Part shown: positions 1 through 24,832 of the stretch, one piece after another | Layout of the letters: every line of letters starts with the position of its first letter | How positions within the stretch are numbered: position 1 is the first letter of the stretch | IMG/VR virus record: IMGVR_UViG_3300044695_000919 | Location: 1-24,832 of that record | Source: a virus | Reading direction: 5' to 3' (one strand) | DNA: 24,832 bases | Notes under the pieces: model-generated | Told to the model about the DNA's origin: nothing | Database searches by the model: none | The model's input: only the letters and a program-made list of their open reading frames with translations | Made by a program: the position numbers and the translations under genes

Positions 1-58
1 CTGGAGTGCGTTTCGGCTTGTTGTAGCCAGAAAATGACTCTGTGCCGCGCTTAATCAT
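1..58 (-). CDS. Partial basic phage protein (N-terminal 19 residues)
   Basis: Only the N-terminus is inside the window, reading MIKRGTESFSGYNKPKRTP before the left edge. The ATG overlaps the stop of the upstream gene (ATGA), so the start is well supported. From memory, the opening SFSGYNKPKRTP is shared by a family of small, lysine-rich phage proteins of unknown function that often sit near structural or packaging genes in podoviruses of marine and freshwater bacteria. It is the last gene of a coupled run of four small minus-strand genes. No function can be assigned. Confidence 0.75.
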   Translation of the reverse strand, partial: MIKRGTESFSGYNKPKRTP

Positions 59-210
59 TTTTTCGCAGTCTTAGCCGCAGCCTTAAAAGCCGCAGCAGTT
101 GGAGCGCCTTTAGTCCCAAGCTTACGCATACGCTCTGGAGTCTTTCCAGCATCTTTTTGCTTTTCAATGCGCTCACGTTTGGCAGCAATGTTGGCATAGA
201 GACCCTTCAT
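55..210 (-). CDS. 51-aa lysine/alanine-rich phage protein
   Basis: A 51-residue very basic protein beginning MKGLYANIAAKRERIEKQKD and ending in an alanine/lysine-rich tail. The opening MKGLYANI is typical of a small conserved phage protein of unknown role, recalled from podovirus genomes, where it lies beside the same neighbours as here. Its ATG overlaps the stop of the DUF6496 gene and its stop overlaps the start of the next gene, so all three are translationally coupled. The high positive charge would suit binding to DNA or to a virion component, but that is inference. Confidence 0.8.
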   Translation of the reverse strand: MKGLYANIAAKRERIEKQKDAGKTPERMRKLGTKGAPTAAAFKAAAKTAKK

Positions 211-395
211 TTCTTGCCCCTATTCGTAGCGGTACGACCACCACGTTGAGGCATAGAACGACCTGCTTCACTCATGGCAATGGCTACGGCTTGGTCACGG
301 CTTTTTACCTTTTGACCAGAAGAAGACTTCAGAGAGCCTTCCTTGTACTCACCCATAACTTTGCCAATCTTTTTGGCTGCTTTACTCAGATTCAT
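207..395 (-). CDS. DUF6496-like small basic protein
   Basis: A 62-residue protein. Residues about 8-45 carry the pattern KKIGKVMGEYKEGSLKSSSG followed by KVKSRDQAVAIAMSEAG, which matches the DUF6496 family as I remember it (K-V-M-x-E-[FY]-K-x-G-x-L-x-S-S-S-G, then 'QA[IV]AIA.SEA'). The function of the family is unknown; members are common in phages and in soil and water bacteria. The start lies 14 nt inside the end of the upstream Cys-rich gene and the stop overlaps the next start. The protein ends in an Arg/Lys-rich tail. Confidence 0.8.
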   Translation of the reverse strand: MNLSKAAKKIGKVMGEYKEGSLKSSSGQKVKSRDQAVAIAMSEAGRSMPQRGGRTATNRGKK

Positions 396-828
396 TTTCG
401 CTCTCCTCAGTTACAGGGCCACCAACAATCCAAGCGGCACAGGTACGCTTGGCAGCACATTTGAAGTGGAACATATCGCAATAACCAAGGTCACCAGCAT
501 CAATGACTTCCCAAGCATCAGGCTCACCCAAGCCTTTTTCGATGCAATCCATCATTGATTCGGTCTGGATAAAAGCAGCGCAATTCCCACAGAGAGACTT
601 TTTTGCTTGACCAGGAGACAGTCGCCACCCGTTAGCCAGCTTACGCCAGTAATCGGTGTTTGGCTCGTTAGGGTTCATAGGGCCGTAGTTGGCCTTATCA
701 ATCGCCTTTTGACGATTCTTGAGGTTTTCTTCTACGTCTTGAGTAGCCAAAGGACAGGCATCGCCTTCTTCTTCTTGGCTCTTTATCTCAATTTCAATTT
801 CAACCTTTGGCGCAAGTAGTCCACCCAT
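382..828 (-). CDS. Conserved Cys-rich phage protein of unknown function
   Basis: A 148-residue protein. I place the start at the ATG at 828 because GGAG lies 6-7 nt upstream; the frame runs on to a GTG at 858 that lacks a ribosome site. The N-terminal third is acidic (runs of Glu), and the C-terminal half has seven cysteines spaced C-x2-C ... C ... YC ... C ... C, including CGNC, DLGYCDMFHFKC and RTCAAWIVGG. The clustered cysteines suggest a metal or Fe-S site, which is inference. From memory, similar proteins lie beside portal or packaging genes in podoviruses. It is the first gene of the leftward run that leaves the window, just below the control region at 829-954. Confidence 0.8.
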   Translation of the reverse strand: MGGLLAPKVEIEIEIKSQEEEGDACPLATQDVEENLKNRQKAIDKANYGPMNPNEPNTDYWRKLANGWRLSPGQAKKSLCGNCAAFIQTESMMDCIEKGLGEPDAWEVIDAGDLGYCDMFHFKCAAKRTCAAWIVGGPVTEESENESE

Positions 829-856
829 AACATTCTCCAGTTTTCCAGATTTTAAC

Positions 857-885
857 ACCCTATCACACTTTTTGCCAGTTGTGAA
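857..885 (-). promoter_or_regulatory. Candidate leftward sigma70 promoter
   Basis: On the minus strand TTCACA (880-885) is followed after 17 nt by TAGGGT (857-862), preceded by TGA, an extended -10 arrangement. The start of transcription would be near 850, giving a short leader to the gene at 828. The -10 hexamer is a poor match (3 of 6), so this is tentative. Support comes from position: the control region at 8954-8972 has a -35-like hexamer in the same place relative to the shared TAGGGTTTGTCC element. Confidence 0.35.
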
Positions 886-886
886 C

Positions 887-935
887 TAGGGTTTGTCCCG
901 ATGGATAACTTTGTGGATAACTAGACAATAGAGGC
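887..935 (+). promoter_or_regulatory. Shared two-part control element, copy A
   Basis: TAGGGTTTGTCC (887-898) and ACAATAGAGGC (925-935) are separated by 26 nt. The same pair recurs at 8961-8972 and 9000-9010 with a 27-nt gap, and in both cases a plus-strand gene starts about 20 nt further on (955 and 9033). The first half contains GGG-TTTGT-CCC, an inverted repeat. It could be a rightward promoter with a nonstandard upstream box, or an operator lying between divergent promoters. Confidence 0.55.
900..920 (-). other. Pair of DnaA-box-like sites, possible origin
   Basis: On the minus strand 912-920 reads TTATCCACA, the exact E. coli DnaA consensus box, and 900-908 reads TTATCCATC, one step away from it. 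They are 12 bp apart in the same orientation, seen on the plus strand as two copies of TGGATAACT (902-910 and 914-922). They lie in the 126-nt control region between divergent genes. This could be a replication origin that uses host DnaA, or a DnaA-regulated promoter. Two boxes are few for an origin. Confidence 0.35.
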
Positions 936-954
936 ATCAACAATAGGAGTCCCC

Positions 955-1050
955 ATGAAAGAATCCATCAAAGACGTTTCCCTGGCAATCGTTATCGGCC
1001 TTACGCTGGCTGCATTTGCTCTTGAGTGGTTTGACGTTCTGACGTTTTAA
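955..1050 (+). CDS. 31-aa single-span membrane peptide
   Basis: A short reading frame starting MKESIKDVSLAIVIGLTLAA, with a hydrophobic segment over about residues 8-26 that could span the membrane, and ending EWFDVLTF. The ATG is preceded by AGGAG with a good spacing, and by control element copy A. It is the only plus-strand gene in the left part of the window, and its last 50 nt lie antisense to the end of the minus-strand gene 1001-1504. A peptide of this shape could act on the membrane, for example as a superinfection or holin-type factor, but no family is recognised. Confidence 0.6.
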   Translation: MKESIKDVSLAIVIGLTLAAFALEWFDVLTF

Positions 1051-1504
1051 TCGCTCTTGCTTTGCGATGGATGATCTGCTTAGTCACATAGGCAGTCATC
1101 TGCTCTAGTTCTTTTACAGTGGAATTTTCCAGTTGCAAATCATGCACATCCATAACTAAGTTCACGGCTTGCATCTCAGGCCCACGGAACAAGAACTTAT
1201 CGTTATCAAGACCACGACAAGCCATTTCATACAGTGCGTCTTGTCCTTGCTTTATCTCTGGCAACCAATCTTTTCCCTTACCGTGAATGGCATACGCCTC
1301 TGTCATGTTTAAGGCAGCGATCAGAACGTCTATCTGGTCACGGTTTCCCCGTCCTTGGACAACCTCTGTCAGTGCTGAATGATTCTTTGCCTTTAGGACT
1401 AACAAAGCGTCACCCACTTGAGACACTGGTTTTAGACCAGATAAGACCCAATTCAATGCGTCCAGGCGTATCCCTTTAGGTTTGTACTTGCTTTTCTTTT
1501 TCAC
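1001..1504 (-). CDS. Conserved hypothetical phage protein (167 aa)
   Basis: Starts at GTG, overlapping the stop of the DUF1289 gene (GTGA), with AAGGAT upstream. The protein opens with a basic stretch (MKKKSKYKPKGIRLDALNWV) and is then mostly helical in character, with the segments KNHSALTEVVQGRGNRDQID and VLIAALNMTEAYAIHGKGKD. From memory, proteins with this 'KNH.AL..L.QG' and 'D.LIAALN.AEA' pattern are widespread in Burkholderiales prophages, with no assigned function. It is the last gene of the long leftward early operon; its 3' end overlaps the 31-aa gene on the opposite strand. Confidence 0.8.
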   Translation of the reverse strand: MKKKSKYKPKGIRLDALNWVLSGLKPVSQVGDALLVLKAKNHSALTEVVQGRGNRDQIDVLIAALNMTEAYAIHGKGKDWLPEIKQGQDALYEMACRGLDNDKFLFRGPEMQAVNLVMDVHDLQLENSTVKELEQMTAYVTKQIIHRKARAIKTSERQTTQEQMQPA

Positions 1505-1692
1505 GCTCTATCCTTGTATCTGTTGTAACGCCAAGCTGTTTGTTCTTTGTCAATGCGCTTCCAAACCTGTTCACGATCATGTAATTCCATCTCGTTCCAC
1601 AAAGCAACTTCCATGTAAGTTCTACCGCATCCCTTACATTTTTCGTCATACAAGGTGGTACAGACTGCTATACAAGGGCTGTCAGGTCTCAT
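1501..1692 (-). CDS. DUF1289 family small Cys protein
   Basis: A 63-residue protein with the DUF1289 signature SPCIAVC ... CKGCGRTYMEVALWNEM. The four cysteines (SPC, VC, C-x2-C) form a likely metal or Fe-S site. Host DUF1289 proteins are small, widespread in proteobacteria and of unknown biochemical role; phage copies are common in Burkholderiales phages. AAGGT lies upstream of the ATG, which is 11 nt inside the end of the preceding 39-aa gene. The stop overlaps the GTG of the next gene. Confidence 0.88.
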   Translation of the reverse strand: MRPDSPCIAVCTTLYDEKCKGCGRTYMEVALWNEMELHDREQVWKRIDKEQTAWRYNRYKDRA

Positions 1693-1801
1693 CTTCTACC
1701 TTTGATTTTTTACCTTCACGCCAGATAGCCCAGCCACAGAGTAAACCGTGAAACCAAGTAAGCCCAATCATTAGCCATGTGTCGGGGTCAAACTCTCTCA
1801 T
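1682..1801 (-). CDS. 39-aa single-span membrane protein
   Basis: A small frame starting MREFDPDTWLMIGLTWFHGL, with one hydrophobic segment over about residues 9-27 and a charged C-terminus (EGKKSKVEDET). The ATG overlaps the TGA of the upstream gene (ATGA) and the frame overlaps the DUF1289 start by 11 nt, so translational coupling supports it as a real gene. Its topology would be N-out or N-in single pass; no family is recognised. Confidence 0.7.
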   Translation of the reverse strand: MREFDPDTWLMIGLTWFHGLLCGWAIWREGKKSKVEDET

Positions 1802-2067
1802 TTTGTCTCCAAAAGGCTCTTGACCTGTTCGTAAATTTCATTCTTTGCGTAGTTGTCGGTTTCGCGCTTGTCCCATCCTGCATAACGCATCTCGTTCTTG
1901 CAGCGTTGCAGCAGCTCATACATCTCGCGCAAGCAGTCCGCAGACTTGCCATGCAGCGGCCACTGCATTGTCTTTTCAAGCATGGCAGCAAGTCGTAAGG
2001 GTTTTGGAAGTTTGCTCACACGCATCAGTTCTGCGGTGTCTTCTTCGGTTGCGTATTTATCAGTCAT
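1798..2067 (-). CDS. Hypothetical protein (89 aa)
   Basis: A charged, helical small protein beginning MTDKYATEEDTAELMRVSKL. A strong site, AAGGAG, lies 8 nt before the ATG, and the ATG overlaps the TGA of the upstream 237-aa gene. Its leader is identical over 21 nt to the leader of the upstream gene at 2777. No domain is recognised; one pair of cysteines (near residues 45 and 56) is too sparse for a zinc finger. Its place among accessory early genes gives no further clue. Confidence 0.7.
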   Translation of the reverse strand: MTDKYATEEDTAELMRVSKLPKPLRLAAMLEKTMQWPLHGKSADCLREMYELLQRCKNEMRYAGWDKRETDNYAKNEIYEQVKSLLETK

Positions 2068-2083
2068 GTGTTCTTCTCCTTGA
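2063..2083 (-). repeat. 21-nt junction repeat, copy 1
   Basis: A 21-nt stretch identical to 2773-2793. On the coding strand it contains AAGGAGAAGAACACATGAC: the end of one gene (Lys-Glu-Lys-Asn-Thr-stop), a Shine-Dalgarno site and the start of the next gene at once. It begins the 89-aa gene. Confidence 0.85.
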
Positions 2084-2777
2084 TTGCATAGTCGTGGAAT
2101 ATCGCCCCCTTGCTTGCGTCACCAACCTTGCAGTTCTTGACCCAGACGTTCTTGCCTGTTTTTAGCCTTCTCAGGTGGCCTCTGCGCTCATGCAGTCGGG
2201 GTGATGCGTGTGTGCCCCCTTTGGACTCTTGGCGGGGCCTAGATGGCTCAATCCACACCGTTGTCCAGTCGTAGGTTGGCAGCTTGCCTTGCTGTATCTT
2301 TCGGCGGTTGGTAAATGTGTCACGCACTGTGGGAATGTGCGCCTCAATACGCCTGTCCATCGCACCATACCAAGCGCCAATTTGAGCCAACATGAGTTCT
2401 GCAAGCTCCTTGTCCACTGGCTCGTCATCGCTGACAGACCCGTATCGAATGTTGTCATCCTCAATGAAGTAAAACATGGCAGGGATCGGCATCAGTCGAG
2501 TCCCGGTTGGCCCCTTCCACATTGACACCGTGATGCCTTCATCTGGATCATCTCCAGCCACCATCATCAAGACGGTGTAGCTCGGGTGATGGCTTGTCTT
2601 TCCTTGCCAAACAACAAAGCATTTGTCAAAAGGTGGTCGGTGCGTCATCACCGGGTCAAGGTCTGCCCGTTGCTTGTCCGTGAACGCACCAGACAGGTCA
2701 AACCATTTGATGTCCACAATGTCCACGCCAGCATCAGCCATCAGCTTCATAGAGTCACGAACAAGTTGAGTGGTCAT
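2064..2777 (-). CDS. Conserved phage protein of unknown function (237 aa)
   Basis: The N-terminal part (VDIVDIKWFDLSG ... HRPPFDKCFVVWQGK) is followed by a C-terminal motif YDWTTVWIEPSRPRQESKGG and then a His/Arg-rich GTHASPRLHERRGHLRRLKTG with NVWVKNCKVGDASKGAIFHDY. The C-terminal pattern 'GGTHASPR.HERRGHWR ... VWVK.C.VGD..KG' is recalled from many phage genomes as a conserved protein with no known role; the His/Cys content could bind metal. It has AAGGAG before its ATG, which overlaps the stop of the upstream HNH gene, and it ends KEKNT like its neighbour. Confidence 0.8.
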   Translation of the reverse strand: MTTQLVRDSMKLMADAGVDIVDIKWFDLSGAFTDKQRADLDPVMTHRPPFDKCFVVWQGKTSHHPSYTVLMMVAGDDPDEGITVSMWKGPTGTRLMPIPAMFYFIEDDNIRYGSVSDDEPVDKELAELMLAQIGAWYGAMDRRIEAHIPTVRDTFTNRRKIQQGKLPTYDWTTVWIEPSRPRQESKGGTHASPRLHERRGHLRRLKTGKNVWVKNCKVGDASKGAIFHDYAIKEKNT

Positions 2778-2793
2778 GTGTTCTTCTCCTTGA
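2773..2793 (-). repeat. 21-nt junction repeat, copy 2
   Basis: The second exact copy of the stop/ribosome-site/start junction at 2063-2083. Here it ends the HNH protein gene (KEKNT) and begins the 237-aa gene. Confidence 0.85.
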
Positions 2794-3307
2794 GTTTGGC
2801 GCTTTTCCGCAGGTTTTCAAACCACGGAATCACCTGTAAATTGTCGTGCGAGTGAAGGCCGCAGACCTCTTTCCCCTGCAAAGGCAAAACATGATCTACA
2901 TGGAACTCAACACCGCCACGGCTTAAAACTTCAGCCACGCTGTACCACATGCCAATCTGATCTTTATCCGCCCATGACGGTGTGCGTTGAATTTTTGCGG
3001 CCCTTCTTTTTGCGGCATGAGCATTAACCTCCGAACGGTTGCCAGTGCGCCATTCTTGGTTTTTCTTGGACTTCTTTTCGGCATGGCTTGCAGTCCATTT
3101 ACGAACAGCCTCTGTCGCCCTTGATTTGTCCTGTTGAACCCAGCTTGAACCCGAGCGCCAACGCACTGCTGCTATGTCTCGCTGACATTGACAGCACATG
3201 CCTTTGACCGCCGTTCTTTCATCAACATGCCCGTTTTTGCAAGGCTTTCCAGTAAAGTAACGAATAGCGCCGGAAGCAAGCGCCTCCTTCCTTGTTGTTG
3301 GAATCAT
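2774..3307 (-). CDS. HNH endonuclease-like protein
   Basis: A 177-residue protein with a zinc-binding N-terminus (residues about 21-42: GKPCKNGH ... KGMCCQCQRD, giving C-x-x-x-H and C-C-x-x-C ligands) and a C-terminal HNH core (residues about 134-170: VEFHVDHVLPLQGKEVCGLH, then NLQVIPWFENLRKSAK). The H-V-D-H ... H ... N-L ... N arrangement matches phage HNH enzymes that nick or cut DNA. The middle is very basic and should contact DNA. It could be a free-standing homing nuclease or a repair/packaging HNH. It starts by ATGA overlap with the upstream gene and ends at the repeated junction. Confidence 0.8.
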   Translation of the reverse strand: MIPTTRKEALASGAIRYFTGKPCKNGHVDERTAVKGMCCQCQRDIAAVRWRSGSSWVQQDKSRATEAVRKWTASHAEKKSKKNQEWRTGNRSEVNAHAAKRRAAKIQRTPSWADKDQIGMWYSVAEVLSRGGVEFHVDHVLPLQGKEVCGLHSHDNLQVIPWFENLRKSAKLKEKNT

Positions 3308-3825
3308 TGATTTTTCTCTCGCAACTTAGCTTCGATGGCTCGGGCAACTTCTGTGAAAGACAGCATTGCTGCACCAAGCGGAACACAGGATTGTTCAATC
3401 TCCTCATCCGTCAGCCCAACCCATGTGCGCTGTGCTGGCGTGTTCTTGCACTGTTTCCCAAGTTGGCAACGCACACTCCAACAGCCTTGTGGGTCTTTGT
3501 CGCAAACAGGCTCCTGCTGTGCTGGCTGCTCTGAAGGCCATGTCAATGGTGAGCATCCGTACAACGCACACTTCTTCGGCGTGTTGCAGCGCATACACCC
3601 TTGCTGTGCTGGCTTCACTGGCTCAGGCACGTAGCCTTGCCAAAAATCGCTAACTTCACTCGCCATGTCACTCAAGATAGATTCTTGAGTCTCTTTGTTC
3701 ATCTCTGCAAAAGTCTCAAAGTGGTTTTCGCCACAGCATCCAAAACTAACTTTTGGTGCACCGCAATAACAACAGTACGTTTGTGAGTCTTCCATCAACT
3801 CTTGGATAAGTTCTTCTCTTGTCAT
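3304..3825 (-). CDS. Cys-rich phage protein with 'WVGLTDEEI' C-terminal module
   Basis: A 173-residue protein that looks modular. The N-terminal part carries CCYCG and GCCG, the middle carries CMRCNTPKKCALYGC and CDKDPQGCWSVRCQLGKQC, and the end carries RTWVGLTDEEIEQSC followed by FTEVARAIEAKLREKNQ. The last piece is a module I recall at the end of many otherwise unrelated Burkholderiales phage proteins. The many cysteines suggest zinc binding. The start overlaps the stop of the upstream gene (ATGA). Function unknown. Confidence 0.75.
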   Translation of the reverse strand: MTREELIQELMEDSQTYCCYCGAPKVSFGCCGENHFETFAEMNKETQESILSDMASEVSDFWQGYVPEPVKPAQQGCMRCNTPKKCALYGCSPLTWPSEQPAQQEPVCDKDPQGCWSVRCQLGKQCKNTPAQRTWVGLTDEEIEQSCVPLGAAMLSFTEVARAIEAKLREKNQ

Positions 3826-4052
3826 ACGTTACCCAATTCAAAGCAGTAATCAGAAAAACCAGCCAAGGCTTCCATTTCTAACTCGTTGATTTGCTCTTTA
3901 GACAAGATGCCTGTTACATCAGTGCAGTCATGGTAGACAGCTTGGAATGATGTTTTCCAATCAATACCGTCTTCATCAAGAAATTCTTCAATGTTCAGAA
4001 CAACAGTGATCACGCCACCGTTCAGAGTTGTGTTGTATTCAAATTCGGTCAT
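3822..4052 (-). CDS. Hypothetical acidic protein (76 aa)
   Basis: Begins MTEFEYNTTLNGGVITVVLN and is strongly acidic, with an apparent beta-strand N-terminus and a helical C-terminus. AAGGAATGTT precedes the ATG. The stop overlaps the next start. It follows the recombination genes after a 41-nt gap, the largest inside this part of the operon, in which I see only its ribosome site. No family is recognised; small acidic early phage proteins sometimes inhibit host enzymes, but nothing here proves that. Confidence 0.7.
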   Translation of the reverse strand: MTEFEYNTTLNGGVITVVLNIEEFLDEDGIDWKTSFQAVYHDCTDVTGILSKEQINELEMEALAGFSDYCFELGNV

Positions 4053-4093
4053 AACATTCCTTGGTTAATGAGTCTTCATTGTGATGGTGGAGA

Positions 4094-4387
4094 CTAGCTT
4101 TGTGAATCAGTGGAAACCCTTAGAAGCGTCCAATCAAGCAATTCTTGTTGTGTTATCCCGTAGTGCTTAACAAAGCCTTTGGTTCCCAAGCCATGTATGC
4201 CAGTGTTTCCCCTGTGATGTTCAGCGCAAAGTGGAATAAGTGTCTTGTAGTCACCTTTTCCCCATCCACCTGCTCTAAGGTGGTGGAGTTCCACTCCTGC
4301 TGGATCGTGTGGCCCGTGTAGGTGATAGCACAGCGCACAGCCCAACTCAGCAACAGCTTGCTTGTGGGCTTTCTCAGCTTTGGTCAA
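4094..4387 (-). CDS. Ref-like (RecA-dependent nuclease family) HNH protein
   Basis: I place the start at TTG 4387, just inside the end of ninB; the frame is open further upstream, but only as a shadow of ninB. The 97-residue protein reads MTKAEKAHKQAVAELGCALC, then VELHHLRAGGWGKGDYKTLI, PLCAEHHRGNTGIHGLGTKG and FVKHYGITQQELLDW. The GCALC, HHLR and LCAEHH ligands with a terminal YG.T..ELL segment match the nuclease core of phage P1 Ref, which cuts DNA at RecA-made D-loops. The family call is from memory of the motif order. Placement next to ninB parallels the nin region of lambdoid phages. Confidence 0.72.
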   Translation of the reverse strand: MTKAEKAHKQAVAELGCALCYHLHGPHDPAGVELHHLRAGGWGKGDYKTLIPLCAEHHRGNTGIHGLGTKGFVKHYGITQQELLDWTLLRVSTDSQS

Positions 4388-4784
4388 AGGACACCCCGTT
4401 TTCAGCGCCCCAAGCAAACAGCCACTCAATAAACTGGCTTGACTCGTCTTTTTTAAATTTGCGAGTTTGCAAGCCAAGCTGAACAATTCCAGTGCCATCA
4501 AGACTTGGAACCAGCTTGCCAGTGCTAATGCCAACTTCTTTAGCGAACTGCCAAACAAGAAACCGCTTCCAATCCTCTTGTGACCACTTAGCACCAAGGT
4601 GGCTTGCTTGCTTTGCGATCTGTCCGATGATGGCGTGATACATCTCCTCCTGGTCGCGGCTTTTAGATTCTTTCTCAATCGTCAGCACTAGCTTGTTCCC
4701 TGCCATTAGGTAAGGCTTGGCTTTCTGCCAAATGTCTTTCAGGACTGTGTGGCCCTGTTGAGCGTTATGCAGCGTGATTTTCAT
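4374..4784 (-). CDS. ninB: NinB-family recombination protein
   Basis: A 136-residue protein, near the 146 of lambda NinB (Orf). Family features: an N-terminal strand region, then LVLTIEKESKSRDQEEMYHA, IIGQIAKQASHLGAKWSQED, WKRFLVWQF and a C-terminal segment SSQFIEWLFAWGAENGV. Lambda Orf works with the Red system: it binds single-stranded DNA-binding protein and helps load the annealing protein. The partner annealing protein here would be the ERF protein encoded at 9343. AAAGGT precedes the ATG, which lies 20 nt inside the end of the transporter gene. Confidence 0.88.
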   Translation of the reverse strand: MKITLHNAQQGHTVLKDIWQKAKPYLMAGNKLVLTIEKESKSRDQEEMYHAIIGQIAKQASHLGAKWSQEDWKRFLVWQFAKEVGISTGKLVPSLDGTGIVQLGLQTRKFKKDESSQFIEWLFAWGAENGVSFDQS

Positions 4785-5250
4785 TGCTAACCTTTGAAAT
4801 CACATAAGCCCAAACAGCACCACCAGCAACTTTTGCAACAAACTGCATGGCAACAATTTGAGGCATCAAAACACCAAAAGCCAATGTTGGGAAAACTAAA
4901 CTGTCAACAGCAGCACCAGCAATGTTGCTTCCATTTGCACGCTTGATCCAAGTGCCTGTAATTTTGGCAAACACAGCCCAATCAACCACTGATGCGGCAG
5001 TGAATGACACAGCAGAAGCAATGGCAATCATTCCAGCAGCAGGGTTTAACAAGTAAGTCAGCAAACCAGTTCCGACAATCAAGCCGCCCATCTGCCATGC
5101 TTTTAGTTTCTGGTGCAACAAGTCTCGCAAAGCCAAGTCAAGGCCAATAAACAAAAATGAATTGATAGGTGACACCCAAGGGCCAAAATGTGAGATTGAC
5201 AAGTTTGCGGCAGTCATTGCCAGTGCGTAGATTGCGATTGCTGTTTTCAT
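4765..5250 (-). CDS. yhhQ: VUT/YhhQ-type queuosine-precursor transporter
   Basis: A 161-residue membrane protein with about six hydrophobic segments (roughly residues 4-20, 28-44, 53-70, 72-92, 112-130, 133-153). The stretch HFGPWVSPINSFLFIGLDLA followed by LRDLLHQ is the hallmark of the VUT (DUF165/YhhQ) family; E. coli YhhQ imports preQ0/preQ1. The phage form is shorter than YhhQ. The start is ATG 5250, with AGGAAA upstream and ATGA overlap with the DpdA-like gene; the frame extends to 5283 but only within that gene. Coupling to a transglycosylase suggests import of a 7-deazaguanine base for phage DNA. Confidence 0.82.
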   Translation of the reverse strand: MKTAIAIYALAMTAANLSISHFGPWVSPINSFLFIGLDLALRDLLHQKLKAWQMGGLIVGTGLLTYLLNPAAGMIAIASAVSFTAASVVDWAVFAKITGTWIKRANGSNIAGAAVDSLVFPTLAFGVLMPQIVAMQFVAKVAGGAVWAYVISKVSNENHAA

Positions 5251-5978
5251 AAAAGCGTTTCCTGAATTGGTTGTTTGATCCATTTTTGTGAGGAATTATG
5301 AGATTCGATTCTTTGTCTCATAACCATTGCTCTTGCTTCTTTTGTTGGTGGTGGGTAGTTGCCGCTTTTCCAGTTGTTATCAATTCCTATGTTTCGACCA
5401 ATGTTTGTGCTGTCAGCAGACGCAAAAGGTAACTTGGTAAAAACTTCAAGGTCAAGCATCCTTAAGCCGTGAAGTTTGCAAATTGGCGAACCATCAGGGC
5501 AAACAACATTCATTGCTTCTGCCATCCGACCCCACCATTTTGAGTTTCCAATCTCAGCAAACTCACCAGATGAGCCAATGCAGACCCTATGAAACTCTCT
5601 TGCAAGCCAAGAAAGCCGACTCATTGATTCGTGCATATGCCATACAGGTGCGCCAAAGAACTTTCCTAAAGGCCACGATCTAACCAAAGCGTTGTTGTCT
5701 TCTTCAGTGCCATCAATTACGTCAGGGATAACAGCAAAGTCACAGTTAGGCATTTTCTTGCAAGCAAACGCCCATTCGTAAAAGTCAGACCAATTAGTCA
5801 CTGGGTTTCCACTTTTCCAGGCACTGAAAGCGCCATTGTCAACAGCAAAAGATTGACAGACTTCAGCAGCAACGCCAAGTTGATCTGGATGATGGAAAGA
5901 AACAAAGGCATGACCAGCTTGCACAGCCGACACAGCAGCAGTTGCTGGAGTTATTGGCAACCCATGATAATGAATCAT
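5247..5978 (-). CDS. dpdA: DpdA-like DNA guanine transglycosylase
   Basis: A 243-residue TGT-superfamily protein. Motifs in order: FAVDNGAFSAW (44-54), matching the DSGGF substrate-binding loop of tRNA-guanine transglycosylase; FAVIPDVIDG (81-90); PVWHMHES (111-118); VCIGSSGEFA (132-141); CKLHGLRML (167-175); and FASADSTNIGRN (185-196), where Asp189 is in the place of the TGT nucleophile. DpdA enzymes replace guanine in DNA with a 7-deazaguanine such as preQ0. The protein is shorter than bacterial DpdA, and no Cys-rich TGT zinc site is seen. GGAGG precedes the ATG, which overlaps the rusA stop. Alternative: a tRNA-targeting TGT relative, less likely in a phage beside a transporter. Confidence 0.82.
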   Translation of the reverse strand: MIHYHGLPITPATAAVSAVQAGHAFVSFHHPDQLGVAAEVCQSFAVDNGAFSAWKSGNPVTNWSDFYEWAFACKKMPNCDFAVIPDVIDGTEEDNNALVRSWPLGKFFGAPVWHMHESMSRLSWLAREFHRVCIGSSGEFAEIGNSKWWGRMAEAMNVVCPDGSPICKLHGLRMLDLEVFTKLPFASADSTNIGRNIGIDNNWKSGNYPPPTKEARAMVMRQRIESHNSSQKWIKQPIQETLL

Positions 5979-6391
5979 TCAAGCTCCTCCCTCACGCAAA
6001 CATGGACGCTTGCAATAGTTTCATATCGCTTTGTAACGTGAAGGCTAACCACCTGAACATCATCTTTGTAAACAACCCCGTTCATTGCATCAAGGAAGGC
6101 TTTTGCCACGTTATCCAAATCGGGTTTCTTTGGACGCTCTAAACGCTTTAAACAGGCTTCGTTGCGCTTTTTTGAATAACTGGCGGGGATGGCATGGTTG
6201 ATGTAAATATAAACCGCCACAGGCGTTTCTAGTGGCTCTGTTGGCCCCATAGCTGACAAGGCTTGTGCTTTTATCTGAGATTCGTAGTCAGAAGTCTTTT
6301 TTGGCGTGTAGGTGCGGCCCATCTTTGTGAACCTTGGGCGTTGCTTGCCAACAGGGTTGCCCTCTACGCTGAAAATCAATTGAAACGTCAT
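5975..6391 (-). CDS. rusA: RusA-family Holliday junction resolvase
   Basis: A 138-residue protein with the RusA layout. The N-terminus reads VEGNPVGKQRPRFTKMGRTY, and the catalytic block RPKKPDLDNVAKAFLDAMNG is followed by VVYKDDVQV. Asp91, Asp93 and Asp110/111 correspond to the three acidic metal ligands of E. coli RusA, which dimerises and cuts four-way junctions symmetrically. In phages it resolves replication and recombination branches before packaging. Start and stop both lie in ATGA overlaps with neighbours. Confidence 0.93.
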   Translation of the reverse strand: MTFQLIFSVEGNPVGKQRPRFTKMGRTYTPKKTSDYESQIKAQALSAMGPTEPLETPVAVYIYINHAIPASYSKKRNEACLKRLERPKKPDLDNVAKAFLDAMNGVVYKDDVQVVSLHVTKRYETIASVHVCVREELE

Positions 6392-6600
6392 TCAAGTTCA
6401 CCACTTTTTAGTTTTGCCATATAGCCTTTTATGCGTTCAACAGAACCAGAGCCATATCTGCGTTCTAGCCACTCAACACGAACAGGCGTTAAGACCTTTT
6501 GTTTTGTTACTTTCCAAGTCGTAAACAAGACTCTGGCCTCACCAAGCTCAATCATGTATCGGTCACTGTGATTAGATTCTGGTTTCTGGTTGTATGCCAT
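6388..6600 (-). CDS. Hypothetical protein (70 aa)
   Basis: A basic small protein beginning MAYNQKPESNHSDRYMIELG, with a C-terminal VRVEWLERRYGSGSVERIKG YMAKL segment that looks like a helix-turn-helix-sized helical unit. GGGGTAAG lies upstream of the ATG. It is coupled to rusA by ATGA. I do not recognise a named family; its place between the replication and resolvase genes suggests an accessory role in DNA metabolism. Confidence 0.7.
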   Translation of the reverse strand: MAYNQKPESNHSDRYMIELGEARVLFTTWKVTKQKVLTPVRVEWLERRYGSGSVERIKGYMAKLKSGELE

Positions 6601-6606
6601 AGGTGC

Positions 6607-6714
6607 TTACCCCAAGTCACCTGTTAGCCTTAGTGCTTGGTCAATGATGTGTTGCGGGTAAGGTACGCCTTCACGCACCTTGTCCAAGATTTGCATTGCT
6701 TGATAGTGGCTCAC
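6607..6714 (-). CDS. 35-aa conserved phage miniprotein
   Basis: Starts at GTG, overlapping the TGA of the upstream gene (GTGA), and reads MSHYQAMQILDKVREGVPYP followed by QHIIDQALRLTGDLG. It fills exactly the gap between two coupled genes, and the pattern 'YQA.QILD.VREG..YP...I..AL.LTGDL' is one I recall from other phage replication modules. Without it there would be a 110-nt hole in an operon that otherwise has almost none. Function unknown. Confidence 0.65.
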   Translation of the reverse strand: MSHYQAMQILDKVREGVPYPQHIIDQALRLTGDLG

Positions 6715-7049
6715 TTCTTAACCTTTGCAATCAGTTCAGCAATCCGCTTTTTGTTCGCGGCCATTTGCTCTGCTGTCAGTTTGTTTTCCAACATTGGCAA
6801 GGTAGGCTCAGGCGCTTTTCTGCACATCGCACGAAACTCAAGCACTGTTGGAGGCTTTCCACTGTCAGGCATATTTTTCAAAGCATAGGCAATCGAATCA
6901 GGAAAGTCTTTAAACCCTGCCAACTCATGCGCCCAATCAGCTTTCACTTCAGCAATGTCCAAACCTTCCCAACGACCAAGAAAGTCTCGGCCATAGATCA
7001 TTGTCAACTTTGTGAAGATGCGTTCAACCCAAGGCATAGGCAAGCTCAT
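6711..7049 (-). CDS. Replication-module protein (112 aa), unknown function
   Basis: Begins MSLPMPWVERIFTKLTMIYG and continues RDFLGRWEGLDIAEVKADWA HELAGF. A proline-containing middle is followed by a helical, charged tail (KLTAEQMAANKKRIAELIAK). From memory, this 'PWVERIF.KLT..YGRDFLGRWEG.D...VK.DW' protein regularly follows a DUF1376 or DnaA-like replication gene in Burkholderiales phages, in the slot where lambda has helicase-loader gene P. A loader role is inference from position only. It is coupled to both neighbours and has GAGGTG upstream. Confidence 0.75.
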   Translation of the reverse strand: MSLPMPWVERIFTKLTMIYGRDFLGRWEGLDIAEVKADWAHELAGFKDFPDSIAYALKNMPDSGKPPTVLEFRAMCRKAPEPTLPMLENKLTAEQMAANKKRIAELIAKVKK

Positions 7050-7819
7050 TTGTTCACCTCAATGACTTTCTGTGTTGGCATATCAATCGTGCGGAAGAAG
7101 TCGCTGGCATCTTGGTAAGGCGTTTGCTTGGCAATGCTTGGCACTGCCTCTTGCATCTTTAAGCGCATTGATCGCTGATAGACAGTCTCAGTCTGGTTTT
7201 GTTTTTCATCAGACTTCAGCCACGATGCCTCAAGACCTTGCGAACCTCTTGCACACCAGATAGTCAAAAAGGCATTAAGAGTGATGCCAGCCTTTTCCGC
7301 TTCTTTTCTTGCAGACTTCAGGACTGTTTCAGTCACAGGTGCGTTCTTGGCTTTCCTGAGTGACAACCAATCTTGCCATTCTTGTAAACCAACATCAGGG
7401 GGGCAAGCAACGACAGTTGCTTTCTCTCTCTTTGGTTTATGGTTATTAGTTATTGGTTCTTGGTTTATAGTTGCCTTAGCGATGGGTTGCGACTCGGAAC
7501 CCACTGGGTTCTTTTTGCGTCCACCAAGGCGACCATTAGCTCTGTTCTTTTCAGCCATTGCGTGATATTGCTGGATAACATCATCACAGCGAGCATGAAA
7601 CCAGCCATCCTCATGCTGGACAAACATATCATTTAAAACATCACAAACCACTTGGGAATCCACTCGCAAGCGTCTGGAAACCCACTGGGTATCCAATGGG
7701 ATCTTTTGCTCTGTGTCGTAGTACATATCCAGAAGTCGGCGGTAAGCCAAATCTTCTTCATTGGACAAGTGCGCTGTGGCGGCACGATAGTCGCCAATGC
7801 TGAACTGGTAATAGTGCAT
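7046..7819 (-). CDS. DUF1376 (YdaU-type) replication-associated protein
   Basis: A 257-residue protein when started at ATG 7819, which has GGAA just upstream and gives the family's usual opening MHYYQFSIGDYRAATAHLSN. Residues about 1-85 form the DUF1376 domain (EEDLAYRRLLDMYYDTEQKI, then DTQWVSRRL and EDGWFHARCDDVI). A low-complexity linker ENRANGRLGGRKKNP leads to a basic C-terminal part with PPDVGLQEWQDWL. DUF1376 proteins sit where lambda O lies and are thought to initiate phage replication; the proof is thin. The frame is open up to 7900 through the leader hairpin, which I reject as coding. Confidence 0.85.
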   Translation of the reverse strand: MHYYQFSIGDYRAATAHLSNEEDLAYRRLLDMYYDTEQKIPLDTQWVSRRLRVDSQVVCDVLNDMFVQHEDGWFHARCDDVIQQYHAMAEKNRANGRLGGRKKNPVGSESQPIAKATINQEPITNNHKPKREKATVVACPPDVGLQEWQDWLSLRKAKNAPVTETVLKSARKEAEKAGITLNAFLTIWCARGSQGLEASWLKSDEKQNQTETVYQRSMRLKMQEAVPSIAKQTPYQDASDFFRTIDMPTQKVIEVNK

Positions 7820-7880
7820 GATTTCCGCTTTTTCAAACCCCTTTGAAGAAACTGCGGCAGGAGAAGGGGTAACTCTTTTC

Positions 7881-7902
7881 GGTTGGGTAGCAACTCCCAA
7901 CC
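7881..7902 (-). promoter_or_regulatory. Hairpin in the leader of the DUF1376 gene
   Basis: GGTTGGG and CCCAACC form a perfect 7-bp inverted repeat around an 8-nt loop, inside the 106-nt gap between 7926 and 7819. No T-run follows on either strand, so it is not a clear terminator. It could be an mRNA structure that separates or tunes the downstream replication gene, or a protein-binding site. Nothing else is evident in the gap. Confidence 0.45.
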
Positions 7903-7925
7903 TAGCCGTGTTTCAAGCAACTATA

Positions 7926-8150
7926 TCACTTCTTTGGTGGCTTGCCAAAGTATTGTTTAGTTCCGTCACCTTTTTCTTTTCTCAGCACAGTCCAGTTGTG
8001 ATCACGAACAAGTCTAGCCAGCTTGCTGTGAGGGCTAGTCGTAGGCAGGTAACGTGCAATCTCTGCTGCTGACGCACCCTCTGGCCTGGAGATCAGGTGC
8101 TTGAGTCGAGCCATTTGCCCCACTGGTTTTTTAGAGAACATTGTTAACAT
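7926..8150 (-). CDS. Small winged-helix-like DNA-binding protein
   Basis: A 74-residue basic protein. ARLKHLISRPEGASAAEIAR YLPTTSPHSKLARLVRDHNW has the rhythm of a winged helix: a helix, the turn-and-recognition helices around 'ASAAEIARYL ... SKLARLV', and a wing ending LRKEKGDGTKQYF. It starts 3 nt after the stop of the upstream gene, with AAAGG ahead; ATG 8141 is an alternative start. A regulatory role in early transcription is possible. The fold call is by eye. Confidence 0.65.
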   Translation of the reverse strand: MLTMFSKKPVGQMARLKHLISRPEGASAAEIARYLPTTSPHSKLARLVRDHNWTVLRKEKGDGTKQYFGKPPKK

Positions 8151-8153
8151 GAT

Positions 8154-8351
8154 TTAGCCTTTCTTTGGTGAACGTGAAAAAACTTGTTTCTTAGGAGTTG
8201 CATGGCCTACATGCCAGAACCCGCAATGTGGGCAGCGATAAGCCTCCATAGGGCTATCCCGTCTGCGGCCAACAATCACTTGCGCCAACTCTCTGGTGGG
8301 CAACTTGTCTTTGCCTTCGCATTGTGAGGTTGAATCTGTCTTGTATGTCAT
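8154..8351 (-). CDS. Small zinc-ribbon-like protein
   Basis: A 65-residue basic protein with the motif YRCPHCGFWHVGH, a C-x2-C pair followed by two histidines that could complete a zinc site. The phrase 'YRCP.CG.WH.GH' is familiar from small phage and plasmid proteins of unknown role. The start overlaps the TGA of the upstream gene (ATGA). The very basic tail (KKQVFSRSPKKG) suits nucleic-acid binding, which is inference. Confidence 0.75.
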   Translation of the reverse strand: MTYKTDSTSQCEGKDKLPTRELAQVIVGRRRDSPMEAYRCPHCGFWHVGHATPKKQVFSRSPKKG

Positions 8352-8764
8352 GCTCTTGAATATGCAATCATTTGCACTGTTGTGTTGTAGTTGTTTGGCT
8401 TGCCCTTGTTGATTGAGTTGGCAATCTCTGCTTTGCTGAATAGACCCTTAGCAAACGTAATGTCAAAGGCATTGCCACGGCTTTTTGGTGTTCCATCTTC
8501 CCAATGAGAGTTAGAAACAAATCGTTGCTCAGAAGTGCTTTGTAGTGTCTTTCCTGTCAGCTTGAAATAGAAGTTCAGCTTCTGCGTCATACCAAGTCGC
8601 ACAGTCTTAGCAATGGTGATGTAACCATCTTTGAGAAGTTCGTTCTTTACCAATGCTGGTGAAATGTCAAACTTGCCAGCCATCCTGTTTGCAATCCTTC
8701 GATGTGGTGAGTTATCTTTTTTTATCTGATCCAGATAAAACTGTTTAGCGGCTAATTTGCTCAA
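8348..8764 (-). CDS. Hypothetical protein (138 aa), possibly DNA-binding
   Basis: Starts at TTG 8764, decided by a perfect AGGAGG seven nt upstream. The basic N-terminal half (QFYLDQIKKDNSPHRRIANR, then DISPALVKNELLKDGYITIA) resembles a helical DNA-binding unit. The C-terminal half is Asn/Lys-rich (AKGLFSKAEIANSINKGKPN). No family is recognised. As the second gene of the leftward early operon it is a candidate regulator, but this is inference. It overlaps the 59-aa gene by 20 nt. Confidence 0.7.
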   Translation of the reverse strand: MSKLAAKQFYLDQIKKDNSPHRRIANRMAGKFDISPALVKNELLKDGYITIAKTVRLGMTQKLNFYFKLTGKTLQSTSEQRFVSNSHWEDGTPKSRGNAFDITFAKGLFSKAEIANSINKGKPNNYNTTVQMIAYSRA

Positions 8765-8924
8765 TGTAGATCCTCCTGTTAAAAAGCTGTTCCAAGCTGG
8801 CGACTAGGAGAGCCTTGGTAGCGGCCTCCACATCTTCAGGCTGTGTGTACTGAACCACCAGCGAGGTTGCATAGTCTAGCAACGGCTGGATGGCCAGGAC
8901 TTCATGTTGTTCGTGTGTGTTCAT
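8745..8924 (-). CDS. 59-aa first gene of the leftward early operon
   Basis: A short frame starting MNTHEQHEVLAIQPLLDYAT, acidic and helical, ending LEQLFNRRIYIEQISR. The body overlaps the AGGAGG and start of the next gene. No Shine-Dalgarno site is seen; the -10-like box at 8932-8937 would place the transcript start at about the ATG, so it may be translated from a leaderless mRNA. The frame has sensible composition and fills the space between the control region and the TTG-started gene. No family is recognised. Confidence 0.6.
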   Translation of the reverse strand: MNTHEQHEVLAIQPLLDYATSLVVQYTQPEDVEAATKALLVASLEQLFNRRIYIEQISR

Positions 8925-8931
8925 GCCGCAA

Positions 8932-8959
8932 AGATTACATGAAAAAAAATTGCTGTCTA
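8932..8959 (-). promoter_or_regulatory. Candidate leftward early promoter
   Basis: On the minus strand TAGACA (8954-8959, 5 of 6 to the -35 consensus) is followed after 16 nt by TAATCT (8932-8937). The spacer carries a run of eight Ts. Transcription would begin about 8925, next to the ATG at 8924. The -35 box ends one base from the shared element at 8961, as in the region at 880-887. Confidence 0.4.
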
Positions 8960-8960
8960 T

Positions 8961-9010
8961 TAGGGTTTGTCCTAATACACAAACATGGATTTCGGCTTAA
9001 CAATAGAGGC
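8961..9010 (+). promoter_or_regulatory. Shared two-part control element, copy B
   Basis: TAGGGTTTGTCC (8961-8972) and ACAATAGAGGC (9000-9010), as at 887-935. Here the first part sits in a better inverted repeat, TTAGG-GTTTGT-CCTAA (8960-8975). The rightward operon begins 22 nt after the second part. The 108-nt gap between divergent genes holds this element and the leftward promoter candidate, and little else. Confidence 0.55.
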
Positions 9011-9032
9011 TCAACACAACCAAAGGAATGAT

Positions 9033-9194
9033 ATGAAAATCACTTTATCCCGTCAGGAAGTCGAAAAGATCTTGCTTGACTATGCAAACAACTTGGTCGA
9101 GGGCTACGGCTTCAATGAAGTTGTTGGCGGCTCTTACCGCGACATCCCGTCAAGCGTTGACTTAGTAAAAGTTGAGCCAAAGGAGCAAGAATGA
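9033..9194 (+). CDS. Hypothetical protein (53 aa), first gene of the rightward operon
   Basis: Starts at ATG 9033 with AAAGGA upstream; the frame is open from 8985, but that part lies in the control element. The sequence MKITLSRQEVEKILLDYANN LVEGYGFNEVV resembles short early phage proteins I recall that begin 'MKITL...EVE.I.LDYAN'. Function unknown. The stop overlaps the next ATG (ATGA). Confidence 0.75.
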   Translation: MKITLSRQEVEKILLDYANNLVEGYGFNEVVGGSYRDIPSSVDLVKVEPKEQE

Positions 9195-9346
9195 AAACAG
9201 CGTACCTCACACGGGTACGCAGCCTGTACTGCGTTCCAGGTGTACCAACACACATTCAGCGCCACAACATGAGGGAGTGGATCAAATCAATCCGCTTTCT
9301 TGGTGACAAGTGGCTTTTGGCTAAACAAGTTGGGAGAACACAATGA
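9191..9346 (+). CDS. 51-aa conserved phage protein
   Basis: Begins MKTAYLTRVRSLYCVPGVPT and continues HIQRHNMREWIKSIRFLGDK WLLAK. It is basic, and the ending 'W...IRFLGDKWLLA' is a pattern I recall from Burkholderiales phages upstream of recombination genes. Both ends lie in ATGA overlaps, which firmly places it between the 53-aa gene and the ERF gene. Function unknown. Confidence 0.75.
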   Translation: MKTAYLTRVRSLYCVPGVPTHIQRHNMREWIKSIRFLGDKWLLAKQVGRTQ

Positions 9347-9951
9347 GCATTTACAAAAAACTAAGTGATGCAAGAGAGCATTTCCATGAGTTACAGCTCA
9401 GGAAAACTGGTCATAACAAGTTTGCTGGTTACAAGTATTTTGAACTTGGCGACTTTCTGATACCAGCGTTAAGTGTTTTGAAAATGTACGGCATTGTTTC
9501 TGTGATCTCGTTTGGCAAAGAGATTGCAACAATGAAACTGATTGACATTGACAAGCCAGATGATTTCATTGAAATCACTTCTCCAATGTCCTCTGCGGCT
9601 CTTAAAGGAGCGCATGAGATTCAAAACCTTGGTGCGGTGCAAACTTACACAAGAAGATACTTGTGGGTTGCAGCCCTAGAAATAGTTGAGCATGACGCTA
9701 TTGACTCAGCGCCAGCAAAAGAAAAAGTTATCATCACTCCCTCTCAGGGTATTGCAGACAACATTCCCGCAGAGGAAATGCAGTACCTCCAAGAATTAGC
9801 AATCGAGTTGGTTGCTAACGTAGCTGAAGGCCAACCAAAACAAGCACTTGAAAGGCTTGATGCGGAGAAGCTAGAGGCAGATCAAAAAGTAGCCTTGTGG
9901 TCATTGCTAGACAGCAAGACTCGGGCTGCAATCAAAAAAGCAAAGGAATGA
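9343..9951 (+). CDS. erf: ERF-family single-strand annealing protein
   Basis: A 202-residue protein. The N-terminal domain (about residues 1-120) carries the ERF features: KLSDAREHFHELQLRKTGHN, KFAGYKYFELGDFLIPAL and the signature GAVQTYTRRYLWVAALEI (97-114). ERF proteins form rings on single-stranded DNA and anneal complementary strands during phage recombination and genome circularisation. The C-terminal part is acidic, variable and helical. It starts by ATGA overlap and lies directly upstream of an SSB-like gene, the usual pairing. NinB at 4374 is a likely partner. Confidence 0.92.
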   Translation: MSIYKKLSDAREHFHELQLRKTGHNKFAGYKYFELGDFLIPALSVLKMYGIVSVISFGKEIATMKLIDIDKPDDFIEITSPMSSAALKGAHEIQNLGAVQTYTRRYLWVAALEIVEHDAIDSAPAKEKVIITPSQGIADNIPAEEMQYLQELAIELVANVAEGQPKQALERLDAEKLEADQKVALWSLLDSKTRAAIKKAKE

Positions 9952-9953
9952 AA

Positions 9954-10208
9954 ATGCAATACGACAACGCAAACAGAGGCGCACTTTTCAAGAATGACGA
10001 AAAGACGCAAGACAACTTTCCAGATTACAAAGGCAGTATTAACGTCAATGGCGTTGATATGTGGATCTCTGGATGGCTTAAAACAAGCGAGAAGACGGGT
10101 AAAAAGTTTATGAGCCTGTCAGTCAAGCCCAAAGACGCAGCAAAGCCTGTACAGCCATCTAAGCCCAAATCAAGCGGGTTTGATGATATGGACGATGCCC
10201 CATTTTAA
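9954..10208 (+). CDS. SSB-like protein with acidic DDAPF tail
   Basis: An 84-residue protein from ATG 9954, chosen because AAGGA lies about 7 nt upstream; ATG 9948 is too close to that site. It begins MQYDNANRGALFKNDEKTQD and has a short beta-rich core (YKGSINVNGVDMWISGWLKT, then KKFMSLSVKPK). The tail GFDDMDDAPF resembles the acidic C-terminus by which SSB proteins recruit partners. From memory, this 'DN.NRG.LFKN' protein is common in phages next to annealing proteins. Single-strand binding is inference from tail and context. Confidence 0.75.
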   Translation: MQYDNANRGALFKNDEKTQDNFPDYKGSINVNGVDMWISGWLKTSEKTGKKFMSLSVKPKDAAKPVQPSKPKSSGFDDMDDAPF

Positions 10209-10217
10209 GGAGACAAC

Positions 10218-10367
10218 ATGAAAAAAGTATTCGCAGCCATCGCACTGGCAACAGCAGCCACAGCAGTTTGGGCTAATTGCTCAACACACAGCATCAACTC
10301 TGGTGGCCGTATGGTTACTTGCACCACTTGCTGTTTCGGTCCTAATTGCACGACCAACTGCTTCTGA
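10218..10367 (+). CDS. Secreted Cys-rich peptide (49 aa)
   Basis: AAGGAG lies upstream of ATG 10218. Residues 1-19 (MKKVFAAIALATAATAVWA) form a classic signal peptide with an A-x-A-like cleavage site before Asn20. The mature part of about 30 residues holds six cysteines (21, 35, 38, 39, 44, 48) in CSTHSINSGGRMVTCTTCCF and GPNCTTNCF, a pattern for disulfide bonding in the periplasm. I recall similar peptides in freshwater Burkholderiales genomes. A toxin-like, envelope or superinfection-exclusion role is possible; none is shown. The following 99 nt (10368-10466) hold no evident gene. Confidence 0.75.
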   Translation: MKKVFAAIALATAATAVWANCSTHSINSGGRMVTCTTCCFGPNCTTNCF

Positions 10368-10466
10368 TTTTGTCGGGGAAAGCGGATTCTGGAGTGGCAA
10401 CCCAATTGGGGTGTCCGTCATATGCACCAGACGCAGCGAGTACCTGACCTTTACCCTGGAAAAACC

Positions 10467-10628
10467 ATGACTTTTACACTTGACACAAATGAAGCCGCTT
10501 TTATTGTTCGCGTTCTCGGACAATTGCCAACAGAATCTGGAGCATTCCCCCTCCACCAAAAACTTGTTCAGCAGTTCAAAGAACAAGAGGCAGAGCAAGA
10601 AGTGATGCAGGTTGGAGGCACTGACTAA
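10467..10628 (+). CDS. Hypothetical protein (53 aa)
   Basis: Starts at ATG 10467 after CTGGAAAAACC; an open stretch from 10422 lacks a ribosome site. The protein reads MTFTLDTNEAAFIVRVLGQL PTESGAFPLHQKLVQQF and ends in a Glu/Gln-rich tail. The form 'EAAFI..VLGQLPT.SGAFPL..KL..Q' is one I recall as a small phage protein of unknown function. It precedes the promoter-hairpin and the HNH-AP2 gene, and was probably next to the MazG-like gene before that insertion. Confidence 0.72.
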   Translation: MTFTLDTNEAAFIVRVLGQLPTESGAFPLHQKLVQQFKEQEAEQEVMQVGGTD

Positions 10629-10639
10629 TGAGTTACGCA

Positions 10640-10678
10640 CCATTGTATAAATGGTATAATTAGTCATTTATACAATGG
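10640..10678 (+). promoter_or_regulatory. 14-bp perfect inverted repeat enclosing a TATAAT box
   Basis: CCATTGTATAAATG (10640-10653) and its exact reverse complement (10665-10678) flank an 11-nt centre GTATAATTAGT with a perfect -10 box TATAAT (10655-10660). TTACGC (10633-10638) lies 16 nt ahead as a weak -35. The right arm ends next to the GGGGGA ribosome site of the HNH-AP2 gene. The arms could be a repressor operator across the promoter, or fold in read-through mRNA and hide the ribosome site. Confidence 0.7.
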
Positions 10679-10686
10679 GGGATGCA

Positions 10687-11181
10687 ATGATACTTGAACA
10701 AGAATGTTTGCGAAAACTTACTTATGACCCATTGACGGGTCTTTTTACTTGGAACCTTGATGGAACAAGAGGCGTAAAAGCTGGAGATATTGCTGGATCA
10801 AAAATGCCTAATGGCTACATCATTCTTTGTGTTTCTGGGAAAAAAATTTTTGCTCATAGAGTTGCTTGGTTTTTTGTTCATGGGGCATTTCCATATGGCC
10901 ACATTGACCACATCAACAGAAACAAAGCAGACAACAAAATTTCAAACTTGAGGTTGGCTAGCCCAGAGCAAAACGCCCAGAATAGACTTAAAAATGTCAA
11001 AAATACTTCTGGGTACAAAGGAGTTACATGGCATAAAAGAGACAAAAGATGGCAAGCCGCAATAACAATACGTGGAAAAGTTTTGCATCTTGGTTATCAC
11101 GCAAAAGTAGAAGATGCTTACGCTGCTTATGTTGAAGCATCAAAAAAATATCAAACACATTCAATTTTTAAAGAAAGTTAA
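10687..11181 (+). CDS. HNH-AP2 homing-type endonuclease, copy 1
   Basis: A 164-residue protein from ATG 10687, chosen because GGGGGA lies 4-9 nt upstream and it gives the family opening MILEQECLRKLTYDPLTGLF. The HNH core spans residues about 57-98 (AHRVAW, then GHIDHINRNKADNKISNLRL). An AP2-type DNA-binding domain follows (108-150: TSGYKGVTWHKRDKRWQAAI, then GKVLHLGYH and EDAYAAY). Such free-standing genes are selfish homing nucleases that spread between phages. It is more AT-rich to the eye than its neighbours and appears to have its own promoter, both signs of insertion. A paralogue lies at 14576-15061. Confidence 0.9.
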   Translation: MILEQECLRKLTYDPLTGLFTWNLDGTRGVKAGDIAGSKMPNGYIILCVSGKKIFAHRVAWFFVHGAFPYGHIDHINRNKADNKISNLRLASPEQNAQNRLKNVKNTSGYKGVTWHKRDKRWQAAITIRGKVLHLGYHAKVEDAYAAYVEASKKYQTHSIFKES

Positions 11182-11183
11182 AA

Positions 11184-11489
11184 ATGTCTTTTCCAGATGT
11201 TGAACTAAAGGTAATTAGATGGGGTGAGGCAAGAGGTATTGTGCAAAACAGCACACCAGAAGCACAGGCCAAAAAGACACAAGAAGAACTGAATGAGTTG
11301 TTTGACGCAATCGTAGCCAAAGATAAAGAGGCCATGATTGACGCATACGGCGATATTCTCGTTACCCTTGTCATGGGCTGTGCTTGTGCTGATCTTGACC
11401 TTGTAAGCTGTTTTAACCATGCTTATGAGCAGATTAAAGACCGCAAGGGTTATCTGACTGCTGAAGGCATCTTTGTTAAGGAGGCGTAA
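11184..11489 (+). CDS. MazG-like NTP pyrophosphohydrolase
   Basis: A 101-residue all-helical protein with the MazG metal-site pattern: TQEELNELFDAI (Glu34, Glu35, Glu38) and MIDAYGDILVTLVMG (Asp53, Asp57). The ending AYEQIKDRKGYLTAEGIFVK is typical of the phage MazG-like group. Such enzymes hydrolyse nucleoside triphosphates to monophosphate and pyrophosphate, and in phages are thought to adjust nucleotide pools. The start has no clear Shine-Dalgarno site, which may reflect the insertion of the HNH-AP2 gene just upstream. Confidence 0.88.
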   Translation: MSFPDVELKVIRWGEARGIVQNSTPEAQAKKTQEELNELFDAIVAKDKEAMIDAYGDILVTLVMGCACADLDLVSCFNHAYEQIKDRKGYLTAEGIFVKEA

Positions 11490-11701
11490 TGTCTGCCCTT
11501 GATAAACAGGAATCGGGCAATCACTACAAAGACAAAGGCATCCAGCCCATTGTCTACATCCATGCAAACAACTTAGGGTTTTGTGCTGGCAATGTGGTGA
11601 AGTATGTGACTAGGTACAAGGAAAAAAACGGCGCTGCTGACATTCGCAAAGCCATTCATTACCTAGAGTTGTTGCTTGAGTTGGAATATGCTGGCAAGTG
11701 A
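11489..11701 (+). CDS. DUF3310 family protein
   Basis: A 70-residue protein matching DUF3310 over its whole length: NHYKDKGIQPIVYIHANNLG, FCAGNVVKYVTRYKEKNG and DIRKAIHYLELLLELE. The family is very common in phages; its members are sometimes loosely called nucleotide kinases, but the activity is not established. It has GGAGG upstream and a TAATG overlap with the MazG-like gene, a pairing I recall as frequent, which suggests a joint role in nucleotide metabolism. Confidence 0.9.
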   Translation: MSALDKQESGNHYKDKGIQPIVYIHANNLGFCAGNVVKYVTRYKEKNGAADIRKAIHYLELLLELEYAGK

Positions 11702-11906
11702 CATTACACGTTGTGACCCAGAGTATCCAGACCACTATTGCTGGAACTGTAAACGCTTCATCAACCACCCTAAACAAGTGGTTGGTACATCAGTGGTAAC
11801 AGTGGAAACAAGCGCATCAGAGGCTTGTATGTATATGCCTATATCACTGCAAGGACAGCACGGTAGCGCTTCTCCCGGTCTTCAAGGCCGATTGTCCCGC
11901 CGTTAA
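11688..11906 (+). CDS. Hypothetical Cys-containing protein, convergent with endolysin
   Basis: Starts at ATG 11688 inside the end of the DUF3310 gene. The first 50 residues look like a real small phage protein (RCDPEYPDHYCWNCKRFINH, then a C near residue 51), with a C-x2-C pair. The last 20 residues (QGQHGSASPGLQGRLSRR) are encoded antisense to the end of the endolysin gene and have shadow-like composition. The original C-terminus may have been lost where two modules were joined. Function unknown. Confidence 0.55.
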   Translation: MLASDITRCDPEYPDHYCWNCKRFINHPKQVVGTSVVTVETSASEACMYMPISLQGQHGSASPGLQGRLSRR

Positions 11907-12492
11907 TTTTTTTTGTCAGTGCAACAAAATCACCAGACTCAGCCAAAGGGCCGCATTTGTTGGTGTGCCAGAACCATGCTGCTGACAGTGCGGCATCCTT
12001 TGGTTTGAGCAACAGGTCAGGGTCTGTCACCAAGTCAGAGCCAATAGCAGAACCGCAACGTATGTAGTTGTCTTTCCCTGTTAGCTGTTTAAGACCACGA
12101 CCACGATACTTCCAGCCCTCACCAGACTCTAATGGCCCGTTACCCATGCGGCCAGAGTAAACAGTATTGGCGATCAACTCAGGCTTACGGTGCAAGGCAA
12201 GCGCAAACTTGTTTGGAATGTTCTTTCCCTTGTCTTTCTTTGGCTTGCCATCTGGCCCCATCTCAGCAAACCGCTTAGGCCATACAACAGACATAGTGGC
12301 CGCTGAATAGTTCAGGTTTTCCTCAAGCATAGTAAACCCACCAGACTCATGGGCGCACTGAGCAATGAAACCAGCAATCTGATTCTTGGTGTTGATTTGG
12401 TAACGGTCACACGCTTGCTGAACAAAAGGCAACCAGACTTCAGCAACACTAGCCTTGACTCCAGCAGCGATCAGCTTCTCCAGCGTAATCAT
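11839..12492 (-). CDS. GH19 (chitinase-like) endolysin
   Basis: A 217-residue glycoside hydrolase family 19 protein. IAGFIAQCAHESGGFTMLEE (39-58) holds the catalytic Glu49 and the start of the active-site cleft; GEGWKYRGRGLKQLTGKDNY and AALSAAWFWHTNKC follow as expected, and the end NGGTIGLEDREKRY is a family trait. It would cleave the glycan strands of peptidoglycan in the periplasm. No signal peptide is seen, so it needs a holin. It is coupled by ATGA to the holin-like gene upstream and is the last gene of the lysis region. Confidence 0.93.
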   Translation of the reverse strand: MITLEKLIAAGVKASVAEVWLPFVQQACDRYQINTKNQIAGFIAQCAHESGGFTMLEENLNYSAATMSVVWPKRFAEMGPDGKPKKDKGKNIPNKFALALHRKPELIANTVYSGRMGNGPLESGEGWKYRGRGLKQLTGKDNYIRCGSAIGSDLVTDPDLLLKPKDAALSAAWFWHTNKCGPLAESGDFVALTKKINGGTIGLEDREKRYRAVLAVI

Positions 12493-12968
12493 TTTTTATC
12501 GTCCTTGAGGCGGCTACCTTGTGAGCTACCAAGCAAGAAGTTGAACATTGATGCAACCATTGTTCCCAACAAGAAGCCAAGAATGGTGTCTGCAAAACGC
12601 TCATTGCCATCAGGAATGTCCATAAAAGTGATGACAGGAATATAGACTGTAGCGAACACTGACCACCAGCCAATGAACAGATAAACGAATCTTCTCACCA
12701 GAGGATCGTCTGACTTCATGGCTTGCAGTTGCATATCAGTGGCTCTTTGCCTGGACTTCTCATCCAACTCAGCCATGAACTCCTCATGCTTGGCAGCTTC
12801 AGCGTTCCACTTCTCATAGTCCTCTTTGGTTGCCTCACCCTCTGGTTTCAGCTTGATGCCCATCTTCTGTTCAACGTAATCAACGCCTTTGTCCATGACA
12901 GCATCAGCGACCTTGTGCATATTGTTCTGGATCAGACCAGAAACGATTGAGGCAATGATGGGCAACAT
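12489..12968 (-). CDS. 3TM-type holin (gene-transfer release family)
   Basis: A 159-residue protein that opens MLPIIASIVSGLIQNNMHKV ADAVMDKGVDYVEQKMGIKL, then has a charged helical middle and two strong membrane segments (about residues 93-115 and 127-147). The N-terminus and the order of segments resemble the family named 'holin of 3TMs, for gene-transfer release'. It would form the inner-membrane lesion for the GH19 enzyme encoded directly downstream. The start is a TAATG overlap with the preceding gene, with GAGGAG 8-9 nt ahead. Confidence 0.8.
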   Translation of the reverse strand: MLPIIASIVSGLIQNNMHKVADAVMDKGVDYVEQKMGIKLKPEGEATKEDYEKWNAEAAKHEEFMAELDEKSRQRATDMQLQAMKSDDPLVRRFVYLFIGWWSVFATVYIPVITFMDIPDGNERFADTILGFLLGTMVASMFNFLLGSSQGSRLKDDKK

Positions 12969-13249
12969 TATTTTGGCTCCTCATCAGTCAGCTTCTTAAC
13001 AATCGAGCCAGCAGCCTTACGGCCAGAGATACCACCCAAAGTGCCAACACCCATAAAAGCAATGGCCTTCAGGATTTCAAGAAACACCGCATCAATAGGA
13101 GCCAGGACTTCAGATTGCTCCTCAAAGGCAATAGCCCACAGCACACCAAAGGCAATGCCCAAGACAAGAATAGTGATTGCCTTGACAACAAAAGCCCAAA
13201 CTCGGACTTCAATCTCATCAGGGGTAAGACCTTTGTAACTGGTAAGCAT
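12968..13249 (-). CDS. Two-span membrane protein, lysis cassette
   Basis: A 93-residue protein from ATG 13249, with AAAGGA upstream. Hydrophobic segments lie at about residues 18-42 and 52-78, with a glycine-rich second half (FMGVGTLGGISGRKAAGSIV) and charged ends. A short protein with two membrane spans beside a holin and endolysin could be a second holin, an antiholin or a pinholin. No family is recognised. The frame is open up to 13270, inside the end of the preceding 54-aa gene. Confidence 0.75.
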   Translation of the reverse strand: MLTSYKGLTPDEIEVRVWAFVVKAITILVLGIAFGVLWAIAFEEQSEVLAPIDAVFLEILKAIAFMGVGTLGGISGRKAAGSIVKKLTDEEPK

Positions 13250-13259
13250 GGTTTTCCTT

Positions 13260-13424
13260 TCAAATTCCAATGTATTCTAAAAACGCTTCAATAACTCTTT
13301 CGGCAATTTCAATTGGCAAGAATTGAAGAACCTGGAACCCTACCCAGACAAAACCAAGGTAGCAGTTAATTTTGATCCATTCATCAATACCTTCCATGAA
13401 CACCGTCAGAGCGTCTTTTTTCAT
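13260..13424 (-). CDS. 54-aa single-span membrane protein, lysis cassette
   Basis: Begins MKKDALTVFMEGIDEWIKIN and has one hydrophobic segment at about residues 20-38 (CYLGFVWVGFQVLQFLP), then an acidic helical tail. Its ATG overlaps the TGA of the upstream gene (ATGA) and its stop lies 10 nt before the next start, so it fits the coupled cassette. Function unknown. Confidence 0.7.
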   Translation of the reverse strand: MKKDALTVFMEGIDEWIKINCYLGFVWVGFQVLQFLPIEIAERVIEAFLEYIGI

Positions 13425-13912
13425 GAGCCGCATCCGTAGTCAGAACAGTAAAAGATTAGCTCAAGAATACCCCAGAAGATGATGACTGCAATGACTGAAA
13501 TAAGTGTGATGGCAATTGTCAACTCCATTACCTCTTTGCGTCTTTTAGTGGCGTTCAAGGCACGAGCTGCTTCTCTGCGCTGCTCTGCAATATCTTCTTT
13601 GTTCATCTCCATAACACGCTGTTGGATTGAATTCCAAACATCCATGTTATTGGTGGAAAAGAACATACCCTTGAGTTGTTCCTCAAAGTCCCTCTGAGCC
13701 TTCAGCGCCAGTTCAATTTCAATGGCCTTGCCCATGTTAGAGCCGCCAGCTTTCTTTGCCTCATTCGCTGCTTTGGTTGCTGTGTGCTTGGCATCAAAGT
13801 ATTTGCCAATAAGAGGGCCAAGGCTTGCCACATCATCAACTGTTGCTGATGCCTTCTTAATCATGTTAACAGCAGCACTTACTGCGGCCATTGCGCTCAC
13901 AGGATCAAGCAT
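13421..13912 (-). CDS. Helical protein with C-terminal membrane anchor, lysis cassette
   Basis: A 163-residue protein from ATG 13912, with AGGGA upstream and TGATG overlap with the 26-aa gene. The N-terminus MLDPVSAMAAVSAAVNMIKK is followed by a long helical, Ala/Lys/Glu-rich body with KAGGSNMGKAIEIELALKAQ and MDVWNSIQQRV. A strong membrane segment lies at about 130-155, followed by CSDYGCGS. From memory, related proteins lie near lysis genes in marine podoviruses, with no function assigned. The anchored coiled body could bridge membrane and virion or cell wall, as spanins do, but the orientation differs from known spanins. Confidence 0.75.
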   Translation of the reverse strand: MLDPVSAMAAVSAAVNMIKKASATVDDVASLGPLIGKYFDAKHTATKAANEAKKAGGSNMGKAIEIELALKAQRDFEEQLKGMFFSTNNMDVWNSIQQRVMEMNKEDIAEQRREAARALNATKRRKEVMELTIAITLISVIAVIIFWGILELIFYCSDYGCGS

Positions 13913-13992
13913 CACAGTCCCTTTACTACAACTAAGGCAACTTGTAAAAGCCACCACACAACAACAATACCAATGGCAAGTTTCACTCTCAT
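13912..13992 (-). CDS. 26-aa transmembrane miniprotein
   Basis: The frame reads MRVKLAIGIVVVWWLLQVAL VVVKGL: nearly the whole peptide is one membrane span with two tryptophans at its centre and basic residues near both ends. The ATG overlaps the TGA of the preceding 30-aa gene (ATGA), and its own TGA overlaps the next ATG (TGATG). It is smaller than usual annotation limits. Coupling on both sides supports translation. Confidence 0.6.
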   Translation of the reverse strand: MRVKLAIGIVVVWWLLQVALVVVKGL

Positions 13993-14081
13993 GAAAATGC
14001 CCAAACTAACATATGGATACAGTACAAGACAAACCCAACAAAAGAGGCCGCAGCAATGAAGCTAACGGCCCACTCTTTCAT
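13989..14081 (-). CDS. 30-aa transmembrane miniprotein
   Basis: The frame reads MKEWAVSFIAAASFVGFVLY CIHMLVWAFS, a single long hydrophobic span. The ATG overlaps the TGA of the 59-aa gene upstream and its TGA overlaps the next ATG, both as ATGA. Together with the 26-aa gene it fills a 165-nt stretch that otherwise would be empty. Function unknown; a holin-type or holin-modulating peptide is possible. Confidence 0.62.
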   Translation of the reverse strand: MKEWAVSFIAAASFVGFVLYCIHMLVWAFS

Positions 14082-14257
14082 TTGAGTATCCAGATAGCAG
14101 AGAAGATTGTTCCTGCCATTGACAGGATCATCACTCCGGCTGTCTTCATCATGATGTTTTCAATGCGCTTTAAACGTGCATGGATTTGCTCATAACGGAT
14201 AGCACAGACTTCTTCGTGTGTTGATAGTCGTGCATCAGTAGCATCAATGTTCGCCAT
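14078..14257 (-). CDS. XhlA-like coiled-coil/membrane protein (59 aa)
   Basis: Starts at ATG 14257 with GGAG about 7 nt upstream. A short N-terminal amphipathic helix (DARLSTHEEVCAIRYEQIHA RLKRIENIM) is followed by a membrane span at about residues 39-58 ending IWILK. This helix-then-span layout with 'R...IEN.M.K' resembles the haemolysin XhlA group of phage lysis accessories. The match is by layout only. It is the first gene of the lysis run, coupled to the DUF7936-like gene. Confidence 0.68.
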   Translation of the reverse strand: MANIDATDARLSTHEEVCAIRYEQIHARLKRIENIMMKTAGVMILSMAGTIFSAIWILK

Positions 14258-14562
14258 CACTCACTCCAAGGAGTGCCAGTGGCAACTTTAGGAGCCTTTT
14301 GGTCAGCAATGTTAGCCGCCAGAGCAGCGTCAACAGCAGCAACGCCTTCAGACCCAAGAGAGTCTTTGACCCACTGAACAACAGCAGCTTCTGTCAGACT
14401 TGCATATGGCACGTAGTTGATACCGTCTTCTTTGGTGAAGCTGGCTGTGCTGTATGTCGAGGCAGAGAACTCACCGTCAACTTGTGAGGCGTTCCAGTGC
14501 ACTGTGCGGACGAAACCGTCAGAGGTGTCGCGGTCCATTTGGGAGATTTTGAAAGTAGTCAT
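14257..14562 (-). CDS. DUF7936-like phage protein
   Basis: A 101-residue protein that opens MTTFKISQMDRDTSDGFVRT VHWNASQVDGEFSAS and ends QKAPKVATGTPWSE. The pattern 'MTTF.ISQMDR.T.DG.V...HW...VDGE.SAS.YGT' and the terminal 'Q..P....G.PW' are recalled from many phages just downstream of tail-fibre genes; I believe the family is now numbered DUF7936. The function is not established; a fibre assembly or chaperone role is a guess from position. AGGAAC precedes the ATG. Confidence 0.78.
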   Translation of the reverse strand: MTTFKISQMDRDTSDGFVRTVHWNASQVDGEFSASTYSTASFTKEDGINYVPYASLTEAAVVQWVKDSLGSEGVAAVDAALAANIADQKAPKVATGTPWSE

Positions 14563-14575
14563 GGTGGTTCCTTAG

Positions 14576-15061
14576 TTAAACTTTGGCGTATGCGCCGTGA
14601 TAAAGAGATCGTGCTTCAGCAGAGACAAGTCCAGCCAACTCAAGGTCTTTGAAGTAGCCAATAATCTTGCTCTTGCCATCCTTCATTACTCGGACGTACC
14701 AAGCCTTGCTTGCTTTGTGCCAAGTTACACCGGGATAGCCGCTTGTGTTGCTTGCCAGTGCGCCACGGTTGCATTGGTTCTCGCTGCGAGTTGCAGGGCG
14801 TAGGTTTTCAATGCGGTTATCCGCACGGTCGCCATTGATGTGGTCAACCTCTGGAGGCAGATAGCCGTAGTGCAACATAAAAATAAGGCGGTGCGCTTTT
14901 TGCGGCTTGCCTTTCCATGTGATGTGTCGATAGCCCGTCTTGTGAATTGAGCCAGCAGGTTTGTTGAGCAGATGCTGTTTGTTTGGATGGCTAATGCCTT
15001 TCCAATACAAAAGACCGTCTCGATATTCAAAACAGTCAGCAATGGCTTGTTGAGTAATCAT
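14576..15061 (-). CDS. HNH-AP2 homing-type endonuclease, copy 2
   Basis: A 161-residue paralogue of the gene at 10687. The HNH core (57-98) has [11 protein letters not shown] and [20 protein letters not shown]; the AP2-type domain (106-150) has [20 protein letters not shown]. It begins by ATGA overlap with the stop of the tail-fibre gene and has no visible Shine-Dalgarno site, so it depends on fibre translation. It separates the fibre from the DUF7936-like gene, which are usually adjacent, so it has probably inserted here. Confidence 0.9.
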
Positions 15062-16383
15062 GCGTTGGCAATCGTTGTGACAGTTCCAGACGAACCACGA
15101 TATTTTAGAGCGCCGCCTTCAACGTACAAAGTGCCGCCAGCAATGTTTCCTGTTGGCGCTGTGCCGTTGTAGATCACAATGGCTTTTGCTGCGCTTGCTG
15201 GATCAGATGTACCACCAAGCAACAAGTTACCCACAGCAGACAGGGTTAACGCCTGAGTAAAGCTAATAGCGTTACCTGCTGTGCCGGAGGGGGCGGTGAG
15301 CCATAAATGTGAACCAGAGTTCTGCTGATATTCAGAAGCAGCGGCTGTATTTATATACTTCCTCGCTCCGTCAAATATTACGTTGTTAGAAAAATATGAT
15401 GGCCCTGTTGTTCCCGTTCCACCCCACACGGCGGTATTTGCGGCTACTTGAAATGCTTTAAAGCCTGAAGCCCAAGCACTCGGAGTAACTCCCAAGCCGA
15501 GGTTGCCGGAGGAGTCGAGGCGCATACGCTCTGTGCCAGCAGTCCACAACGACATGAAATCATTTGCATGGTTGTAGCGCAGTACACCACGGTTATCGGC
15601 GTCTGGGTCAGAGAAAAATATATCCGAATTTAAGTTGTTTGCGGCCCTGATATTTATTACCGTGCCACCAGTTGATTGCACATCCAACTTATAAGCAGGC
15701 GAACTCGTCCCAATACCCAGACCTGTGCTGGTCAGGCGCATTTGTTCGGAGCCGCTTGCATTGAAAAGCAAGTTTAAGCCATCAAGCAAAATATCTTTTC
15801 GTGCGCCTAAATCTCTGTCATAAGCAAAAAGCCGTGCAGTGTTAGCAACAGCACCATAAGTAACTTCAAGACTGGTTCCTGTCGATGGGCCACCGGTGCC
15901 TGTAACAGTCAAGCCAGAACCTGCTCTTACATAAGCACTTGTAACATCAAATTTAGCCCCATCAAACGTCAGCGCACTCCCCGTGGTCAGGACTTTGGAG
16001 CCGTTGAGGTAGGCCACACCGTTGACAGTGCCGCCGTTATGGGTCACTGTGCTGGAGGTAGTCAGGGTGGTGAAAGAGCCAGCCGCAGCCGCTGTTCCAC
16101 CGATTGCTGGAGGGCTTGCCAAATAGTTTGAGAACCCAGTGCCAGATACAGTGCTTGAAGCAGACAATGTAGTAAACGCACCAGCAGCAGCTGTAGTTGT
16201 ACCAATAGGCCCGTTAAATGAGTCACCAGCCGTGCCAGCTTGGAAGTCCTTGAGTTGGGCCATCAACTCACGAATAGCGTTGTTAATGCCGCTTGGAGCG
16301 CATCCTTCAGCAATGTTGATGCTGTCAATGTCGGTGTTGTTTCCAGGTGTGCTGGAAAATTCGCTGATCTTTGTCTTTGCCAT
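15058..16383 (-). CDS. Tail fibre protein
   Basis: A 441-residue protein rich in Gly, Ser, Thr and Ala, typical of trimeric fibres. After an N-terminal attachment-like region ([20 protein letters not shown], then [20 protein letters not shown]) come repeats of the type [16 protein letters not shown] and [17 protein letters not shown]. Two units of [15 protein letters not shown] / [18 protein letters not shown] type follow. Proteins with these units often end in an S74 autoprocessing domain; this one lacks it and ends [15 protein letters not shown]. It should bind the host surface. GGAG lies upstream of the ATG. Confidence 0.82.
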
Positions 16384-16386
16384 GAT

Positions 16387-18255
16387 TTACTCCGTTAATC
16401 CGAATGTTGCGCCATAGCCAAGTGATACGGCTTTGCGTTGCAGTTCTTTGCTCAAAGGCTCTACCGTAACCAGTGAGGCTTTTGTCATCAGGCGTGATGC
16501 AAGTTTAGGGTCAAGCATTGCGTCAACCAACAACTCACGAATTGCGTCATCAGTGCCGTTGTAAAGCCAGTTCAAAGGCGCACTTACCTTTTGGACAGCC
16601 GCTGGCACTTCACCAAACATTTGCTTTCCAATGATGCCGCCAATAATGTTAGCTGTACTGATATTCTTAAATGTGTCAGAACCGGGAACCTTTACAGCCC
16701 TTGCCAACACACCAGAATCCAAGTCTTGAGCAACCCTAGACAGTGCAGCCATTTGAGGCTTTGACAACTTTGTGTCTTTTTCAGCCGCACGAATTGCACG
16801 GGTAAATGATGGCTGTGAAATCAGGAAGTCTCCAACACGGGAAGGATCAGGAGTGGTTGACAAAACCTTGCTGCGGAAATCCTGAGCAGCTTGCAGTCTT
16901 TCAATGCCACGGCTTGAGGTTGCAAACTTCTTCAGATAGTCTTGATACCCAGGTGCAGCGCCTTCAATAGTATTGTCAACAGCCTTGATGACTTGCTCAA
17001 GCTGGCCTTTAGCCAAGCTGTATTGAGAACCGTCTTTGTCAAGCAAGCCTTGTGCAGCGTCACGTAAGTCTTTACGAACTTCATACAAACGCTGTGGAGT
17101 TGTTCCTTCAACCAATTGCTCTTTGGCCCAATTCATTGTTTTCTTCACTGTGCCACGCGCACCAGCATCAGAAGCAAGAATATCGTCAATAGTCTTGTTG
17201 ACGTTCAAAGCAACAGCAGATTGGAATGTCTCTGGTGCAACAGTAGATTGTGCAAACGCTTGTTCACGCAATGGCTGTGTAACCTCTGTACGTTTTTGAA
17301 CAGCAGCATCCAAAGCAGACTTGTCTTTTGCCAAGCGATCAAGAATAGCCATGCGTGCTTGGTTGGCCTCGCCAATCTGTGTGCCAAACCTACCTGTTAC
17401 ATCCAAAGCCCTAATAGGTGTCTCAGCAGAGATCAAACCAATATCACGGGTTGCTTGCGCTGTTGTTGGTTGGTAGCCTGGGATAGCGGGTCTAAACGCT
17501 GCGCCAGATTCAATTGCTTGGTTGGCATCAGTGGCAAGGCTTCTCAGCACGTTGCCAGTGATAGCCTCACGGCCAGCTTGTGTGAATGGACGCACAACCT
17601 CTTTGGATGCTCTTGTCACGGAAGGGCCAAGACCAGCAGCACCACCACCAGCCATTGCACCGCCAAGACTGCCTACCAATTGCATCATTGGGCCAGCATC
17701 GCCTTCACGGGCAGCACCAGAGGCCAAAGCGCCACCAGTGGCCGCAGCAGCCTGTACGCCAAGATTCTCACTTAGGAACTTTTGAACAGCAGGGGCCATT
17801 CGGTTAGCAATAGCAGCAGGGCCAGCAACAGCAGAACCCGCGCTTGTAATGTCTTGAACAATACGCTCTTGACCAGTTCTAGGCTCGGGCAGACCCAATT
17901 GAGTCAACAAGCGTTGCAGTGTCTGTGCTTGGTTTGGTTGCCCTGTCATTGCCGCAATTGGTTCAGCAGCAAGCAAAGGCAAAGAAGCAACACCAGTGAT
18001 ACCAGCCCGAGCCGTAAGACCCAATTGACGCAACAAGTCACCAGCACTACCCATACCCATTGTTGGCGCTTCTGGTGGACGCATTACAGCGTCTTGAATT
18101 TGTCTTGGCGTCATCCCCGCATAGGGTTGGTTGGCTTGTCTTGGCTGTGCAACAGGAGCGCCTGAAAGCACTTGCAAAGCAGCATCAGACATTGCGGCCA
18201 TGTTGCCAGAAGCCAAAGCCTCTAAATCTTTGTCTGAGAGTTTAGAGAGATCCAT
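16387..18255 (-). CDS. Internal virion / DNA-ejection-type protein (622 aa)
   Basis: A large protein with an N-terminal MDLSKLSDKDLEALASGNMA motif (a short helix found at the start of several podovirus internal proteins), a Pro/Gln linker, then a Gly/Ala-rich region at about 70-225 with weakly hydrophobic helices (TARAGITGVASLPLLAAEPI and AGSAVAGPAAIA). A long helical C-terminal part follows. Size, composition and place between fibre and two other Gln/Ala-rich proteins fit one of the proteins ejected to form a channel through the cell envelope. It shares no motif I can identify with T7 gp15 or gp16. The TAATG start couples it to the preceding gene. Confidence 0.65.
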   Translation of the reverse strand: MDLSKLSDKDLEALASGNMAAMSDAALQVLSGAPVAQPRQANQPYAGMTPRQIQDAVMRPPEAPTMGMGSAGDLLRQLGLTARAGITGVASLPLLAAEPIAAMTGQPNQAQTLQRLLTQLGLPEPRTGQERIVQDITSAGSAVAGPAAIANRMAPAVQKFLSENLGVQAAAATGGALASGAAREGDAGPMMQLVGSLGGAMAGGGAAGLGPSVTRASKEVVRPFTQAGREAITGNVLRSLATDANQAIESGAAFRPAIPGYQPTTAQATRDIGLISAETPIRALDVTGRFGTQIGEANQARMAILDRLAKDKSALDAAVQKRTEVTQPLREQAFAQSTVAPETFQSAVALNVNKTIDDILASDAGARGTVKKTMNWAKEQLVEGTTPQRLYEVRKDLRDAAQGLLDKDGSQYSLAKGQLEQVIKAVDNTIEGAAPGYQDYLKKFATSSRGIERLQAAQDFRSKVLSTTPDPSRVGDFLISQPSFTRAIRAAEKDTKLSKPQMAALSRVAQDLDSGVLARAVKVPGSDTFKNISTANIIGGIIGKQMFGEVPAAVQKVSAPLNWLYNGTDDAIRELLVDAMLDPKLASRLMTKASLVTVEPLSKELQRKAVSLGYGATFGLTE

Positions 18256-19529
18256 TATTTTTTCTCCCGTCTACGTTCCAACTCAGCCCTAGCCTGTGCA
18301 GCAAGATCACCACCGCCAGCAGAAGACAAAACGTCAGCAAGAGGGTTCAGCAACAAGTCACCAGTACCGCCAAGTTGTCTTGAAATATTGGTGTAAGGCG
18401 CTTTTTGTGCCTCAAGGTTTTGAGCCTTTGATTGAACAATCTGACTTGCAACAGACAACAAACCATTGCGTTCAGCAGGTAACAAGTCTTGACCAGAAAA
18501 CGCTTTTTGAGCGTATGCCTTGATCGAATCAGGAATTGAGCGATTGCCAAGAATGGTTGCTTTGTCACCCTCTTGCACAGCGCCAGAAGGGTCATAAATC
18601 TTACCAATTGCAAAGATCAATGCGCCATCAGCAGCCTTGTTACCAGCGTTACCTTGTTGAACTGCTACCTGTGCTGCTTTGAATCTATCAGCAACCTCCA
18701 TTGCACCAGTATCTTTGATAACACTACGCCAATCTTTGACAATATCTGATTGTGCTTTTGCTACCGCTGTTGGGTCTTGCATATTCACAGCAAACTTTGG
18801 TGCAGTGGCTTCTTTTTGTTGTTTCAAGAATTGAGCAAAAGCAGGGTTTTGCTGTGCGGCCATGAACTCACGCAAAGATGTGGGCATGGCTTCAGGCTTT
18901 GGTGCACCTGTTGCAACTTGGCGAACTTGTCCAGTAAACGGGTCACGCTCAAACTGTTGTGCGCCTTCAGCAAGTGAGAATGTCTCAGGACGCATTGCTT
19001 TTTGTGAGGCAACCAGTTCACCCAAGGTTTTACGACCTTCAGGGCTTGCCATCAAAATAGGTGCAAGAGACTGCAAGTCAATACCAGCAGCACGACCAGC
19101 AATAGCGGGTGTCTCGCCAATGAATCGGCCATCTTCTTCAACCATTTGAGCAGGTTGAGCAGCCATCCCAGGCTGGAATGAGCCAGCCACAGCACGATCA
19201 ATCATTTGCTGACGCGCACGGGCTTGTTGTTGCAGTGCAAGGGCTTCTTCTTCCATCTTGCGTTTACGCAGCAAGTCCTGAACTTGTACGCCTTGGAATT
19301 GCTCTTGCAATTGGCCTTGCATGGCGTTTTTGTATGCTTGGCTACCTTGTTGTAGGCCACGCACGATAGACAGCCCTGTTGGGCCGCCAGACAGCAAAGA
19401 GCCAGCCAAAGAATAAAGTGCTTGGGCTTGTGCATCATCACGGCCACGCTGGATAGCCTCTGGACTCATGCCCAACAGACTGAGCGTATCAGTGCCGCTT
19501 GTGCCAAAAATGTCAAGTAGTCCGTTCAT
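18255..19529 (-). CDS. Internal virion-type protein (424 aa)
   Basis: Starts MNGLLDIFGTSGTDTLSLLG, then a helical Gln/Ala-rich part (RGLQQGSQAYKNAMQGQLQE, LLRKRKMEEEALALQQQARA) and a C-terminal helical domain with GKIYDPSGAVQEGDKATILG. From memory, this last motif ('KI.DP.S.V.EGE....') is widespread in podovirus internal or tail-associated proteins. It probably belongs with its two neighbours to the ejected core complex. AAGGG precedes the ATG. Confidence 0.68.
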   Translation of the reverse strand: MNGLLDIFGTSGTDTLSLLGMSPEAIQRGRDDAQAQALYSLAGSLLSGGPTGLSIVRGLQQGSQAYKNAMQGQLQEQFQGVQVQDLLRKRKMEEEALALQQQARARQQMIDRAVAGSFQPGMAAQPAQMVEEDGRFIGETPAIAGRAAGIDLQSLAPILMASPEGRKTLGELVASQKAMRPETFSLAEGAQQFERDPFTGQVRQVATGAPKPEAMPTSLREFMAAQQNPAFAQFLKQQKEATAPKFAVNMQDPTAVAKAQSDIVKDWRSVIKDTGAMEVADRFKAAQVAVQQGNAGNKAADGALIFAIGKIYDPSGAVQEGDKATILGNRSIPDSIKAYAQKAFSGQDLLPAERNGLLSVASQIVQSKAQNLEAQKAPYTNISRQLGGTGDLLLNPLADVLSSAGGGDLAAQARAELERRREKK

Positions 19530-19538
19530 AATCAGCCC

Positions 19539-20450
19539 TTAAAAATACTGACCATAATCTTGATTTCCGTAGGCGCTGCCAGTACCAAAACCACCGCCAC
19601 CAAATCCACCGCCAAATCCAGTTAGGAAGTTGCGACCAGCATTGAACAAGTTGCTCACACCAGAAGCTCCACCAAGATTACGATACAAGCCGCCAAGCGT
19701 TGCAGCAGTACCAAGAACTTGCTGAAGACCTGAAGCGTCTTGGTAGCCACCTGTTGTTTGTGTGCCTTGACGTCCCAATGGGTTGCCATAGACGCTAGAC
19801 AAGAAAGTTCCAAGGTTTTGCTGTGGTGCGTTTTGCAAGAAGTTGAAACGGTTAATGTCAGACTGAAGTTGTTGGCCTGTGTAGCCTTCACGCAGTTGAC
19901 CAGCGTTCAGCAGATTCTGAATGTCTTGGTAATCAGCCTGAGCCATTGCAGGTGCAGCCATAGTTGCAGCCGCTTGGCGTTGACGTTCGTTAGCGTAGTT
20001 CTGATAAGCCAATTGTCCAGCAGTGTTTGACAGTTGCTGTGCCAGTTGGTTAGACGCTTGACCCTGAAGGTTTTGCATAGCGCCAGAGCCGTAACGACCA
20101 GCCCTAGAAGCTGCGCTAGAAACGTCACCAATAGCCTTTTGAAACTGTTGTGTAGCAGCTTGAGCAGCCGGAGCAAAAGCACCTTGGAAGAATGGATTTC
20201 CGCTAAGGAACTCGCCACCAATCTCACGCTGCAATTGCTGTTGAGCAGTGCCAAGCAAAGGATTGCCTTGTGCGGCACGTTGTTCTAGTGCTTGCAGACC
20301 AGTTTGAGTGGTTTCAGAAGGACGAACAAAGGTGTCGCCAGCAAAGTATTGTGGGCCACCAGCCTGATAAAGACGTTGCGCTTCACCTAGTCCAAAGGAC
20401 AAGAAGGGCTGGATGGTTGGATCGACTTGTGTTGTCTGCGTAACCGCCAT
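19539..20450 (-). CDS. Internal virion-type protein with Gly-rich tail (303 aa)
   Basis: Begins MAVTQTTQVDPTIQPFLSFG LGEAQRLYQAGGPQYFAGDT, a start I recall from many phage virion proteins of this position. The middle is Gln/Ala-rich and helical, and the end is glycine-rich (TGFGGGFGGGGFGTGSAYGN). It is about the size of a T7 gp14-like ejection protein and comes first of three such genes. AGGAG precedes the ATG. The gap upstream holds a hairpin and a -10-like box. Confidence 0.68.
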   Translation of the reverse strand: MAVTQTTQVDPTIQPFLSFGLGEAQRLYQAGGPQYFAGDTFVRPSETTQTGLQALEQRAAQGNPLLGTAQQQLQREIGGEFLSGNPFFQGAFAPAAQAATQQFQKAIGDVSSAASRAGRYGSGAMQNLQGQASNQLAQQLSNTAGQLAYQNYANERQRQAAATMAAPAMAQADYQDIQNLLNAGQLREGYTGQQLQSDINRFNFLQNAPQQNLGTFLSSVYGNPLGRQGTQTTGGYQDASGLQQVLGTAATLGGLYRNLGGASGVSNLFNAGRNFLTGFGGGFGGGGFGTGSAYGNQDYGQYF

Positions 20451-20472
20451 GACTAACTCCTAAAAGTTTTGG

Positions 20473-20506
20473 ATTCCATAGCGGGTGATCCGATGGAATG
20501 ATTATA
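20473..20506 (-). promoter_or_regulatory. Hairpin and TATAAT box between virion genes
   Basis: On the minus strand a perfect TATAAT (20501-20506) is followed by a strong stem: ATTCCAT pairs with ATGGAAT (20473-20479 with 20493-20499), extended by CGG/CCG around a 5-nt loop with a 2-nt bulge. No good -35 is seen. It could be a late promoter with a structured leader, or a weak terminator after the gene at 20514. Confidence 0.4.
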
Positions 20507-20513
20507 GACAATT

Positions 20514-21317
20514 TCAGCCAACAACAACATAGGCGTATGTCTTGTTTGCTGTACTATTTGAGAAATGCGTAAGGGTTGCTTGTCCCTTTGTCTGAGAACT
20601 GACATAAACCCCGTAATCTCCAGCAGCATTTGTACCGTTAGACGATACAAAGTTAACAGTAACAATCGCAGAGGGTGTTGCTGGCCTTGTAGGGTTTGAT
20701 GCCGTAGGAAGCTGCTGAAGACTTACGCTGGTGCTGGTTGTTGCCCACATGATCTCAACATAGTCATCGGCTGACAATTCCACCCAAAAATTCAATGCAG
20801 CAATCAAGTGACCATCAACACTTCCATGTCTGTTAGGGACAGAAAACCTGCTGTTTGAGTTATCAATATTGGTTCCATTCTTTCTAAACCAAATATCAAT
20901 ATCTTGAATTGCGCTGTCGGTGTTGACAAACTGAAAACTAAACTGGACGTTGTAAATCCCGTAATTTTTGACTGTTAAGCGAGAGTTGCTAACAACACTG
21001 ATTCCATTGACAAAATCATTGGTGTTAAACGTCACTGGATAAGCAGCAGTTGTAGAGGCCGCTGTTTGATCCGTAGAGTCTTGAAAAGCACCGTAAGGCG
21101 TTGAATCAGTAAACGCCGCAGCACTGTAAGGAACAAGAATAATCTTGCTGTCACCACTTATCCGGCTGTCGTAAATCGTTGTTGTAGTGGCGTTTCCAGT
21201 AGCAAGCGTAACAGTCCCTGTGTTGTTGGTCTTGCCATTCATGATGCCATTGACCACATCAGCCACAGCCCGAGGGTCAGTGCCAAAGACAGGAAGTGTT
21301 CTGAATTGGACAGTCAT
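20514..21317 (-). CDS. Virion appendage protein with jelly-roll-like C-terminus
   Basis: A 267-residue protein. The N-terminus (FRTLPVFGTDPRAVADVVNG IMNGKTNNTGTVTLATGNAT) contains 'GKTNNTGTVTL', a stretch common in phage appendage proteins, which probably docks to the tail. The C-terminal half has alternating beta pattern, with LTVKNYGIYNVQFSFQFVNT, IDIWFRKNGTNIDNSNSRF and LSADDYVEIMWAT. This order matches the C1q/TNF-like jelly roll seen in receptor-binding appendages. The assignment is by eye. The start overlaps the TGA of the tail protein gene. Confidence 0.65.
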   Translation of the reverse strand: MTVQFRTLPVFGTDPRAVADVVNGIMNGKTNNTGTVTLATGNATTTTIYDSRISGDSKIILVPYSAAAFTDSTPYGAFQDSTDQTAASTTAAYPVTFNTNDFVNGISVVSNSRLTVKNYGIYNVQFSFQFVNTDSAIQDIDIWFRKNGTNIDNSNSRFSVPNRHGSVDGHLIAALNFWVELSADDYVEIMWATTSTSVSLQQLPTASNPTRPATPSAIVTVNFVSSNGTNAAGDYGVYVSSQTKGQATLTHFSNSTANKTYAYVVVG

Positions 21318-22762
21318 CGCGCACCCTGCCCTGAAAGGTCAATGTCCATGCCAACAGCGGTCTTCCAGTTACTACCTGTGGGAACCACTCTAAACCGATG
21401 GTAGTTACCATTTGATCGCAAAGATACCCTATTTTCATAGTCAGCAGCAACAGGTGAGCCAAAAGTTACATCTTGGTTCAGCATGACCCTTGAAGCAACA
21501 GCAACAGTTGCAGAGCCGTTATCAATTTGAGGTCTTGCCAAGGTAACGATAGATCTTCCACCTGGAGCAATATCACCCGTAACAATTTGACCAACAGCCG
21601 GAGCGCCGTTGTATGTCACAACATTAGGCCCAAGCGTACCGCCAAGGAAATACTTGCCGCCCATGTACAAGATTGAGTCAAGACTTACAGTCAAAGCATC
21701 AATGCTTGTGGAAATAGAGTCCAAGCCTTCCAATGACGTTGCAGCGGTAGAGGCATCAGAAATGTAATCTGTGCCAGCATCGCCATATGTCCACTTCTGT
21801 GTCTTGAAGTTGTAAATGATTAGCTGGCGCTGTGCAAACAAGGTTTTGAAGTTCCAAATCACTAGCTTACGAACTGGATCAATGGAAGCACTCATTGTTT
21901 CAAAGGCCGATTCATCAGCGTTTTCAAAGAACCACCGATCCACCTTTTCAGAGCCAATAGGAATGACGTTTTGTCCGTCACACGAATAAAAGCCATCGTC
22001 AGACAGGAAGAAACTCATTCCCTGAGTCTGAGCAATAGATCCGGCTGCAATACAACCCTTGCCACGTGAGATGTTGTCAAACTGAAAAATGAATGGCGTG
22101 CCAATGTACGTCATCCGGCTGATACCTTTTTCAAGGAACACCAGACCAAACTCACCGCCACGAATGCCAACAATCTGACCACCATCAGGAATGTCTTGGA
22201 AATCAGCCTGAGTTACTTGGCTTGATGCCCAAGTGGTCTCATCATTGATACCAGACCAGCGAACCCGTGAAGGATAAACAGTGCTGCTTTCAGTGGTAAA
22301 TGCTGTGACAACAAAGTCACGAACAACAGTCAAAAACTTGCAGATAGGTGCGCCAGCCGCAAGGTCAGCAAATGCCGTAGAAGTCCCCAATGTGTACGAT
22401 TGCATTGGGTTGCTGTTGTTCGTGCCAATAATGGCATTGCCAAACTGCGTAAACCTAAAACGGTCATTGTTTGCGTTTGGCGTGTAACCACCAGTCTTGG
22501 ATACGTCAGTTAGAGCACCAACACCAGACACATCAAAGATCTTGGTAGATCCAGCAGCAAACAACTTTGTTGCATTTGCAGGGGTCTTACCCGCAACTAG
22601 AGTTGTCAGGTTTTCAGAAGCAGCAGCAGAGAAGATTGCAGCAGTAGGCAATGGCCCGTAACCTATGGCTTGAGATACCACATTTTTGGCATCAGTCAAC
22701 GCGCCAGAGATTCCTGGCTGATCAGGCATCCACTCGCCAAACGTCAGTTTTGTTGTAGCCAT
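21314..22762 (-). CDS. Tail/packaged-DNA stabilisation-type protein (482 aa)
   Basis: A large beta-rich protein. It starts with LTFGEWMPDQPGISGALTDA KNVVSQAIGYGPLP and contains FGNAIIGTNNSNPMQSY, GGEFGLVFLEKGISRMTYIG and DGFYSCDGQNVIPIG, then a C-terminal VGMDIDLSGQGAR. From memory, these features are shared by podovirus tail proteins compared with P22 gp10 and with tubular/hub proteins. Its role would be to close the connector and hold the genome. Residues about 345-367 (SLEGLDSISTSIDALTVSLD) resemble the N-terminus of the next protein upstream. The start lies 19 nt inside that upstream gene. Confidence 0.7.
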   Translation of the reverse strand: MATTKLTFGEWMPDQPGISGALTDAKNVVSQAIGYGPLPTAAIFSAAASENLTTLVAGKTPANATKLFAAGSTKIFDVSGVGALTDVSKTGGYTPNANNDRFRFTQFGNAIIGTNNSNPMQSYTLGTSTAFADLAAGAPICKFLTVVRDFVVTAFTTESSTVYPSRVRWSGINDETTWASSQVTQADFQDIPDGGQIVGIRGGEFGLVFLEKGISRMTYIGTPFIFQFDNISRGKGCIAAGSIAQTQGMSFFLSDDGFYSCDGQNVIPIGSEKVDRWFFENADESAFETMSASIDPVRKLVIWNFKTLFAQRQLIIYNFKTQKWTYGDAGTDYISDASTAATSLEGLDSISTSIDALTVSLDSILYMGGKYFLGGTLGPNVVTYNGAPAVGQIVTGDIAPGGRSIVTLARPQIDNGSATVAVASRVMLNQDVTFGSPVAADYENRVSLRSNGNYHRFRVVPTGSNWKTAVGMDIDLSGQGAR

Positions 22763-23631
22763 GTGTTATTCCCGTTCGATTGTTGCGCCCAATCATTTGA
22801 AGACTGAGAAACATCATTCCATGTGTTTTGATTTGCTGATACTTGCGACCAAGTGTTTCTGTCTACCGTTGTGATCGTCCAAGTGTTATCAGACTCAGGG
22901 TCAACCGTCCAACTATCACCGCTTTGAGCAGCAGCCGATACATTACCAAAGACAGTAACAGAAGCAGCGCCAGCATAAAGAGCAGTGGCGCTTGCACTAA
23001 AGTCAGTTACGCAATTAACAGAGGCCACGCCATCAGCAATGACACCACCCAAAGCAGTAAAGTCTGCAACGCATGAAACAGTGCCAGAGGCATCACGCAC
23101 CCTAATAGCACTTGCATCAAAGACAGAGGCGCACGCAATAGAAGCAACACCGTTCGCAACAATGCCGCCCAATGCTGTAAAGGTGACTTCACCAGTTACA
23201 TTGCCAGAGCCAAACTGAACTCTTGTTCCATTTGCCTCACAAGTTGCATTAGCATTAACAGACGCATCAGCAAAGCGAATCCGTGTAGCGTCAGCCGTTA
23301 CGCTTGCATTAACAGCAACATCAGCATTAGCAAATTGCACCCTTGTTGCATCACAAGAGACAACAGAAGAAACACTTACAGAGGCATTGCCAAACTGAAC
23401 ACGGGTAGCGTCAGCAGAAGCATTGGCCGCAGCCGTTACTGTTGCAGTCGCAAACTGTACCCTTGTCGCTTGAGCATTAACTGATGCCTGAGCATTGACA
23501 GAACCGTAAGCATCCCAAAGAGTGACTGACGTTATGTATAAATCGCTGTCAAGCGTGAGCGTTAGATCATCAAGACTAGCTTTTAGCTGGTCAAGACTGT
23601 CTATCGTCCACGGTGGCAGCAGATCAGCCAT
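22744..23631 (-). CDS. Virion protein with exact 20-residue and 10-residue repeats
   Basis: A 295-residue protein of low complexity. Residues 1-40 hold an LDS motif (SLDQLKASLDDLTLTLDSDL). From about 45 to 235 it follows a 20-residue period: ATRVQF-like strands end at residues 60, 80, 100, 120 and 140, and the later units keep the same spacing (FTALGG at 151 and 191). Residues 241-291 switch to a 10-residue period with Trp at 241, 251, 261, 271, 281 and 291, mostly preceded by Asn-Thr. The regular Ala/Val/Ser pattern suggests a stacked beta structure. No family is recognised; a fibre-like tail component is likely from context. It starts at TAATG without a ribosome site. Confidence 0.75.
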   Translation of the reverse strand: MADLLPPWTIDSLDQLKASLDDLTLTLDSDLYITSVTLWDAYGSVNAQASVNAQATRVQFATATVTAAANASADATRVQFGNASVSVSSVVSCDATRVQFANADVAVNASVTADATRIRFADASVNANATCEANGTRVQFGSGNVTGEVTFTALGGIVANGVASIACASVFDASAIRVRDASGTVSCVADFTALGGVIADGVASVNCVTDFSASATALYAGAASVTVFGNVSAAAQSGDSWTVDPESDNTWTITTVDRNTWSQVSANQNTWNDVSQSSNDWAQQSNGNNTWLQQN

Positions 23632-24017
23632 TACGCAAAGGAAACGCTAAGAGAGCCAGAAGCAACACGGAAAACGTCACCAGTGGCGATTGTTTTCGAT
23701 GCGTCCAAAGGCGTGTGAAACAGCAAGTTACCAGAGGTCAAAGCATCACGGATGCCAACGTGCGTAACTGTGCCAAATGAGCCAGTGGCTTGAGGAAACT
23801 CAATAGCAGCACTGTTGGTAGACACACCGTTAGATGGCGCACCAAAAGTTATGGATTGTCGAGCGTAGCCGTTACCAGTTACCTCTGTGCCTGTATCGGC
23901 ATCAGTAGGGTCAGAGGTGTACAGAGCCAAATACACAACAGCAGGGCTTGTGTAAGAGGTGTTACGCAGAGTCGCGTTAATCAGCGCGTTCTCAAGGAAG
24001 TTGGACATTTCAGCCAT
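23631..24017 (-). CDS. Gp80-like tail/structural protein (128 aa)
   Basis: Begins MAEMSNFLENALINATLRNT SYTSPAVVYLALYTSDPT and continues GTEVTGNGYARQSITFG, a family recalled from many tailed phages (often annotated as Gp80-like or minor tail/structural protein). 'FLEN.LL..TLRNT.YTSP..VYLALYTSDPT..D.G.EV.GNGYARQ' is the diagnostic run. The protein is beta-rich; its exact virion position is not settled. ATG 24017 has GAGGT upstream, which favours it over the internal Met4. Confidence 0.85.
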   Translation of the reverse strand: MAEMSNFLENALINATLRNTSYTSPAVVYLALYTSDPTDADTGTEVTGNGYARQSITFGAPSNGVSTNSAAIEFPQATGSFGTVTHVGIRDALTSGNLLFHTPLDASKTIATGDVFRVASGSLSVSFA

Positions 24018-24020
24018 GAT

Positions 24021-24638
24021 TTACCTCAGTGTAGTGATTGCAAGGGGAACACCCGAATACTGGCCTTGTTGGTCAGAGCGTGTGATTGAAGACATTGCCC
24101 GATCAAACATGGATCCCCATGTGTTCAATCGAGCATCGTTCATCAGGTATGGCTCGGCCTCAAGCAAAGCACCGTAGAGCAAAGCATCAGGCGTGTTGGC
24201 AAGAAATACGTTACTTGTGTTTGTGTCGCTCAAGAATGTTGGAGCAGCAAAGTAAAGCATTTGCACCGTGTAAACCGTATCAGGTATTGGAGCCAGTTGA
24301 AAGTCATTAGCCAGCACTGTGTAATCACGGGGCTTGCCAATCTCCCAAGTTCTAGCGTTACGGTTAAACGCTGAAGGGCTGTAATAGGTCAATGGCTGGA
24401 CAGGATTGCCAACGATAAACAGATCACGCACTTCTAGGAAGTCACTTGGCAACTCAACTGTACTATCAGAAGCAACAGTCGCAGTAGTGACCGATTTCAG
24501 CATTTGACGAATACGCAAGTCACGGCGCAAACGCAATTCAGACAAACGAATGAAGTCTGGTATTTGAGAAGTCAGATCAGACCGAGCCAAGTAACCAGCG
24601 ATGGAGGTCTGTAAGTCAGCATAACTGGTGAAGCTCAT
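24021..24638 (-). CDS. Phage head-tail adaptor protein
   Basis: A 205-residue protein with the adaptor-family form: an N-terminal helical part (SYADLQTSIAGYLARSDLTS QIPDFIRLSELRLRRDLRIR), a beta part with VELPSDFLEVRDLFIVG and PRDYTVLANDFQLAPIPDTV, then YTVQMLYFAAPTFLSD and a helical end (DALLYGALLEAEPYLMNDAR). It resembles the adaptor of phage SU10 and its relatives, which joins the portal to the tail. Its place just after a structural gene and before tail genes fits. AGGAG lies 9 nt before the ATG. Confidence 0.85.
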   Translation of the reverse strand: MSFTSYADLQTSIAGYLARSDLTSQIPDFIRLSELRLRRDLRIRQMLKSVTTATVASDSTVELPSDFLEVRDLFIVGNPVQPLTYYSPSAFNRNARTWEIGKPRDYTVLANDFQLAPIPDTVYTVQMLYFAAPTFLSDTNTSNVFLANTPDALLYGALLEAEPYLMNDARLNTWGSMFDRAMSSITRSDQQGQYSGVPLAITTLR

Positions 24639-24832
24639 TTAGATCACTCCTGGGCGTGTACGCCATGCTCGGTTGTCTGGGTTGTTTAACCACATTGCAA
24701 ACTTTGCGTTATCAATAACATGGTAGCCACGCATAATGCCTTGTTTGTTCAAGTCATCAATAGCAGTCAAAGGAATTGACGCTACCTTGTTGCCATAAAT
24801 CTCATCAGACCACTTGGCCCGTTCGTCATAGC
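24639..24832 (-). CDS. Partial structural protein (C-terminal 64 residues)
   Basis: The right edge cuts this gene; the visible end reads YDERAKWSDEIYGNKVASIP and closes MWLNNPDNRAWRTRPGVI before TAA. From memory, 'N.PDNRAWR.R.G' ends a small virion protein that follows the major capsid gene in podoviruses of this type. The next ATG lies immediately after its stop. Function unknown. Confidence 0.72.
   Translation of the reverse strand, partial: YDERAKWSDEIYGNKVASIPLTAIDDLNKQGIMRGYHVIDNAKFAMWLNNPDNRAWRTRPGVI

What the first reader, a model, noticed from the sequence alone, without database searches (positions are those of the whole stretch)
4765..5978. Two-gene, salvage-only 7-deazaguanine DNA modification module
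Seen: a DpdA-like transglycosylase frame (DNGAF, SADSTN, HMHES and GSSGEF motifs) coupled by ATGA to a six-span VUT/YhhQ-type protein, inside the replication operon between rusA and ninB. Known: DpdA enzymes exchange guanine for preQ0-type bases in phage DNA; YhhQ imports preQ0/preQ1. Inference: the phage imports the base from host or lake water and edits its own DNA to evade restriction, with no biosynthesis genes in the window. The small DpdA (243 aa) and short transporter may be a reduced form of the system.
Basis: partly seen in the sequence, partly recalled or inferred. Interest (0 to 1): 0.75.

Follow-up and report, generated by a model that had tools for sequence, protein, structure and literature searches.

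The report
Phage DNA-base swapper with base importer
This phage carries two overlapping genes that together probably import a modified guanine-like base (preQ0 or preQ1) and swap it into DNA without making it, a recurring import-only form of a known phage DNA-disguise system, predicted from sequence and not yet tested chemically.

Summary
A 243-aa ORF (5247-5978, -) overlaps by ATGA a 161-aa Vut_1/YhhQ-type membrane protein (4765-5250, -; the 172-aa ORF is an upstream over-call), inside rusA-dpdA-vut-ninB. The first protein falls in the same family (phrog_887) as the experimentally tested DpdAs of phages 9g and CAjan. It shares their Asp/His motif positions, and its model is an 8-strand barrel whose nearest solved folds are mostly guanine transglycosylases.

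New evidence is comparative. All 62 IMG/VR loci found with the transporter have a dpdA directly beside it. Across 93 thinned DpdAs the transporter was gained or lost at least 14-20 times. In sister phages its slot is taken by queD, never both. A third partner, phrog_37496 (unknown function), is predicted to fold like archaeosine synthase QueF-L. FolE, QueD, QueE (radical-SAM) and QueC are undetected in the window, in its longer relatives and in six complete isolate phages with the pair.

Best reading: a salvage-only 7-deazaguanine DNA-modification module. Salvage by DpdA-only phages, and phage preQ0 transporters, are already published as ideas, so this is a new variant of a known kind. Product, modification level and restriction protection are untested; DpdA-only relatives show only trace modification.

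The parts
5247..5978 (-). dpdA-type DNA guanine transglycosylase gene (243 aa)
   Evidence: phrog_887 E 3.6e-71, the family that also takes in 9g and CAjan DpdA; AlphaFold2 model pLDDT 85, pTM 0.84, 8-strand barrel; best VIA-align rows are TGTs, Z up to 15.5; strong Shine-Dalgarno ggagg
4765..5250 (-). vut: Vut_1/YhhQ-type six-span membrane protein, probable preQ0/preQ1 importer (161 aa from the ATGA start; the 172-aa ORF begins at 5283)
   Evidence: PF02592 39.4 bits over cut-off 27.2; phrog_4899 E 1e-39; six hydrophobic segments, AGGA upstream of the 5250 start
5247..5250 (-). ATGA overlap: stop of dpdA and start of vut (translational coupling)
   Evidence: read from sequence; the same 4-base overlap recurs in relatives
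5838..5840 (-). codon of Asp47 in DNGAF, aligned with 9g DpdA Asp72 (LDSGAF)
   Evidence: invariant in the 25-sequence alignment; aligned to 9g, CAjan and 7-11
5712..5723 (-). codons 86-89 (DVID), Asp86 and Asp89 invariant; Asp89 aligns with 9g Asp115 (VLDG)
5469..5471 (-). codon of His170 (KLHGLRML), aligned with the conserved 9g His196 that DpdA2 lacks
   Evidence: invariant; aligned; role of His196 per PMC6884629
5412..5414 (-). codon of Asp189 in SADSTN, aligned with 9g Asp215 (SCDSS), candidate nucleophile by analogy with TGT
   Evidence: nucleophile role inferred from TGT family knowledge
5975..6391 (-). rusA Holliday-junction resolvase directly upstream, overlapping dpdA (operon context)
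   Evidence: PF05866 E 2.2e-32
4374..4784 (-). ninB recombination gene directly downstream, overlapping vut (operon context)
   Evidence: PF05772 E 8.3e-21

Best explanation
A two-gene, import-only 7-deazaguanine DNA-modification module. The Vut_1/YhhQ-type protein raises the infected cell's supply of a free 7-deazaguanine base (preQ0 most likely, preQ1 possible), and the DpdA-type transglycosylase exchanges that base for guanine in DNA, presumably the phage's own and at particular motifs, after replication. Because the phage makes no precursor, output depends on what the host makes or takes up. Shown: the genes, their translational coupling, family membership by sequence and fold, purifying selection, recurrent linkage, and undetected biosynthesis genes. 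Inferred: substrate of the importer, DNA (not tRNA) as target, identity and level of the product, and protection from restriction or other defences.
For: phrog_887 E 3.6e-71, the same family as 9g and CAjan DpdA at 2e-98 and 8e-96; the profile built from window relatives recovers 7-11 (2.0e-51), CAjan (2.1e-16) and 9g (1.8e-12) DpdA in whole genomes, with D47, D89, H170 and D189 aligned to 9g D72, D115, H196 and D215. The literature shows 9g DpdA puts preQ0 in plasmid DNA and CAjan loses dPreQ0 without dpdA (PMC6884629). The model is an 8-strand barrel and 48 of the top 50 solved entries are TGT-fold enzymes, Z 14.2-15.5. Vut_1 is above the curated cut-off. All 62 IMG/VR transporter loci have a dpdA ORF or fragment beside it; 117 of 219 distinct DpdAs have the transporter adjacent, 102 of them overlapping or within 20 nt, in both gene orders, with at least 20 gains or losses on the DpdA tree, 14 forced by starred branches. 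In sister phages queD (PF01242, 1.5e-24) sits in the same coupled slot; transporter and QueD never occur together (0 of 219; 0 of 22 records with the pair). QueC, PTPS/QueD, FolE, QueF and radical-SAM families are undetected in the window; in the complete isolate phages PEAT2, AB3P2, Opt-719, RCIP0319, Lg3 and Phc, which all carry the pair, the same searches are negative. A third recurrent partner, phrog_37496, folds like archaeosine synthase QueF-L (E 1.7e-4, TM 0.85; Z 12.2, 1.5 A over 81 residues). dN/dS about 0.05-0.1.
Against: No chemistry exists for any phage with this exact pair. The closest DpdA-only phages carry only traces (7-11 about 0.02% of G as dADG; MED16 about 0.13% of G, no restriction-enzyme protection; Orion none). 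Vut_1 members can carry other substrates such as queuine. Profile-profile comparison with bacterial TGT gave nothing (shallow alignments), Foldseek alone was not significant, and two aldolase barrels score within 1 Z of the TGTs. The window is a fragment. Seven isolate records have the transporter without DpdA, beside a DNA-methyltransferase-like gene. The V/QueD exclusion rests on few independent QueD origins (5 changes).
Confidence: 0.72

Rival explanations
1. The transglycosylase acts on host tRNA (or another RNA) and the transporter feeds tRNA queuosine synthesis, tuning translation during infection rather than modifying DNA.
For: Fold is TGT-like and cannot separate DNA from RNA substrates. 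Measured DpdA-only relatives show very low DNA modification (PMC6884629, PMC8306585).
Against: Sequence family is that of 9g and CAjan DpdA, shown to act on DNA (PMC6884629). The tRNA-TGT zinc motif CxCxxC is absent. No QueA/QueG/QueH were found in phages by Hutinet 2019.
Confidence: 0.1
2. The pair does modify DNA but not for restriction evasion: low-level, site-specific dPreQ0/dADG (or dPreQ1) marks that regulate packaging, gene expression or block another defence or a competing phage.
For: Trace levels in 7-11 and MED16, and no protection of MED16 DNA from the tested restriction enzymes (PMC8306585). Replication/recombination operon position.
Against: Those two phages lack the transporter as far as reported, so they may be starved of base; CAjan, with biosynthesis, reaches 32% of G (PMC6884629).
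Confidence: 0.25
3. The Vut_1 protein imports something else (queuine, a vitamin or a nucleobase), and its adjacency to dpdA reflects shared position in a mobile 'moron' slot, not one pathway.
For: Vut_1 is annotated only as a putative vitamin transporter; seven mEp021-like isolate records carry it without DpdA.
Against: 62 of 62 IMG/VR loci and 14 of 21 isolate records have DpdA adjacent, in both orders and with different outer neighbours. The slot is shared with QueD and a QueF-L-like fold, both of the 7-deazaguanine pathway.
Confidence: 0.1
4. The DpdA homologue is no longer active and is kept for another role.
For: No direct activity data for this clade.
Against: All candidate catalytic residues invariant; dN/dS about 0.05.
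Confidence: 0.04

Closest known systems
DpdA of Enterobacteria phage 9g and Escherichia phage CAjan (Hutinet 2019)
   Same: Same PHROG family, alignable Asp/His motifs, post-replicative base exchange expected
   Different: 9g and CAjan encode FolE/QueD/QueE and QueC or Gat-QueC; their DpdA is about 306-317 aa; the window protein is 243 aa and accompanied by a transporter only
Hutinet 2019 group 3: phages with DpdA and no biosynthesis genes (Salmonella phage 7-11), and Pantoea phage MED16
   Same: DpdA only, about 246 aa, same family; host or environment proposed as base source
   Different: No coupled transporter reported for 7-11 or MED16; Hutinet saw 'no correlation' of YhhQ with any phage group, whereas here it is directly coupled to this DpdA clade
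preQ0/preQ1 transporters of Pantoea phage Vid5 and Enterobacter phage EC151/Seuratviruses
   Same: Vut_1/COG1738 transporter encoded beside a DpdA-type gene, salvage proposed (PMC6266253, PMC8310023)
   Different: There the transporter supplements an encoded preQ0 pathway; here no pathway gene is detected
E. coli YhhQ (COG1738), preQ0/preQ1 importer
   Same: Vut_1 domain, six hydrophobic segments
   Different: Phage form is about 161 aa; short 155-161 aa chromosomal homologues also exist in Pseudomonas
Archaeosine synthase QueF-L (PDB 5JYX, 5K0P)
   Same: Predicted T-fold of the neighbouring phrog_37496 protein in related phages matches at TM 0.85, Z 12.2, with an invariant Cys
   Different: Only about 80 aa; the residue seven after the Cys is Ile, where QueF has its catalytic Asp; not present in the window

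Membership tests
phage DpdA (9g-type DpdA, phrog_887) | Significant sequence homology to characterised DpdA | tested here: met
   Profile of relatives finds CAjan 2.1e-16 and 9g 1.8e-12 in whole genomes; shared phrog_887
phage DpdA (9g-type DpdA, phrog_887) | TGT-like (beta/alpha)8 barrel | tested here: met
   Eight strands, pLDDT 85; TGT rows lead, Z 15.5. Two aldolases within 1 Z, so fold alone is not specific
phage DpdA (9g-type DpdA, phrog_887) | Conserved Asp pair and the His (9g His196) that DpdA2 lacks | tested here: met
   D47, D89, D189, H170 aligned to 9g D72, D115, D215, H196
phage DpdA (9g-type DpdA, phrog_887) | Inserts a 7-deazaguanine in DNA | not testable with these tools
   Needs nucleoside mass spectrometry or an in vitro assay
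DpdA2 (Vibrio phage nt-1 type) | Homology to nt-1 DpdA2 | tested here: inconclusive
   The A1 profile gave no match in the nt-1 genome even at E 10, and the His that DpdA2 lacks is present here; no DpdA2 profile was tested
tRNA-guanine transglycosylase (PF01702) | Pfam TGT match and CxCxxC zinc motif | tested here: not met
   No Pfam match at E<1; no CxCxxC
Vut_1 / YhhQ (PF02592, COG1738) | Vut_1 domain above curated cut-off | tested here: met
   39.4 bits vs 27.2
Vut_1 / YhhQ (PF02592, COG1738) | NCBI 'queuosine precursor transporter' model TIGR00697 | tested here: not met
   14.8 bits, cut-off 50.95, so it is Vut_1 but not a certified member of that model
Vut_1 / YhhQ (PF02592, COG1738) | About six membrane spans | tested here: met
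   Six hydrophobic segments by Kyte-Doolittle; no dedicated topology program was run
Vut_1 / YhhQ (PF02592, COG1738) | Transports preQ0/preQ1 | not testable with these tools
   Needs an uptake or complementation assay
salvage-only (group 3) 7-deazaguanine phage | No FolE, QueD, QueE, QueC in the genome | tested here: met
   Undetected in the window, in 14 related contigs up to 36 kb with the pair, and in six complete isolate phages with the pair. The window itself is a fragment
QueF-L (for the neighbouring phrog_37496, not in the window) | QueF fold and catalytic Cys/Asp | tested here: inconclusive
   Fold and Cys met; the Asp seven after the Cys is not conserved; no Pfam QueF match

The most novel reading that the evidence does not exclude
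A large family of mostly uncultured phages uses interchangeable cassettes built on one small DpdA: plus importer (salvage), plus QueD (boost one host pathway step), plus a QueF-L-like T-fold protein (convert preQ0 to archaeosine), or importer with the T-fold protein. Phages would thus switch between importing, boosting and customising the DNA base by swapping one gene, and the import form would make phage restriction-resistance depend on host or environmental preQ0/preQ1.
Probability: 0.4. Interest if true: 0.72.

Novelty: new variant of a known kind. Interest (0 to 1): 0.55.

Why it matters
About half of the distinct DpdA genes sampled here (117 of 219, from searches seeded on chosen members) carry a coupled importer instead of biosynthesis genes. 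If the importer feeds DpdA, the DNA chemistry of these phages depends on a nutrient, so resistance to host restriction could rise or fall with preQ0/preQ1 supply. It offers a direct explanation for the puzzling trace modification in DpdA-only phages (no importer, too little base) and a cheap test in E. coli Tunaviruses that carry the pair. The partner swap also assigns a pathway to two PHROG families now listed as unknown (4899 and 37496).

Tried and rejected
PDB sequence search with the DpdA and with the transporter: no hits at E<1. hhalign of the DpdA alignment against six host TGTs: no alignment, attributed to shallow alignments; not used as evidence either way. Foldseek against PDB: no E<0.001; TrpA, pyruvate kinase and aldolase barrels rank with archaeosine TGT, so the TGT call rests on VIA-align order plus sequence homology to characterised DpdAs, not on Foldseek. 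PADLOC: no match for the window proteins. The idea that the window DpdA is a reduced enzyme was dropped, since about 240-275 aa is typical of its clade. The idea that the cluster-9 small protein is a Pfam QueF was not met by sequence; only the fold supports it. The mEp021 gene beside its transporter was considered as an alternative base-inserting transferase; it matched only DUF6378, so this was not pursued. One alignment call failed on a coordinate slip and was repeated.

Full report
WHAT IS THERE. On the minus strand the window holds rusA (5975-6391), dpdA (5247-5978), vut (4765-5250) and ninB (4374-4784), each overlapping the next. The dpdA stop and vut start share ATGA. The listed 172-aa vut ORF begins at 5283, but the ATGA start (161 aa) is preferred: many relatives begin there, and only it has a Shine-Dalgarno-like AGGA. 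Both genes are under strong purifying selection against relatives 86-93% identical in DpdA (dN/dS about 0.05-0.1).

THE TRANSGLYCOSYLASE. No Pfam family matches at E<1, but phrog_887 'queuine tRNA-ribosyltransferase' matches at 3.6e-71. PHROG names are annotations, so this was checked. The DpdAs of phages 9g and CAjan, which are tested experimentally, are in the same PHROG (2e-98, 8e-96). A profile of 25 relatives (A1) run over whole phage genomes recovers the DpdA of 7-11 (2.0e-51), CAjan (2.1e-16) and 9g (1.8e-12), and nothing in nt-1, whose enzyme is DpdA2. D47, D89, H170 and D189 align with 9g D72, D115, H196 and D215; His196 is the residue that Hutinet et al. note as missing from DpdA2 (PMC6884629). 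The AlphaFold2 model (pLDDT 85, pTM 0.84) has eight strands. In the VIA-align list 48 of 50 entries are TGT-fold enzymes (Cap10 and archaeosine TGT Z 15.5; Zymomonas TGT to 14.9), but two aldolases lie at 14.7 and 14.2, so the fold alone is not decisive. The tRNA-TGT zinc motif CxCxxC is absent.

THE TRANSPORTER. Vut_1 (PF02592) matches at 39.4 bits over a cut-off of 27.2. It does not reach the NCBI queuosine-precursor-transporter model (14.8 of 50.95 bits). Six hydrophobic segments are seen. The phage profile also finds short chromosomal Vut_1 proteins in Pseudomonas and a YhhQ-sized one in Achromobacter. That it imports preQ0 or preQ1 is inferred from the YhhQ family and from linkage, not shown.

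LINKAGE. A scan of IMG/VR with the transporter alone gave 62 loci; every one has a DpdA ORF or fragment directly beside it. In 219 distinct DpdAs from five searches, 117 have the transporter next door, 102 of them overlapping or within 20 nt; most are dpdA-vut, 12 are vut-dpdA. These counts depend on which seeds were searched and are not a census. Among 21 isolate phage records with the transporter, the pair is adjacent in those inspected (PEAT2, AB3P2, Tbat1_6, Opt-719, ECO111 5-P, RCIP0319, Lg3, Phc, LHE71 and, by near-identity, their sister records; 14 records), and absent in seven mEp021-like records, where the transporter sits between DUF6378 and a DNA-methyltransferase-like gene. On a tree of 93 thinned DpdAs the label 'V' needs at least 20 changes, 14 forced by starred branches. 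The pair therefore re-forms or breaks repeatedly, which argues for function rather than inheritance alone.

PARTNER SWAP. In related phages without the transporter, the same overlapping slot holds QueD (PF01242 1.5e-24). Transporter and QueD never co-occur (0 of 219 DpdAs; 0.001 by hypergeometric on 93 rows, ignoring phylogeny; QueD has only about five changes on the tree, so this is suggestive). QueD is found in 7 of 9 long transporter-less IMG/VR contigs and in none of the 22 records with the pair. A third partner, phrog_37496 (unknown function), lies directly after, before, or between dpdA and vut in 36 distinct loci. Its model (pLDDT 97) matches archaeosine synthase QueF-L best: E 1.7e-4, TM 0.85; Z 12.2, 1.5 A over 81 residues, ahead of GTP cyclohydrolase I at 11.0. 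The Cys is invariant but the Asp seven residues later in QueF is Ile here, so activity is uncertain. All partners with an assignable pathway belong to 7-deazaguanine metabolism, which is the best evidence that the transporter carries such a base. Neither QueD nor phrog_37496 is in the window.

NO BIOSYNTHESIS. QueC, PTPS/QueD, FolE, QueF and radical-SAM (QueE) families are undetected in the window. The window is a linear fragment, so the same searches were made in 14 related contigs with the pair (up to 36 kb) and in complete isolates with the pair (PEAT2, AB3P2, Opt-719, RCIP0319, Lg3, Phc): all negative. Two sub-threshold QueC matches occur, one in a contig with the pair (G021), the other in G007. 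The controls rang in 9-14 of 14 known genomes for the four pathway families (8-11 for QueF).

MECHANISM. Most likely: vut raises free preQ0 (or preQ1) in the infected cell; DpdA exchanges it for guanine in DNA, as 9g and CAjan DpdA do. With no phrog_37496 or amidotransferase detected, the expected product is dPreQ0, possibly drifting to dADG as in 7-11 and MED16, or dPreQ1 if preQ1 is taken up. Protection from restriction is plausible but not implied: DpdA-only MED16 had about 0.13% of G modified and was cut by the enzymes tested (PMC8306585); 7-11 about 0.02%; Orion none (PMC6884629). A useful prediction is that phages with the importer will show higher levels when base is supplied.

NOVELTY. 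Published before: DpdA-only phages that may use host or exogenous base, and YhhQ homologues in some phages 'with no correlation' to group (PMC6884629); phage preQ0/preQ1 transporters in Vid5 and EC151/Seuratviruses together with biosynthesis genes (PMC6266253, PMC8310023). Not found in the searched open-access library: a coupled dpdA-vut module without biosynthesis, its alternation with QueD, or the QueF-L-like partner. Subscription papers are not covered; from memory, a 2023 study (Cui et al., Nucleic Acids Res.) extended the DpdA subfamilies and was not available to check. Hence 'new variant of a known kind'.

Noticed in passing
L063:4699-4983, L082:1706-1987, L161:5756-6004, L154:3178-3501 and 42 others: phrog_37496 (unknown function, about 80 aa) is a recurrent dpdA neighbour and is predicted to share the fold of archaeosine synthase QueF-L, with an invariant Cys but without QueF's Asp.
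   Followed up: partly
L034, L036, L047, L050, L053, L072, L077 (directly after dpdA): Single queD genes coupled to dpdA in phages where FolE and QueC are undetected (and radical-SAM QueE where searched), as if boosting one host step.
   Followed up: partly
L141:2960-4696 and L148 (mEp021-like coliphages): The same transporter family without DpdA, between a DUF6378 gene and a DNA-methyltransferase-like gene (phrog_757); possibly another base-modification route.
   Followed up: partly
L308, L315: In the BTP1-like enterobacterial DpdA clade, which normally has no partner, two contigs carry the transporter directly upstream of dpdA.
   Followed up: no
OR850331.1 (Staphylococcus phage SA 1298 Kay, 1719 bases): Its DpdA match has the same identity and score as the Salmonella phage copies, so the short record may be mislabelled or contaminated.
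   Followed up: no
window 10675-11181 and 14576-15061: Two separate ORFs on opposite strands carry the same-looking HNH-type endonuclease motif ([54 protein letters not shown]), like paralogous homing endonucleases.
   Followed up: no
window 9343-9951: An Erf-type ssDNA annealing gene (PF04404 2e-08) lies on the + strand, opposite to the rusA-dpdA-vut-ninB operon, suggesting divergent early transcription.
   Followed up: no
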